From Rhizorhapis sp. SPR117 (GTDB lineage Bacteria; Pseudomonadota; Alphaproteobacteria; Sphingomonadales; Sphingomonadaceae): DNA of 57,266 nucleotides. Made by a program: the position numbers and the translations under genes. Positions 1 through 57,266 of the stretch are shown one piece after another; the stretch's first letter is position 1, and each line of letters begins with the position of its first letter. Location of the stretch: positions 1 through 57,266 of the forward strand of contig NZ_JAKKIE010000025.1 of the NCBI RefSeq assembly GCF_021742065.1, given 5' to 3'. The notes below the pieces were generated by a model. The model was not told the DNA's origin, ran no database searches, and was given only the letters and a program-made list of their open reading frames with translations.

Positions 1-406
1 CTGGACCGGCATTCCCACAGAAACGGCTTCAGCCCCTCCACTTGATCCTACCGGCATCAGCCGGTCAGTCATTCAGCGGGTCGCGTCCTTGTCATCCCTG
101 GCTGATGTCGGGAACGCCGTTAACAATGAACACGGATCTCTCGTTGGTCCTGCCGTCGGGTTGTGTATCTGGTCTCGCACTCCGACACGGGATTTGGAGC
201 GGTTCGTGCGAGTAGGCAGATATGTCCTGTGCACAGCCGAACCCCACACGGCTGAGTAAAGGACTTGCCTACGACCTTCCCTGAGCCGGCGACAGCATTC
301 CCCACAGTGCTGTCTCCGGCTCAGGCGACATTCCGCCGCCTTATAGAATGGCCGTTCGGGGCAGTGGTGATTGGACTTTGTCGCGCCGCGTACTACATGC
401 CTTGCC
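1..406. other. Non-coding, hairpin-rich left edge; candidate structured RNA
   Basis: I see no convincing complete gene here. The stretch folds into consecutive hairpins: ACCGGC/GCCGGT at 50-65; CTCGCAC/GTGCGAG at 174-212; a composite stem with arms GTAGGCA/TGCCTAC, GTCCT/AGGAC and AGCCG/CGGCT at 211-272; and a long stem at about 280-325 (CTGAGCCGG then GACAGCA pairing with TGCTGTC then CCGGCTCAG) with one mismatch. The density of nested stems is far above that of the surrounding intergenic DNA. On the minus strand a reading frame with ATGs at 72 and 57 runs off the left edge. A structured RNA followed by an open frame would fit domains I-III of a group II intron ahead of its reverse transcriptase, but I cannot see domain V or a clear 5' junction. 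A cis-regulatory leader of the downstream transporter is the alternative. Confidence 0.45.
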
Positions 407-2215
407 ATGCCACCTGAACCACCAGCCGACGATCAGCCCATTCCGCCCGTATTGGCGACGTTGCGGCGTTTCCTGAAATATCTATGGCCCGCCGATGCTC
501 CTGCGCTGCGCCGCCGGGTGGTTGTGGCGCTGGTCTTTGTGCTGTTGGGCAAGGCAGTCAGTCTCGTCATGCCCTTTGCGTATAAGGGGGTCATCGATCG
601 GATGACGCCGGGGATGGAACCTGCCGTTGGACTGGCAATCGCCCTGGTCGTGGCCTATGCAGGCGCGCGTTTCGCGTCCGTCATGTTCGACAATGTCCGC
701 AACGTCGCCTTTGAACGGGTGGGGCAGGAGGCGACGCGGCGCCTGACCGAGCATCTGTTCGGCCATCTTCACCAGCTTTCTCTCCGTTTTCACCTCAATC
801 GCAAGACGGGCGCAGTCACCAAGATCATTGAACGGGGAACCAAGAGCATCGATGTCATGCTCTATTTTCTGCTGTTCAATATCGCCCCCACAATCATTGA
901 ACTGGCGGCGGTTTGCGTTATTTTCTTCCTCAAATTCGGCGCTGGCATAGTGGGCCTGACGCTGGTGATGGTCGTGCTGTACATCTGGTTCACCAGGACC
1001 GTCACCGAATGGCGGACGAAGCTGCGCCGCGATATGGTCGATCTGGATACGACGGCATATGCCCATGCCGTCGACTCGCTGTTGAATTTCGAAACCGTGA
1101 AATATTTCAATGCGGAGGCGCGGGAACAGGCGCGGTTCAGCAAGGCGGTTCGCACCTATGCCGATGCGGCGGTCAAGAGCGAAAACAGTCTGGCGCTGCT
1201 GAATGTCGGGCAGGCGCTGATTACCAACCTGATGATGGCTGGAGCCATGGGCTATACCGTTTGGGGCTGGAGCCGGAACATGTTCACCACAGGTGACGTC
1301 GTGCTGGTGAATACGCTGTTGGCGCAACTGTTCCGTCCGCTCGATATGCTTGGCATGGTCTATCGCAACATTCGTCAGGGTCTGATCGACATGGAGGCGA
1401 TGTTCGCCCTGATCGACACGCCGACTGACATTGCCGATGCACCCGATGCGCCGCTTTTGCACGTGGAGGCGGGCGAGGTGCGCTTTGAAAATGTACATTT
1501 CGGCTACAGCGCCGATCGACAGATCCTCCATGGCCTCGACATTCATATTCCGTCGGGCCGGACGCTTGCCATTGTCGGTCCATCCGGCGCGGGAAAATCG
1601 ACCATCGCTCGCCTGTTGTTCCGATTTTATGATGTTCAGAGCGGGCGGATTTTGATCGATGGACAAGATATATCAAAGGTGACGCAAGCCTCCCTGCGTG
1701 AACAGATCGGCATCGTTCCGCAGGATACCGTGCTGTTCAATGACACCATTGGTTACAATGTCGCTTATGGCCGTGCGGAAGCAAGCGAGGATGAGATTGA
1801 GGCCGCCATGCGCGGCGCGGCGATCGCAGGCTTCGTCCATGCCATGCCGCAGGGCCTGAACACGCGCGTTGGCGAACGGGGGTTGAAGCTGTCAGGTGGA
1901 GAAAAGCAGCGCGTGGCCATTGCCCGGACGCTGCTCAAGAACCCGCCGATCCTGATTCTCGATGAAGCGACCAGCGCGCTCGATAGCCGAACCGAGGCGG
2001 ACATTCAGGCAACGCTGAGCACCATAGCCCAGCGGCGCACCACAATCATCATCGCGCACCGTCTTTCCACGGTCGTGGATGCGGACGAGATTATTGTGCT
2101 GGATGCGGGAAAGGTTGCCGAACGCGGAAGTCATACTGCACTGATGGCGCGTGGCGGACTGTATGCTGCAATGTGGGCGCGTCAGGCGTCCGAGCGGGAG
2201 ATGGAGGAAGTCTGA
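407..2215 (+). CDS. Atm1/HMT1-type ABC exporter, membrane plus ATPase domains
   Basis: A 602-residue half-transporter of the ATM1 family, inner-membrane exporters of glutathione-conjugated metals or thiol compounds in alphaproteobacteria and of a sulfur species in mitochondria. Residues about 35-320 form the six-helix exporter domain, with the stretch RTGAVTKIIERG-like segment (here KTGAVTKIIERGTKS) typical of Atm1. The ATPase domain follows: Walker A GPSGAGKS near 391-398, signature LSGGE near 495, Walker B LILDEATS near 514 and the switch histidine in IIAHRLS. I start at the ATG at 407, because the upstream in-frame TTG at 371 adds residues not expected of the family. It stands alone and is convergent with the aminopeptidase gene 11 bp away. 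The substrate is inferred from family only. Confidence 0.9.
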   Translation: MPPEPPADDQPIPPVLATLRRFLKYLWPADAPALRRRVVVALVFVLLGKAVSLVMPFAYKGVIDRMTPGMEPAVGLAIALVVAYAGARFASVMFDNVRNVAFERVGQEATRRLTEHLFGHLHQLSLRFHLNRKTGAVTKIIERGTKSIDVMLYFLLFNIAPTIIELAAVCVIFFLKFGAGIVGLTLVMVVLYIWFTRTVTEWRTKLRRDMVDLDTTAYAHAVDSLLNFETVKYFNAEAREQARFSKAVRTYADAAVKSENSLALLNVGQALITNLMMAGAMGYTVWGWSRNMFTTGDVVLVNTLLAQLFRPLDMLGMVYRNIRQGLIDMEAMFALIDTPTDIADAPDAPLLHVEAGEVRFENVHFGYSADRQILHGLDIHIPSGRTLAIVGPSGAGKSTIARLLFRFYDVQSGRILIDGQDISKVTQASLREQIGIVPQDTVLFNDTIGYNVAYGRAEASEDEIEAAMRGAAIAGFVHAMPQGLNTRVGERGLKLSGGEKQRVAIARTLLKNPPILILDEATSALDSRTEADIQATLSTIAQRRTTIIIAHRLSTVVDADEIIVLDAGKVAERGSHTALMARGGLYAAMWARQASEREMEEV

Positions 2216-2226
2216 GGGGCTTTCCT

Positions 2227-3621
2227 CTAGCCGCCGCCATAGCGGTTGGCCAGCATCGCCCACGCGGCCCGCAGGCCCAGCGCCTCACCACCTTTGGGAC
2301 GTCCGGGTTTGGCGACGGGGCGCCAGGCAAAAGTGTCGAAGTGCGCCCATTTTGTACCCTCCGGCACAAATTTCTGCAGGAAAAGCGCGGCGGTAGTCGC
2401 ACCGGCAAAGCCATTTTCGGCTGCGTTGTTGATGTCGGCAATATCCGATTTCAGCATGTCGGCATAGGCGGCCCAAAGCGGCAGTCGCCACACCGGATCG
2501 TCGATTTCGTCGCCCTCTTTCAAAAGCGCTTGTGCCAGATCATCATCATTGGCGAAAAGAGCGGGGATGTCCGGCCCCAATGCCGCCCGCGCCGCGCCGG
2601 TCAATGTTGCGAAATCGAGGATGAGCTCTGGGCTGTCCTCTCCCGCTTTTGTCAGTGCGTCGGCAAGCACGAGCCGGCCTTCCGCATCGGTATTGCCGAT
2701 TTCAACGGTCAATCCGTTGCGGCTGGTCAATATGTCGCCGGGGCGAAAAGCGTTGCCACCGATCGCGTTCTCAACCGCAGGGATGAGCAGGTGAAGATGG
2801 ACGGGCAACCGTGCGGCCATGACCAGTCGCGCCAGCGCCAGCGCGTGCGCCGCGCCGCCCATGTCCTTTTTCATCAAACGCATGCCCGATGATGGCTTGA
2901 TGTCCAGGCCGCCACTGTCAAAGCAGACGCCCTTGCCGACAATGGCGATTTTCGGGTTTTTGGCATTGCCCCAGGTCATTTCGATAAGGCGTGGCGCAAA
3001 ATCCTTACCCGCTGCCCGCCCTACGGCATGAATCATGGGATAACCGGTCTCCAGATCATCGCCGCGCGTTACCGTGATTTTTGCATGAAATTCCTTGGCA
3101 GTCGCTTCTGTCGCGGCCTGCAGGTCGGATGGTCCCATGTCGGCGGTAGGCGTATTTACAAGGTCGCGGACAAGCGCTGTCGCCTGGGCCAGACGGACAG
3201 TTTCCTCGATCTTGCCGACTTCGTTGGTGAGCAGGATGCGTGGTCCCGTGCGGCTATCCGGCCTGCGATAGCGTTCGAAACGATATTGTGCGGTCAGCCA
3301 GCCGAACATGGCAGGTCCGGGCTGATGGTGCTCGATCCGGTACGTTCCTTCGGGCAGGGCTTCGGCGGCCTTGGCAAGGCACCAACTCGACAGTGAATTG
3401 ACATTGGCGACACCTATGACCACCGACCATATATCGGGTTTTTCGTCCGGCAGTATGGCCAGCTCATATCCTTTGCCCGCAAATTTTTGCGCAGCGACCG
3501 CAGCGCGGCGGCGTTCGGACTGGTCCTTCAACCAGTTATCGAATGTCTTGCTGTCGACAAGGTGGATGGAGCGGGCGGCTTGCCCGGTGTCGGGCTTTAT
3601 CAGATCGGAATAGTCGGTCAT
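2227..3621 (-). CDS. M17 leucyl aminopeptidase family protein
   Basis: Cytosolic metallo-aminopeptidase of family M17, removing N-terminal residues from peptides. The 464-residue frame has a divergent N-terminal domain and a well-kept catalytic C-terminal domain: GKGVCFDSGGLDIKP supplies the first metal-binding and catalytic residues, KKDMGGAA the next, and NTDAEGRLVLADAL the bicarbonate/metal site. I start at the ATG at 3621 (MTDYSDLI), since the longer frame to 3690 begins in intergenic DNA. A TATAAT hexamer lies on the minus strand at 3634-3639, only 12 bp before the ATG, so the mRNA may have almost no leader. The gene is divergent from a small conserved gene. The N-terminus differs from classical PepA, so I do not give the symbol pepA. 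Confidence 0.9.
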   Translation of the reverse strand: MTDYSDLIKPDTGQAARSIHLVDSKTFDNWLKDQSERRRAAVAAQKFAGKGYELAILPDEKPDIWSVVIGVANVNSLSSWCLAKAAEALPEGTYRIEHHQPGPAMFGWLTAQYRFERYRRPDSRTGPRILLTNEVGKIEETVRLAQATALVRDLVNTPTADMGPSDLQAATEATAKEFHAKITVTRGDDLETGYPMIHAVGRAAGKDFAPRLIEMTWGNAKNPKIAIVGKGVCFDSGGLDIKPSSGMRLMKKDMGGAAHALALARLVMAARLPVHLHLLIPAVENAIGGNAFRPGDILTSRNGLTVEIGNTDAEGRLVLADALTKAGEDSPELILDFATLTGAARAALGPDIPALFANDDDLAQALLKEGDEIDDPVWRLPLWAAYADMLKSDIADINNAAENGFAGATTAALFLQKFVPEGTKWAHFDTFAWRPVAKPGRPKGGEALGLRAAWAMLANRYGGG

Positions 3622-3682
3622 GTACGGAACCCTATTATAAAGGGCGGTTAGGGGGAATCCCTGATTTCTGATATGGTTGATT

Positions 3683-3696
3683 CCTGTCACGACAGG
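3683..3696. promoter_or_regulatory. 14-bp perfect-arm palindrome between divergent genes
   Basis: CCTGTC and GACAGG flank a 2-bp centre in the 167-bp divergent region between the M17 aminopeptidase (minus) and the small gene at 3789 (plus). Size and placement suit a dimeric repressor operator, but no regulator is identifiable nearby and the site could be chance. Confidence 0.3.
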
Positions 3697-3788
3697 GTGG
3701 GGTGAAGCGACCGGTTTTCCCTTTATCGTGGAAACCTTCCCCTGCTCGAACGTTAATGAAATGTCCTATGCCATCGATGGAGGGGATT

Positions 3789-3995
3789 ATGAATATCACA
3801 GAGAACAAGGCTGATCGCGCGATGCGAGACAGAGCCTTCGCCTTGGCCGACAGCGCCAGGTTCACCACGGTTCTGGAGATTGAAAGGGCCTTGATCAGCG
3901 AAGGATGGCCCAATGCCGCCCGGGCGATGCAAAGTGAAATATTCCGTCAGGCACTGCACGATCGATGCAATACGGCGGCTAAGAGCGAAGCCTGA
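3789..3995 (+). CDS. Small conserved hypothetical protein, 68 aa
   Basis: A short soluble protein, rich in charged and alanine residues, with no signal peptide or membrane segment; predicted to be mostly helical. The motif TTVLEIERALISEGWPNAA resembles small conserved sphingomonad proteins that I recall but cannot name functionally. The start at 3789 is chosen because GGAGGGG lies directly upstream at suitable spacing, whereas the upstream in-frame ATG at 3768 has no ribosome-binding site. It is transcribed away from the aminopeptidase gene and converges on the TonB receptor gene, with an inverted repeat between them. Function unknown. Confidence 0.7.
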   Translation: MNITENKADRAMRDRAFALADSARFTTVLEIERALISEGWPNAARAMQSEIFRQALHDRCNTAAKSEA

Positions 3996-4013
3996 CTGTC
4001 AGGTTGTTCCTTC

Positions 4014-4061
4014 GGGCGAGGCCGGACAGGCCAAAGTAAAATGCACCTGGCCGCCTCGCCC
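4014..4061. terminator. Inverted repeat between convergent genes, probable bidirectional terminator
   Basis: GGGCGAGGC at 4014-4022 pairs with GCCTCGCCC at 4053-4061, with additional AGGCC/GGCC pairing inside. It lies in the 77-bp gap between the small plus-strand gene and the minus-strand TonB receptor. No long T-run follows on either strand, so the terminator call rests on position and stem strength. Confidence 0.5.
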
Positions 4062-4072
4062 ATTGCGTGAGT

Positions 4073-6172
4073 TCAGAACGTAAAGCGCGTGCTCACCCGG
4101 AAATCCCGCCCGCTCAGAGGCGCAAAATCCTTCAGGAAGCTTGCGTGCCGCCGCGCTTCTACGTCAAAGATATTGTTGGCCGATAGCACCACGCTTGTTC
4201 CATTCCCGGCAAAAGGATTGAAGGACAGCGAGGCATTCACCAGCGTATAGTCGTTGGTGCGTGTTTCGTTCAGCGCAATGCGTTTCTGGTCGAAGACATG
4301 CTCTACCTCTATCCGGCCCTGAAGCCGTTCGCTCTGCGCCTCCAGTCCGCCCAGAAGGCGCAGCGGCGGGATGCGCGGCGCCGCGCCAACGCCGGTGATG
4401 CGGGCATGGGTATAATCTCCCAAAGCATCAGCGTTGATGGTATAATCACCCAGTTGCGCAAGCTTGACCGATGCCTCGGCTTCAAATCCGTAATAACGCG
4501 CTTTGCCCTGATAATATTGGAAGACAGGCAGGTCGTCTTCGACCGCGCCGGTCCGCACGTCGTAAATATAATTGTCGAACCAGCTATGATAGGCGGATGC
4601 GCTGACATGATAGCCATCGCCTGAACCGCGCAGGGTCGCTTCCAGTCCCCAGTTCTTTTCCAGCTTCAGGTCAGGATCGCCTATCTCAAATGCCTGCGTT
4701 CCGGCGTGCGGCCCGTTGGCGAACAGTTCCTCGGCTGCCGGTGCGCGCTGGCTATGCGATCCATTCACGCCGATGCGCCAGCCATCAGCCAGTGTATAGC
4801 TGGCGCCAATCGAGCCTGAAACCGCATCGAATGTGCGGCGATAGGCGGGATTGCCGATATCAGCATCCGCATCCGCATTGACGATGCTATGTTCGATCCT
4901 GGCCCCTGCTTCAGCCCGCAGTTTGCCGAAATCGACAGATTGCAAAGTGAAAAGTCCATATTGTTGCGTTGCGTTCTTGGGCAGGAACTTCTCATCGCCA
5001 ACGACATGGAAATCTCGCATCAGCATCTGTGCACCAATCGCGCCCTGCCAGCCGCCATGTTTTTGCTGCACCAGTTCCAGCCGGGATTCGAGGCCCTGAC
5101 TATAGAATGTGGTGCCGACTGCGCCGGTGTCTTCCAGTTCGCTATGCTGATAATCGGCAAAGCCCGCACGGAAACGAATCTTGTCCAGGAAACTGCCGCC
5201 GGTATCGACTTCGCCGCGGACATCCGCGCGCGTTTGTTTCATGTCGAGCCGCACCTGTTCGGCCTCGACATTGGGGTCGAGCGAATAGCGGACAGGCACG
5301 CCGTAAAGGCTGTCGAAATGGCTGACCGAAAAGCCCAGATTGCCTGTGTCGGTGATCAGCGCGACGCCGCCCGCCACGTCCCATGTCCGCCCCGCGCTGT
5401 TGGGCAGCTTGCCTTTCAGATCGGCCAGCGCCGCAATATCGGGATCGCTGCTTGCCGCTGCCTGCGCGCGTAGGTCGGGCGTCAATATATAACTGCCGGT
5501 ATCGAGGTCGCCGCTCTTGGTATAGGTGCCGTCGACATGAAATACGATCTTGCCGCCCACAGGCGCATCGACCGCAGCAGAGACTGAACGTTCATTGGCG
5601 GCGCTGCCATAGGTCGCCATGCCGTCGATATGAACTGGCTCATCGGGAATGCGACGCGGAATGCGACTATCGACCACATTGACCACGCCGCCGATAGCTG
5701 CCGATCCGAACATCAGCGCCGATGGGCCGCGCAGGACCTCGATCCGGTCCGCGGTCAACGGGTTGATGACGACGGCATGGTCGACCGATGTATTGGAAAC
5801 GTCGAAACTGCCAATGCCATCTGTTAGCACCCGCACCCGCTCACCCTGAAAACCGCGGAGTACAGGACGGGAGGCATTGGGACCAAAGGATGTCGCCGAC
5901 ACGCCCGGCTGACTGGTCAGCGTATCGCCAATGGTGGTTTTCAGGTTGCGAACCAGGTCAGTGCCGGTCAGCACGGATGTGCCCGACAAAATGTCCTCCT
6001 GGTTCCGCTGAAAAGCGCCGGTAACGACAATTTCCTTTGGAACTTCCGCATGATAATCGCGTCGCTGTGGAGCAGGATCGCTCTGCGCATGGGCAGATGG
6101 CGCGAACAGCAGCAAAGCAGAACCGGTAAGCAGGAGATGTTTTGGCATATGAGCAGCAACCTTGAATTTCAT
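4073..6172 (-). CDS. TonB-dependent outer-membrane receptor, ZnuD-like
   Basis: A 699-residue outer-membrane gated channel taking up a scarce ligand with TonB-ExbBD energy. The signal peptide ends near AHAQ; a plug domain follows (IVVTGAF... VLRGFQGERVRVLTDG ... RIEVLRGPSALMFGS), then a 22-strand-type barrel ending in the aromatic FTF. The C-terminal motif with RHASFLKD and PLSGRDFRV is, as I recall, characteristic of ZnuD-type zinc receptors. Translation may start at 6172 (MKFKV) or, with a better upstream AAGG, at 6148 (MPKHLL); both leave an intact signal peptide. A Zur-like palindrome lies about 25 bp upstream. Zinc as the ligand is inference; other metal chelates or heme are possible. 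Confidence 0.85.
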   Translation of the reverse strand: MKFKVAAHMPKHLLLTGSALLLFAPSAHAQSDPAPQRRDYHAEVPKEIVVTGAFQRNQEDILSGTSVLTGTDLVRNLKTTIGDTLTSQPGVSATSFGPNASRPVLRGFQGERVRVLTDGIGSFDVSNTSVDHAVVINPLTADRIEVLRGPSALMFGSAAIGGVVNVVDSRIPRRIPDEPVHIDGMATYGSAANERSVSAAVDAPVGGKIVFHVDGTYTKSGDLDTGSYILTPDLRAQAAASSDPDIAALADLKGKLPNSAGRTWDVAGGVALITDTGNLGFSVSHFDSLYGVPVRYSLDPNVEAEQVRLDMKQTRADVRGEVDTGGSFLDKIRFRAGFADYQHSELEDTGAVGTTFYSQGLESRLELVQQKHGGWQGAIGAQMLMRDFHVVGDEKFLPKNATQQYGLFTLQSVDFGKLRAEAGARIEHSIVNADADADIGNPAYRRTFDAVSGSIGASYTLADGWRIGVNGSHSQRAPAAEELFANGPHAGTQAFEIGDPDLKLEKNWGLEATLRGSGDGYHVSASAYHSWFDNYIYDVRTGAVEDDLPVFQYYQGKARYYGFEAEASVKLAQLGDYTINADALGDYTHARITGVGAAPRIPPLRLLGGLEAQSERLQGRIEVEHVFDQKRIALNETRTNDYTLVNASLSFNPFAGNGTSVVLSANNIFDVEARRHASFLKDFAPLSGRDFRVSTRFTF

Positions 6173-6196
6173 GAGGTGACAGGCTTCATAAATTTA

Positions 6197-6208
6197 ATGT
6201 TACAACAT
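6197..6208 (-). promoter_or_regulatory. Zur-like operator before the TonB receptor gene
   Basis: The sequence ATGTTACAACAT has arms ATGTT/AACAT around a 2-bp centre and sits 25-36 bp upstream of the receptor start, in a markedly AT-rich patch. It resembles the ATGTTATAACAT-type core bound by Zur in proteobacteria. Together with the ZnuD-like product this suggests zinc-responsive repression. The rest of the 6209-6366 gap holds no gene that I can support. Confidence 0.45.
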
Positions 6209-6366
6209 ATCAATAGAGGTAAATAGATTATTTTGACGTAGTTTGCCGTCCGCTCATCGGAGGGATCGGTTTGAACATGAAGGGAATGTCCCGCAGCGGT
6301 ACAGCCGGCGTGTTAACCACCTTTCCCACTAGCCTAAATCGTTAAAAATCCGTTAACACTTCTTTC

Positions 6367-6546
6367 ATGAAACGAAGATTTGTCCTGACCACCGAAGCCG
6401 CGCGTCACCCGTTTCGGCAAAGCCTGCCGATGCAAGTGTTCGTGGTGGACCCCAAGAGCAGACGGAAGTCGGACGATCAGGACTGGAAGCTGTTCATGCT
6501 CAGCTTTTCCGCCTTTTTCACGGTGTTTTACACATTCATATTGTGA
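6367..6546 (+). CDS. Small membrane protein, 59 aa
   Basis: A short frame with ATG at 6367 and TGA at 6544-6546. The N-terminal 40 residues are basic and polar (MKRRFVLTTEAARHPF, then VVDPKSRRKSDDQDW), followed by a hydrophobic C-terminal segment from about residue 42 to 59 (LFMLSFSAFFTVFYTFIL), a likely single membrane helix ending at the C-terminus. The codon pattern is that of neighbouring genes, and I recall similar short proteins with a VDPRSRR...DQDW element followed by one helix in sphingomonads. There is no clear ribosome-binding site; an internal ATG at 6430 (MQVFVVDP) is an alternative start. Function unknown. Confidence 0.6.
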   Translation: MKRRFVLTTEAARHPFRQSLPMQVFVVDPKSRRKSDDQDWKLFMLSFSAFFTVFYTFIL

Positions 6547-6568
6547 AACAGGTGCCGCCGCATCGACC

Positions 6569-7882
6569 TTAGTCGCAGGCGCAATGGAGTTTCCAGGCAA
6601 GCCATGCCGATGCAAGGCACATAGCCGCCACCAGCAACAATGCGCCTGTCACCGAAAGTCCGGCATTGGTCGCGGCGAGGATCGCCAAGGCGCCGATGGT
6701 CATGGCGCCTGAATTAACCACATTATTGGCGGCCACAGTCCGTGCGGTTTCACCTTTGCTGACGGTGGTGGTGAGGAAGGCATAAAGCGGTACCACGAAC
6801 ATGCCGCCACTGATCGCTATGCCCAGCAATGCTGTCACCACATGCCATGCGCCGGGATGGGCAATGAAGGTAGAAACGTCGTAATACTGCCCCGACGGCG
6901 CACCAGCCCAGCTATGTGCCATAATATAAAGATACAGAATGAATCCCCCCATTGCCAGGACCGAGGCGGGACCGAATTTCGCCGATACATTACCCCGTAG
7001 CAGCCGGTTGATCGCCACTGATCCGATGGCCACGCCAATGGAGAAAATGGCAAGGAAAAGACTGGCGACTTCCTTGCTGGCAGTGAAGACATTTTTCACC
7101 AATGGCGGAAAGATGATGATGAGGATGGAACCGATCATCCAGAAAAAGCTGATGGCGCAGATGGCGAGGAACAGCCGGGGAATATGCATGGTGATGCTGA
7201 TCAGCCGCCAGGACGATCGCAGCGGATTATGGTCGATCTTTATAGGGTCACCCACTGGCGGGGCGGGGGGGACCTGTCGTCCGCAATAATAGCCGGCGAT
7301 GGCGATGCACATGACGGTCGCGGCAGTAACTTCGGCATTCATCCATCCCGCCGCAATGGTGCCAGCCAGGATGGCGAGATAGGTTCCCGCTTCGACGAGG
7401 CCCGTACCGCCCAGCACTTCATCCTCTTTCAGATGCTGAGGCAGGATGGCGTATTTGATCGGGCCAAAAAAAGTGGAATGCACACCCATGGCCAACACGG
7501 CGACGAGCATCAGCGGGATATTCTTCAGCATCAGGCCAATCGATCCCACTGCCATGATTCCGATTTCCGCTATCTTTACGATGCGGATGATGCGCGCCTT
7601 GTCCATGCTGTCGGCAAGCTGACCCGACAGGGCCGAGAGGATGAAGAAGGGCAGGATGAACAGGCCGGTCGAAAGCGCGTTGAAATTGGATTCCATGCGC
7701 GGATCGCTGTAGATGGTGTAGGTGGCGAACAGCACCATCGCCGTCTTGAACAGATTGTCGTTAAACGCGCCCAAAAACTGCGTGCCGAAAATTGGCAGGA
7801 ACCTTCGCTTGCCAAGAAGCCTAAGGGATACCTGCATATTGGGGCTGTTCTCGTTGTTGCGACGAAGGGTGCGGGGCCGCAT
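6569..7882 (-). CDS. LplT-like lysophospholipid transporter, MFS family
   Basis: A 437-residue inner-membrane carrier with about twelve helices. The N-terminal motif GTQFLGAFNDNLFKTA is the hallmark of the LplT branch of the major facilitator superfamily, which flips lysophospholipids inward for re-acylation. In many alphaproteobacteria this transporter is fused to an Aas-type acyltransferase; here the frame stops after the membrane domain (WLAWKLHCACD) and no acyltransferase gene lies beside it. The start is either 7882 or 7837 (MQVSLRLL), neither with a clear ribosome-binding site. It is divergent from pgsA, another phospholipid gene, over about 100 bp. Substrate is inferred from family. 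Confidence 0.85.
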   Translation of the reverse strand: MRPRTLRRNNENSPNMQVSLRLLGKRRFLPIFGTQFLGAFNDNLFKTAMVLFATYTIYSDPRMESNFNALSTGLFILPFFILSALSGQLADSMDKARIIRIVKIAEIGIMAVGSIGLMLKNIPLMLVAVLAMGVHSTFFGPIKYAILPQHLKEDEVLGGTGLVEAGTYLAILAGTIAAGWMNAEVTAATVMCIAIAGYYCGRQVPPAPPVGDPIKIDHNPLRSSWRLISITMHIPRLFLAICAISFFWMIGSILIIIFPPLVKNVFTASKEVASLFLAIFSIGVAIGSVAINRLLRGNVSAKFGPASVLAMGGFILYLYIMAHSWAGAPSGQYYDVSTFIAHPGAWHVVTALLGIAISGGMFVVPLYAFLTTTVSKGETARTVAANNVVNSGAMTIGALAILAATNAGLSVTGALLLVAAMCLASAWLAWKLHCACD

Positions 7883-7986
7883 GTAGCCAAAAGCATCGTC
7901 GGGGCCAACAGAATTTATACCTGTCAGCGATATTCACGGCATGCATTTCCATCGGCGGAGAAAAAGACTATGCCGAACGAAAGACT

Positions 7987-8538
7987 ATGCTGACCTTACC
8001 CAACATATTGACCCTATCCCGAATCTTTGCGGTTCCCCTCTTGATGGGGCTGCTCTGGTTCCCGCAATGGCAGACAGGGTATGCCTTTGCGTTCGCGCTA
8101 TATTGTCTGATGGGCATCACCGATTATTTCGACGGCTATCTGGCGCGCGCAAACGGTGCGGTGTCGAAAATGGGCGTTTTTCTTGACCCCATTGCCGACA
8201 AGATCATGGTGGCGGCGGTCATCGTCATGCTGGCGGCTACACGCGATATAGCGGGCATTCACATCATCGCGGCCATCATCATATTGCTGCGCGAAATCGC
8301 CGTGTCTGGCTTGCGGGAATTCCTGGCCGAATTACGGGTGTCGATGCCGGTGTCGAATCTTGCCAAATGGAAAACGACTTTCCAGCTCATTGCCCTCGGC
8401 GCATTGATTCTCGCGGGTGCATTGCCGCATTTTGCCTTCATTAAACTGACGGGCCTTACGACATTGTGGGCCGCCGCTATCCTGACGTTGATTACCGGGT
8501 GGGACTATCTGCGCGTTGGCATCAAGCATATGGACTGA
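7987..8538 (+). CDS. pgsA: CDP-diacylglycerol-glycerol-3-phosphate 3-phosphatidyltransferase
   Basis: Membrane enzyme of 183 residues that makes phosphatidylglycerol phosphate from CDP-diacylglycerol and glycerol 3-phosphate, the first committed step to phosphatidylglycerol and cardiolipin. The CDP-alcohol phosphatidyltransferase signature is intact: DYFDGYLAR, eight residues, then G, and FLDPIADK with its two late aspartates. The N-terminus MLTLPNILTLSRI is typical. It leads a compact unit with moaD and moaE: the moaD GTG lies 3 bp after the pgsA stop. Length matches the family. Confidence 0.96.
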   Translation: MLTLPNILTLSRIFAVPLLMGLLWFPQWQTGYAFAFALYCLMGITDYFDGYLARANGAVSKMGVFLDPIADKIMVAAVIVMLAATRDIAGIHIIAAIIILLREIAVSGLREFLAELRVSMPVSNLAKWKTTFQLIALGALILAGALPHFAFIKLTGLTTLWAAAILTLITGWDYLRVGIKHMD

Positions 8539-8540
8539 CA

Positions 8541-8804
8541 GTGACAGGCAGGATCGACATTCTCTATTTCGCCTGGGTGCGTGAACAAATTGGTTCAGGT
8601 GGCGAAACCATCGACCACCCGGGCAAAGAGGTGCTGGTGCGGGATATTGTCGCGATGCTGGCTGCACGTGGCGGTGGTTATGCGGAGGCGTTGGCCGATC
8701 CGACTCGATTGCGCGCCGCACTGGATCAAAATTTTGTTTCGACCGATACACCGATTGGCGATGCACGGGAGCTGGCGATCTTTCCGCCGGTAACAGGCGG
8801 ATGA
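8541..8804 (+). CDS. moaD: Molybdopterin synthase small subunit MoaD
   Basis: An 87-residue ubiquitin-fold sulfur carrier which, as a C-terminal thiocarboxylate, donates sulfur to precursor Z in molybdopterin synthesis. The protein begins with a GTG codon at 8541 (VTGRIDILYFAWVREQIG) and ends in the required double glycine (FPPVTGG). The longer open frame upstream overlaps pgsA and is not used. Its TGA overlaps the moaE ATG by four bases, indicating translational coupling of the two synthase subunits. Confidence 0.95.
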   Translation: MTGRIDILYFAWVREQIGSGGETIDHPGKEVLVRDIVAMLAARGGGYAEALADPTRLRAALDQNFVSTDTPIGDARELAIFPPVTGG

Positions 8805-9253
8805 TCAGCGTTTCTGTCCAGAACGAAGATTTCGATCCAGGCCGGGAGCAGACCGCGCTGGAGAAGAGCGGCGGCGGCGCAGTGGCGAGTTTTACCGGCC
8901 TTGTTCGGGGCGATGGCGGTCTTGTCGAACTGCATCTTGACCATTATCCGGCGATGACACAGACGCAGCTTGAAACTCTGGCAAACGAAGCCGCGACGCG
9001 CTGGTCGCTATTGGGCGTCAGAATCATCCACCGTGTCGGGCCGCTGACACCGGGCGACCGCATCGTTTTTGTCGCAACGGCGGCGCGGCATCGGCAGGCG
9101 GCGCTGGAAAGCTGTGCGTTCCTGATCGATTGGCTAAAGACCAGTGCGCCATTCTGGAAACGCGAACGTTACGCTGACGGGCGCACAAACTGGGTCGAAG
9201 CGCGTGGGGAAGACGATGCGCGCGCGGCGCGCTGGCGCACAAGCGAAAGTTGA
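8801..9253 (+). CDS. moaE: Molybdopterin synthase catalytic subunit MoaE
   Basis: A 150-residue partner of MoaD that inserts two sulfurs into cyclic pyranopterin monophosphate. Family features are visible: ASFTGLVRGD near the N-terminus, the LHLDHYPAMT segment, VGPLTPGDRIVFVA, and the catalytic KTSAPFWKRE region with its conserved lysines. The start overlaps the moaD stop (ATGA). The gene ends 3 bp before the convergent phoB stop, leaving no room for a separate intergenic terminator. Confidence 0.96.
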   Translation: MISVSVQNEDFDPGREQTALEKSGGGAVASFTGLVRGDGGLVELHLDHYPAMTQTQLETLANEAATRWSLLGVRIIHRVGPLTPGDRIVFVATAARHRQAALESCAFLIDWLKTSAPFWKRERYADGRTNWVEARGEDDARAARWRTSES

Positions 9254-9256
9254 TTT

Positions 9257-9955
9257 CTAAAGCGCTCCATCGGTATCAAGCGCATAGCCTGCCGAACGCA
9301 CGGTGCGGATGATGTCGTGGGCGCCGTTGACGTTAATGGCCTTGCGCAAGCGGCGGATGTGGACATCCACGGTGCGCAGTTCGATATCGCTGTCCTGACC
9401 CCATACGCTGTCGAGCAGTCGCTCACGGGAAAAGACCCAGCCCGGATGCTCCAGAAAATGCTTGAGCAGGCGGAATTCTGTGGGGCCAAGCGGGACCATG
9501 GAACCGCTGCGGCGTACCTTGTGCCCTACCGTATCCATTTCAATATCGGCAAAACTCAGCGTTTCGCCTGCCAGTGCCGGACGTACACGGCGGAGTACCG
9601 CACCGACCCGCGCGACCAGTTCGCGTGGAGAAAAGGGCTTGGTCACATAATCGTCCGCGCCGGTTTCAAGGCCGCGGACGCGGTCTTCCTCTTCGCCGCG
9701 CGCGGTCAGCATGATGATCGGCACATTCGCGGTTTCGGTCATCCGGCGCAGGCGGCGGCAGACCTCTATGCCGGACAGGCTTTCGACCATCCAGTCGAGC
9801 AGGACGATGTCAGGCGTGTTTTCCTGCGCCAACAACAGCGCCTCTTCACCATCGACCGTATGGGAGACTTCGAAATCTTCCCGTTTGAAGTGCCAGATGA
9901 GCAATTCCGCAAGGGCGGCATCATCCTCCACCAACAACATTTTCGCACGTGCCAT
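9257..9955 (-). CDS. phoB: Phosphate response regulator PhoB
   Basis: DNA-binding response regulator of the phosphate-starvation system, 232 residues, phosphorylated by PhoR and binding PHO boxes. The receiver domain has the acidic pair E10-D11-D12, phosphoacceptor D54 (IVLLDW), T84 and K106. The C-terminal OmpR-type winged helix includes LGPTEFRLLKHFLEHPG and the recognition helix TVDVHIRRLRKAI. The start is ATG 9955 (MARAKMLL); the longer frame reaches into phoU. It is the last gene of the phoR-pstSCAB-phoU-phoB series, 4 bp after phoU. Confidence 0.97.
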   Translation of the reverse strand: MARAKMLLVEDDAALAELLIWHFKREDFEVSHTVDGEEALLLAQENTPDIVLLDWMVESLSGIEVCRRLRRMTETANVPIIMLTARGEEEDRVRGLETGADDYVTKPFSPRELVARVGAVLRRVRPALAGETLSFADIEMDTVGHKVRRSGSMVPLGPTEFRLLKHFLEHPGWVFSRERLLDSVWGQDSDIELRTVDVHIRRLRKAINVNGAHDIIRTVRSAGYALDTDGAL

Positions 9956-9959
9956 ATGA

Positions 9960-10667
9960 TTATCCTTCGTGCGGTTCCGATGGATTTTCGCCGCGTTCCC
10001 GCTCAGGCAAATGTTGGCCGGTGGCGGCGAAATAAACCATTTCGGCGATATTGGTCGCATGATCACCAATGCGTTCAATATTCTTGGCGATGAACAGCAG
10101 ATGGGCCGATTCTGAAATATGCCGCGGGTTTTCCATCATATAGGTGACGAGTGTGCGAAAAATGCTGTTGTAGAAGTCGTCGACCACCTTGTCCCGATGG
10201 CAGACCGCATCGGCCAGATCGGCATCGCGCGCGGCAAAGGCGTTGAGTACGTCATGGACCATTTCGCTGGCGACCTGCGCCATGGAGGGCAGCAACGAAC
10301 TGGGCTGTATGCCGCTATTTTCCGTAACCAGCGGAACCCGTTTTGCGATGTTCTTGGCATAATCGCCAATGCGTTCGATAATGCCGACGATCTTTAGAGC
10401 GGCCACGACCTCACGCAGATCGTCCGCCATCGGCGCACGAAGGGCGATGGTCTGGACGGCGAGCTTTTCGATTTCCGTTTCCATCTCGTCGATTTTGCGG
10501 TCGTTTTCCACCACATGCGCGGCAAGTTCCAGATCCCTGCGGGTCAGAGCGGTCATCGCTTCCGAAATGGCGGCTTCAGCGCGTCCGCCCATTTCGGAAA
10601 TCAGGCCGCGCAGCTTGTCGATGTCGTCGTCAAAAGCCTTGACGGTATGTTCGTTACCAAGAGCCAT
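9960..10667 (-). CDS. phoU: Phosphate signalling complex protein PhoU
   Basis: A 235-residue helical protein with two PhoU repeats that relays transporter status from PstB to PhoR and restrains phosphate uptake. The metal-binding repeat motifs are visible as ERIGDYAKNIAKR (about residues 98-110) and ERIGDHATNIAEM (about 193-205). It lies between pstB (22 bp upstream) and phoB (4 bp downstream) on the minus strand. Length and motif spacing are standard. Confidence 0.97.
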   Translation of the reverse strand: MALGNEHTVKAFDDDIDKLRGLISEMGGRAEAAISEAMTALTRRDLELAAHVVENDRKIDEMETEIEKLAVQTIALRAPMADDLREVVAALKIVGIIERIGDYAKNIAKRVPLVTENSGIQPSSLLPSMAQVASEMVHDVLNAFAARDADLADAVCHRDKVVDDFYNSIFRTLVTYMMENPRHISESAHLLFIAKNIERIGDHATNIAEMVYFAATGQHLPERERGENPSEPHEG

Positions 10668-10690
10668 GACTTTGTTCCTTCTCGTTCACT

Positions 10691-11485
10691 TCAACCATAG
10701 CGGCCAGTGATGTAATCCTTCGTCCGTTCCTGACGTGGATTGGTGAATATGTCGGATGTTACGCCATATTCCACAAGCGTTCCCAAATGGAAAAAGGCGG
10801 TGCGTTGCGACACGCGAGCGGCCTGCTGCATATTGTGGGTTACGATGACGATGGCGTAATTGCCGCGCAGTTCGTGGATCAATTCCTCGATCTTGGCGGT
10901 GGCGATAGGGTCCAGGGCAGAGCATGGCTCATCCATCAGGATGACTTCAGGCTCTACCGCAATCGCGCGGCCGATGCACAGCCGCTGTTGCTGGCCGCCA
11001 GACAATGCGGTGCCACTTTCATGCAGCCGGTCCTTGACTTCTTCCCACAAGCCCGCCCGCCGCAGGGACTTTTCGACAATGACCTCCAGATCGGCCTTTG
11101 AGTTGGCAAGGCCATGGATACGCGGACCATAAGCGACATTTTCAAAGATCGATTTGGGAAAGGGGTTGGGCTTTTGAAATACCATGCCGACACGTGCGCG
11201 CAATTGCACCACGTCCATGGATGAAGCGTAGATATTTTCTCCATCAAGCGTGATTTCGCCTTCCACGCGGGCACTGGCGACGGTGTCGTTCATGCGGTTC
11301 AATGTCCGCAGGAACGTTGATTTACCGCAACCGGAGGGGCCGATGAAGGCCGTCACATTCTCCATGTCCACATCGATGGACACATCGTTGATGGCCTGTT
11401 TGTCCCCGTAATAGACGTTCACATTTCGCGCTGTCATCTTCGATTTTTGAAGAACCGGGGCGTCGTTGGTTTTGATCATATGCAT
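10691..11485 (-). CDS. pstB: Phosphate ABC transporter ATPase PstB
   Basis: ATP-hydrolysing subunit of the PstSCAB high-affinity phosphate importer, about 264 residues. Walker A is GPSGCGKST, the Q-loop FQKPNPFP, the signature [14 protein letters not shown] and Walker [14 protein letters not shown]; the C-terminal [10 protein letters not shown] is a typical PstB ending. I start at ATG 11485 (MHMIKT), directly after the pstA stop; MIKTND at 11479 is equally possible. The longer frame to 11527 lies inside pstA. Close packing behind pstA indicates one transcript. Confidence 0.96.
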
Positions 11486-11486
11486 G

Positions 11487-12788
11487 TCACCAGCGCTTTT
11501 CGAATTTGTTGCGGAGATAAATGGCAAACCCGTTCATGGCGAGCAGGAAAGCAAGCAGGACAATGATGGCGGCAGAGGTTTTTTCGACAAAACCCTTGCT
11601 GACCTCATCCGACCAGAGGAAAATCTGCACGGGAAGCACTGTGGCCGGGTCCATAATACCACCGGGAGGCGTGGCTATGAAGGCGCGCATGCCGATCATC
11701 AACAGCGGCGCGGTTTCACCCAGCGCGCGTGCCATGCCGATGATCGTGCCGGTCAATATCCCCGGTAATGCCAGCGGCAGAACATGGTGGAACACCACTT
11801 GAACGGGGCTTGCGCCCACGCCCAACGCTGCGTCGCGTATCGAAGGTGGGACAGACTTGATGGCGTTGCGTCCGGCGATGACGATGACCGGCATGGTCAT
11901 CAACGCCAGCGTCAATCCGCCGACCAGCGCCGCGGAGCGCGGAAAATGGAGGATGTTGAGGAAAATGGCGAGGCCGAGCAGACCGAAGATGATGGATGGC
12001 ACCGCTGCCAGATTGTTGATCGATACTTCGATCAGATCGGTCCACCGGTTACGGGGCGCATATTCCTCCAGATAGAGCGCGGAAAGCACCCCCACCGGAA
12101 AGCTGAGCACCAAGGTTACCAGCATCGTCAGCAGCGACCCCTTGAACGCACCCCATATACCGACCTGAGTTGGATCGGTGGCGTCGCTTTCGGTCAGAAA
12201 ACCGGTATTGAACTCGGTCGAAACAAGGCCTTGAGCCTTTAATTTCTTATAGGCGGCTTCCGCATCAGCGCTGCTATCGCCCTTTGCGGCGCGATCTATT
12301 TCCGTGGCAGCAGGGACTGCAATGGTGACCGCCTGCGTCAATATTGCTGGATCGGCCTTGATCGCCTTACGCAGTTCGAGCCAGCTGTTGGGCGAAATCA
12401 GCCTGTCCCAATCATCCCCCAGGGCCTTCTTTGCCGCATGTGCCGTGACCGCAGGCAGATTGGCATTGGACAGGATGCGATCGGCATTTCCATCCTTGAG
12501 CATCGCGGGATCGATCATCACCGGCGCTGTGCGAAAATCAACGGGCAGTTGCACATTGGTCTGGGTAAAGCCGCGCGCGCCATTGCCAATCATGGTGATC
12601 AACAGAAAGGCGAGGAAACCAGCCGATAGCAATACGGCCACCAGCCCAAGCAGACGGAACCGCCGTTCAGCAGCATAACGGCTGCGGATGCGTTGCTGCA
12701 TCGGTTGGGCTGCCCAGTCGGTGGGCGTGCGCGTTTCGGCAACCGTGGGACTGGGAATGGGAGCGCGGTCGAGTGCCATGTCAGTCAT
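11487..12788 (-). CDS. pstA: Phosphate ABC transporter permease PstA
   Basis: One of two membrane permeases of the phosphate importer, 433 residues. The start at 12788 (MTDMALD) overlaps the end of pstC and is preceded by GGGAGG at good spacing, which decides it over ATG 12779. After a first helix near residues 45-65 a long extracytoplasmic segment of roughly 110 residues follows, then the MetI-type core with the cytoplasmic loop [21 protein letters not shown] (EAA-like). The long N-terminal insertion makes it longer than the E. coli protein and is, to my knowledge, common in alphaproteobacterial PstA. Confidence 0.95.
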
Positions 12789-14160
12789 AGGCCTCCCGGT
12801 ATTTTTTGACGACGCGCAGGGCGACGATGTTGAGCAGCAGCGTGACGATGAACAGCACCAGCCCAAGGGCGAAAGCGGCGAGCGTTTTGGGGCTGTCAAA
12901 TTCCTGATCCCCCGTGAGCAACTGCACGATTTGCGTGGTAACCGTCGTGACGCTGGCGAAGGGGTTGAGAGTCATGTTGGCGGCAAGGCCCGCGGCCATC
13001 ACCACGATCATCGTTTCGCCGATTGCCCGGCTGACGGCCAGAAGAACGCCGCCGACCACGCCGGGAAGTGCTGCGGGGATCAATACGCGCTTGATCGTCT
13101 CACTGGTCGTTGCGCCCATGGCAAGTGAACCATCACGCATGGATTGCGGCACGGCAGCGATGCTGTCGTCGGCCATGGAACTGACAAAGGGAATGATCAT
13201 GATGCCCATAACAAGACCGGCGGCCAGCGCGCTTTCGGATGATGCGCCGCTGATACCGATGGAAACGGCGAAGTCGCGTAGCGCGGGCGCAATGGTCAGG
13301 GCGGCGAAATAGCCATAAACCACCGTCGGCACCCCGGCGAGCATTTCCAGTGTCGGTTTCATCCACTTGCGCACAACAGGTTTCGCATATTGGGTCAGGT
13401 AAATGGCGCTCATCAGGCCCAGTGGGATGGCCACGATCATGGCGATGATCGCCCCGATGAAGACGGTGCCCCAAAAGAGCGGAAGCGCGCCAAAGGCATT
13501 TTTATGGCCAAAACCCATGGCTGCCGATTGTGGGCTCCAATTGGTTCCGAACAAGAAGTCGATTGGCGAAACCGTGCTGAAAAACCGTCCGGATTCGAAC
13601 AATAAGGAGGCGACAATGCCGACCGTCGTGACGATGGCGATCAGCGAGGCAAGAAGCAGCGTCATCATCACCAGCCGTTCAACCCTGGTCCGGGCGCGGA
13701 AATCGGGTCGGATGCGGGTAAAGGCATAGGCGCCCCCGGCAAAGGCGAGGATCAGCGCCAGAAATACCTTGCCCGAATTATAGCGCGCCTGCGCCTGTTC
13801 ATAGAGCGGAACGAAGGCCTGAGCCTGCGGATTGAAGGCGGTCGCCTGCCTGCCGGTGGCGAGATTGCGCGCTTCCGACAGGATCGCGCCGCGTGCGAAG
13901 GAATCCTGCGGCAATTCCGACGCGGCGGGGTCCGCCAGTACCGCCTGGGTGACAAGGCCGGGCGACACGTTGCTCCATACGGCCAGGAACAGGAATGCGG
14001 GCAAAACCGTCCACAGCGCCACATACCAGCCATGATGGCCGGGCAGGCTGTGCAGCCGCACAGTTCCTCCGACCCGCAAACGAGCAGCCTTGGCGCGCGC
14101 ACTGATCCAGGCGATCAGGCCAAGGCCGATGACGAGCAATAGGATGGCAGGGCCGGTCAC
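12781..14160 (-). CDS. pstC: Phosphate ABC transporter permease PstC
   Basis: Second permease of the phosphate importer, 459 residues, paired with PstA. It has an N-terminal helix (PAILLLVIGLGLIAW), a further helix near 45-62, an extracytoplasmic region to about 130, and then the six-helix MetI-type core containing MGATTSETIKRVLIPAALPG as the ATPase-contact loop. It is longer than E. coli PstC because of the N-terminal part, as in related alphaproteobacteria. Its last eight bases overlap the pstA start. A stable hairpin separates it from pstS. Confidence 0.95.
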   Translation of the reverse strand: MTGPAILLLVIGLGLIAWISARAKAARLRVGGTVRLHSLPGHHGWYVALWTVLPAFLFLAVWSNVSPGLVTQAVLADPAASELPQDSFARGAILSEARNLATGRQATAFNPQAQAFVPLYEQAQARYNSGKVFLALILAFAGGAYAFTRIRPDFRARTRVERLVMMTLLLASLIAIVTTVGIVASLLFESGRFFSTVSPIDFLFGTNWSPQSAAMGFGHKNAFGALPLFWGTVFIGAIIAMIVAIPLGLMSAIYLTQYAKPVVRKWMKPTLEMLAGVPTVVYGYFAALTIAPALRDFAVSIGISGASSESALAAGLVMGIMIIPFVSSMADDSIAAVPQSMRDGSLAMGATTSETIKRVLIPAALPGVVGGVLLAVSRAIGETMIVVMAAGLAANMTLNPFASVTTVTTQIVQLLTGDQEFDSPKTLAAFALGLVLFIVTLLLNIVALRVVKKYREAYD

Positions 14161-14201
14161 GCGACGTTTATCCCCCGGTTGAAACGATTAATATCATGTC
14201 C

Positions 14202-14235
14202 GGCACGCCCGCCCCTATGGGTGGACGGGCGTGCC
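14202..14235 (-). terminator. Hairpin between pstS and pstC, likely attenuator or mRNA stabiliser
   Basis: GGCACGCCCG at 14202-14211 pairs perfectly with CGGGCGTGCC at 14226-14235, loop 14 nt, directly after the pstS stop. It lacks a following T-run, so partial termination or 3'-end protection of the abundant pstS message is more likely than full termination, as is common after binding-protein genes. Confidence 0.6.
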
Positions 14236-14245
14236 GATGGGCGGC

Positions 14246-15295
14246 TTATTTCAGGTCCGCCCCGTTCATCACTGTCAGGTTGGCGGCATTGGCTGCTGCG
14301 GCCTTGCGCTCTGCATCCACTGACGCGATCAGGCCGCGCTTTGTGAGCGGACCACCCGGCTCCCATGCATTGACATAGGCCGCCATATATTCCTTCAGAC
14401 CCGGAATGGCGGTTACATGCGGCTTTTTCACATAGATGAACATGGCCCGTGCGCCTGGATAATTGCCGCTGGCGATGGTGTCGTACGTGGGGTCCACGCC
14501 ATTAAGAGCAATTCCGCGCAGGCTATCGAGATTCTCTTCAAGGAAGCTGTAGCCGAAGACGCCAACGGCATTGGGATTGGCGGCGAGCTTCTGCACAATC
14601 AGATTGTCGTTCTCGCCCGAATCGACATATTTGCCGTCTTCACGCACCTTGGTGCAGATTTCCTTGTGCTTGTCCGCATCGCTTTCCTTCAACGCTTTCA
14701 TCGCCGGATCGGTGTCGCAGCCTTTTTCAAGGATCAGTTCGGCGAGCGAGTCGCGCGTGCCAGATGTCGAGGGTGGACCAAAGACCGCGATCGGGGTGGC
14801 GGGAAGCGACGCGTCGATGTCCGACCATTTTTGCGCGGTCTGCGGCTTTCCAAAAGGCATTTCTGCCAACGCTTGATACATCTGGGCCAGGGTCAGCTTC
14901 ATCGGGGTGCCGGTCTTCGACTGGGCCACGGCCAGTCCGTCATAGCCGATCTGAACCTCGACAATCTCGGTCACGCCGTTTTTCTGGCACATCTCGAATT
15001 CGCCGGGCTTCATGCGCCGCGAAGCGTTCTCGATATCGGGATGACCCGCGCCGACGCCTGCGCAAAATAGCTTCATGCCGGCGCCAGTACCTGTCGATTC
15101 GATGATCGGCGACTTCATGCCCGGATTGTTGTTGACGAACTGTTCGGCAACGGCGGTAGAAAAGGGAAAGACTGTCGATGATCCGACGGCGCGAATCTGG
15201 TCGCGTGCGCCAGCGGCCGAATCTCCGCCCGCCTGATCCTGACATGCCGCAAGGGCAAGCGCCGAAACGGCGAGAATGGCTATATTCCTAATCAT
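14246..15295 (-). CDS. pstS: Phosphate-binding protein PstS
   Basis: Periplasmic phosphate-binding component of the ABC importer, 349 residues. The N-terminus MIRNIAILAVSALALAACQD carries a lipobox (LAAC, Cys18), so it is probably anchored as a lipoprotein. The binding-protein fold shows IRAVGSSTVFPF and the phosphate-contacting motif PPSTSGTRDSL. GGAGGAAC precedes the ATG. It is the first transporter gene after phoR, and the PHO box overlapping the end of phoR should drive it. Confidence 0.95.
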   Translation of the reverse strand: MIRNIAILAVSALALAACQDQAGGDSAAGARDQIRAVGSSTVFPFSTAVAEQFVNNNPGMKSPIIESTGTGAGMKLFCAGVGAGHPDIENASRRMKPGEFEMCQKNGVTEIVEVQIGYDGLAVAQSKTGTPMKLTLAQMYQALAEMPFGKPQTAQKWSDIDASLPATPIAVFGPPSTSGTRDSLAELILEKGCDTDPAMKALKESDADKHKEICTKVREDGKYVDSGENDNLIVQKLAANPNAVGVFGYSFLEENLDSLRGIALNGVDPTYDTIASGNYPGARAMFIYVKKPHVTAIPGLKEYMAAYVNAWEPGGPLTKRGLIASVDAERKAAAANAANLTVMNGADLK

Positions 15296-15365
15296 TGTTC
15301 CTCCATGAATCCCATCGGCCTGCCGATGATGATTGCGGCCTCTAGCAGCGATTCATATGCCCATT

Positions 15366-15383
15366 GTGACAGTTGGGTTTCAG
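15366..15383 (-). promoter_or_regulatory. PHO box before pstS, overlapping the phoR stop
   Basis: On the minus strand CTGAAAC, four bases, CTGTCAC forms the 7-4-7 direct repeat of a PHO box (consensus CTGTCAT-N4-CTGTCAT). The second half matches at six of seven positions, the first at four. TATGAA lies eight bases downstream as a possible -10. The site overlaps the phoR TGA at 15380-15382, so pstSCAB-phoU-phoB can be induced separately from phoR. Confidence 0.6.
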
Positions 15384-16630
15384 TTTGATGACAATGCAGC
15401 CGGATGGTTCGCTGAATCTGCAGGTGGGAGGTGGATGGTGATGTTGGTGCCCTTGCCAACGATGCTGCTGATATCCATCCGGCCGCGATGCCGTTCAACG
15501 ATATGCTTGACGATGGCAAGGCCCAGACCGGTGCCTCCCATCGCCCGGCTGCGACCCGAATCGACACGGTAAAATCGTTCGGTCAGGCGTGGGAGATGAT
15601 CAGGATCTATACCTTCGCTTTCATCGGTCACGGTCAATTTGACCATGGCCCCCGACCCATGTGTCAATCGAACGACGATGGGCGTATCGGGTCTTCCATA
15701 TTTGACGGAATTACTGACGAGATTGTGGAGCAGTTGCGATAGCTGCGCCTGGTCGCCATTCACGGGCGGCAGCCCGGATTCAATTTCGCAGACGACATCC
15801 ATGCCGCGCTTGCCATGGCGTTCGTGAAAGATTTTCTCCACTTCGCCAATGAGTTCTGCCAGATCGACGGGTGTATCGGGCAATTGATATTTCTCTGCCT
15901 CAATTCGCGACAGAGACATCAGATCGTCGACAAGACGCTGCATCCGCCGTGCCTCATCGAACATGATTTTCAAAAAACGATCGCGCGTTTCCCGATCCCC
16001 GCCCGCCTTGGGATCGCCCAGCGTTTCTATGAAACCCAATATGGCGGCAAGGGGCGTGCGCAGTTCATGGCTGGCATTGGCGACGAAGTCGACGCGCATC
16101 CGTTCGGCTGCATAGCTGCCGGTCCGGTCGATCAGGTGCACCATGATCCGTCCCTTGCTCATGGAAGCCGTGCGCATTTCCCAACGTTGTTCCCGCTGGC
16201 CCAGCCCAACAAGGTTGATCGAGCCGCCCGGCGTCGAGGCGCCGGGATGGGTCAGCCGTTCGGCCGCAGCAGGGTGACGAAGGGCGATGCGGACATCCTC
16301 TCCCACGATATGTGATCCCAACAGGCGCAACGCGGTGCGATTGGCGCGCACGACCCGCTCATTGGCAACGATCAGCAGCGGTTCGATAATGCCTTCCATC
16401 ATCCCGTCGAAATCGGGATTGTCCAACAGGTCCAGCGAAGGTTCCGGGTCGCGGACGACATTTGCGGCTGTTTCCGGGTGGCGGTCGATCATGATCGACA
16501 GGGCAAAAACACCCGCGACGATGGCTATCAGCGCGGTTTCCCAGCTTCCGCCAAAAACCAGCGATCCGGTTGCGCCGATCAGGATGATGAACATCGCTGC
16601 TGTGAACTGAAGGACCGATGTACGATTCAT
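15380..16630 (-). CDS. phoR: Phosphate regulon sensor histidine kinase PhoR
   Basis: Inner-membrane sensor kinase, 416 residues, that phosphorylates PhoB under phosphate limitation and is held off by PstSCAB-PhoU. Two helices occupy about residues 7-48, followed by a PAS-like domain (IIEPLLIVANERVVRANRTA), the dimerisation box FVANASHELRTPL with phosphoacceptor H188, and an ATPase domain with NLVSNSVKYG (N box), DESEGI (G1, one glycine fewer than the usual DxGxGI) and GGTGLGLAIV (G2). It is the first gene of the phosphate cluster. The 110 bp to the divergent cassette gene at 16741 must hold both promoters. Confidence 0.95.
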   Translation of the reverse strand: MNRTSVLQFTAAMFIILIGATGSLVFGGSWETALIAIVAGVFALSIMIDRHPETAANVVRDPEPSLDLLDNPDFDGMMEGIIEPLLIVANERVVRANRTALRLLGSHIVGEDVRIALRHPAAAERLTHPGASTPGGSINLVGLGQREQRWEMRTASMSKGRIMVHLIDRTGSYAAERMRVDFVANASHELRTPLAAILGFIETLGDPKAGGDRETRDRFLKIMFDEARRMQRLVDDLMSLSRIEAEKYQLPDTPVDLAELIGEVEKIFHERHGKRGMDVVCEIESGLPPVNGDQAQLSQLLHNLVSNSVKYGRPDTPIVVRLTHGSGAMVKLTVTDESEGIDPDHLPRLTERFYRVDSGRSRAMGGTGLGLAIVKHIVERHRGRMDISSIVGKGTNITIHLPPADSANHPAALSSN

Positions 16631-16740
16631 GGTTATCGACCTAGATTATTTTTTGCCGGGCTGCGATGGTTATAGGCATGTGTTTCAGAAGCTTGCACAG
16701 GTTTACGCTTCTGTAAGGGAAATCGCGGATAAATATACAG

Positions 16741-17166
16741 ATGAGCGAGATGGAAAAGCATGAGAAGCAGCCCGGGCAGGCTGAAGAGCAGAGCCGCCTG
16801 ACAGCGCCATCGCGCCGCCAGATGTTGATGATGGGCGCTGTGGCGACGTCGGCCATTGTTTCCATTCGGCCTGCATTGGCGCAAACGGCGGGATCAGTGA
16901 TGAATTGCGAGATCCCGGTTCCCGACATGGGCCGCGCCGGTCATTATATCGCCAGCGATGGCCAGTTGGTCGCACCTGACACGCCCGGCGCCTTTCCCCC
17001 GACTGGTCGCGCCTTCAAGGGTGAGGACGTCAAGGCCGCCATGCACGGACGCACACTGCCGGGCACCAGCTATGAACAGAGCAAGGCCTATATGAACTAT
17101 ATTCGCCGGTTGCAGGCCGGGAATAGCGGCTTTACCTGCTACGCCTCGCTGCAAATGCCACGCTGA
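16741..17166 (+). CDS. Tat-signal secreted protein next to the PqqD/HprK-like cassette
   Basis: A 141-residue protein whose N-terminus carries a twin-arginine signal: SRRQMLMMGA (R25-R26), a hydrophobic stretch and a cleavage site near ALAQ at 45-48. The mature part, about 93 residues, has two cysteines (C56, C133), a proline/glycine-rich middle and a C-terminal region GTSYEQSKAYMNYIRRLQ. I recognise no enzyme domain. Only 20 bp separate its stop from the PqqD-like gene, so it is probably the first gene of that operon and a candidate substrate or precursor for the cassette enzymes; this is inference. An AT-rich GATAAATATA element just upstream may be the -10 region. Confidence 0.75.
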   Translation: MSEMEKHEKQPGQAEEQSRLTAPSRRQMLMMGAVATSAIVSIRPALAQTAGSVMNCEIPVPDMGRAGHYIASDGQLVAPDTPGAFPPTGRAFKGEDVKAAMHGRTLPGTSYEQSKAYMNYIRRLQAGNSGFTCYASLQMPR

Positions 17167-17186
17167 GCGCGTTGCGATCTCATGTC

Positions 17187-17486
17187 ATGGCGGAGGATGA
17201 TGGGCAGCATCTTTATCGGGCTGAAGGTGCCAAGCACCTTCTTGTAAGGCGGCTTGATGATCTGACGCTGATATATCATCGGCGATCGGGCATGACTCAT
17301 ATGGTGAGCGCACCAGTGCCGGAAATACTGACGGCGATGGGGGATGAGGCGTTGAGCGCACCCCAAATCCTGTCGCGCCTGTCCGACCGTTTCGACCTCG
17401 CTTTGGAAGAAGAGGGATCACAGGTTGCGGTCATTGCGGCACGGCTGGAGGAATTGGCCGGGCTGGGGCTGGTGGAACGGCTGTGA
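17187..17486 (+). CDS. PqqD-like peptide chaperone (RRE-type) of an HprK-related system
   Basis: A 99-residue PqqD-fold protein; such winged-helix modules bind leader peptides and present them to modifying enzymes (RiPP recognition elements). Visible elements are the N-terminal strands LLVRRLDDLTLIYHRRSG, the helix APVPEILTAMGDEALSA and a C-terminal helix rich in Ala, Leu and Glu. NCBI names this type, as I recall, HPr-rel-A system PqqD family peptide chaperone. The start at ATG 17187 is preferred over TTG 17172, though neither has a strong ribosome-binding site. The stop overlaps the kinase start by four bases. Confidence 0.75.
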   Translation: MAEDDGQHLYRAEGAKHLLVRRLDDLTLIYHRRSGMTHMVSAPVPEILTAMGDEALSAPQILSRLSDRFDLALEEEGSQVAVIAARLEELAGLGLVERL

Positions 17487-18346
17487 GATATGAGTTTTCC
17501 GTCCGCATAGGCCCTGCTTCCTTTCGCATTGGTTCGGCCTGGGCTGCGCCTGTCGAACATTTGCGCCGGTTATATGAGAGCTATCCCGCGCCAGAGGGCG
17601 GGCTGGTCGATTTTTCCGTGCGTCTGGAGCCCGCAACGCCGTTGCGGCGGTGGTTGCGGCCATCGGTTGCCATTGCGGGCGACTATATGCTGCCTGATGC
17701 CGCGCCACTGCCGCTCGCGCAGGGCTTGCTGGCGGCGGAAATGGGCATGAACCTGCAAATGGCGCTTGGTTGGCGGCGGCATATGTTGCTGCATGCGTCC
17801 TGTGTGGAAAAGGACGGGCGCGCGCTGGTGATGACCGGGGCATCGGGATCGGGCAAGTCCACGCTGGCCGCGATGTTGGGTGAACGCGGCTGGCGGCTCA
17901 TGGGCGACGAATTCGCGTTGCTTGATGTGCAAGAAGGCGAAATTTTTGCATTTCCCCGCCTTATTTCACTGAAGAACGGCGCCATAAACGTGATGGGGCA
18001 GTGTGCCGATCCGTCGCGCTTTGGCCCATTGATGAAAGCCACGCCGAAGGGCGACATCCGCCACCTCGTCCCCTGTCCTGATGCAATTGCACGGATGGGG
18101 GAGGGCGCTATGCCCGCCATGCTGCTTTTTCCGCGATTCGGTTTTTCACCCGCGGTCCGGCCAGTGATGAAAAGCGAAAGCTTCATTCGTTTGACGCAGG
18201 CGTCGACCAATTATGTCGCACTGGGCGAAGCAGGCTTTACAGCGTTGGCCCGATTTGTCGAAACCGTGTCAGCGCACGCCATCGATTATGGATCGGGGGA
18301 AGAGGCGCTGTCGCTGGTCGAACGGTTATGGGATGCGGCAACATGA
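17483..18346 (+). CDS. HprK-related kinase A
   Basis: A 287-residue P-loop kinase related to HPr kinase/phosphorylase, starting with GTG that overlaps the PqqD-like stop (GTGA). Key elements: HAS at 104-106, P-loop GASGSGKST at 119-127 and GDE at 141-143, the acidic segment that follows the P-loop in HprK-like kinases. No HPr or PTS gene is nearby, so its target is probably not HPr; in lasso-peptide clusters homologous kinases phosphorylate the precursor peptide. The adjacent PqqD-like and nucleotidyltransferase genes support a peptide or protein modification role. Substrate unknown. Confidence 0.8.
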   Translation: MRYEFSVRIGPASFRIGSAWAAPVEHLRRLYESYPAPEGGLVDFSVRLEPATPLRRWLRPSVAIAGDYMLPDAAPLPLAQGLLAAEMGMNLQMALGWRRHMLLHASCVEKDGRALVMTGASGSGKSTLAAMLGERGWRLMGDEFALLDVQEGEIFAFPRLISLKNGAINVMGQCADPSRFGPLMKATPKGDIRHLVPCPDAIARMGEGAMPAMLLFPRFGFSPAVRPVMKSESFIRLTQASTNYVALGEAGFTALARFVETVSAHAIDYGSGEEALSLVERLWDAAT

Positions 18347-19338
18347 GTGCGCTTGTGCTGGTACAGGCACTGCGCGACCCGGCGTCGGTCACGGATCTCG
18401 ATATGGCGGGGTGGAACGGCTTGATCGCCATGGCACGGGCGGAACAATTGATCGGCAGTCTTGCCTATCGATTTGGCGGTCTTGCCCTGCCTGCCGCTGT
18501 TGAGCGGATGATGCTGGATGCGCGCCGCCATGCCACATTTGTGAGGCGGCAGGCGTTGTGGGAAGCCGATCGTGCCCGCGTCGCGCTGGCTGGGGTCGAT
18601 GCGCCGGTCATCCTGCTGAAAGGCACGGCGTATGTGGCCGCCGGATTGCGGGCCGGAGTGGGCCGACATATTGGCGATCTTGACATCATGGTCCCGCGCC
18701 CGGCGCTAACGAGGGTGGAAAAGGCGTTGATCTCCGCCGGTTGGGAATGGGTGAAGCCCGATCCTTATGACGATCAATATTATCGCCGCTGGATGCATGA
18801 ATTGCCGCCGCTCATCCACAAGGAGCGCGACCGGATGATCGATGTGCATCATACGATATTGCCATTGACCGCGCGACAGAGGCCCGATGCCGATGCGATG
18901 ATCGCCGACCGTCTGAAACTGGACAACGGCCTGTCCGTCCTGGCGCCCGAGGATATGGTGCTGCATTGCATTGCGCACCTGTTTGCTGATGGCGACCTAG
19001 CCGGGGGCTTGCGGAATTTATGGGATCTGCATTGCCTGTTGGATGATTTTGGCACTAACCCCGCATTTGCGGAGCGACTGGAGCAACGGGCGGCGCGCCA
19101 TCAGCTTGCGGCGCATCTGAAGCGCGCTGTCAGGCTGTCGTCCTATCTTTATGGTGCCGGAGCGGACCTGACTCTCTCCGACCGATTCTATATCCGTCGC
19201 TTGCTCGCCCGTGATGAGTGGGGCCGGGAAACGCAAAAGCTGGCGCGGCTTGCCTTCTATGTGCGCTCGCACTGGCTGCGCATGCCGCCGCTGATGCTGG
19301 CGCGGCACTTATGGACCAAGTGGCGCAAGGGGCGATAA
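18343..19338 (+). CDS. Nucleotidyltransferase-family protein of the HprK/PqqD cassette
   Basis: A 331-residue protein of the uncharacterised nucleotidyltransferase group (PF14907 type). The N-terminal helical part is followed by the nucleotidyltransferase core: LLKGTAYVA at about 91-99 and GRHIGDLDIMV at 107-117, with the metal-binding pair D112/D114, then a C-terminal helical region with basic tail WTKWRKGR. ATG 18343 overlaps the kinase stop by four bases, so PqqD-like protein, kinase and transferase are translationally coupled. The same trio occurs in paeninodin-type lasso clusters, where the transferase acts on a phosphorylated peptide; here the substrate is unknown. Confidence 0.75.
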   Translation: MSALVLVQALRDPASVTDLDMAGWNGLIAMARAEQLIGSLAYRFGGLALPAAVERMMLDARRHATFVRRQALWEADRARVALAGVDAPVILLKGTAYVAAGLRAGVGRHIGDLDIMVPRPALTRVEKALISAGWEWVKPDPYDDQYYRRWMHELPPLIHKERDRMIDVHHTILPLTARQRPDADAMIADRLKLDNGLSVLAPEDMVLHCIAHLFADGDLAGGLRNLWDLHCLLDDFGTNPAFAERLEQRAARHQLAAHLKRAVRLSSYLYGAGADLTLSDRFYIRRLLARDEWGRETQKLARLAFYVRSHWLRMPPLMLARHLWTKWRKGR

Positions 19339-19367
19339 TCCGTCTTTGAGCGGATGATCTTCGGCGG

Positions 19368-19802
19368 TTAGCGCACCATTTCCATTGCCGCGTTGCAGGC
19401 CAATTGATCTGCACGTTCGTTTTCCGGGTGGCCGTTATGGCCCCTTACCCATTGCCATTCGATCCTATGGCGTCGGGTCGCTTCCAATAACGCCTGCCAC
19501 AGATCGGCATTTTTGACCGGCTTGCGATCAGCGGTGCGCCAGCCGTTTTTCTGCCAACCGAAGATCCATTTGGTGATGCCGTCCTTCACATAATTGCTGT
19601 CGGTCGACAGAACGACCTGACAGGGACGTTTCAGTGCGTTGAGCGCCTCGATCGCGGCCATCAGTTCCATGCGGTTGTTGGTGGTGTTGCTCTCTCCGCC
19701 CGACAGTTCCATTTCCTTGTCGCCATAGCGGATCAGGGCGCCCCAGCCGCCGGGGCCCGGATTGCCCTTGCACGCGCCATCGGTGAATATCTCTACGGTC
19801 AT
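19368..19802 (-). CDS. rnhA: Ribonuclease HI
   Basis: Cytosolic endonuclease of 144 residues that cuts the RNA strand of RNA-DNA hybrids. All four catalytic acids are present: D8 ([15 protein letters not shown]), E46 (RMEL), D68 (STDSNYV) and D132 (ERADQLA); the catalytic-loop histidine lies in [10 protein letters not shown]. Its ATG overlaps the homoserine kinase stop by four bases; the unit ispH-thrB-rnhA is conserved in alphaproteobacteria. Convergent with the nucleotidyltransferase gene over 29 bp. Confidence 0.97.
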
Positions 19803-20761
19803 GCGCCGGTCAATTCACCTGGCTTCGCACCGGCATAGAAATCCAGCCGGCGCAGAAAGGCGAGCGGGTCCTTGCGTGTCACCAGCGCACCGGGCGGCGT
19901 GTTGATCCAGTCATAGGCCCGCGTGAGCAGGAAACGCAGCGCTGCTCCCCGGCATAATGTAGAAAAAGCCTGCCGTTCTTCTGCGCTCAAACCAAATGCC
20001 TCCTCATAGCCCCGAACCAGCGCCGCACCGCGATCCGCATGATAATTGCGACCGTCGAAATCGAAGCACCAGGCAGCGTGGGTCACGGCAACGTCATAGG
20101 CGCGCACATCGGTGCAACTGAAATAAAAGTCGATGATGCCGGTCACTTCATCGCCATGCATCAGCACATTATCGGGAAACAGATCGGCGTGGACAACCGC
20201 ACGAGGCAGGCCGGTTGGCCAGTGCGCGTCCAGATAAACAAGCTCATCTGCTACGCGGCGCGCAAGACCGGGTGCTATGTCATCGAAATGCACACCGCAT
20301 TTGTCCGCCAGATCGTGCCAGCCGACAAGGTCGAGAGCATTTGCGCGGCGCCCTGAAAAATCGGCTGCTGCTGTGTGCAGTTCGCCAAGAGCGCAGCCCG
20401 CGGCGTGGCTTTGTGCGGGAGTTGGCTCGGTCACCGAAATCCCGGTCAGGAATTCGATGAGACAGGCCGGGCGCCCCGCAAGCTGTTGCAGTTGATTGCC
20501 CTCACGGTCGGCAATGAACCGTGGCACCTTGCATCCGCGCACCGCCAGATGATCGAGTAAATCCATGAAAAAGGGCAGATCCGCTTCATTCACCCGCTTT
20601 TCATAGAGAGTCAGAATGAAGCGATCCCGGGTGGTTTCAAGCAGGTAATTGCTGTTTTCCACGCCTTCGGCAATGCCTTTGGCCGACAGCAACTCGCCAA
20701 CATCATAGCGTGTCAGGAATGCGGCCATATCTTCGGCCGGAACATGCGTATAAACTGCCAT
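19799..20761 (-). CDS. thrB: Homoserine kinase, aminoglycoside-phosphotransferase fold
   Basis: A 320-residue kinase converting homoserine to O-phosphohomoserine in threonine synthesis. It belongs to the APH-fold ThrB type found in alphaproteobacteria, not the GHMP type of E. coli: N-terminal [15 protein letters not shown], nucleotide-binding region, then the Brenner motif [11 protein letters not shown] and the metal-binding IIDFYFS. It sits 6 bp after ispH and overlaps rnhA, so the three are probably one transcript. Related choline/homoserine kinases look similar, but length and neighbours fit ThrB. Confidence 0.93.
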
Positions 20762-20767
20762 GCGCGC

Positions 20768-21727
20768 TTACGCCGCCTCCAGCCCGCGAGGCAGTTTGAA
20801 GGCGATATTTTCACGCGCCGTTTCCACCTGTTTCTCGGTAACGGCGAAGCGTTCGCCCAGATGGTCGACGACTTCGCGCACCAAAGTCTCTGGCGCCGAC
20901 GCGCCTGCGGTGATGCCCAATGTGCGCACGCCAGTCATCCAGGCGGGATCGATATCTGTTGCGCGCTGGATCAAATGGGCCGGGGTTCCTTCGCGTTCGG
21001 CGACTTCGACCAGGCGCAGAGAATTGGAACTGTTCGGTGCGCCGATCACCAGCATCAGGTCGCAAGCCAAAGCGATCGCCTTGACCGCGGCCTGACGGTT
21101 GGATGTAGCATAGCAAATATCCTCCCCCTTGGGCGCGACGATGGCTGGAAAACGGTGTTGCAGTGTCGCCACAATGGCCGCCGTGTCGTCAACCGATAAG
21201 GTGGTCTGGGTCAGAAAGGCCAGGTTTTCGGCATCCTTGGGCATGAAGGCCCTGGCGTCGTCCACGGTTTCGATCAACGTCATCGTGCCATCGGGCACCT
21301 GACCAAAGGTTCCGATAACTTCAGGGTGACCCTTATGACCGATGAACAGGATATGGCGTCCGCCCTCTACCTGTCGTTCGGCCTGCCGATGCACCTTCGA
21401 TACCAGCGGGCAGGTCGCGTCCAGATAGGATAGTCCCCGCGCCTCTGCTGTGGCCGGTACGGATTTGGGCACGCCATGCGCGGAAAAAACCACGGGCACG
21501 CCATCAGGAACCTTGTCCAGTTCCTCCACGAATATTGCGCCCTTGGCCTTCAGATTGTCGACCACATATTTGTTGTGCACGATTTCGTGCCGAACATAGA
21601 CGGGTGTCCCATATTTCTCGATGGCGCGTTCGACAATGGTAATGGCGCGATCAACGCCGGCGCAGAAGCCGCGCGGCGCCGCGATCAAAATGTTCAGGGA
21701 AGGGTGGTTGCTTTCGCAATGGATCAT
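20768..21727 (-). CDS. ispH: 4-hydroxy-3-methylbut-2-enyl diphosphate reductase
   Basis: Last enzyme of the MEP isoprenoid pathway, an iron-sulfur protein of 319 residues making IPP and DMAPP. The three cluster cysteines are C22 (PRGFCAGV), C106 ([11 protein letters not shown]) and C205 ([10 protein letters not shown]); the active-site histidines lie in RHEIVHN and FSAHGVP. I use the ATG at 21727 (MIHCES), because the longer frame to 21826 adds an atypical basic extension that crosses the divergent lipoprotein promoter. dxr of the same pathway lies at 40480. First gene of the ispH-thrB-rnhA unit. Confidence 0.96.
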
Positions 21728-21836
21728 GGGAAGAGCCTGTAGTCTGTTCTGCGCATGAACAAAAGCCGGTTCCTTTCGGTTGCGTGTCTCTTGCCGCGCG
21801 GATAAGAAGCCCGAACGCCTTTGCAAGGGATATAGT

Positions 21837-22478
21837 GTGTCAGTTCAAAAAGCCTTCACCGCCAGCCTCGTCCTTTTGTCGCTTGGCGGCTGCGCCAAGG
21901 TTGGCGACATCGATGTTACAGGCGGCATTGTCGCCGCGCGCTCGGCCTGCCCCATGGTCGGGATTCCTAATTATACCGGGGACATTACGCTGTTCAACCC
22001 ACCCGAAAGTCGCGAGGCGCGGGCGATTGACATAGTCGCCAATATAACGAACCTGCGGTCGACCTGCGATGACAGCGGCGCGCAAATCTACACCCAGGCG
22101 ACATTCGACGTGCTGGCCCGACGCAGCGACCCCACTGGCGCGCGCGACGTGACCCTGCCCTATTTCGCAACGGTCATGCGCGGCGGAACGGCCGTGGTGT
22201 CAAAGCGTGTCGGTCAGGTCACGGTGCATTTCGAAGATGGCCAATATCGCGCCAGCGCAAGTGATTCGGCGCAATCCTATGTGGACAAGGGACAGGCCAC
22301 ATTGCCTGCGGACATACAGGAACGCATCACGCGCAAGCGTAAGGCGGGCGATTCCGATGCCGCGGTTGATCCCATGGCTGATCCTGCGGTTCGCGCGGCG
22401 TTGCAACGAACCAGTTTTGAGTTGCTCGTCGGGTTCAATCTGACCCAGGACCAGCTCAAATATAATGTGACGCGTTGA
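21837..22478 (+). CDS. Putative outer-membrane or periplasmic lipoprotein, 213 aa
   Basis: Starts with GTG at 21837, supported by AAGGGA six bases upstream. The first 19 residues form a lipoprotein signal (basic start, hydrophobic core VLLSLGGC, lipidated Cys19). The mature part of about 195 residues has no motif that I recognise; it includes a segment naming repeated beta-like stretches ([30 protein letters not shown]) and ends [12 protein letters not shown]. It is divergent from ispH and lies 60 bp before argS. Two further cysteines may form a disulfide. Conserved hypothetical lipoprotein; function unknown. Confidence 0.8.
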
Positions 22479-22538
22479 TTTTCAGCGGCTAGGCGGCGTC
22501 CTGCTCTGTCGCCAGCCGGCAGATATAAAGGCCATGCT

Positions 22539-24266
22539 TTGACACTTTACGCCCGTTTCGCCGCGCATGTGAATGCGGCGCTCGATGCTCTGGAACTGGA
22601 CGGCACATTGCCGCCGGGCCTGCCACGCAAGTCCGTGGCGGTCGAACCGCCGCGCGATCCAGCACATGGCGACCTTTCCACCAATGCCGCGATGGTGCTC
22701 GCCAAGGGCGCAAAGACCAATCCTCGCGCGCTGGCTGAAAAAATTCTCGAAAAACTGACCGCACTTGGCGAGGTGGCGAGCGGAGAGATTGCAGGACCCG
22801 GTTTCATCAACCTGCGCCTGACCGATTCGACCTGGCGGGCGGAACTCGCCGCTATCCATGCCGAGGGTGAGGATTATGGCCGTTCCGACATGGGCCAGGG
22901 CGTGCGGGTCAATGTCGAATATGTTTCGGCCAACCCTACCGGACCCATGCACATGGGCCACTGCCGAGGCGCGGTGGTGGGCGATGCGCTGGCGACCCTG
23001 CTGGAATATGTCGGGTACAAGGTTACGCGTGAATATTATATCAACGACGCGGGCGGTCAGGTGGATGTGCTCGCCCGCTCCGCGCATTTGCGTTATTGCG
23101 AGGCGTTGGGCGAAGATGTCGGGGAGATTCCTGAAGGACTGTACCCCGGCGATTATTTGAAGCCGGTAGGCGAAAAACTGGCTGCCGAATATGGACGTGC
23201 CTATGTTGCCGCGCCTGAAACCGAATGGCTGACGCTGTTCCGTATGCAAGCGGTCGCGGCGATGATGGACATGATCCGCGCGGATCTGGCCCTGCTTGGC
23301 ATTCATCATGACGTTTTCTCGTCCGAGGCGGAATTGCAGGCGGCGGGCAAGCCGGAAGCGGCCGCAGCGGAATTGCGCGCGCGGGACCTCGTCTATGACG
23401 GGGTGCTGGAAGCGCCCAAGGGGGAAGCGCCTGAGGATTGGGAACCGGTCGAGTTGCCGCTGTTCCGCTCGACGCAATTTGGCGATGATCAGGACCGGCC
23501 GATCAAGAAATCGAACGGCGGCTGGACCTATTTCGGCGCGGATCTGGCCTATCATTATCAAAAGGCGCAGTCCGCCGATCAGTTGATCGACATATGGGGT
23601 GCGGACCATGCCGGTACGGTCAAGCGGATTCAGGCGGCCGTGCGCGCGCTGACCCATGACACTGTGCCCTTTGACGTCAAATTGGTGCAGATGGTTCGTC
23701 TGTTGCGCGATGGCGAGCCGGTCAAGATGTCGAAGCGGGCGGGAAATTTCGTGACGCTGGCGGATGTTGTCGAAGAAGTCGGCAAGGATGTCGTCCGTTT
23801 CACCATGCTGACGCGCAAGGCTGATGCGCAGATGGATTTCGATTTCGCCAAGGTGGTTGAAGCGTCGAAGGACAATCCCGTTTTCTACGTGCAATATGCC
23901 CATGCACGCATCTGTTCGCTGGAACGCAAGGCTCGGGAGGCGGGTATGAACCTGTCGCCGCCTGAGCTGTCCCTGCTTGGGACAGAGGAGTTGGCGCTGA
24001 TAAAATTGGCTTCGCAGTTCCCCAGGATTGTGGAATCTGCGGCGCAAAGTCATGAACCGCATCGTATTGCCTTCTATCTGGGCGATCTGGCGGCGGCCTT
24101 TCATGCATTCTGGAATATGGGCAATGACCGGCCTGAATTGCGGATGGTCATTGTGGGTGATGCAGCTACTACTTCGGCACGGCTTTTCCTGGCCGGTGGA
24201 ATAGGGCAGATTGTGCGTAACGGATTGGCGCTTATGGGGGTGCAGGCCCTTTCGGAGATGCAGTAA
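22539..24266 (+). CDS. argS: Arginyl-tRNA synthetase
   Basis: Class I synthetase, 575 residues, charging tRNA-Arg. The HIGH-type motif reads HMGH in [15 protein letters not shown] and the KMSKS-type motif KMSKRAG; an N-terminal tRNA-recognition domain ([13 protein letters not shown]) and a C-terminal anticodon-binding helical domain flank the core. The start codon is TTG at 22539: no in-frame ATG or GTG lies upstream, the ATG at 22534 is out of frame, and AAAGG lies at usable spacing. The stop overlaps the next start (TAATG), coupling it to the SPOR protein. Confidence 0.97.
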
Positions 24267-25009
24267 TGACCGATTACGACCGTGAGAGTCTGGATCTTCA
24301 GGATGAAGACCGGTTGCCCTGGCTGGAGGCTGTTGACGATGCCGATGACGAGGAGGGGGTTTCTATCATCCGCCTTGTCCTGCTGATCGTTGCGGGCCTG
24401 GTGTTTCTGGGGGGCGTTATCGGTGGCATATACTGGTTGCAATCCGATCGTTCCGCTGATGGTGACGGCACGCTGATCGCTGCCCCGGAGGGGGCCTACA
24501 AGATTCCTGCGGAAAACCCCGATGCCCGGCAATTTCAGGGCGAAGGCGATACCAGTTTTGCAACGAGCGAAGGCTTGGAAGGCGGCGGCAAGATCGATCC
24601 GGGGCAACTTCCCGAAACGCCAGTGACCGAAGCGGCCAAGCCTGCGCCGCCGCCCGCTCCCAAATCTGCTGCGCCAGCGGCTCCGTCGGCCAAGGTGAAG
24701 GCACAGGTTGCGGACAACACGAAGCTTGTGCCCACAACATCCAAAACCGCACAAAAGCCTGCCGCCGCTGGCGGCGCGATGATCCAGCTTGGCGCCTATG
24801 GATCGCACAGTGGGGCGGAACAGGCGTGGACGGCATTATCAAAACGTTTCGATTATCTTGCAGAGATGGGAAAATCGATCTCTCCCGTGGACGTCAATGG
24901 TGCGACCCTGTACCGTTTGCGTGCCGCGGCCACGTCCAATGCGCAGGCGAAAACGCTTTGCGGCAAGTTGAAGGTGGCAGGCGAAAATTGTCTGGTAGTG
25001 CCGAACTGA
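24266..25009 (+). CDS. SPOR-domain cell-division/envelope protein
   Basis: A 247-residue bitopic protein: acidic cytoplasmic N-terminus, one membrane helix at about 34-57 (IIRLVLLIVAGLVFLGGV), a proline/alanine-rich periplasmic linker, and a C-terminal SPOR domain from about 167 to the end (MIQLGAYGSHSGAEQAW ... LYRLRAA). SPOR domains bind denuded glycan strands at the septum. The genes around it, nagZ downstream and scpAB beyond, relate to peptidoglycan recycling and chromosome segregation, matching a conserved alphaproteobacterial cluster. Topology is inferred from the sequence. Confidence 0.9.
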   Translation: MTDYDRESLDLQDEDRLPWLEAVDDADDEEGVSIIRLVLLIVAGLVFLGGVIGGIYWLQSDRSADGDGTLIAAPEGAYKIPAENPDARQFQGEGDTSFATSEGLEGGGKIDPGQLPETPVTEAAKPAPPPAPKSAAPAAPSAKVKAQVADNTKLVPTTSKTAQKPAAAGGAMIQLGAYGSHSGAEQAWTALSKRFDYLAEMGKSISPVDVNGATLYRLRAAATSNAQAKTLCGKLKVAGENCLVVPN

Positions 25010-25046
25010 ATATTCGATCCGTCCTGTTGGAAAGTAATCGCGTCAT

Positions 25047-26054
25047 ATGAAACCCGTCATTTTCGGTCTTTCCGGCCTGGTGCTGACCGATGATGAACGC
25101 GCGCTTTTTCGGGAGGCGGACCCTGCGGGCTATATTATTTTCAAGCGCAACGTGGGGGATGCGGACCAACTTCGTGCTTTGACCGATACGCTGCGCACGC
25201 TGCATGGGCGCGAAAATGTCGCCATCATGATAGATCAGGAGGGTGGCCGCGTGGCGCGGATGCAGCCGCCTCTATGGCCTGCCTTCCCTCCTGGCGCAGC
25301 ATTCGACAGATTGTACGACATCGCTCCGGTCAGTGCGATAGAGGCCGCGCGCAATAATGCGCAGGCAATAGCCGTCATGTTGCGTGAAGTCGGGATCAAC
25401 GTGGATGCGCTGCCATTGCTCGACGTGCGGCAACCGGGCGCCAATGATATTATCGGCGACCGTGCGCTGGGCGGCGAGCCTTTGAGGGTCGCGGCGCTGG
25501 GTCGGGCCATTTTGGATGGGCTGCAGCGCGGCGGGGTGAGCGGCATCGTCAAACATATGCCCGGACATGGTCGGGCCATGGTCGACAGCCATCTGGATTT
25601 GCCGGTCGTGGATGCCGATGAGGCCGCTTTGGAAATTGACATATCGCCGTTCCGCGCGCTGAATGACGCCGCGATGGGAATGACGGCGCACATCATCTAT
25701 ACTGCCTGGGACAAGGAACGTCCCTGCAGCCTGTCGCCTGTGGTTATCGAAAACATCATCCGCGGCCGCATCGGTTTTGATAGCCTGCTGATGTCGGACG
25801 ATCTCGACATGAAAGCATTGAAGGGCGACATTCCCGCGCTGGCAGCCGGAGTCGTTGCGGCGGGGTGCGATCTGGCGCTTAATTGCTGGGGCCGGATGGA
25901 TGAGATGCAGGGCATTGCCAATGCGCTCGACGAGATTCGTCCGGAATCGCGCGCGCGCCTTGATCGCGCGATGGCGGCTATCGCCCAACCGATGGAGGAG
26001 CGTCCCTTTGCGGAACTTGTCGCAAAGCGCGACGCGCTGTTGGCGCTCGCATGA
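25047..26054 (+). CDS. nagZ: Beta-N-acetylhexosaminidase NagZ
   Basis: Cytosolic family-3 glycoside hydrolase, 335 residues, that removes N-acetylglucosamine from recycled anhydromuropeptides. The substrate loop KHMPGHGRAMVDSH contains the GH3 NagZ histidine, and LLMSDDLDMKAL carries the catalytic nucleophile aspartate. QEGGRVARMQPP near residue 68 is the conserved substrate-binding motif. Its last bases overlap the scpA start (ATGA). Length is typical. Confidence 0.95.
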   Translation: MKPVIFGLSGLVLTDDERALFREADPAGYIIFKRNVGDADQLRALTDTLRTLHGRENVAIMIDQEGGRVARMQPPLWPAFPPGAAFDRLYDIAPVSAIEAARNNAQAIAVMLREVGINVDALPLLDVRQPGANDIIGDRALGGEPLRVAALGRAILDGLQRGGVSGIVKHMPGHGRAMVDSHLDLPVVDADEAALEIDISPFRALNDAAMGMTAHIIYTAWDKERPCSLSPVVIENIIRGRIGFDSLLMSDDLDMKALKGDIPALAAGVVAAGCDLALNCWGRMDEMQGIANALDEIRPESRARLDRAMAAIAQPMEERPFAELVAKRDALLALA

Positions 26055-26851
26055 ATGATGTTGCGGCCGATTGGGCGGATATAATGGACCGCCCTGCGAT
26101 GATGCCGGGATCACCGGATGTTCTGACGGTCGACGTCGACGGCTGGGAAGGGCCGCTGGACCTTTTGCTGGCGCTGGCCCGCACGCAGAAGGTGGATCTG
26201 CGGGAACTATCCATATTGGCATTGGTCGAGCAATATCTGGCCTTCATCGAGGGCGCACGCGAGCTGAAGCTGGAACTGGCGGCGGATTATCTGGTGATGG
26301 CGGCCTGGCTTGCTTACCTTAAATCCGGGCTGTTGCTGCCACGGGACGCCGAAGTTGATCCATCGCCTGAAGAATTGGCGTTGCGTCTTCAATTGCGGTT
26401 GCAGCGGCTGAATGCAATGCGAGAGGCGGGGGCCAGATTGCTGGCACGCGACCGGATTGGCCGGGACGTGTTCGTTCGTCCGGCACCAGAAGGGCTGCGC
26501 ACGGTTCGCAAGACCGCGTGGGATGCTTCGATTTTCGACCTGCTGGCCGCGTATGGACAGATCCGTGCGCGGACCCAGCCCGCGATGCACATCGTTGCCC
26601 GCCGTGCGGTGATGACACTGGAGGAAGCGATCGAGCGGGTTGGACGGCTGGTCGGCACGCGTCTGGATTGGACGCAACTGGAAAGCTTCCTTCCCGATGG
26701 AGCCACGCCTGCATTGCGCAAATCGGCGCTGGCGAGCAGTTTCGTCGCGGCGCTGGAGCTGGCGCGGCAGGGGCGGGTGGACATCATGCAGGATGGTATC
26801 TTCGAACCGCTGTTCCTGCGCTCTGTGGGGATTGAGGCGGCTGCGCCATGA
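26051..26851 (+). CDS. scpA: Segregation and condensation protein A
   Basis: Kleisin subunit of the SMC-ScpAB condensin, 266 residues. The N-terminal domain begins after a short variable part with VDVDGWEGPLDLLLALARTQKVDL, the ScpA signature that contacts the SMC neck; the C-terminal winged helix that binds the SMC head follows (about 190-266). It overlaps nagZ upstream and scpB downstream by four bases each, indicating stoichiometric coupled translation. No smc gene lies in the window. Confidence 0.95.
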   Translation: MNDVAADWADIMDRPAMMPGSPDVLTVDVDGWEGPLDLLLALARTQKVDLRELSILALVEQYLAFIEGARELKLELAADYLVMAAWLAYLKSGLLLPRDAEVDPSPEELALRLQLRLQRLNAMREAGARLLARDRIGRDVFVRPAPEGLRTVRKTAWDASIFDLLAAYGQIRARTQPAMHIVARRAVMTLEEAIERVGRLVGTRLDWTQLESFLPDGATPALRKSALASSFVAALELARQGRVDIMQDGIFEPLFLRSVGIEAAAP

Positions 26852-27438
26852 TCCAGCCCGACGATTTTGCGCGTGCGATCGAAGCAGCCCTGTTCGCTTC
26901 CGACAAGCCGCTGACTATCGCCGAAATTCGGCACTATGCCGGAGATCAGGGAGATATTGCAGAGACGCTGGCCCGATTGGCGGAGGATTATGCGGCCCGC
27001 GGTATCCATCTGGTCGAGCGCGGCGGGCGCTGGCATTTTCAGACCGCGCCTGACCTGGCTCATATTCTGCGTCAGGAAAAAGAAGAACCGCGCAAACTTT
27101 CCCGCGCAGGCATGGAGACTCTGGCGATCATCGCTTATCATGAGCCGGTCAGCCGCGCTGAAATAGAGGCTATACGCGGTGTGCAGGTTGCCAAGGGTAC
27201 GCTCGATGTGTTGATGGAGGCAGGCTGGGTCCGGCCTGCTGGCCGCCGCGAAGTGCCGGGGCGGCCATTGCTGTTTGCAACCACGAGCGAATTTTTGTCG
27301 CATTTCGGCCTTGCCAGCCGCCGCGACCTGCCGGGTATCGATGACCTGCGGGCAGCCGGATTGCTTGACCCGGTCGATCTGGCGCTTGAGGGGGCGGCTG
27401 GGCAATCGGCACTGGAAAGTGACGACGAAGACGCCTAG
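26848..27438 (+). CDS. scpB: Segregation and condensation protein B
   Basis: Kite subunit of the condensin complex, 196 residues, dimerising and binding the middle of ScpA. Two winged-helix domains are visible; the second contains LSRAGMETLAIIAYHEPVSR and IRGVQVAKGTLDVLMEAGWV, the strongest family motif. ATG overlaps the scpA stop. A gap of 28 bp with AAGGAG leads to tatA, so the Tat genes may be co-transcribed. Confidence 0.96.
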   Translation: MIQPDDFARAIEAALFASDKPLTIAEIRHYAGDQGDIAETLARLAEDYAARGIHLVERGGRWHFQTAPDLAHILRQEKEEPRKLSRAGMETLAIIAYHEPVSRAEIEAIRGVQVAKGTLDVLMEAGWVRPAGRREVPGRPLLFATTSEFLSHFGLASRRDLPGIDDLRAAGLLDPVDLALEGAAGQSALESDDEDA

Positions 27439-27466
27439 ATAGGACACACGCACAAGGAGAATTGAA

Positions 27467-27703
27467 ATGGGTGGCCTTAGCATCTGGCATTGGCTGATTG
27501 TGGGTATCGTCGTGATGCTGCTGTTTGGCAAAGGCCGGTTTTCCGACATGATGGGCGATGTGGCCAAGGGTTTGAAAAGCTTCAAAAGGGGGCTTACCGA
27601 TGACGAGGAAAGCCCCCCTGTAAAACCCGCCAGCCGCATTGATTCCCAATCCGCTTCGGAAAAAACGGCGCAATCGGTAACGGAAGAGCACAAGCAGGGC
27701 TGA
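27467..27703 (+). CDS. tatA: Sec-independent translocase subunit TatA
   Basis: A 78-residue pore-forming subunit of the Tat protein export system. One N-terminal membrane helix ([16 protein letters not shown]) is followed by the FGKGR hinge, the amphipathic helix [18 protein letters not shown] and an acidic tail. AAGGAG lies eight bases upstream. The Tat system here would serve, among others, the twin-arginine protein at 16741. Confidence 0.96.
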
Positions 27704-27742
27704 TCGGCTTTACGCCGTCACATTATCGGATAACAGAGCCAG

Positions 27743-28150
27743 ATGTTTGATATCGGTTCAACCGAGCTTCTGCTCGTCGCAATCGTGGCCATCATTGTCA
27801 TAGGCCCGAAGGATTTGCCGCGCGCGCTCTATAAAGTCGGACAGATCGTTGCCAAGGCGCGAGGCATGGCGCGACATTTCCGCACCGGCCTCGATACGAT
27901 GGTCCGGGAAGCTGAACTGGAAGAAATGGAAAAGAAATGGGCCGCTGAGAATAAGCGGATCATGCAGCAATGGCCAACCGATGAAGGTTCAACGGACGCT
28001 ACAGACTCTTTGGCCGAGCCGTCGACCGATGTAACCAGGATTCCTGCCAAGGGTGAAGAAGCACCTGTTGCTGGCGACTTGCCGTCGGCCGATCCCTATG
28101 ACGTTTCCGCGCCTTCAAGCCCGGCAGCAAAGGATGGTTCGGCGGTATGA
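27743..28150 (+). CDS. tatB: Sec-independent translocase subunit TatB
   Basis: A 135-residue receptor subunit of the Tat translocase: N-terminal helix [20 protein letters not shown] with conserved Glu and Gly-Pro (IGPKDLP), a long amphipathic helix to about residue 75 and a loosely conserved acidic tail. It is distinguished from TatA by its length and the GPKDLPR motif. The stop overlaps the tatC ATG by four bases. Confidence 0.95.
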
Positions 28151-28926
28151 GCGATATTGACGACAGCCGCGCGCCGTTGCTCGACCATTTGATCGAGCTG
28201 CGCACGCGGCTGCTTTGGTGTGTGGGAACCCTGCTGGTCTCCTTTGCCGTATGTTTCTATTTCGCCAGTGCGATATTCGGTTTCCTCGTTTACCCCCTCA
28301 CCGAAGCTTTTGGCGAAGGCAAGGGGCGGTTGGTCTTCACGAAGCTTTACGAAGCCTTTTTCGTTGACGTGAAAGTGGCGCTGTTCGCGGCTTTTTTCGT
28401 GTCGTTTCCGATCATCGCCAATCAGCTTTGGGCCTTTGTGGCGCCAGGTCTTTATACAAAGGAAAAAAGGGCGTTCTTGCCCTTCCTGATTGCAACGCCC
28501 GTGCTGTTCCTCTTGGGTGCGGCACTGGCCTATTATGTCGTTATGCCGACGGCCTTTCACTTTTTCCTGAGCTTTGAAGGCACGACTGGCGGGCTTGCTA
28601 TAGAGGCGTTGCCCAGCGCGGACAGCTACCTGTCGCTGGTGATGCAGTTCATTCTCGCTTTTGGCATCAGTTTTTTGATGCCGGTGTTGTTGATGCTGCT
28701 TAATCGTGCGGGCTTGGTCAGTCGGGAACAGCTTGTCGGTTTGCGCCGTTACATGATCGTGTTCGCGTTTGTCGTGGCCGCCGTGTTGACGCCGCCCGAC
28801 GTCGTCTCACAGCTTATGTTGGCGGTGCCGCTGATCCTGCTTTATGAAATCACGCTTGTTGCAATCTGGTTCACCGATCGCAGGTCAAGCAAGAAGCAAG
28901 ACGAAGATATAGCGGCGGCTAACTAG
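28147..28926 (+). CDS. tatC: Sec-independent translocase subunit TatC
   Basis: Six-helix core of the Tat translocase, 259 residues, which binds the twin-arginine motif. The conserved N-terminal element [13 protein letters not shown], the [12 protein letters not shown] loop and the late [12 protein letters not shown] and TPPDVVSQ motifs are present. The 3' end overlaps the convergent antiporter gene by eight bases, leaving no intergenic terminator. tatABC ends the argS-to-tat run. Confidence 0.96.
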
Positions 28927-30685
28927 CCTCATCGATTCGCAAATGCCGCAGTATCGGGTCGCGGTCGAGATTGCCCGCAGCCTTGATCCTTTTCCGCAGT
29001 TCGTCGCGCTTTTCATGGATGGACGCGATCACCGGCCCCATGGCGACGCCCAGATCGACCAAAGCCGCTTCGGATAGTTGCAGCGAACTTTCCAGTGTTT
29101 CGGGCACAGCGTCGGTGGCGCCGGCTTTATACAATTCAGCGGCATGTTCCGTGTCACGGGCACGCGCGACGATGGTTAGGTCAGGCACCCATCCACGCAC
29201 CCGTTTGACAAGGCGCACCGACAGAACCGGATCGTCCATCGTCAGGATCAGCGCCGTTGCGTGGCCCAGCCGCAGCTTGTCCAGTAATTCAGGGCGCGAA
29301 GCATCGCCAAATATGATCGGGTAGCCCTCGCGCCGGGCTTCGGCGACGGCGTCAACATCGGATTCAACGGCGATATAGGGCTGATTATGGACTTTCAGCA
29401 TATCGGCGACCATGTGACCCACCCGGCCAAAACCGATGATGATAGCGACCGGGCCATCGCCTTCTGCAATGAAGGCAGGTTCATCACCCATGTCGATGCG
29501 CCGGGCAATGTCATGTCCCACCCTTGCCAAAAGCGGGGTGATCGTCAGGCCAATGGCCGTAACGATCTGCCAGAATGCGGCGGTTGACGGCAGGATCAGT
29601 TGCGCCGCGGTCGCCGCAGACAATACGATCAGAGTCGTCTCCGATGGGGATGACATCAGCACGCCCGCTTCCAGAGCGGTGCTGCGTCGTGCGCCACTGA
29701 TCCGCAGCAAGGTGGTCGTGACAATAGTCTTGATCAGTACGACGGCGACGACCGCCGCGACCAGACTGATCCAATTGGCGATGATGATCCGGATATCCAG
29801 GCTCATGCCTACGGTGATCAGGAATACGCCAAGCGCCAGCCCTTTGAACGGCGCGGTGATGACTTCCACTTCGCCATGATATTCGGTTTCCGCAATCAGC
29901 AATCCGGCAAGCAACGCGCCAACAATGGGCGACAGGCCGGCAATCGTGGTGGCCAGACTTGCGGCAATGACGACCAGCAAACTGGCGGCGAGGAATATCT
30001 CGGGGCTTTTGGTGCGCGCCGCCTGTGAAAAGACGCGGGGCAGAAAGAAGCGTCCGGCGATAAACATCACGATGATGGTCAGCCCGCCTTTCAACAAAGT
30101 GCTGCCAAAGCCGCCCCAGCCCATGTCCTGTGCATTGGGCGCCATCGCGCCCAGCGCGAATATGATGGGCACAATGGCGAGATCTTCGAACAGCAGCATG
30201 GCGAAAGCGGATCGGCCCACTGCCGATCGCGTACCAACCATGGGCAGCACCAGCGCCGTCGACGACAGGGCAAGGGCAAGACCCAGACCGATCGCCCCGG
30301 CGGCACTCTGCCCCATCTGGTTCAGCACCAGGCCGACTACGATGCCTGATATGAGTAATTCTGCCGCGCCGACGCCGAAAACCAATGTTCGCATTGACCA
30401 CAGGCGTTTGAAACTGAGTTCGAGACCGATGGAGAAAAGCAGCAGAATGATACCGAATTCGGCATAGGGCTCAATCGCATGCGCATCTGTGATCGTGATG
30501 TAATAGAGCCACGGAAATTGTGCGGTCAGTGAACCCAGCCCAGCGGGCCCAACGAGCAGTCCGACCAGGATGAAGCCGATGACCGGGCTGATACGGAAAC
30601 GGGCAAAGGCGGGAATGACAAGTCCCGCCGCGCCCAATATCACCAGAGCGTCGCTAAATCCGTGATTGCTGACTTCAAGGGCCAT
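28919..30685 (-). CDS. CPA2-family cation/proton antiporter with TrkA-N domain (Kef/YbaL type)
   Basis: A 588-residue inner-membrane protein. Residues 1 to about 390 form the antiporter domain with GLLVGPAGLG, the GLELSFKRLW segment and the acidic-site region ALLAGLLIAETEY; residues about 410-530 form a Rossmann TrkA-N (RCK) domain, IIIGFGRVGHMVADML, probably binding NAD(H) or another nucleotide and gating transport. Potassium efflux is the usual role of Kef relatives, but I see no KefG/F ancillary gene, so YbaL-like is as likely. Convergent with tatC; starts 60 bp from the GNAT-nitrilase fusion gene. Confidence 0.88.
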   Translation of the reverse strand: MALEVSNHGFSDALVILGAAGLVIPAFARFRISPVIGFILVGLLVGPAGLGSLTAQFPWLYYITITDAHAIEPYAEFGIILLLFSIGLELSFKRLWSMRTLVFGVGAAELLISGIVVGLVLNQMGQSAAGAIGLGLALALSSTALVLPMVGTRSAVGRSAFAMLLFEDLAIVPIIFALGAMAPNAQDMGWGGFGSTLLKGGLTIIVMFIAGRFFLPRVFSQAARTKSPEIFLAASLLVVIAASLATTIAGLSPIVGALLAGLLIAETEYHGEVEVITAPFKGLALGVFLITVGMSLDIRIIIANWISLVAAVVAVVLIKTIVTTTLLRISGARRSTALEAGVLMSSPSETTLIVLSAATAAQLILPSTAAFWQIVTAIGLTITPLLARVGHDIARRIDMGDEPAFIAEGDGPVAIIIGFGRVGHMVADMLKVHNQPYIAVESDVDAVAEARREGYPIIFGDASRPELLDKLRLGHATALILTMDDPVLSVRLVKRVRGWVPDLTIVARARDTEHAAELYKAGATDAVPETLESSLQLSEAALVDLGVAMGPVIASIHEKRDELRKRIKAAGNLDRDPILRHLRIDEAS

Positions 30686-30745
30686 GTTTTCCCTTAAAGC
30701 GGGTTTTTCCGGGTTTGTCAGCGCCTGATGATGTAGAAATCCGGA

Positions 30746-32359
30746 TTAGCCGCCGCCCGGACTATTATGTGTGCCAGCCGGGGCAGGGCCGCTGGTGGGA
30801 TGGTCATGGCCTGATGGTGTACTGTCCCAATCGATGTGATAGAGGTCGAACCGGCGGTCGCGCAGGTTGCGCACCGTCCCTTCGGCCCGCGCCCAGCTCA
30901 GGTCGGCAAGGTTGACATCCGACATGGTCAGCGTTTCGACATTTTCACTCGCTTCAGCCGCAATACCATCACGGGCAAAGGGCAGGTCGCATGGCGTCAG
31001 GATGCAGCTTTGGGCATATTGTATGTCCATATTATCGACATTGGGCAGATTGCCGACATTGCCCGACATGACGACATAGCACTGGTTTTCGATGGCGCGG
31101 GCCTGACTGCAATAGCGCACGCGCATATAGCCTGAACGGCTGTCTGTGCAGAAGGGAACGAAGATGATGCGCGCACCCTGATCCACCAGTCGCCGGGCCA
31201 GTTCGGGAAATTCGCTGTCATAGCAGATCAGGACACCGATCGGACCGCAATCGGTTTGAATGGCATCCAGTGAATCCCCGCCCTTGATGTTCCACCAGAA
31301 GGATTCATTCGGGGTTGGGTGGATTTTTTCCTGCGAATGGATCGATCCATCGCGCAGCGCCACATAGGCTACATTCTGGATGTCGCCGTCATCAGCCCGC
31401 GTCGGATGCGATCCGCCGATGATGTTGATGTTATATTCCAGCGCCATGCGGCTAAGCTCTTTTGTCAGCCGGGGCGTGTAGGCGGTCAGACGGTCGATCG
31501 CTTCGTTGGGATCGAGCTTTTTCTTTTCATAGGACAGCAATGGTAATGTGAAAAGTTCTGGAAAGACAATGAAGTCCGATCGGTAATCGGCGGCGACATC
31601 GACAAAATATTCAATGTTGCGGACGAACTCCTCAAAATTTTCCACGGCGCGAGCCTGCATCTGACAGGTGGCGAGGCGCACGCTTTCAACGCCGCGAGGG
31701 ACACGAAATTCCGGCGGTTCGTCGGGATTGATATAGGGATTGCGCCACACCAGATGGGCGGCATGGCCATTGGAAGCGGTATCCTCGGGCAGATAATTTT
31801 TCAATATGCCAAGGGCTTCAAAGCCGTTTTTGAGCTGAAAGCTGATAACCGGATCGCGCAACTTCCCATGAACGACCTTGTCCAGATAGTCTTCCGGGCC
31901 GTCCACTTTGCGCTTGTTGCGTTGGAAACCGGGCATCCGACCACCGATGACGATGCCATGCAGGTCAAGCTCTTCAGCCAGTGCTTTGCGTTCGTCATAG
32001 AGCCGCTGGCCGATGCGTAGACCCCGTTGCCGAGGATCGACGCACATTTCATAGCCATAGAGCCATTCACCCGCAGGTGAATGGCGCGTCCCAAAACCAT
32101 TGGCGGTAATTTCTTCCCAGTCATGCGGGCCGAAGGCCATGGCCTTGCTGACGCGCATGGCGGCGCAATATCCCACGACCTTGTTGTCGTAGAGGGCGAG
32201 GAAGGCGCCTTGCGGATAATTGTTGATCTGGCCGCGCACAGTGGCGGCGGAATAATTAGGCAGATTGGGGTAGGCGCGCTCGATCAGCCGCAAGATGGCG
32301 CGCACATCGGACGGAAGCGCATTGCGTACTTCAAGGCGTTTCCGTCCGGTAGTGGTCAT
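30746..32359 (-). CDS. GNAT acetyltransferase-nitrilase superfamily fusion
   Basis: A 537-residue two-domain protein. Residues about 8-180 are a GNAT domain with the acetyl-CoA element RQRGLRIGQRLYDERK; residues about 225-500 are a carbon-nitrogen hydrolase with the catalytic triad motifs visible: Glu in FIVFPELFTLP, Lys in SQEKIHPTP and Cys in GVLICYDSEFPE. This fusion is a recognised family in proteobacteria, with an amidase-like hydrolase linked to an acetyltransferase; the substrate is unknown to me. It is 23 bp downstream of icd on the same strand and may be co-transcribed with it. Confidence 0.9.
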   Translation of the reverse strand: MTTTGRKRLEVRNALPSDVRAILRLIERAYPNLPNYSAATVRGQINNYPQGAFLALYDNKVVGYCAAMRVSKAMAFGPHDWEEITANGFGTRHSPAGEWLYGYEMCVDPRQRGLRIGQRLYDERKALAEELDLHGIVIGGRMPGFQRNKRKVDGPEDYLDKVVHGKLRDPVISFQLKNGFEALGILKNYLPEDTASNGHAAHLVWRNPYINPDEPPEFRVPRGVESVRLATCQMQARAVENFEEFVRNIEYFVDVAADYRSDFIVFPELFTLPLLSYEKKKLDPNEAIDRLTAYTPRLTKELSRMALEYNINIIGGSHPTRADDGDIQNVAYVALRDGSIHSQEKIHPTPNESFWWNIKGGDSLDAIQTDCGPIGVLICYDSEFPELARRLVDQGARIIFVPFCTDSRSGYMRVRYCSQARAIENQCYVVMSGNVGNLPNVDNMDIQYAQSCILTPCDLPFARDGIAAEASENVETLTMSDVNLADLSWARAEGTVRNLRDRRFDLYHIDWDSTPSGHDHPTSGPAPAGTHNSPGGG

Positions 32360-32382
32360 GCAGGATCAATCCGTTGGGGCAT

Positions 32383-33603
32383 TCAGGCCCAGCTTCCCAT
32401 CTCAGCTTCCAGGTTGACGCGGATCTGTTCAAAGAACTGTTCGGTCGTCATCCAGGGCTGATCAGGACCGATCAGGATGGCCAGATCCTTGGTCATATGG
32501 CCGTCTTCCACGGTCTTGACGCAAACGCGTTCCAGCGTTTCAGCGAACTTCGTGACCAATGGCGTCTCATCGAACTTGCCACGATATTTCAGGCCGCCGG
32601 TCCATGCGAAAATCGACGCGATCGGGTTTGTCGATGTCTGCTTGCCTTGCTGATGCATGCGATAATGACGTGTGACGGTGCCGTGCGCCGCTTCGGCTTC
32701 CACGGTTTTTCCGTCCGGCGTCATCAGCACCGAGGTCATGAGGCCCAATGAGCCGAAGCCCTGCGCCACCGTGTCGGATTGCACGTCGCCATCGTAATTT
32801 TTGCAGGCCCAAACGAATTTTCCGCTCCATTTCAGGGCGGAAGCGACCATGTCGTCGATCAGGCGGTGCTCGTAAACGATACCGGCGGCGTCGAATTTGG
32901 CCTTGAATTCGGCCTGAAAGACTTCTTCGAACAGATCCTTGAAGCGGCCGTCATAGGCTTTCAGAATTGTGTTCTTGGTCGAAAGGTACAGTGGCCATTG
33001 GCGTTCGAGCGCATAGTTCATTGAAGCACGACCGAAGTCGCGGATCGATTCGTCGAGATTGTACATGGCCATGGCGACGCCCGAGGATGGGAACTGGAAC
33101 ACTTCCTCGTCGATGGTTTTGCCGTCGTCGCCTTCGAACACCAGGCGCAGCTTGCCAGAGCCGGGGACCAGGAAATCGGTCGCGCGATACTGATCGCCAA
33201 AGGCATGACGACCGATGACGATGGGATCGGTCCAGCCCGGAACCAGCCGGGGCACGTTCTTGATGACGATGGGTTCGCGGAAAACAACGCCACCCAGAAT
33301 ATTGCGGATGGTGCCGTTGGGCGATTTCCACATTTTCTTGAGCTTGAATTCCTCGACACGAGCTTCATCAGGCGTGATCGTGGCGCATTTGACGCCGACG
33401 CCATACTTCTTGATTGCATTGGAAGCATCGACAGTGATTTTGTCGTCGGTGCGGTCGCGCTCTTCGACGGCCAGGTCGTAATAATGCAGGTCGATGTCCA
33501 GATAAGGCTGGATCAAGCGTTCGCGGATCCACTGCCAGATGATCCGTGTCATCTCATCGCCATCAATTTCAACAACCGGATTCTTTACCTTGATCTTCGC
33601 CAT
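32383..33603 (-). CDS. icd: NADP-dependent isocitrate dehydrogenase
   Basis: Cytosolic TCA-cycle enzyme, 406 residues, converting isocitrate to 2-oxoglutarate. The sequence is of the eukaryote-like dimeric type: [20 protein letters not shown] at the N-terminus, [13 protein letters not shown] for substrate binding, and [19 protein letters not shown], the dehydrogenase signature region. The start at 33603 is set by homology and the upstream promoter, so I ignore the longer frame to 33642. A TTGATC/CTAGAC promoter lies 44-71 bp upstream. Confidence 0.96.
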
Positions 33604-33646
33604 TCGTCTTCTTCGCTTTCTACTGGGGACAGGAGTTTGCAAAGGC

Positions 33647-33674
33647 GTCTAGGCAAAGCCTGTGCAATGATCAA
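33647..33674 (-). promoter_or_regulatory. Probable icd promoter
   Basis: On the minus strand TTGATC (33669-33674) and CTAGAC (33647-33652) are separated by 16 bases. The -10 variant and spacing match the presumed rpsB and rpmE promoters, supporting a shared sphingomonad housekeeping promoter form. Confidence 0.45.
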
Positions 33675-33767
33675 CACCAAGACCCAAACTTCCCGTTCAA
33701 CGTCCAAAGATTCCTGCCATCGCCGGTGCTGTGGGCCGTTGTATATGCGCAGATGAGTCCCTAAAGA

Positions 33768-34505
33768 ATGCCCATGACAGCAAAAAATACTTATGTAGCA
33801 CCGACTGGCAGCGTCAAATGGCGATTTCCGGCCGTCCATCCCGAGGGGCGCAAATTCGGTGCGATCGCAGCGGCAATTACGGTATTGGCCTGGCTTTTCG
33901 TGCCGTTGCTGACATGGCCTCTGATCATTTTGACCGTCTGGGTCCTTGCTTTTTTTCGTGATCCCGTGCGGTCAACGCCGCTGGACGACAGCCTGATCAT
34001 CGCCCCTGCGGACGGACTGATCACCCTGATCCAGAATGTACCGCCACCGCGCGAACTGTTGGGTCCCGATGGATTGGGTGACGCGGAAATGACCCGCATT
34101 TCGATTTTCATGAGCGTGTTCGATGTGCACATCAATCGCACGCCGATTGGCGGGACGATCAAGGCGGTCATCTATATTGCGGGCAAATTTCTCAACGCCG
34201 ATCTGGATAAGGCGAGCGAGGATAATGAGCGGCAGCATATATTGGTTGAACGCAGCGATGGTGTACGGATCGGTTTTACCCAGATCGCGGGTCTGGTCGC
34301 GCGGCGGATCGTGCCCTTTGTAAAACCGGGCGATATCGTCGCAGGGGGGCAACGGATCGGGCTTATCCGGTTTGGCAGCCGGGTCGATGTCTATTTGCCC
34401 CATGGAACCGCGCCGCGCGTGACATTGGGTCAACGCTCGGTGGCTGGAGAAACAGTGCTGGCAAAGCTTGGTGACGGAACGCCGGTGATGGGCGTGTCGC
34501 AGTGA
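33768..34505 (+). CDS. psd: Phosphatidylserine decarboxylase, short type
   Basis: Pyruvoyl enzyme of 245 residues that makes phosphatidylethanolamine. The self-cleavage site is in [11 protein letters not shown] (G203-S204), giving the beta chain and a short alpha chain with N-terminal pyruvoyl. Membrane-associated hydrophobic residues lie at about 33-65, and the [12 protein letters not shown] motif carries conserved catalytic residues. This is the short class typical of alphaproteobacteria. Start 33768 (MPMTAKN) or 33774. The stop overlaps the pssA GTG. Confidence 0.95.
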
Positions 34506-35269
34506 CTGGGCCAGAGCGCCGTTTCATGCGGGGAACGCGACGCGGCATCAGTCTGCGGCAAGTGGCGCCCAATGCAGTGACGGCCATGGCGCTGTGTTTT
34601 GGCCTGACCGGCGTCAGATTCGCGGTTGCGGGCGAATGGGAAAAGGCGCTGGCTGTCATTGTGTTTGCCGGCGTGCTGGATGGGCTGGATGGACGCATTG
34701 CGCGGCTGCTCAAGGGAGAAAGCCGGTTTGGAGCGGAACTTGATTCCTTGTCCGATGTCATTGCCTTTGGCGTATCGCCAGCGATTGTCATCTATCTCTG
34801 GTCCTTGCAATATCTGCCGAAATTCGGCTGGATCATTGCATTGGCCCATGCCGTGTGCTGTGCGCTTCGGCTGGCGCGGTTCAACGCGAATATCGATGCG
34901 GACGATCAGCCGCATAAATCGGCGGGCTTCATGACAGGTGTTCCGGCCCCTGTGGGGGCTGGCCTTGCCTTTGTGCCGGTCTATCTGTGGCTTTCTACAG
35001 GGCTGGACATTTTCAGGGCTTCCTATGTGGTGGCGCCCTGGGTCGCCCTGATCGCCTTCCTGATGATATCCAATGTCGCGACCTATAGCTGGAGTTCGCT
35101 CCGGTTGCGCAAGAATATACGGCTGGAGGCCATTGCGCTGGCCGGCCTTTTGAGCGCGGCCTTGATCACCGCGCCCTGGCTGACGTTGCTGGGGATCAGC
35201 ATTCTGTATCTGGCGCTGATACCCCTTGGCGTTGCCAGCTATGCCAAGGTCAAGCGGCTGCGGGATTGA
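34502..35269 (+). CDS. pssA: CDP-diacylglycerol-serine O-phosphatidyltransferase
   Basis: Membrane enzyme of 255 residues making phosphatidylserine, the substrate of the upstream decarboxylase. The CDP-alcohol transferase signature is [21 protein letters not shown] followed by DSLSD. It begins with GTG overlapping the psd TGA (GTGA), so both steps of phosphatidylethanolamine synthesis are coupled. About eight membrane helices are visible. Its last 20 bases overlap the convergent small SOS-type gene. Confidence 0.95.
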
Positions 35270-35498
35270 GGCGGGCTGTCTTGGGGCGACTGAAGCGTGT
35301 TCGCGCCCGTATCATCGGGCGGGCAGAACGGGGCGCGCGGCGCGCCGGGACCTGCCAAAGGGCGATGCGGCGGGGTTGGGCCTGAAAGGTCAGGGCCGCG
35401 ATCATTTTTTCCCGATAAGTAGAAAACATGACGGTGATGACCGTCATGGCTGCGACGAATGCGCCTGCGAAAATGCATGAAGCCACGATATGAAACAT
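35250..35498 (-). CDS. Small membrane protein behind a LexA-type box
   Basis: An 82-residue protein with one N-terminal membrane helix (residues about 3-25, FHIVASCIFAGAFVAAMTV) and a basic, arginine- and proline-rich tail. I start at ATG 35498 because AAAGGG stands eight bases upstream; a longer start at 35516 has none. The upstream region holds TTGACA and a perfect GAAC-N7-GAAC box, the alphaproteobacterial LexA operator, where it would cover the -10 region. By analogy with Caulobacter SidA, a small LexA-controlled membrane protein that blocks division, it could be a DNA-damage-induced inhibitor; this is inference only, as I see no sequence match. Confidence 0.6.
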   Translation of the reverse strand: MFHIVASCIFAGAFVAAMTVITVMFSTYREKMIAALTFQAQPRRIALWQVPARRAPRSARPMIRARTRFSRPKTARLNPAAA

Positions 35499-35579
35499 AT
35501 GCGTCCCTTTCATCAATCATTCTGCTGACCGGCGGATTTTCGCGCCTGAAAGGCCGAACATTCTCGCTTCAGCAACTGT

Positions 35580-35594
35580 GTTCATGGTTTGTTC
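35580..35594 (-). promoter_or_regulatory. LexA-type operator
   Basis: GAAC-N7-GAAC on the minus strand (GTTC at 35580-35583 and 35591-35594 on the plus strand), the direct-repeat form of the alphaproteobacterial SOS box. It lies 82 bp before the small membrane-protein gene and 14 bp downstream of a perfect TTGACA (35609-35614, minus strand), a position suited to repression. It is also close to, but upstream of, the rpsB promoter. Confidence 0.6.
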
Positions 35595-35617
35595 TATTTT
35601 ATTGCGCATGTCAAGTC

Positions 35618-35645
35618 TTGCCTTTGTCGACGCTCGGGGCTAAGG
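35618..35645 (+). promoter_or_regulatory. Probable rpsB promoter
   Basis: TTGCCT (35618-35623), 16 bases, CTAAGG (35640-35645), then a GC-rich CCCGCC tract that may be a discriminator. The same arrangement with near-identical bases precedes rpmE. It leaves a leader of about 90 nt before the rpsB ATG, which could hold an S2 autoregulatory element, although I see no defined fold. Confidence 0.5.
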
Positions 35646-35739
35646 CCCGCCTCCTATTCCACATGGGAATCGCACATCCCGGTGCCGGGCGTAAGCGCGG
35701 TCACTGATTCCCAGAGGCTTAACCGGAAGGAGAAAGATT

Positions 35740-36507
35740 ATGGCGGCACCTGTCGTCACGATGCAGCAATTGATTGAGGCCGGCGCACATTTCGGCCATC
35801 AGACCCACCGTTGGAACCCCCGCATGAAGCCGTATATTTTCGGTGAGCGGAACGGCATTCACATTCTTGACCTGTCGCAGTCGGTGCCGCTGTTCGCGCG
35901 CGCGCTCGATTTCGTGTCGCAGAGCGTGGCCCGTGGCGGCAAGGTTCTGTTCGTCGGCACGAAGCGCCAGGCGCAGGACCCGATTGCCGAGGCAGCTCGC
36001 CGGTCGGGGCAGCACTTCGTCAACCATCGCTGGCTGGGCGGAATGCTCACCAACTGGAAGACGATTTCGCAGTCGATCAAGCGCTTCAAGACGCTTGAGG
36101 AACAGCTTTCAGGCGATATTCAGGGCCTGACCAAGAAGGAAATCCTGCAGCTCACCCGCGAACGTGACAAGCTGGAGATGTCTCTGGGCGGTATCCGTGA
36201 CATGGGCGGCATTCCCGACGTGATGTTCGTCATCGACGCCAACAAGGAAGAGCTGGCGATCAAGGAGGCCAACACGCTGGGTATCCCCGTCGTTGCGATC
36301 CTCGATTCGAATGTCGATCCAAGCGGCATTGCCTTCCCGATTCCGGCGAATGACGATGCCAGCCGCGCAATCCGCCTCTATTGCGATGCCGTCGCCGCCG
36401 CCGCCACCCGTGGCGGTCAGGGCGCGGCTGCCGATGCAGGCGTGGATCTGGGCGCGATGGCCGAACCGCCGGCTGAAGAAGAAGTCGTAGTTGCCGCTGA
36501 AGCCTGA
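35740..36507 (+). CDS. rpsB: 30S ribosomal protein S2
   Basis: Structural protein of the small ribosomal subunit, 255 residues. The family motifs [42 protein letters not shown] and the coiled-coil insertion are present; an acidic alanine/glutamate-rich tail ([13 protein letters not shown]) extends beyond the E. coli protein, as in other alphaproteobacteria. GGAAGGAG precedes the ATG. tsf follows after 92 bp with a weak hairpin between, the usual rpsB-tsf arrangement. Confidence 0.98.
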
Positions 36508-36599
36508 ACGGCTTCGCAAAACTGCAATGCTTGGTGGGTAGGGCGCTCTGATGGGCGTCCTGCCTGCATTCACAACCATTGAATATGAAGGAATAAACG

Positions 36600-37529
36600 A
36601 TGGCCGAGATTACCGCCGCAACTGTAAAGGAACTGCGCGAACGCTCGGGCGCCGGCATGATGGATTGCAAAAAGGCGCTCAACGAAACCCATGGCGACAT
36701 TGAAGCCGCGGTCGATTGGCTGCGCACCAAGGGGCTGGCCGCTGCCGCCAAGAAGTCCAGCCGCACCGCCGCTGAAGGACTTGTCGGCGTTGCTGTCGCT
36801 GGCACGAAGGGCGCTGCTGTTGAAGTCAACAGTGAAACCGACTTCGTCGCCAAGAACGAGCGGTTCCAGGATTTCGTCCGCTCCGTAACAGCAATTGCGC
36901 TGGAATCAGGTGTGGCCGATGCTGGAGCCTTGGCCAATCAGGCCCATCCCAGCGGTGGTTCGGTCCAGGACGTCCTGACCAACAACATCGCGACTATCGG
37001 TGAAAATCAGTCGCTGCGCCGCGTGGCGCAAGTGTCGGTGAGCAAGGGCCTGATCGTGGATTATGTTCACAACGCCGCCGCCCCCGGTCTTGGCAAGATC
37101 GGCGTGCTCGTCGCTCTGGAAAGCGAAGCGCCTGCCGACGTGCTGCAGCCATTGGGCAAGCAGATCGCAATGCACATTGCCGCTGCTTTTCCGCTGGCGC
37201 TGAAGGCCGACGACATTGATGCCGACCTCATCGAGCGTGAACGCGCCATTGCCGCTGAAAAGGCCGCCGAATCGGGCAAGCCCGCCGAAATCGTCGCCAA
37301 GATGGTGGACGGCGCGATTGCCAAGTTCGCCAAGGAAAATGCACTGCTCAGCCAGTTGTTCGTCATGGACAACAAGACGCCGGTTGCGGACGTGGTTGCC
37401 AAGGCGGGCAAGGACGCTGGTGCAGCCATCGCGCTGACCGGCTATGTCCGCTTCCAGCTTGGCGAAGGTATCGAGAAGGAAGAAAGCGATTTCGCTGCGG
37501 AAGTGGCCGCTGCCGTCGGCGCTGCCTGA
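36600..37529 (+). CDS. tsf: Elongation factor Ts
   Basis: Guanine-nucleotide exchange factor for EF-Tu, 309 residues. N-terminal UBA-like domain with [19 protein letters not shown], then the core with [19 protein letters not shown] and the C-terminal module. GAAGGA lies seven bases upstream. A strong terminator hairpin follows, so pyrH may be transcribed partly from its own promoter. Confidence 0.98.
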
Positions 37530-37574
37530 ACGATTGCGATAACGGAAAAAAGGCGTGTAACAACGCTTGGCACT

Positions 37575-37611
37575 ATGGCGCGCACTGACTAAGGTGCGCG
37601 CCATTCCTTTA
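37575..37611 (+). terminator. Rho-independent terminator after tsf
   Basis: ATGGCGCGCAC (37575-37585) pairs perfectly with GTGCGCGCCAT (37594-37604) around an 8-nt loop, followed by TCCTTTA. An 11-bp GC-rich stem with a T-rich tail is a good intrinsic terminator or strong attenuator between tsf and pyrH. Confidence 0.75.
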
Positions 37612-37633
37612 TCGGTACATGGACTTTTCCCGC

Positions 37634-38359
37634 ATGACTCGCCCGCGCTTCCATCGCATCCTGCTGAAATTGTCAGGCGAAGTCCTGATGGGCTCCGGTC
37701 AGTTCGGCATCGACCCCGAAACGGTCGATCGCATTGCCGGAGAAATCGCTGCCGCCAAAGAAGCAGGGCATGAGCTGTGCATGGTGGTTGGCGGCGGGAA
37801 TATTTTTCGCGGCCTTGCAGCGGCTGCCAAAGGCTTTGACCGCACCAGCGCCGACTATATGGGAATGCTGGCGACCGTAATGAACGCGCTTGCGGTGCAG
37901 AACGCACTTGAACGCATGGGACATGAAACCCGTGTGCAATCGGCCATTCCGATGTCGTCCGTGTGCGAACCCTATATTCGCCGTCGCGCTGTCCGCCATA
38001 TGGAAAAGGGGCGGATCGTGATCTTTGCCGCGGGGACCGGCAATCCGTTTTTCACGACCGACACCGCCGCTGCCTTGCGCGCGGCCGAAATGGGGTGTGA
38101 CGCGTTGTTCAAGGGAACGAGCGTGGACGGTGTCTATGACGCCGATCCCAAGAAGGTGGCGGACGCGACGCGCTATGAAAGCCTGAGCTTTGACCGGGTG
38201 CTTTCCGATAATCTGAAAGTCATGGATGCCAGTGCCGTTGCCCTGTGCCGTGAAAATGATATTCCCATCGTTGTGTTTAACATCCGCGAAACCGGCAATC
38301 TTGCCAAGGTTCTCAGCGGGGACGGCACGGCGACGATCGTGCGAAATGAGGAGAGCTGA
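37634..38359 (+). CDS. pyrH: UMP kinase
   Basis: Hexameric amino-acid-kinase-fold enzyme, 241 residues, phosphorylating UMP to UDP. Motifs: [13 protein letters not shown] at the N-terminus, [25 protein letters not shown] segment (here [15 protein letters not shown]) and [14 protein letters not shown] [13 protein letters not shown]. The ATG at 37634 (MTRPRFHR) fits the family; ATG 37619 adds five residues and neither has a clear ribosome-binding site. frr follows after two bases. Confidence 0.96.
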
Positions 38360-38361
38360 AC

Positions 38362-38919
38362 ATGGCCCAATATGACAAGGCCGATCTGGAACGTCGTATG
38401 CTTGGCGCGGTCGAGGCGCTGAGGGGCGATCTGGCGGGCCTGCGTACCGGACGGGCGAATACGGCTTTGCTGGAACCCGTCAATGTCACGGTTTATGGTG
38501 CGTCGATGCCGCTCAATCAGGTGGCCACCATTTCCGCGCCCGAACCACGCATGCTGACCGTTCAGGTGTGGGATAAAAACAATGTGGGGCCGGTGGACAA
38601 GGCTATCCGTTCAGCGGGGCTGGGCCTGAACCCGATTGTCGATGGGCAGAATATCCGTCTGCCTATACCTGACCTGACCGAGGAACGGCGTAAGGAACTG
38701 GCAAAGCTTGCCAGCCAATATGCTGAAAAGGCGCGTATCGCGGTGCGTAATGTCCGCCGCGATGGTATGGACAGTCTGAAGGCGGACGAGAAGAAAGGCG
38801 AAATCAGCGAGGATGAGCGCAAGCGCCTGGAAACCGAGGTCCAGAAGTTGACCGACAGCACCGTCGCCGATATCGATTCTGTAACCCAGGCCAAGGAAAA
38901 AGAAATCCTTGGCCAATAG
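38362..38919 (+). CDS. frr: Ribosome recycling factor
   Basis: A 185-residue tRNA-mimic that splits post-termination ribosomes with EF-G. Domain I is a three-helix bundle with [14 protein letters not shown]; domain II has [17 protein letters not shown]; the C-terminal helix ends in EKEILGQ. GAGGAGAG precedes the ATG. Its 3' end overlaps the uppS TTG start by 11 bases. Confidence 0.98.
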
Positions 38920-39676
38920 GCGGCGCTTTGTACAATTGGCCGAAGAACACTCTTCCGATCCTGTTCCCGCCGATCGCACGCACGGTGCGCGCCATGTCGC
39001 CATCATCATGGATGGCAATGGCCGCTGGGCAAAAAAGCGGTTCCTGCCGCGCGTTGCGGGTCACAAGGCAGGCGTGGAAGCGGTCAGGCGGACGGCGCGT
39101 GCGGCGCGGGACATGGGGCTGGAAACGCTGACCCTCTATGCGTTTTCCTCTGAAAACTGGAAAAGGCCGGAAAGCGAGATCAGCGACCTCATGGGTATGC
39201 TGCGCCACTTCATCGAACGGGATCTGGCCGAGTTCGAAGCCAATAATGTGCGTTTGAAGGTCATCGGGAATTATCGGGCGCTGGAGCCATCGATTGTTGC
39301 GATGATCGACAGTGCGGTGTCACGCACCGCCGGCAATGGTCCCACCACCGTTGCCATTGCACTCAATTACGGCGCGCAGGACGAACTTGCCCGTGCGGCG
39401 CAGGCATTGGCGCGCAAAGCCATCGCTGGGGAGCTGGACCCCGCGACCATCGGTCCGGATGATATAGCGGCGCAACTCGATACCGCAGATTTGCCGCCGC
39501 TAGACCTGTTGATCCGCACGTCGGGCGAAAAACGCCTGTCGAACTTTCTGTTGTGGCAGGCGGCCTATGCCGAACTGTATTTTACCGACACGCTCTGGCC
39601 TGATTTCAATGGCGACATTCTGGAACAGGCACTGGTGGAATTTGGCCAGCGCGAGCGGCGCTATGGTGGTCTATGA
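38909..39676 (+). CDS. uppS: Undecaprenyl diphosphate synthase
   Basis: Cis-prenyltransferase making the C55 lipid carrier for peptidoglycan and other glycans, 255 residues. The catalytic aspartate is in [14 protein letters not shown], with GHKAG and [15 protein letters not shown] as the other substrate motifs. The frame begins with TTG at 38909, inside the frr end; no in-frame ATG or GTG exists before the conserved core. Followed closely by cdsA. Confidence 0.96.
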
Positions 39677-39688
39677 CCGGTTTTGAAC

Positions 39689-40477
39689 ATGGTTGAGCCA
39701 GTACCCAAGTCATCAGGAGAATTGCAGACGCGGGCTGTGATCGGTGTTGCACTGATCACCCTTGCGGTTGGCGCGCTGGTTGCCGGAGGATTCATTTTCT
39801 GGATGCTTGCGGCATTAGCGGGTGTGTTAATGCAAGGCGAGTGGGCGGATCTGGCGAAGGCACCGGATCATGACAAACGGCTTTCCATGTTCGCGATCTG
39901 CGTGCCGCTGGCAATCATGGCGCCTCTCGCCGCTGGGCCGTCTTATCTCGCCATTGGATTGCTTGCGGGTGCGTTCCTGTTCGTAACGGTGACTGGGCAG
40001 TCGCCGCGTTTGGGCGCGGGCGTTTTTTATGCCGGGCTACCGATATTGGCGCTGCTGTTTTTGCGGGATCGCCCGGATGGTCTGTTGCTGACGTTCTGGG
40101 CACTGGGGCTTGTGTGGATGACGGACATTGGCGCTTATTTTGCCGGTCGGAGTCTGGGTGGTCCCAAGCTTGCGCCGGGGATCAGTCCCAGCAAGACTTG
40201 GTCCGGACTTGCTGGGGGCGTGTTGGCTGCGTTGCTGTTCGGGTTCATTCTGCACGGCTGGCTTGGGCTTCCTCTCCCATTGGCTGCTGCAAGCGGGCTA
40301 CTGGCGATCGTCGCGCAATTGGGCGACCTTTATGAAAGCTGGCTCAAACGAAGGGCAGGCGTAAAAGACAGCGGCAGTCTGTTGCCCGGGCATGGCGGTG
40401 TCCTTGATCGGTTGGACGGCGTTGTCTCTGTTGCCCCTGTCGCGGCCCTTCTGGTCGCCAGCGGGTATTTCGTGTGA
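39689..40477 (+). CDS. cdsA: Phosphatidate cytidylyltransferase
   Basis: Inner-membrane enzyme of about 262 residues making CDP-diacylglycerol, the precursor used by PssA and PgsA elsewhere in this window. The C-terminal CdsA signature is seen in SPSKTWSGLAGGV and in the run LGDLYESWLKRRAGVKDSG followed by PGHGGVLDRLDG. About seven helices. ATG 39689 is used; TTG 39683 is also open. The stop overlaps an in-frame GTG of dxr. Confidence 0.95.
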   Translation: MVEPVPKSSGELQTRAVIGVALITLAVGALVAGGFIFWMLAALAGVLMQGEWADLAKAPDHDKRLSMFAICVPLAIMAPLAAGPSYLAIGLLAGAFLFVTVTGQSPRLGAGVFYAGLPILALLFLRDRPDGLLLTFWALGLVWMTDIGAYFAGRSLGGPKLAPGISPSKTWSGLAGGVLAALLFGFILHGWLGLPLPLAAASGLLAIVAQLGDLYESWLKRRAGVKDSGSLLPGHGGVLDRLDGVVSVAPVAALLVASGYFV

Positions 40478-40479
40478 CG

Positions 40480-41643
40480 ATGAAAGCCAGGAGCATCTCC
40501 ATTTTTGGCGCCACCGGTTCGGTGGGGCAATCGACGCTGGACCTGATTGGCCGCAATCCGGAAAATTACGACATTGTTGCGCTGACCGCGAATCGTGATG
40601 TTGAAGCACTGGCGCAGGCGGCACGACACCATCGGGCGCAGATCGCTGTCATTGCCGATGAGAGCTGTTATCCAGCGCTCCGGGACGCTCTTGCAGGCAC
40701 CGGCATAGAAGTTGCGGCAGGGGCGCAGGCGCTTGTCGATGCCGCTGGTCTGGAAGCGGATTGGACCATGGCCGCGATTGTCGGCTGTGCTGGTCTGCCC
40801 CCCACTTTGGCGGCATTGAAGCGCGGACGCACGGTGGGGCTTGCCAACAAGGAATCCCTGGTGTCGGCCGGCGCGATGATGATGCAAGCAGCTCAGGCTT
40901 CGGGTGCCACGCTTTTGCCCGTGGATAGCGAACATAACGCCATTTTCCAGTGCCTCGCCGGCGGTCGGATAGAAGAGGTCGCACGGATTACCCTGACGGC
41001 GAGCGGCGGCCCTTTTCGTACCTTTACCAGTGCACAAATGGCTACAGTCACGCCGAAACAGGCGGTGAAACACCCCAATTGGTCGATGGGTGCGAAAATC
41101 AGCGTCGATAGCGCGACAATGATGAACAAGGGCCTGGAACTGATTGAAGCGCACCATCTTTTTCCTGTCGGGCTGGATCGCATCGGGATCATGGTGCACC
41201 CGCAATCGGTCATTCATTCGCTGGTGGAATTTCGCGATCATTCGACGTTGGCGCAACTCGGATCGCCCGATATGCGCATCCCGATTGCGCATGCACTTGC
41301 CTGGCCGGAACGGATTGCAACGCCTTGTGCGCCGCTGGACCTCATCGCCATTGGCAGACTCGATTTCGAAGCGCCCGATGAGGAACGCTTTCCCGCCATC
41401 AAGTTGGCACGGGAGGCCATCGTGGCGGGCGGCGCCTGCCCTGCGATATTGAATGCCGCCAATGAAGTCGCGGTCGAAGCATTCCTACGGGAAAAAATAT
41501 CTTTCCTTAAAATTGCCATGATTGTGACCGAAACGCTTAATCGCTACAGTCCCGCCCTGCCGCAGGGGGTGGAGGACATATTCATGATCGATCGTGAGGC
41601 GCGCAAAGTTGCGGACACGATTTTAGAGAGAGGGCGCAATTGA
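40480..41643 (+). CDS. dxr: 1-deoxy-D-xylulose 5-phosphate reductoisomerase
   Basis: Second enzyme of the MEP isoprenoid pathway, 387 residues, NADPH- and metal-dependent. The nucleotide loop is IFGATGSVGQSTL; PVDSEHNAIFQCL and LTASGGPFR are metal and substrate motifs. I use ATG 40480, but GTG 40474, which overlaps the cdsA stop, is possible and would indicate coupling. The stop overlaps the TTG start of rseP. Confidence 0.97.
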   Translation: MKARSISIFGATGSVGQSTLDLIGRNPENYDIVALTANRDVEALAQAARHHRAQIAVIADESCYPALRDALAGTGIEVAAGAQALVDAAGLEADWTMAAIVGCAGLPPTLAALKRGRTVGLANKESLVSAGAMMMQAAQASGATLLPVDSEHNAIFQCLAGGRIEEVARITLTASGGPFRTFTSAQMATVTPKQAVKHPNWSMGAKISVDSATMMNKGLELIEAHHLFPVGLDRIGIMVHPQSVIHSLVEFRDHSTLAQLGSPDMRIPIAHALAWPERIATPCAPLDLIAIGRLDFEAPDEERFPAIKLAREAIVAGGACPAILNAANEVAVEAFLREKISFLKIAMIVTETLNRYSPALPQGVEDIFMIDREARKVADTILERGRN

Positions 41644-42773
41644 CCGACAGTCCCGGCATAGTGCTGACTATTGTGGCGTTTATCGCCGTGATCGGGCCAC
41701 TCGTTTTTGTGCATGAGCTGGGGCATTATCTGGTAGCGCGCCTGTTTGGCGTAAAGGCCGAAACCTTTTCAATCGGTGTAGGCAAGGAATTGGCCCACTG
41801 GGTCGACAAGCGCGGTACACGTTGGCGGCTCGCGGCGCTTCCCCTCGGCGGATATGTGAAATTTGCAGGAGACATGAACGCGGCCAGCCAGCCCGGCACG
41901 GAATGGCTTCATCTGTCGCCCGATGAACGCGCGGAATGCTTTCCCGCAAAACCTTTGTGGCAACGCGCGTTGATCGTTGCGGCGGGTCCGGCAATCAATT
42001 TCCTGTTCGCGATCGTCATACTGGCCGGTTTTGCCATGTTCTATGGCCAGAACGTTACGCCGCCTGTCGTCAATACGATGATCGAAGGGGCCGCGGCCGA
42101 GCAGGCAGGGATGCGGATTGGCGATCGTATTCTGGCGATCGACGACCGCAAGATCGAACGTTTTGATCAACTATCGCAGGCAGTATTTTATCGCCCGGAC
42201 GAAAATGCGGATTTCACCATCGAACGGGACGGAGCGGTGGTCCACCTCCCTGTCCGGATCGGTGTACGCACCGAGATCGACCGGTTCGGCAATGAATACC
42301 GGATCGGATTGATCGGGGTGCAAAGTCCCGCATCGGAATTGCGCGATGTATCGCTCATTGAGGCACCCGGCGTTGCCATCGAGCGAACAGGCGCGATCGT
42401 TCGGCTGATGGTAAGTACGCTTGGCCAGGTGATTAGCGGGCGTCGATCGCTCGACGAACTGGGCGGGCCGTTGAAGATCGCGCAAATTTCGGGCGAACAG
42501 GCAGGGCGAGGGGCAGAGCAGTTTATCTTCTTCATGGCGCTCATTTCGATTAACTTGGGGTTCATCAACATATTGCCAATCCCTATGCTCGATGGCGGTC
42601 ATCTGCTTTTTTACGGGATCGAGGCAATTGCGCGCAAACCGGTCAGTCCGGTGGTTCAGGAATGGGCCTATCGTTCCGGCCTGGCATTGCTGTTATCACT
42701 GATGCTGTTTGTTACATTTAACGATTTATCGTCTTTCGGTGTCTGGAAGGGTTTGTCCGGCTTGATTGGCTGA
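41640..42773 (+). CDS. rseP: Site-2 protease RseP
   Basis: Intramembrane zinc metalloprotease, 377 residues, cleaving anti-sigma factors in envelope stress. HELGH at 25-29 supplies two zinc ligands, and NILPIPMLDGGHLL near residue 308 supplies the third ligand aspartate. A periplasmic PDZ domain lies at about 130-215 (EGAAAEQAGMRIGDRILAI). It begins with TTG overlapping the dxr stop (TTGA). Located directly before bamA, as in most proteobacteria. Confidence 0.96.
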   Translation: MTDSPGIVLTIVAFIAVIGPLVFVHELGHYLVARLFGVKAETFSIGVGKELAHWVDKRGTRWRLAALPLGGYVKFAGDMNAASQPGTEWLHLSPDERAECFPAKPLWQRALIVAAGPAINFLFAIVILAGFAMFYGQNVTPPVVNTMIEGAAAEQAGMRIGDRILAIDDRKIERFDQLSQAVFYRPDENADFTIERDGAVVHLPVRIGVRTEIDRFGNEYRIGLIGVQSPASELRDVSLIEAPGVAIERTGAIVRLMVSTLGQVISGRRSLDELGGPLKIAQISGEQAGRGAEQFIFFMALISINLGFINILPIPMLDGGHLLFYGIEAIARKPVSPVVQEWAYRSGLALLLSLMLFVTFNDLSSFGVWKGLSGLIG

Positions 42774-42845
42774 CGTGCATCGGGCAGGGAAGGCTCGGGC
42801 ATTTCGGCGCAGGCCGGATTTTTGTTTTTGAAGGTAGAAAAACGC

Positions 42846-45509
42846 GTGACAGCGACACTATGCAGCAACTTCAACCAACGTCTGACAGTTGCCTTGTTGA
42901 CCGGCACCGTATTGGCGGGTTTCACCGGATCAGCATTCGCCCAACCGGCACTGGCTCCGCCGCCGCAGACTCCCGCCGCCGCGGCTCAACCCGTTGCGCA
43001 AGCGAGTACCGTCCGTTCCATATCGGTCACAGGGGCACAGCGCTTGGAACCCGACACGGTGTTGTCTTACACCAAGCTGCGTGTGGGGCAGCCCTATAAC
43101 CGCGAATCGCTTGATCTCGCACTCAAGGATTTGTTCGAAACTGAATTATTCGCAGACGTCCAGATTCGTGACGATCAGGGCAATCTGACGATTGAGATCA
43201 AGGAAAATCCCGTCATCAACCGTGTTGTTCTGGAGGGCAATAAGCGCCTGAAGGACGACAAGATCCAGCCTGAGATCAGGTTGGCCCCGCGCCAGATTTT
43301 TACGCGGTCAAGGGTGCGGGCTGATGTTGCCCGCATCGTTGAACTGTACCGGCGGCAAGGGCGGTTTGCGGCCAGTGTCGATCCCAAGATGGTGCAACTT
43401 GACCAGAACCGCGTCGATATCATCTTTGAAATCAACGAAGGACCGAAATCCAAGGTCCGGCAGATCAACATCATCGGCAACGAAAAATTTTCTGACGGTG
43501 ATCTGCGCAGCGAGATGGCGACCAAGCAGGCGCGCTTCTTTCGTCTTTTCAGTTCAGGCACAAGTTATGACCCCGATCGTCTTGCCTATGATCAGCAGAA
43601 ATTGCGGCAATTTTATCTGACCGAAGGCTATGCCGACTTCCGCGTCATTTCCGCGGTTGCCGAACTGACGCCGAACAAGCGCGACTTCATCATCACTTAT
43701 GTGGTGGAGGAGGGGGATCGCTACAAATTTGGCGATGTATCGGTGCAAAGTGAGATTCGTGATCTGCAGCCCGAAACGCTTCAAAAGCTGGTGCCGATGA
43801 AGAAAGGCGACTGGTACAACGCCAAGCAAGTCGAGGATACGGTCACATCCATGACCGAAACGGCGGGTTTGTTCGGCTATGCCTTTGCGGACATCAACCC
43901 GGATTTTCAACGCAACAAAGACGATCTGACAATGTCGCTGGTCTTCCGTGTGAACGAAGCGCCCCGCGTCTATGTTGAACGGATCGACATCAACGGTAAT
44001 ACACTGACGCAGGACAAGGTGATCCGCCGCGAATTCCGCTTGCATGAAGGGGACGCATTCAACAGTTTTCAGGTGAAGCGTTCGGCCGATCGCATCAAAT
44101 CGCTGGGCTATTTCCAGGAAAAGCTGGAGGTTGAACAAAAGCCCGGTTCCGCGCCTGACCGCATCGTGCTTGAAACCAATGTAGAGGAAAAATCGACCGG
44201 CGAACTGCAATTGTCGGCGGGCTTTTCCAGCCTTGAACGCTTCATCGTTTCCGCGTCCATCCGTCAACGCAATTTCCGCGGCAAAGGTCAAGAATTGCGC
44301 GCCAGCGTCAATTACTCCAACTATTCCAAATCCGTCGAACTTGGCTTTACAGAACCCTATCTGTTCGATCGAAACATTGCGCTGGGCGGCGATATTTTCC
44401 GGCGGGATTTGAACAGCTTCAATTATCTCAATAATAACGACCGCAATACCACCTATGAGCAGACCACGACCGGATTCCAGATCCGCGCAGGTCTGGCACT
44501 GACCGAATATATGTCGCTGGCGTTGCGATATGGCCTGAGCTTCGATGATGTGACGCTCGATAAGGACACTTTCTATTCGCCCGATGCTAACGGCGTGCTG
44601 CAATGCGACCCCATCCTTGCCGGCCGCTATCTATGCGATGCTATTGGTAAACGGACGACATCTTCGCTCGGCTACTCGCTGATCTATGACAGGCGGGATA
44701 ACCGCATTCGTCCCACCAAGGGGCATAGCGTCACTTTATCGCAAGATGTGGCGGGTCTGGGTGGCAGCGTCAAATATGTGCGCACCCGGATCGATGCGGA
44801 CAAATTCTGGAATGTCGGCAGCGGCTTTATCTTCTCGCTGAGTGGTGAGGCTGGATATATTCATTCGCTGGAAAAGCAGCGGTTTGACGATGCGAACCAA
44901 CCGATTGACAAGGTGCGTCTGACCGACCGCTTCTTCCTTGGCGAGCCGCAGATGAGGGGCTTTGATATTCGTGGTATCGGACCGCGAGTGAAAAGGTTCT
45001 TTCTCAGCGACGCCGATGGCGATGGGGTGTACGAGCGCGCCTCTGGCAATAACACGCAGGACGATGCGCTGGGTGGCAAGATATATTATCAGGCCCGGGC
45101 GGAGTTGGAAATTCCGTTGGGTTCTGGCGCGAAGGAAATGGGGCTGCGGCCATCCATATTCGTCGATGCCGGCGCGGTCGCGGGCCTCAAAAATCCGGTG
45201 CTGACCAATTTTGCCGGTTATTGCACGGTATCGCCGATGACAGGGACCACGGGAACGACGTCTACGGTGCGCGCGCCAGCCATCGGGAGTTGCGATACAC
45301 CACCTTCGGGATACGACGCAACTTACGCAGGAGGCGCATTCGAAGAAGAATATTTCGGTGATACGCTCAAGCCCCGCCTTTCTGTGGGCTTTGGCGTCAA
45401 CTGGAACTCACCTTTCGGTCCGTTCAGGATCGATATAGCCAAGGCTTTGTTAAAAGAGCCGGGCGACGACACAAAATTGATCACATTCAATGTAGGGACA
45501 CAATTCTGA
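42846..45509 (+). CDS. bamA: Outer-membrane protein assembly factor BamA
   Basis: Central subunit of the machine that folds beta-barrel proteins into the outer membrane, 887 residues from GTG 42846, which has AAGG upstream; TTG 42822 is also open. A signal peptide ends at SAFAQ, followed by a proline/alanine-rich linker, five POTRA domains (about 55-440) and a 16-strand barrel with the RGF motif in GEPQMRGFDIRGIGPR and a C-terminal NVGTQF. A long insertion near 760-830 (with CxxxxPMTG and SCDTPPSG) probably forms an extracellular loop. Confidence 0.97.
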   Translation: MTATLCSNFNQRLTVALLTGTVLAGFTGSAFAQPALAPPPQTPAAAAQPVAQASTVRSISVTGAQRLEPDTVLSYTKLRVGQPYNRESLDLALKDLFETELFADVQIRDDQGNLTIEIKENPVINRVVLEGNKRLKDDKIQPEIRLAPRQIFTRSRVRADVARIVELYRRQGRFAASVDPKMVQLDQNRVDIIFEINEGPKSKVRQINIIGNEKFSDGDLRSEMATKQARFFRLFSSGTSYDPDRLAYDQQKLRQFYLTEGYADFRVISAVAELTPNKRDFIITYVVEEGDRYKFGDVSVQSEIRDLQPETLQKLVPMKKGDWYNAKQVEDTVTSMTETAGLFGYAFADINPDFQRNKDDLTMSLVFRVNEAPRVYVERIDINGNTLTQDKVIRREFRLHEGDAFNSFQVKRSADRIKSLGYFQEKLEVEQKPGSAPDRIVLETNVEEKSTGELQLSAGFSSLERFIVSASIRQRNFRGKGQELRASVNYSNYSKSVELGFTEPYLFDRNIALGGDIFRRDLNSFNYLNNNDRNTTYEQTTTGFQIRAGLALTEYMSLALRYGLSFDDVTLDKDTFYSPDANGVLQCDPILAGRYLCDAIGKRTTSSLGYSLIYDRRDNRIRPTKGHSVTLSQDVAGLGGSVKYVRTRIDADKFWNVGSGFIFSLSGEAGYIHSLEKQRFDDANQPIDKVRLTDRFFLGEPQMRGFDIRGIGPRVKRFFLSDADGDGVYERASGNNTQDDALGGKIYYQARAELEIPLGSGAKEMGLRPSIFVDAGAVAGLKNPVLTNFAGYCTVSPMTGTTGTTSTVRAPAIGSCDTPPSGYDATYAGGAFEEEYFGDTLKPRLSVGFGVNWNSPFGPFRIDIAKALLKEPGDDTKLITFNVGTQF

Positions 45510-46138
45510 TGAAGATGATTTTGAAGGCTGCGGCGCTGGCCGTGGCACCGATTGCCGGTATTGCCGTTATGACGACCCCTGCGGTCGCTCAGTCCAAAAT
45601 GGGCATAGCAGTGGCCGATCTGGAACAGGCGGTCGGCAAGACAAATGCATTCACCAACGCAATGACGTCCATGCAAACGACATACAAGGCGCAGATCGAT
45701 GCATTCAATGCGCGCAAGGCGACATTGGACAGCGAGTTGCAGACCAAGGCCAATGAAATCCAGTCGTTGCAGAAAACGGCAGGTGCGAACAGCGCCACGT
45801 TACAGCCCAAGGTTGAGGCGTTCCAACAGCGCCGTGCAGCTATCCAGCAGGAACTTGCGACGCTGGGACGCCCGATTGGTCTGGCCCAGGCTTATGTCGA
45901 AGAACAGATTACGGCAAAACTGAACGATGCGCTGAAGACGGCGATGGTCAAGCGCAAGGTTGATCTGGTGCTGCAGCCACAAGCAACTGTGTCTTACCAG
46001 CCCACAGCCGACATTACCGATGCAGTGACGGCGGAACTCAACACGCTGGTTCCCAGCGCGCAGATCGTCCCGCCCGCAGGCTGGCAGCCCGGTCAACAAC
46101 AGCAGCAGCAGCCCGCCGCAAACGCCCCCAGCAGGTAA
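45509..46138 (+). CDS. skp: OmpH/Skp-family periplasmic chaperone
   Basis: A 209-residue protein with signal peptide ending near AVAQ, a Skp core (GIAVADLEQAV, then a long coiled-coil from about 60 to 130) and a C-terminal extension rich in Gln, Pro and Ala. Skp chaperones unfolded outer-membrane proteins from Sec to BamA. ATG overlaps the bamA stop by one base. The glutamine run (six Q) is longer than usual for Skp; function assigned by fold and context. Confidence 0.88.
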   Translation: MKMILKAAALAVAPIAGIAVMTTPAVAQSKMGIAVADLEQAVGKTNAFTNAMTSMQTTYKAQIDAFNARKATLDSELQTKANEIQSLQKTAGANSATLQPKVEAFQQRRAAIQQELATLGRPIGLAQAYVEEQITAKLNDALKTAMVKRKVDLVLQPQATVSYQPTADITDAVTAELNTLVPSAQIVPPAGWQPGQQQQQQPAANAPSR

Positions 46139-46144
46139 GTATTT

Positions 46145-46624
46145 GTGACGGAGCAGGTTGCGACAGAAGGCGTCGTCAAGGGGCCCATGGATATTCGGTC
46201 GGTGATGCAAGCATTGCCGCATCGTTTCCCGATGCTGCTGATCGACCGCGTGGTGACGATGGAGTTGAAAAAGTCCATTCATGCGGTCAAGGCAGTGTCG
46301 ATCAATGAACCTTTTTTCCAGGGGCATTTCCCTGAACGACCCATCATGCCGGGCGTATTGCTGGTTGAAGCGATGGCGCAGGCAGCGGCAGTATTGGCTA
46401 TTGAATCGCTGGGACTGGCTGGATCAGGCAAGCTTGTCTATTTCATGGCGATCGATGGCGCGAAGTTTCGTTCACCCGTTGAACCGGGATGTCTAGTGGA
46501 TTTCCATGTCGAAATCACCAAGGATCGCGGTTCCGTCTGTAAATTTGCGGGCAAGGCGATGGTTGAAGGCAAATTGGCCGCAGAGGCCGAATTCACCGCG
46601 ATGATTGCCGACGCACCAGCCTGA
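46145..46624 (+). CDS. fabZ: 3-hydroxyacyl-ACP dehydratase FabZ
   Basis: Hot-dog fold dehydratase of fatty-acid synthesis, 159 residues starting with [17 protein letters not shown] is the family N-terminal motif, and the catalytic pair H61 and E75 lies in [11 protein letters not shown] and VEAMAQAA. In most alphaproteobacteria fabZ lies between lpxD and lpxA; here skp precedes it and rpmE follows, so it serves membrane fatty acids outside an lpx cluster. Confidence 0.97.
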
Positions 46625-46644
46625 CGCGCCATTGATCCGGGTAC

Positions 46645-46672
46645 TTGCCTTTGGCGGCATTTGCCGCTAGGG
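46645..46672 (+). promoter_or_regulatory. Probable rpmE promoter
   Basis: TTGCCT (46645-46650), 16 bases, CTAGGG (46667-46672). The element CTTGCCTTTG and the downstream GCCGC tract are shared with the rpsB promoter at 35618-35645 at identical spacing. Confidence 0.5.
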
Positions 46673-46703
46673 GCCGCTCTTCGCTGAATTTTACGCATCC
46701 ACC

Positions 46704-46722
46704 GGCTGGTCGGAAACCAGCC
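46704..46722 (+). promoter_or_regulatory. Leader hairpin before rpmE
   Basis: GGCTGGT pairs with ACCAGCC around a 5-nt loop, ending 19 bases before the rpmE ATG. Its position suits autoregulation by L31, which is known for other bacterial rpmE leaders, but the fold is not one that I recognise. Confidence 0.35.
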
Positions 46723-46741
46723 ACACTCGGAGCAGATCGAC

Positions 46742-46972
46742 ATGAAAAAAGACACGCATCCCGACTATCATCTCATCACCGTCCAGATGACCGACGGCAC
46801 GTCGTTCCAGACGCGCTCCACATGGGGCAAGGAAGGCGATACGATGACGCTCGACATTGATCCAACGTCGCATCCGGCATGGACGGGCGGCAATCAACGT
46901 CTTCTGGACGCGGGTGGCCAGGTCGCGCGCTTCAACAAGCGCTTTGGCGGCCTTACCCTCAAAAAAGGCTGA
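46742..46972 (+). CDS. rpmE: 50S ribosomal protein L31, zinc-free type
   Basis: A 76-residue large-subunit protein bridging to the small subunit. Sequence [27 protein letters not shown] and HPAWTGG are typical of the alphaproteobacterial L31. No cysteine is present, so the zinc-ribbon ligands of the C+ type are missing and it cannot act as a zinc store. An intrinsic terminator follows at 46993. Confidence 0.96.
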
Positions 46973-46992
46973 ACCAGCCAATATGGTTAAGG

Positions 46993-47022
46993 AAAAGGGC
47001 GCCCATTGCGGCGCCCTTTTTA
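46993..47022 (+). terminator. Rho-independent terminator after rpmE
   Basis: AAAAGGGCGCC (46993-47003) pairs with GGCGCCCTTTT (47010-47020) across a 6-nt loop, with further T residues. Being symmetric with A and T tracts on both sides, it can also serve the minus-strand LysR gene ending at 47025. Confidence 0.85.
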
Positions 47023-47024
47023 TA

Positions 47025-47915
47025 TCACAGGCTTTGCAACAGTTTTGCGACAACCGGGTCATCGCGCCAGGGCGGCCTTATGGCCCGGCGGACTTCTATA
47101 TCGGGTAAAGCTCCACTGAATGCGATGCGCTTCATACCGCCAAGGTTGAGTAGATCGCCCGCGGACGATTCAAACATGCAGAGAAAGCCCAGCCCGTTGC
47201 GCACGCCGGTCAGGATCTCACCATAATTGTCGGTTTCAAGAGCTATGGCGCAGCGGCTCAGCCCAGCCTGTTCCATCGCTTCATCGATCAACAGACCTTG
47301 AGGATTGGTCGCGCCAAGCCGGATGACCGGAAAATTCAGCAGGTCGTCGACAGATACCTGCTCCTGCTGTGCCAATATATGATCCCGCGATACGAAAAGG
47401 GCGAGCGGTTCATGCCACATCAGCGTTGATTCCAGTTGGGGTGAAGCCTCCAGAGCGTAGAAAAAGCCGATATCGACAGTGCCTTCCCGCATTTTTTGAG
47501 CGAGGGGCGCTGCCGTAAAAGTGTCGAGGTCCAGTTCGATGCCGATGTTCGGATGATCCTCTTCAAACTGGGCAAGGGTTTCTTGAAAATAGCGCAAAAC
47601 AGCACTGTGTGCGGCGATGACCAGCTTGCTGTCCGATGTATCCGCCTCTGCGCCCGTCATGTCCTGCATCAGTCCGGCCATGGCTGAAAGCACCTGCGAT
47701 GCGTGACGAAAGGCGCGTTCGCCTGCTGGGGTCAGAGTGGATGGGCCACCAGAAACACGCTTAAACAATGCATGGCCCAACCGTTCTTCCAGTTGCCTGA
47801 TATGGTCGCTGATGGCCACTTGCGACACGCCGACCTGACGGGCGCAGCTTCGAAAGCTGCCATGCTGGACAACCTGAACAAAGATTTCGAGCTGACGAAG
47901 GGTGATGTTGGCCAT
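47025..47915 (-). CDS. LysR-family transcriptional regulator
   Basis: A 296-residue regulator: N-terminal winged helix-turn-helix (ITLRQLEIFVQVVQHGSFRSCARQVGVSQVAISDHI) in which recognition-helix residues follow SQVAIS, a linker helix and a two-lobe effector domain (about 92-296) with LVIAAHSAVL and the substrate-pocket segment ETDNYGEILTGVRNGLG. I start at 47915 (MANITLRQ). Two inverted repeats lie upstream within 91 bp. The target is not evident; the divergent rule of LysR genes is not met here because the GNAT gene upstream is on the same strand. Confidence 0.9.
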   Translation of the reverse strand: MANITLRQLEIFVQVVQHGSFRSCARQVGVSQVAISDHIRQLEERLGHALFKRVSGGPSTLTPAGERAFRHASQVLSAMAGLMQDMTGAEADTSDSKLVIAAHSAVLRYFQETLAQFEEDHPNIGIELDLDTFTAAPLAQKMREGTVDIGFFYALEASPQLESTLMWHEPLALFVSRDHILAQQEQVSVDDLLNFPVIRLGATNPQGLLIDEAMEQAGLSRCAIALETDNYGEILTGVRNGLGFLCMFESSAGDLLNLGGMKRIAFSGALPDIEVRRAIRPPWRDDPVVAKLLQSL

Positions 47916-47941
47916 TTGTCGGTGATAAGGGAAAGCTTGCC

Positions 47942-47967
47942 CGGTGTTAAGCCTAAACTTAACACCG
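47942..47967. promoter_or_regulatory. Perfect 10-bp inverted repeat upstream of the LysR gene
   Basis: CGGTGTTAAG (47942-47951) and CTTAACACCG (47958-47967) flank a 6-bp spacer, 27 bp before the LysR start. The size and symmetry fit an operator for autoregulation; the embedded T-N11-A element would suit LysR binding. It could also form an RNA hairpin in the leader. Confidence 0.5.
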
Positions 47968-47990
47968 TTTGCCACGTTTTTCAGGTGGGA

Positions 47991-48006
47991 ATAAGTAAAT
48001 ACTTAT
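47991..48006. promoter_or_regulatory. AT-rich palindrome upstream of the LysR gene
   Basis: ATAAGTA and TACTTAT flank two bases, giving a 16-bp palindrome just after the stop of the GNAT gene. It may be a second regulator site or part of the LysR promoter. Confidence 0.4.
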
Positions 48007-48013
48007 CGCCGCA

Positions 48014-48538
48014 TCATGCTACGCGAGACAAGCCTGTACGCGGACCAAGCGTGCCTGTTGGCGGCAGCGGACTGCCATCAACGGACTGAGCTAGCAGCCG
48101 GTGCGGCTCGACTGGACCGGGGGCTTTCCAGCCGCCTGTTTCTGCCGCTGAAAAACCGAAAAAGCGGCCATAATATTCCGGATCGCCAATCATCATCAAC
48201 GGATCACTCTGCTGTTGGCGCGCTTCAGCCATTAATCTTTGCATCAAAAGCTTGCCGATGCCGCTCTGCTGAAGCGCAGGCAATACCGCTACGGGGCCGA
48301 CCATGACGAGCGGACATTCCTTGCCGCTGTGATCGCGCAACGCGACGGGCCAGCTTTGCAGCAGGCCGGATAATGTACCGTCAGTGTCGAGTGCGGCAAA
48401 GCTCAGATGGCGCAGGGGTTCCATGCCACGGCGGATCGCATAGGCCGTCCGTTTGAATCGGTCAGGGCCAAAAGCCGCGTCGAGCAAGGCCTCAATGGCG
48501 CTGTCACTTTGGGTGGCGAGGGCTATTATGTGCGTCAA
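48014..48538 (-). CDS. GNAT-family N-acetyltransferase
   Basis: A 174-residue acetyltransferase with the acetyl-CoA loop in VGPVAVLPALQQSGIGKLLM (motif A, about residues 79-98) and the later DPEYYGRFFGFS segment typical of the YhbS-like group. It starts with TTG at 48538, without a closer ATG. Divergent from folB. Substrate unknown; such proteins acetylate small amines or protein N-termini. Confidence 0.85.
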   Translation of the reverse strand: MTHIIALATQSDSAIEALLDAAFGPDRFKRTAYAIRRGMEPLRHLSFAALDTDGTLSGLLQSWPVALRDHSGKECPLVMVGPVAVLPALQQSGIGKLLMQRLMAEARQQQSDPLMMIGDPEYYGRFFGFSAAETGGWKAPGPVEPHRLLAQSVDGSPLPPTGTLGPRTGLSRVA

Positions 48539-48571
48539 TTCTTGCAGTTCCAGTATTTCGCGTGCATCAGC

Positions 48572-48591
48572 GCCGCGAGGGCGCGGCTTTT
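48572..48591 (+). promoter_or_regulatory. Terminator-like hairpin in the folB leader
   Basis: GCCGCG, AGGG, CGCGGC and TTTT follow in order 47 bp upstream of the folB start. It has the form of an intrinsic terminator on the plus strand, but no plus-strand gene ends before it, so attenuation of folB transcription is a possibility. Confidence 0.35.
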
Positions 48592-48637
48592 AGCGCCTTT
48601 GGCACAAATGAAAAGCGGTAATTCCATTGGAAGGACG

Positions 48638-49027
48638 ATGGGCGGCATGAATGAGCATAGAGACTATCTGGTCCTTGAAGTGAGCGATCTTGACGTCGAT
48701 GTGCTGACCGGCATTTACTCGGAGGAGACCCATCTGCCGCAACCGTTGCGCATCAGCGTGCGTGCAACATTGGAAATGGCGGCGCATTACACGCCCGATA
48801 CGCTGCTCAGCCAATCCAAAAACTATATGGACCTGAAGCACGCGGCATCCACCGCCTTGCCGCGCGACCGGCATTTCACCCTGATCGAGGCAGTCGCAGA
48901 TCATATCATTGAGACGGTGCTCCTTCAGGATCGCAAGGTCCGGCATGTCGAAGTAAAAATCGTGAAGCTGGCCCTGTCGGAGCGCGGAGAATCGATTGGC
49001 ATCACTATGGGGCGCGCGCGCAAATGA
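48638..49027 (+). CDS. folB: Dihydroneopterin aldolase
   Basis: Folate-pathway aldolase/epimerase of about 129 residues, tunnelling-fold. YLVLEVSDLDVDVLTGIYSEE and the long SQSKNYMDLKHAA segment fit FolB; LIEAVADHIIETVL precedes the last strand. Start ATG 48638 follows GGAAGG at short spacing; ATG 48647 is the alternative. The stop overlaps the next gene (ATGA). Active-site Glu and Lys are plausible in GIYSEE and VEVKIVK. Confidence 0.85.
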   Translation: MGGMNEHRDYLVLEVSDLDVDVLTGIYSEETHLPQPLRISVRATLEMAAHYTPDTLLSQSKNYMDLKHAASTALPRDRHFTLIEAVADHIIETVLLQDRKVRHVEVKIVKLALSERGESIGITMGRARK

Positions 49028-49428
49028 AACAGGCGTGGCTGAGCGATGCCCAACTGCCGTTGGCACGTGAAGTCGCGCGAGGGTTGAAGGCGATGGGCTG
49101 GACTGTCGGGGATAAGGTCAATGCCGATATACGGGTAGAATTTTTGCGCGCCGGTGCGCTGCCGCCTGCCGATTTTCAGGCCGGGGATGGCGAAGGTTCG
49201 GTTGTTCTGGTGGCGCCTGCGACGACGCACCTCTATTTGTCCGAACTTTCGCTCCAGGTGCAAGGACTTGCCGTGGCGCAGGCGCCTGCGCGCAGGATAA
49301 ATGCCATTGTGGTGGAATCGGCGCAGACAGACAGGCTGGCGCTTGCGATAGACTGGTTCGCCGGGGCGGCAATGGTGACGGGACAGATCATTCTGTTGAG
49401 CGACAAACCTGCTCCGGCCCTATTATAA
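49024..49428 (+). CDS. Hypothetical protein coupled to folB, possibly a degenerate SDR
   Basis: A 134-residue protein translated with folB by a four-base overlap. It has no signal peptide or membrane helix. The last part, AIDWFAGAAMVTGQIILLSDKP, resembles the end of short-chain dehydrogenases (VTGQ-hydrophobic-VDGG). The N-terminal region contains a beta-alpha-like start but no GxxxGxG nucleotide loop and no YxxxK. In some alphaproteobacteria an SDR enzyme accompanies folB, so this may be a shortened or repurposed relative. Function unknown. Confidence 0.6.
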   Translation: MKQAWLSDAQLPLAREVARGLKAMGWTVGDKVNADIRVEFLRAGALPPADFQAGDGEGSVVLVAPATTHLYLSELSLQVQGLAVAQAPARRINAIVVESAQTDRLALAIDWFAGAAMVTGQIILLSDKPAPALL

Positions 49429-49437
49429 CAATCCGAT

Positions 49438-50373
49438 TTATAGCAATCCGATCTCATGCAGGCGCTGCATCAGATAAGCGTCGGCGGTGATCGGTTCGGG
49501 GTAGCGGTCAGGATGCACGGCGTCCACGCAGCTCGTGAGCGTTTCAATTACAAAGTCAGGGCGCAGGTGCAGGAAGAAAGGCATGGAATAGCGCGAATGG
49601 GCACGCCGTTCTGGCGGTGGATTGCAGACACGATGGGTGGTTGAGGGCAGGCGGTGGTTGGTCAGACGCTGTAACATATCACCGACATTGACGACCAGAG
49701 CGCCCTCAGGCGGATTGACGGGCAGCCAGTTGCCATCGCGGTCGAGCAACTCCAGCCCCGCTTCCTCCGCGCCCAAAAGCAGTGTGATAAGGTTGATATC
49801 TTCATGCGCGCCAGCCCGTATGCCCGATGCGTCAGACGATACCGGCGGATAGTGGAGAAGGCGCAAAATGCTGTTGCCATCACGGACAGGATCATCGAAC
49901 CAGTTGGCCGCAAGCCCCAGATAGATGGCTATGGCCGACAGGATCTGACTACCGACACGGTCGAAGTCCGCAAACAGATCCTGGAACAGCGGCTTGAAGC
50001 CGGTAATTTCCGATGGCCAGATATTGGCGGGCATCGCTGTGGAAAACAGGTGGCCATTGGGTAGATCACGGCCAACGTGCCAAAATTCCTTAAGGTCGTT
50101 GTCGGTCGCATCCTTGGCAATTTCGGCGCCAAAGGCAGTATAGCCGCGCTGCCCTCCGCCGCCTTCGATCCGATAGGTCCGTTTGGTTGTCTCAGGCAGC
50201 GCAAAAAAAGATTTGGCGAGCGTCCAGCCCTTTTGGACCAAGGCAGGGTCGAGGCCGTGAGCGCTTACCATGGCAAAACCAAATCGTTCGAAAGATTCGC
50301 CGATGGCGCGGGCAAAAGCGGGGGTAGCGCCTTCGTCCATCGAAAGAACCGGCACCTGGTCGATAATGGCCAT
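49438..50373 (-). CDS. Isopenicillin N synthase-like Fe(II)/2-oxoglutarate oxygenase
   Basis: A 311-residue non-haem iron oxygenase. The iron ligands are H190, D192 (AHEDINLI) and H247 (STTHRV), with R261 and S263 in HSRYSMPFF as the 2-oxoglutarate contacts; the DIOX_N domain occupies about 5-115. AAAGGA precedes ATG 50373 (MAIIDQVP). Bacterial members act on diverse small molecules, and I cannot assign a substrate. Divergent from the EVE-domain gene over 81 bp. Confidence 0.9.
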   Translation of the reverse strand: MAIIDQVPVLSMDEGATPAFARAIGESFERFGFAMVSAHGLDPALVQKGWTLAKSFFALPETTKRTYRIEGGGGQRGYTAFGAEIAKDATDNDLKEFWHVGRDLPNGHLFSTAMPANIWPSEITGFKPLFQDLFADFDRVGSQILSAIAIYLGLAANWFDDPVRDGNSILRLLHYPPVSSDASGIRAGAHEDINLITLLLGAEEAGLELLDRDGNWLPVNPPEGALVVNVGDMLQRLTNHRLPSTTHRVCNPPPERRAHSRYSMPFFLHLRPDFVIETLTSCVDAVHPDRYPEPITADAYLMQRLHEIGLL

Positions 50374-50454
50374 GTATTTTCCTTTGTACCGGGATATGTT
50401 TATCGCGTCGGCGCGCACCTGTCATGCGCCGTCACCGGAAAGGAGCGAACGAGG

Positions 50455-50880
50455 ATGAGCAAGCGGCAATATTGGCTGATGAAATCGGAACCGGATTGTT
50501 TTTCCTGGGATGATCTGGTGGCAAAGGGGAAGGCGGAATGGGATGGTGTGCGCAATGCGCAGGCGTCAAACAACATGAAAGCGATGAAAAACGGCGATCT
50601 GGCGCTCTTCTATCATAGCCAGACAGGTCTGGAAGCGGTTGGCATCATGGAAGTCGTTGAAGAAGCCAAGCCCGACAGCACCGATGACAGTGGGCGCTGG
50701 GTCGCTGTGCATGTTGCGCCGAAACGCAAATTGCCGCGTGGTGTGACATTGAAGGAAATGAAGGCTGATCCGGCGCTTGCGGATATGAAGATGCTGCGTC
50801 AATCGCGGTTGTCCGTGGCGCAGCTTACGCAAGCGGAATTCGACCATATCCTTGCGATGGCGGACAGCCGCGCGAATTGA
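50455..50880 (+). CDS. EVE-domain protein
   Basis: A 141-residue protein consisting of one EVE domain (PUA-like fold that binds modified bases in RNA or DNA). Typical motifs: YWLMKSEPDCFSWDDL at the N-terminus, WDGVRNAQASNNMKAMKNGDLALFYHS, and LRQSRLSVAQLTQAEFDHIL at the end. It resembles the human thymocyte protein THYN1 type. The start at 50455 follows a purine-rich GAGCGAACGAGG. No restriction or modification gene is adjacent. Convergent with the sigma-54 activator. Confidence 0.93.
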   Translation: MSKRQYWLMKSEPDCFSWDDLVAKGKAEWDGVRNAQASNNMKAMKNGDLALFYHSQTGLEAVGIMEVVEEAKPDSTDDSGRWVAVHVAPKRKLPRGVTLKEMKADPALADMKMLRQSRLSVAQLTQAEFDHILAMADSRAN

Positions 50881-50892
50881 CCGGATGTAATG

Positions 50893-51981
50893 TCAGGCGT
50901 TGAGGCGCGCTTCGTCCTTCTGTATGTCCAGCCGCCTCATTTTCTCAATGAACGTCGTGCGTTGCATGGAAAGCAGACGAGCGGCGTCGGCGATCACACC
51001 TTCGGCTTTGGTCAGCGCGGCGGCGATATATCGGCGTTCGATTTCAGCAAGATGCTGTTTCAGATCTATGGCAGTATCGCCATCGGCCCAGTTTTCGGCT
51101 GAAACAGCATGTCCGGCTAAACTGTTTTTGTTCACGTCGTTGCGGACAGGATCGGCGCCGGTTTCGGTCGTCGGGGCATTGCTGTAGCGCCGCCGAAACA
51201 GCGTATCGACCTGATCGGAATTGATCTGCATGTTGGGAAACAGGATAATGGCGCGTTCGACAACGTTGCGCAGTTCCCGCACATTGCCCCGCCATTCATG
51301 CGTGATAAGACGTTCCATGGCGGCGGAAGTGAAGCCCAGTACGGTTTCAGGCGTCGACATTTTTTTCAGGAAATATTGTATCAGTGCGGGGACATCCTCG
51401 GGCCGTTCGCTCAGAGCTGGCAACTGGATGGGAAAGACCGCGAGTCTGTAATAAAGATCTTCACGAAATTGGCGCGTGTCGATACGCTCTTCCAGATTTT
51501 GATGTGTCGCCGAAATGATCCGCGTGTCGATATCGATGGCACCGTTGCCGCCAACCCGTTCAATTTGTCGAGCCTCAAGCACGCGAAGCAGCTTGACTTG
51601 CATGTCGGCGGGCATGTCACCGATTTCATCAAGAAACAATGTCCCCGAATGGGCATCCTCGAAGCGGCCTCGTCGTTGGGCGATGGCTCCGGTGAAACTG
51701 CCCTTTTCATGACCGAACAGCTCTGATTCCAGCAAGTCCCTGGGAATGGCGCCACAATTGACCGCGACAAAACGGTTCCTTGCCCTCTGGCTTTCACCAT
51801 GAATGGCAGTTGCGACAATCTCCTTACCGCTTCCCGATGGTCCCGTAATCATGACCGAAGCGTCCGATTTTGCGACTTGCCGGATCAGATCCCTGACCTT
51901 GCATATGGCTGCGCTGTCCCCGATGACGATGTGTTCCAGTGGCTCCCCCGCCACAGCTTCTGGCTTCCACGAAATAGTCAT
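50893..51981 (-). CDS. Sigma-54-dependent transcriptional activator without receiver domain
   Basis: A 362-residue AAA+ enhancer-binding protein. Walker A GPSGSGKE lies at about 47-54, Walker B GTLFLDEIGD near 113-122, and the sigma-54-contacting loop at about 94-99 reads GSFTGA, a serine replacing the usual alanine of GAFTGA. The C-terminal Fis-type helix-turn-helix is AEGVIADAARLLSMQRTTFIEKM. The N-terminus has only about 25 residues before the AAA+ domain, so no receiver or sensor domain is present. I start at ATG 51981 (MTISW); GTG 52002 is possible. Target genes are unknown; a motility or chemotaxis role is suggested only by the neighbouring chemoreceptor. Confidence 0.88.
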   Translation of the reverse strand: MTISWKPEAVAGEPLEHIVIGDSAAICKVRDLIRQVAKSDASVMITGPSGSGKEIVATAIHGESQRARNRFVAVNCGAIPRDLLESELFGHEKGSFTGAIAQRRGRFEDAHSGTLFLDEIGDMPADMQVKLLRVLEARQIERVGGNGAIDIDTRIISATHQNLEERIDTRQFREDLYYRLAVFPIQLPALSERPEDVPALIQYFLKKMSTPETVLGFTSAAMERLITHEWRGNVRELRNVVERAIILFPNMQINSDQVDTLFRRRYSNAPTTETGADPVRNDVNKNSLAGHAVSAENWADGDTAIDLKQHLAEIERRYIAAALTKAEGVIADAARLLSMQRTTFIEKMRRLDIQKDEARLNA

Positions 51982-52002
51982 TAATGCTGGACCGACCCCC
52001 AC

Positions 52003-52346
52003 TGCAACGCTCTATCCACCACTATATACCGTTAGTCATGCTGGTTTTGGCTTCCCCACCAAATCCTAAATCTCTTTTCACCTACTAAATTGCAACAAGT
52101 TTTTTATGGTTTGTTGATGGTAAGTGCGTGTGAAATTAGGTGTTTTTTGGTTCGCAACCGAAATATCCGGCCAATGAGAAGCGGTTAAGACACCGTGACC
52201 TGTATATCCTTGGTTTGAACTTTCAGCGATTTCAGCGAGGCGGTGCATCTGGCTTCCGATGTATGACGTCCGCGCGATTTTTCCATTTAACTTTATCAGC
52301 TTGGGTCCGTTTTGTGCGTGGAAGGCCATGACAAAGGGAATTCGAG
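52003..52346. other. Intergenic region between divergent activator and chemoreceptor
   Basis: About 345 bp, AT-richer than its surroundings, holding no gene that I can support. A small GGTT-CGC-AACC repeat occurs near 52149-52159. I searched by eye for a sigma-54 site (TGGCAC-N5-TTGC form) before the chemoreceptor and did not find one. Confidence 0.5.
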
Positions 52347-54179
52347 ATGAGGAAAAATCTAAGCATCTCAGCAAAAATGATGATGGCGTTTGCCGGCTTG
52401 TTGGCAATGATCGCCGGAATCGGGACTTTTGCTGTGGTAAAAATTGCGCAAGTCAATGATCTGTCGGCACAGATGCGCACGAACTGGTTACCGGCGACGC
52501 AGTTGATTGGTGATCTTCACGCCTACACGTCGCAATATCGCATTGCCCAAAGCGGTCACGTCATGGCGACCGATACAAGCGGCAAGCGCAAGGCGGAAAT
52601 CCAGCTGAAAAACGCCCGGACGGCCATCACCGGCCTGCTGACGGATTACAAGCCACATGTGTTCACGCCTGAACAAACGGCGCTTTATGACAATCTCCGC
52701 ACCAGTTGGGCCGAATATGGCAAGCTGACCGATCAAATGATCGCGTTGTCCAACGCGGGTGACACAGCGGGTGCGACAGACCTTTTCAAGGGTGAATCCC
52801 TCGACATGTTCTATCTGGTCGAGGACGACATTCTCCAGCTCATCGATCTTAACGTGAAGGGCGGCAATGCCAATTCCTCTGCGAGCGATGCTATTTTCAA
52901 GAAATCCCGCACGATGATCCTGGCGTCGCTGGGCGGCGCACTGGTGCTTTCCTTTCTGCTCAGCCTGTTGATGATGCGCGTGATTGCTCGACCGTTGAAG
53001 CGCATGAGCCAAGTCATTTCCCGTGTCGTGGAGGGCGACCTGCAGGTTGAGGTGCCCGGCATGGAGCGCCGGGACGAAATCGGCCAGCTTGCAAAAGCGC
53101 TGGACGGTTTCAAGGCGCTATTTGCGGCCGACAAGGAACGCGCGGCGGCTGAACATGAACGTGCCCGCCAGACCCAGATAACGATCGACGCCATCGGCGC
53201 GGGACTGGCCGCTCTGGCGCAGGGAGACCTGACACATGAGGTCGCTGACGATGCCGATGGGCCGCTTGCCAAGCTGCACGTCGATTTCAATGAAGCGGTC
53301 AGGCACCTGTTAGCTGCGCTTAGCGAGATCGTGGAAGGGTGCAGCACCATCCGCATCGGCACCAACGAAATCGCGCAGGCTTCTGACGACCTTTCACGCC
53401 GTACCGAAAGGCAGGCGGAATCGCTTGCCCGGACTTCAACCACGCTGGAACAGTTTACGGCATCTGTGAAATTGGCTGCGGACAATGCGCGGCAGACCAG
53501 CGAGCGCGTGGGCATTGCTCGTAAATCGGCTGAGGAGGTTGATGCGACGGCCAAGCGCGCGGTGGAAGCGATGCGGCATATCGAGGCATCGAGCAACGAA
53601 ATGAACGCCATCATTTCAACGATCGATGCGCTTGCTTTCCAGACCAACCTGCTGGCGCTCAATGCGGGCGTGGAGGCGGCGCGGGCCGGTGACGCGGGTG
53701 CAGGCTTTGGTGTTGTCGCGGCAGAAGTTCGCCTGCTGGCACAAGGATCGGCGGAAGCTGCGGCCAAAATCCGCGCACTGGTGGCGACATCGGGTGCGCA
53801 GGTTGCCGATGGAGTGGCATTGGTCGAAAATTCCGGCGAGGCGCTGAAACAGATCGTGGCCGAAGTCACGCATGTTTCAAGCCTGATGGAAGAAATCGCT
53901 ACGGCGGCTGAACAGCAAGCCAGTGGCCTGCATGAAATCAGTGCAACGGTCGCTTCCATGGATACGGTCACACAGCAGAACGCCGCGATGGTCGAGCAAA
54001 GCACAGCGGGTGCGCGCAATCTGTCCACCGAGACAGAGCGGCTTTTCGAACAGCTTTCTTTCTTCGAACTGGGTCAGAACGCCAGACACGAAAGGACAAG
54101 GGTATCCCGGGCGCCGGTGCCGATGCAGCATGGCAATCTCGCCCTTAAACATCGGGAGGATGAATGGGAGAACATGTGA
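52347..54179 (+). CDS. Methyl-accepting chemotaxis protein
   Basis: A 610-residue chemoreceptor. Membrane helices at about 10-31 and 188-211 bound a helical periplasmic ligand domain of four-helix type; HAMP follows (about 212-264) with a second HAMP-like segment, then the signalling domain whose hairpin tip AFQTNLLALNAGVEAARAG lies near 430-448. The protein ends in EWENM, which resembles but does not match the xWxxF tether for CheR/CheB. No che genes are in the window, so it works with a signalling cluster elsewhere. Confidence 0.93.
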   Translation: MRKNLSISAKMMMAFAGLLAMIAGIGTFAVVKIAQVNDLSAQMRTNWLPATQLIGDLHAYTSQYRIAQSGHVMATDTSGKRKAEIQLKNARTAITGLLTDYKPHVFTPEQTALYDNLRTSWAEYGKLTDQMIALSNAGDTAGATDLFKGESLDMFYLVEDDILQLIDLNVKGGNANSSASDAIFKKSRTMILASLGGALVLSFLLSLLMMRVIARPLKRMSQVISRVVEGDLQVEVPGMERRDEIGQLAKALDGFKALFAADKERAAAEHERARQTQITIDAIGAGLAALAQGDLTHEVADDADGPLAKLHVDFNEAVRHLLAALSEIVEGCSTIRIGTNEIAQASDDLSRRTERQAESLARTSTTLEQFTASVKLAADNARQTSERVGIARKSAEEVDATAKRAVEAMRHIEASSNEMNAIISTIDALAFQTNLLALNAGVEAARAGDAGAGFGVVAAEVRLLAQGSAEAAAKIRALVATSGAQVADGVALVENSGEALKQIVAEVTHVSSLMEEIATAAEQQASGLHEISATVASMDTVTQQNAAMVEQSTAGARNLSTETERLFEQLSFFELGQNARHERTRVSRAPVPMQHGNLALKHREDEWENM

Positions 54180-54280
54180 ACAAAGGCAAGGTTTTGTGAA
54201 AATAATACCCTATAAAACAGTGGATTACAGGAATTACCGCAGTGCAAGCGGGCATTATAAAGAGAAAGCCGAGGTATAAG

Positions 54281-54631
54281 ATGTCCAAAAGAATATTCGC
54301 AAATCTGATTGCTGTTTTTGCTGGTGCAATGATCGTTGCCGCGCCAGCCCATGCCCAGTCCGCCGACTGGCAGCGCAACATCGCCAGGATGATCGCTGCC
54401 AAACAGACCTATCCTCGTGCGGCCCAGATGCGCGGTGATGAAGGCACGGCGAAGGTCAAATTGACGGTGGCTGCTGACGGTTCGCTTGGTTCGGTGGAAC
54501 TGGTCGGGCCATCGGGTTCATCGGTTCTTGACCGCGAAGCATTGGCGCTACCCGCAAAGGTCGGCAAATTCCCGGCCCCTCCCGGCGGATCGACTTCGGT
54601 GGTTCTGCCATTTACCTGGAAGCTGATGTAA
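54281..54631 (+). CDS. Secreted TonB C-terminal-domain protein
   Basis: A 116-residue periplasmic protein: signal peptide ending at AHAQ (about residue 26) then a single TonB_C domain with YPRAAQMRGDEGTAKVKLTV and a GSVELVGPSGSSVLDREAL segment. GAGG precedes ATG 54281, favoured over 54242. Lacking the membrane anchor and proline-rich spacer of true TonB, it may be an adaptor or decoy for receptors; function unknown. It follows the chemoreceptor by about 100 bp and ends in a strong terminator. Confidence 0.85.
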   Translation: MSKRIFANLIAVFAGAMIVAAPAHAQSADWQRNIARMIAAKQTYPRAAQMRGDEGTAKVKLTVAADGSLGSVELVGPSGSSVLDREALALPAKVGKFPAPPGGSTSVVLPFTWKLM

Positions 54632-54658
54632 TCGACATTCCACATCGCTCAACAAGAG

Positions 54659-54687
54659 GCGCGCTCCTGCGGGAGTGCGCTTTTTTT
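54659..54687 (+). terminator. Rho-independent terminator after the TonB_C gene
   Basis: GCGCGCTCC, TGC, GGGAGTGCGC and seven T residues: a stem of nine pairs including one G-T wobble followed by a T-run. Confidence 0.85.
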
Positions 54688-54708
54688 GTCATTTTTCGAT
54701 GCTGTCAG

Positions 54709-54783
54709 TGGTGGGCGCGGCAGGGATTGAACCTGCGACCCCACCCGTGTGAAGGGTGTGCTCTACCACTGAGCTACGCGCCC
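54709..54783 (-). tRNA. tRNA-Val (anticodon CAC)
   Basis: Cloverleaf on the minus strand: acceptor GGGCGCG/CGCGCCC, D arm GCTC/GAGC, anticodon stem CACCC/GGGTG with loop TTCACAC (anticodon CAC, codon GUG), T arm with GGTTCAATCC, discriminator A and encoded CCA (54711-54709). A TTGACT hexamer at 54829-54834 (minus strand) may be the -35 element. Confidence 0.95.
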
Positions 54784-54856
54784 GCCTGTGGCGGAAGAGG
54801 TTGCTCCGTTGGCATCGGGCAAGACCGGAGTCAAGGCATATGGCGCACAGGGCAGG

Positions 54857-56650
54857 CTATAGCGGCCAGATCATCGGGATCATGACAATGGTGACGACCG
54901 CCACGATGATGGTCAACGGCAAGCCATGCTTGTAAAAATCCGAGAACCGATACCCGCCAGCACCATAAACCAGCGTGTTGGTCTGATAGCCTATGGGCGT
55001 CAAAAAGCTCGCACTGGCCGCGAACATGACCGCGACGACGAAGGGGCGGGGGTCTGCGCCCAGCGCATTGGCCAAACTGATGGCAATGGGCGTTACGACA
55101 ACCGCGACGGCATTATTGGTGACCAGTTCTGTCAGGGTGAGGCTGAGCAGGTAAATGGCGGCCAATGCGATCACGGGGGAAACGGTGCCCAGGAAAGGAG
55201 CGATCGTCCCGACGATCATTTCAACCAATCCGGTGCGTTCCAGGGCGGTGCCAATCGCAAGCATAGCTATGATCAGGGCCAAAATGCGCCAGTCGACAGC
55301 CCTGAAAGCTTCTTCAGGTTCAATGCAGCGCGTTCCGAGCACGATCGCCACACCCAAAATGGTAAGCCCGACAAGAGGCATGAAATTAAAGGCGGCGGCT
55401 ACGATGATGCTCACCATCACCGCAATGGCAATGGGCGCCTTGTTCCTGCGGAACCCGCGTGAGGAGGGTTCGGCAATGTTCATCAGTTGTTGATCGTCAA
55501 GCAACCGTTGAAGATCTTCCTGGGCGCCTTCGATCAACATGGTGTCGCCTACTTGCAAAGGCGTGGCTTCGAACCGTTCGTCCAGATTTGTCCCCTTGCG
55601 GTGCAGCGCGATGGGATAAACGCCATAGCGACGGCGCAGGCGGAGACTGTTCAAGGTATGACCAATGATATTGGCGCCAGGCGCAAGGAGCGTTTCGACG
55701 AGAATCGAATTGCGTGACGTCAGCGGCACCAAATGCGGGTTCTTCGCTGTTTTCTTCAGCGCTACTCGCCCCTGTTCCTTCAGTGTAAGGACATCATTCG
55801 CAGAGGTCCGCAAAACAATGATGTCACCTTCCTGAAGGATGCATCTGCCCCAGTCGCGCCTGAGCGATTCATCGCCACGCAGAACATCGACGAGTTGCCG
55901 CTCGCCCCGATTCAATATGTCGATCCCGGTGGGGTTGAGGCCGATATAGGGCGAACCGGTTTCGATGAATATGGAAACGACATACCGTTTGGTGTCGTTG
56001 ACGGCGCTTAATCCAGCCACCGTCTGGCGAACGGGTAGCCAGCGATGAGCGATGACGAGCCAGAGGACGCCAATGATCGCCACCACTATGCCTACCGGCG
56101 CAATTTCAAAAATCGAGAAAGGCGCAAGCCCGGTTTTGCGTGCCACACCGTCAACCAGAATGTTTGTCGAGGTTCCCAGAAGGGTACAGGTGCCGCCCAG
56201 AATCGCCGCGAAGGATATAGGCATCAAAAGTTTGGACGGTGCAATCTCCAGTTCCTTCGCCAATGTCATGCCGATCGGGATCATCATCATGACAAGCGGG
56301 GTGTTGTTGGTGAAAGCAGACATGGCGGCAATAGCGATCAACAGCATCGCCACCGACAACACGGGGGCTGTGCGCGCGAAACCCGTGACAAAGGTTGCAA
56401 AGGCATCCAGCGCGCCGGTGCGAACCAATGATGCGGAAATGATGAACATTGATGCAATCGTCAGCGGCGCCGAATTCCCCATCGCCGCCAACACGTCATC
56501 GGAAGAAATGATATTGAGCACCAGCAAGATTGCAACCAGACCAATGGCAATCACTTCGGGTGAACGCAGTTCGGTCGCAAAAGCTACAAAGAGCAAAACC
56601 AGCAGACCGCCGACCACGAGCGGCGCGTAAGCCTCAAGGCCAAACAGCAT
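54857..56650 (-). CDS. SLC13-family permease with two RCK_C domains
   Basis: A 597-residue inner-membrane transporter of the divalent-anion/sodium symporter type. Two blocks of membrane helices (about 10-200 and 400-597) flank two soluble TrkA-C domains (about 210-375), where the sequence is charged and hydrophilic. The hairpin motif NNTPLVMMMIPIG and the repeat NNAVAVVVTPIAIS mark the two inverted halves carrying the substrate-binding SNT-like elements. Such proteins have been linked to sulfate, dicarboxylate or potassium transport; I cannot choose. Single gene between two tRNA genes. Confidence 0.88.
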   Translation of the reverse strand: MLFGLEAYAPLVVGGLLVLLFVAFATELRSPEVIAIGLVAILLVLNIISSDDVLAAMGNSAPLTIASMFIISASLVRTGALDAFATFVTGFARTAPVLSVAMLLIAIAAMSAFTNNTPLVMMMIPIGMTLAKELEIAPSKLLMPISFAAILGGTCTLLGTSTNILVDGVARKTGLAPFSIFEIAPVGIVVAIIGVLWLVIAHRWLPVRQTVAGLSAVNDTKRYVVSIFIETGSPYIGLNPTGIDILNRGERQLVDVLRGDESLRRDWGRCILQEGDIIVLRTSANDVLTLKEQGRVALKKTAKNPHLVPLTSRNSILVETLLAPGANIIGHTLNSLRLRRRYGVYPIALHRKGTNLDERFEATPLQVGDTMLIEGAQEDLQRLLDDQQLMNIAEPSSRGFRRNKAPIAIAVMVSIIVAAAFNFMPLVGLTILGVAIVLGTRCIEPEEAFRAVDWRILALIIAMLAIGTALERTGLVEMIVGTIAPFLGTVSPVIALAAIYLLSLTLTELVTNNAVAVVVTPIAISLANALGADPRPFVVAVMFAASASFLTPIGYQTNTLVYGAGGYRFSDFYKHGLPLTIIVAVVTIVMIPMIWPL

Positions 56651-56900
56651 AGAAACTCCACAGATTTCGTATCGTGGCCGTTACATAGCGCCACACCCGT
56701 AAAGAGCAGTCTCCAGAAATACTTTCGTCAACCATATGCCAGCTATCGTGATGTCGATGCGCCGTCGACTCTATTATTGACCATGGGTGGGAAAACACCG
56801 GGTTTGGCGGCTGAATAGCAGGCGGTGTCGGAATTTTGAGCGAGGGTGTATCGGAATGACCCTTGACAAGAAACCGGAAACTTAGGAAAGCCGCCGCATT
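56651..56900. other. Gap before tRNA-Gly with promoter-like TTGACA
   Basis: The 250 bp hold no supportable gene. TTGACA at 56863-56868 lies 32 bp before the tRNA and is likely its -35 element; the -10 is not clear. A reading frame on the minus strand is the antisense translation of the tRNA. Confidence 0.5.
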
Positions 56901-56974
56901 GCGGGTATAGCTCAATGGTAGAGCACTAGCCTTCCAAGCTTGTGATGCGGGTTCGATCCCCGCTACCCGCTCCA
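56901..56974 (+). tRNA. tRNA-Gly (anticodon UCC)
   Basis: GCGGGTA acceptor, D arm GCTC/GAGC, anticodon loop CTTCCAA (anticodon TCC, codon GGA), T arm GCGGGTTCGATCCCCGC, discriminator and encoded CCA at 56972-56974. The anticodon stem has one T-T mismatch. tRNA-Gly 3' ends are common insertion sites of integrative elements, and a relaxase remnant follows 40 bp downstream. Confidence 0.96.
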
Positions 56975-57014
56975 ATCCCCCATTCGCCATGCCCGCCATT
57001 TCCTTGCCTGTCTT

Positions 57015-57140
57015 CTAGCGCTCCGCGATATCGCCAGCGCGATAAAGGCGCTCGCGCTCCTGTTTCAGCTCCTGCCAGCGTTCCACGAACCTGTCGGCGC
57101 GCAGATGCGGATCGGCCCGCACCTTCGCCTCCTGCGCCAT
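57015..57140 (-). pseudogene. 3' remnant of a probable TraA-type conjugative relaxase
   Basis: The minus-strand frame ending at TAG 57015 encodes 41 residues, MAQEAKVRADPHLRADRFVE then RWQELKQERERLYRAGDIAER. The element LRADRFVERWQ is, as I recall, typical of the C-terminal part of Ti-type relaxases TraA, which normally continue beyond it for some tens of residues; here a stop interrupts. Upstream, at about 57141-57147, the frame loses resemblance where the next repeat-bearing segment begins, so the 5' part is cut off. Call based on memory of the family, hence moderate confidence. Confidence 0.45.
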
Positions 57141-57266
57141 CTGCAATGAGCCTGAATCACAGTGGCCTGCTCAAATCAATGAGTCCTGACCCTAGTCACC
57201 CGGAACTGTAATCCACCTCATTGATTCACGCCTCTTTGAGGAGATGAACAATGCTAGGTCGGCAGG
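57141..57266. mobile_element. Possible edge of an insertion sequence with partial gene
   Basis: CAATGAG occurs at 57144-57150 and again at 57177-57183, each followed by a CCTGA-containing tract; ATCAATGAG at 57175-57183 is inverted as CTCATTGAT at 57217-57225. Downstream GAGGAG at 57238-57243 is correctly spaced from ATG 57251, where a frame MLGRQ begins and runs off the window. Terminal repeats, a leader and a new frame directly abutting a broken gene suit an insertion sequence whose transposase starts at 57251, but too little is visible to name a family. Confidence 0.35.

Follow-up and report, generated by a model that had tools for sequence, protein, structure and literature searches.

In paeninodin, pseudomycoidin and SyanK tailoring, a kinase, accompanied by a nucleotidyltransferase-like enzyme, acts on the C-terminal Ser of the precursor, and PsmN is required for hexoses on the phospho-Ser (PMC9266682). 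Phosphorylation of an internal Ser, Ser3 of the core, is described for the HprK-like kinase BsfK, and is strongly accelerated by an RRE (PMC10368454). A scheme of this type that dispenses with the cyclase has already been published for the linear polyphosphorylated peptides (LPPs) of Bacillota, in which the kinase LppK targets Ser3 of the core; when the nucleotidyltransferase gene was deleted there, no change could be detected (PMC13381572).

We compared these systems with a locus in a 57,266-nucleotide stretch of DNA from Rhizorhapis sp. SPR117, hereafter the window. Three genes on the forward strand encode a PqqD_rel_X protein of 99 aa, an RRE-type adaptor (17187–17486; TIGR04353, E = 6.3e-15, 55.9 bits against a cut-off of 35); an HprK_rel_A kinase of 287 aa with a GTG start (17483–18346; TIGR04352, E = 1.4e-70, 237.6 bits against a cut-off of 200); and a PF14907 nucleotidyltransferase of 331 aa (18343–19338; E = 3.3e-48, 164.9 bits against a cut-off of 31.2). 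The ATG start of the adaptor gene is our own choice, and both junctions are 4-base overlaps, GTGA and ATGA, respectively. The P-loop of the kinase is intact (GASGSGKST); in alignment, the catalytic His, the P-loop Lys and one Asp are kept, and the second catalytic Asp is replaced by Glu in all 31 aligned kinases. Against the canonical HPr kinase/phosphorylase model, TIGR00679, the kinase scored 21.4 bits, below the cut-off of 240. The nucleotidyltransferase has the active site KGxAY...GR...D(I/L/V)D with its residues conserved, and a search by sequence for relatives of known structure returned none up to E = 10. The HPr-rel-A system is associated with a PF14907 partner in the operon, and the kinase, the PqqD-like protein and this partner are all found here. 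The kinase family comprises 5149 relatives at E ≤ 0.001 among 7999 candidates scored, a count that may include wider kin, and no paper on the family names was found in the literature searched.

The initial annotation had recognized the trio, its overlaps and the intact P-loop, in agreement with the profile matches and junctions above, but it assigned the whole of 16741–19338 to the trio and called the cassette minimal. The trio occupies only 17187–19338; positions 16741–17166 hold a separate gene that was not mentioned, and because this gene co-occurs with the trio (see below), the cassette contains at least four genes and is not minimal. The additional gene (forward strand) ends 20 bases 5′ of the adaptor start and encodes a 141-aa Tat-signal protein, which is likely to be the missing partner of the trio and is its candidate substrate. 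The twin-arginine signal, SRRQMLMMGAVATSAIVSIRPALA, is followed by Q at a cleavage point that, like the signal type, was read by eye; the twin arginine, hydrophobic stretch and A-x-A of a Tat substrate are present in the alignments. The mature protein is approximately 94 aa, with two Cys and the C-terminal sequence TCYASLQMPR. No Pfam or NCBIfam match was obtained for the window protein, and no NCBIfam match for six Tat-type partners from other loci. Its C-terminal stretch, NSGFTCYASLQMPR (residues 128–141; 17122–17163, forward strand), is conserved in alignment A1, which covers the window type; a second family makes up alignment A2, and the stretch was also covered by the motif tests below. 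Because 98 of 806 other ORFs also fit the Tat pattern used here, little weight can be placed on a Tat-like ORF by itself.

The tat genes lie on the forward strand 8 kb downstream and represent the export machinery that a Tat-type candidate substrate would need: tatA (27467–27703) and tatC (28147–28926) were found in a Pfam scan of the neighbours (PF02416 and PF00902), and tatB (27743–28150), which had no Pfam match at 1e-5, was named from its sequence and position only.

To survey co-occurrence, 80 loci were collected via the kinase and partners were sought by tblastn. The nucleotidyltransferase was present in all 80 loci and the PqqD gene in 79; the trio thus co-occurs across genomes. This co-occurrence and the catalytic residues kept by the kinase, as listed above, were two points on which the initial annotation had staked its reading. 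It had also suggested a test for which small neighbouring gene co-occurs with the trio, and missed the Tat gene even though this begins at the annotation's own start coordinate. A relative of the Tat protein was located just upstream in 79 of the 80 loci, and the one locus lacking it, L031, starts at the edge of a contig. A further 57 kinase-positive Sphingomonadales genomes lacked a strong window-type match; 40 were fetched, one (G089, L196) was seen additionally later, and 16 were left out. In 39 of the 40, an RR-signal ORF bearing a C-terminal [ST]CxxS motif lay upstream of the kinase on the same strand, no more than 1.5 kb away; in the 40th (G057) such an ORF was on a separate contig, next to a PqqD-like gene (L187). 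RR-signal ORFs also adjoined the trio in 25/25 loci from other Pseudomonadota, 18 of them with the motif, and several of these loci were read by hand. The Tat-type proteins of these loci differ from the window type, and 21 clusters were distinguished.

The window-type alignment matched 37 of 196 genomes, all of which exceeded the kinase cut-off. The second Tat family matched 48 of 196, many of them weakly and only in the signal region; 47 exceeded the kinase cut-off, and the other (G097) scored 197.7 bits against 200, 2.3 bits under. On the kinase tree, 25 changes of Tat type were counted, compared with a least possible number of 23 and a shuffled mean of 53.8; seven rows for which no Tat protein had been called were treated as one group (22 changes if omitted), and two hand-added rows were each counted as their own type. 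In eight genomes there is a further, orphan Tat-[ST]CxxS protein: its flanking genes, up to three on each side, include none of the trio.

The divergent neighbour of the Tat gene encodes a PhoR-like histidine kinase (15380–16630, reverse strand; neighbour survey). A divergent PhoR lay upstream of the kinase, at a distance of up to 4.5 kb, in 73/78 and 33/40 Sphingomonadales loci scored, and in five genomes with the trio elsewhere the Tat gene still sits beside phoR, as would be expected if the neighbourhood were kept merely since Sphingomonadales retain the phoR-pst region, with no functional link. Outside the order, however, PhoR occupied that position in 0/22 loci scored, yet the Tat-type ORF stood beside the trio in 25/25, and unlinked sets still co-occur within one genome. 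Mere synteny was rejected on these unlinked and non-Sphingomonadales sets, which largely refute it, and we regard it as extremely improbable. We do not count the PhoR-like neighbour, whose location is conserved in Sphingomonadales, as a component of the mechanism. A link to the Pho regulon was also considered, using a Pho-box consensus: 77 phoR–Tat intergenic regions, which are related to one another, had a mean score of 8.65 of 14 compared with 8.23 for shuffles, and three regions reached 11 or 12 where about 0.3 were expected. The best score in the window's own region was 8, which leaves a Pho box unsupported there, although one is possible in other regions.

The [ST]CxxS motif was present at the C terminus in 17 of the 21 clusters of Tat-type partners, compared with a mean of 0.16 and a maximum of 3 of 21 clusters for shuffled sequences. 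Relatedness among the genomes means that this and the other shuffle figures, as well as the hypergeometric ones, overstate independence. Automatic picking yielded 124 upstream ORFs, three of which (L006, L167 and L181) were wrongly picked and dropped. The motif was carried by 117 of the remaining 121, compared with 12 of 1517 other ORFs, a control set that may hold a few true Tat partners because automatic picking came up without a Tat ORF in 23 loci and without a kinase in 10; several missed loci were later read by hand or rescanned in six frames. The motif was missing from 4/21 clusters and 7/25 non-Sphingomonadales loci. A chance origin was rejected on the basis of the cluster shuffles and the control ORFs.

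We propose that the phosphate acceptor is most likely the Ser of this motif, Ser136 in the window protein. Alternatively, the conserved Cys-x-x-Ser might have a structural role, for instance as a disulfide capped by the Ser. It is also conceivable, albeit unlikely, that the trio does act on the Tat protein but modifies it elsewhere, such as on another Ser or Thr, and that the motif has a structural or recognition role as an adaptor docking site or half of a disulfide. All 17 motif-bearing representatives have another Cys 28–34 residues beyond the twin arginine, an even count of Cys from residue 46 onward is seen in 114 of 121 proteins, and the non-motif proteins keep the Tat signal without the tail, all consistent with such a role; BsfK and LppK, as described, target Ser3 of the core and not a C-terminal Ser (PMC10368454, PMC13381572). 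However, a disulfide needs the Cys alone, whereas the Ser, and the Ser/Thr before the Cys, are kept across the 17 clusters, and in a single case (L168) a comparable C-terminal stretch retains the Ser but has Ala in place of the Cys.

The initial annotation also listed cyclase, leader protease, radical SAM enzyme and HPr as absent and held that the trio may act on something other than a lasso peptide. This last view is supported; for the lasso machinery, the check made here covered the cyclase. A tblastn search of the window for an asparagine-synthase-type cyclase, with one XrtA amidotransferase as the query, gave only a 28-residue match (E = 0.72), and the lasso reading was rejected on this result. 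The YxxP motif bound by lasso and LPP adaptors is not conserved in A1, where the position after Y69 that would fit is occupied by Ser in the window protein and varies among Ala, Pro and Ser in its relatives; a YxxP leader motif was therefore rejected. The trio might modify a small molecule, a glycan carrier or a regulatory protein, in which case the Tat protein would be an accessory or effector working together with the product in the extracellular space. Glycan chemistry is indeed near, because a GT4-like glycosyltransferase gene lies inside the operon in 22/80 loci, and XrtA-type glycosyltransferase and amidotransferase genes are close by at one locus outside Sphingomonadales (L152). We nevertheless consider a target of this kind quite improbable: the usual ligand of an RRE-type adaptor is a peptide; a PqqD-like gene in G057 accompanies the Tat gene and is separated from the kinase, although in five other genomes the PqqD gene went with the kinase; and the dispersed orphan paralogues, which share mainly signal and tail, resemble substrates rather than subunits.

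Overall, we favour, with some confidence, a four-gene cassette for protein modification and export in which the Tat precursor is the substrate and the motif Ser the most likely site. The small Tat-signal protein is probably what the three enzymes modify before export. Computation shows the partnership, the co-occurrence, the motif and the conservation of the catalytic residues. The lack of a conserved YxxP motif, the clusters and loci without [ST]CxxS and the outcome of the nucleotidyltransferase deletion in the LPP study count against this reading. We infer the chemistry of the trio from the lasso and LPP systems: the PqqD-type adaptor would bind the precursor, the product of the first gene, in the cytoplasm; the HprK_rel_A kinase would phosphorylate a Ser, most likely that of the C-terminal [ST]CxxS; and the PF14907 enzyme may then place a nucleotide or sugar on the phosphate. 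The Tat system carries already folded proteins; the finished protein would be exported by this route, with its signal cut at the A-x-A site, and outside, the motif Cys may pair in a disulfide with the Cys that closely follows the signal. A single trio could serve several substrates that share little besides signal and motif. More tentatively, this may be a general form of Tat-coupled tagging in Pseudomonadota, in which proteins with a Tat signal and an [ST]CxxS tag, sometimes more than one per genome, have a nucleotide or glycan attached through phosphate to the motif Ser before they are exported, which might link them to surface polysaccharide; we consider this possible but do not yet favour it. 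The analysis names likely substrates and a likely site for the large HprK_rel_A kinase family. If true, RRE-guided phosphorylation would reach beyond short peptides to proteins that are folded and exported by Tat, and a new many-substrate system for surface-protein modification would be defined.

The likeness to LPP clusters comprises a discrete RRE, an HprK-like kinase, an NTP transferase and no lasso cyclase, together with frequent siting in polysaccharide loci and phosphates placed by the LPP kinase on one Ser (PMC13381572). LPP precursors have the leader YxxPxVLxHQxIxFETxxS, whereas the window candidate is larger, carries a Tat signal and has a C-terminal [ST]CxxS, and the SipW-like peptidase and MsbA-like exporter of LPP clusters (PMC13381572) were absent from the ten neighbour genes scanned here. 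The BsfK/BsfB1/BsfN cluster is similar in its RRE-aided HprK-like kinase and nucleotidyltransferase gene but differs in having its own lasso peptidase and cyclase genes and a YxxPxL leader motif (PMC10368454). Lasso kinases have His-Lys-Asp-Asp, compared with His-Lys-Asp-Glu here, and a paeninodin-type precursor is short and ends in Ser, whereas the window candidate is 141 aa, has a Tat signal and ends in QMPR. The HPr-rel-A system (TIGR04352, TIGR04353) names the kinase and adaptor only, and the window Tat protein matches no Pfam or NCBIfam family. The many-to-one arrangement, in which varied exported proteins with short signals are served by one enzyme set, resembles PEP-CTERM/exosortase and rhombosortase; the C-terminal signals of those systems are cut by a protease, whereas here a kinase and a nucleotidyltransferase are thought to act before Tat export.

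The initial annotation assigned the interval starting at 16741 to the trio; positions 16741-17166 (+), however, form a gene of their own, whose 141-aa product has a twin-arginine signal (SRRQMLMMGAVATSAIVSIRPALA) and two cysteines. The signal is probably cut after ALA, and the C terminus reads GFTCYASLQMPR. The PqqD_rel_X adaptor (17187-17486, +) and the HprK_rel_A kinase (17483-18346, +, GTG start) are NCBIfam matches, and the nucleotidyltransferase (18343-19338, +) matches PF14907 in Pfam; both junctions are 4-base overlaps, as originally described. Their sequence matches place the kinase and adaptor in the NCBI HPr-rel-A families. No Pfam or NCBIfam model matched the Tat protein at E <= 1, and 3409 relatives were found at E <= 0.001. 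An alignment of 25 sequences is strongly conserved in the signal and C terminus and variable over the first ~20 residues. Elsewhere in the window, 21837-22478 encodes a lipoprotein-like ORF (213 aa) with no Pfam match at 1e-5.

Co-occurrence of the trio across genomes, and of a small neighboring gene with it, had been proposed as a check. Among 80 loci collected via the kinase (the best 80 of 232 relatives), the kinase and nucleotidyltransferase were each present in 80/80 and the adaptor in 79/80; the small neighbor is the Tat gene, also found in 79/80, and the sole locus without it (L031) starts at a contig edge. The kinase scored above cut-off in 88 of 196 Sphingomonadales genomes. The alignment of window-type Tat proteins matched 37 of the 196, 31 of them strongly, and all 37 lie within the kinase-positive 88 (hypergeometric value for the 31 strong genomes, 5e-13, with kinship ignored). 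The Tat gene and trio are unlinked in five genomes (G039, G084, G101, G123, and G171), and a PhoR-like gene adjoins the Tat gene in all five. In most scored Sphingomonadales loci the cassette is divergent to phoR-pst (window phoR-like gene, 15380-16630). The Tat gene belongs with the trio.

Of the 57 kinase-positive genomes without a strong window-type match, 40 were fetched, and 39 carried, in the kinase's orientation and <=1.5 kb upstream of it, a twin-arginine ORF with the C-terminal [ST]CxxS motif. The 40th, G057, is split: its kinase and nucleotidyltransferase (L113) have no Tat-motif ORF alongside, and a different contig encodes its Tat-motif protein next to a PqqD-like gene (L187). An RR-signal ORF also adjoins the trio in 25/25 phylum-sample loci from outside the order sample (L151-L170 and L182-L186; 15 called by script, the rest through six-frame scans and manual reading); in L162 this ORF and the kinase are on opposite strands. 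L152 has a glycosyltransferase and an amidotransferase, both XrtA-type, close to the trio; by eye, L154 and L157 resemble it and L153, L163, and L168-L170 do not. Kinase and nucleotidyltransferase are separated in L159-L161 by a TPR protein (~565 aa) that, by eye, resembles a sulfotransferase.

The upstream proteins share a tail. When 121 of them were clustered at 40% identity, 17 of 21 clusters had [ST]CxxS followed by one of ILFVMAYT in the final 60 residues (15 clusters, in the final 20). When the sequence beyond residue 40 was shuffled in 2000 rounds, the mean was 0.16 clusters and the maximum 3. The motif occurred in 12/1517 other ORFs of the same loci and in 0/120 kinases. All 14 proteins from a search with a Magnetococcales Tat query (that query included) have it, as do 119/120 listed for the window Tat protein; the different end of the exception, P0159, is perhaps an artefact. 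In the second-largest Tat family (15 aligned), all but three invariant positions fall in the signal, the N-terminal piece, or PG[IV]SCxxS; those three lie in between. Many members have long Asp runs mid-mature-protein and conserved ends. This family matched 48/196 genomes, many weakly and to the signal region; 47 are above the kinase cut-off, and the 48th, G097, scores 197.7 bits versus a cut-off of 200.

Seven of the 25 loci outside the order lack the motif (L151, L153, L163, L167, L168, L169, and L170). Six of these entered the kinase tree, five in one weakly supported fork with L168 outside; overall, of the 72 rows for which a Tat protein was called, 68 show the motif, and its distribution takes two changes. 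The motif-less partners in L151, L153, L163, L167, and L170 are possibly another substrate class. Those in L153 and L163 have Cys-x-x-Ser after the signal (RCSVSG and QCSLSG, respectively); that in L168 has a motif-like SAAAYTSI near its end, with Ala replacing Cys and Ser kept.

On this tree (79 rows, built by a quick method, with some long branches and many single-row types), Tat types need 25 changes when the seven rows without a called Tat protein are treated as one group; for this count the minimum possible is 23, the shuffled mean was 53.8, and 0/200 shuffles reached so few. Omitting the seven rows gives 22 changes. Eight genomes encode a further Tat-[ST]CxxS protein (193-206 aa; L188-L195) far from the trio, always on a different contig from the kinase. 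No adaptor, kinase, or nucleotidyltransferase was found up to three genes on each side (L193 ends at a contig end). In L188-L194 an ECF sigma factor-like gene neighbors this orphan, often with a small YCII-like protein (by eye). In L196, two Tat-[ST]CxxS proteins precede the trio in tandem. One enzyme set and dispersed proteins sharing mainly signal and tail look like a multi-substrate modification system.

The kinase differs strongly from canonical HPr kinases (21.4 bits to TIGR00679, cut-off 240), and among known structures its nearest HprK chain has E = 0.0073. The possibility that it lacked conserved catalytic residues had been raised; an alignment of 31 kinases shows conservation of the P-loop Lys, of the His that precedes this loop, and of an Asp-Glu pair, whereas lasso kinases are reported to have a second Asp where these 31 have Glu (PMC9266682). 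The nucleotidyltransferase has no sequence relative among known structures up to E = 10, and K93, G94, R108, D112, D114, H152, P155, P156, D167, H169, and H170 are identical in 24/24 homologues. We take PsmN to be a PF14907 member.

In characterized relatives, HprK-like kinases phosphorylate a single precursor Ser, at times repeatedly (PMC13381572; PMC10368454), phosphorylation in Bsf is greatly accelerated by the RRE (PMC10368454), and PsmN, a nucleotidyltransferase homologue, is required for hexoses on phospho-Ser and may or may not itself be the glycosyltransferase (PMC9266682). By analogy with these relatives, the adaptor would bind the precursor, the kinase would phosphorylate the motif Ser (Ser136 in the window's Tat protein), the nucleotidyltransferase would cap the phosphate, and the finished protein would leave via Tat. 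Tat carries folded proteins, a route that would fit modification before export, in the cytoplasm; 8 kb farther downstream the window carries tatABC (tatB named by position). We consider the Tat proteins likely substrates; the case for the motif Ser as modification site is evenly balanced, and addition of a nucleotide or sugar is a tentative proposal. In 22 of the best 80 loci, mostly Sphingobium, a GT4-like glycosyltransferase gene separates the Tat and adaptor genes (L009:4492-5652, for example), which hints that the product includes a sugar. The L009 protein, the one copy scanned, reached no NCBIfam cut-off (best, TIGR03088).

In literature searches whose coverage took in few subscription journals and no bioRxiv preprints, no paper was found on the Tat partner and motif, on the HPr-rel-A kinase/adaptor families and PF14907 (NTP_transf_5), or on a RiPP with twin-arginine, PqqD, and kinase. 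The trio, known here from its genes, can be likened in mode of working to paeninodin, Bsf, and LPP tailoring. Lasso clusters have a cyclase, whereas an asparagine-synthase-type query gave no cyclase-like match in the window; a cyclase-less version is not new in itself because LPP already provides one (PMC13381572). The YxxP of known tailoring systems is not conserved in window-type Tat proteins, and the candidate substrate differs from the paeninodin, Bsf, and LPP precursors.
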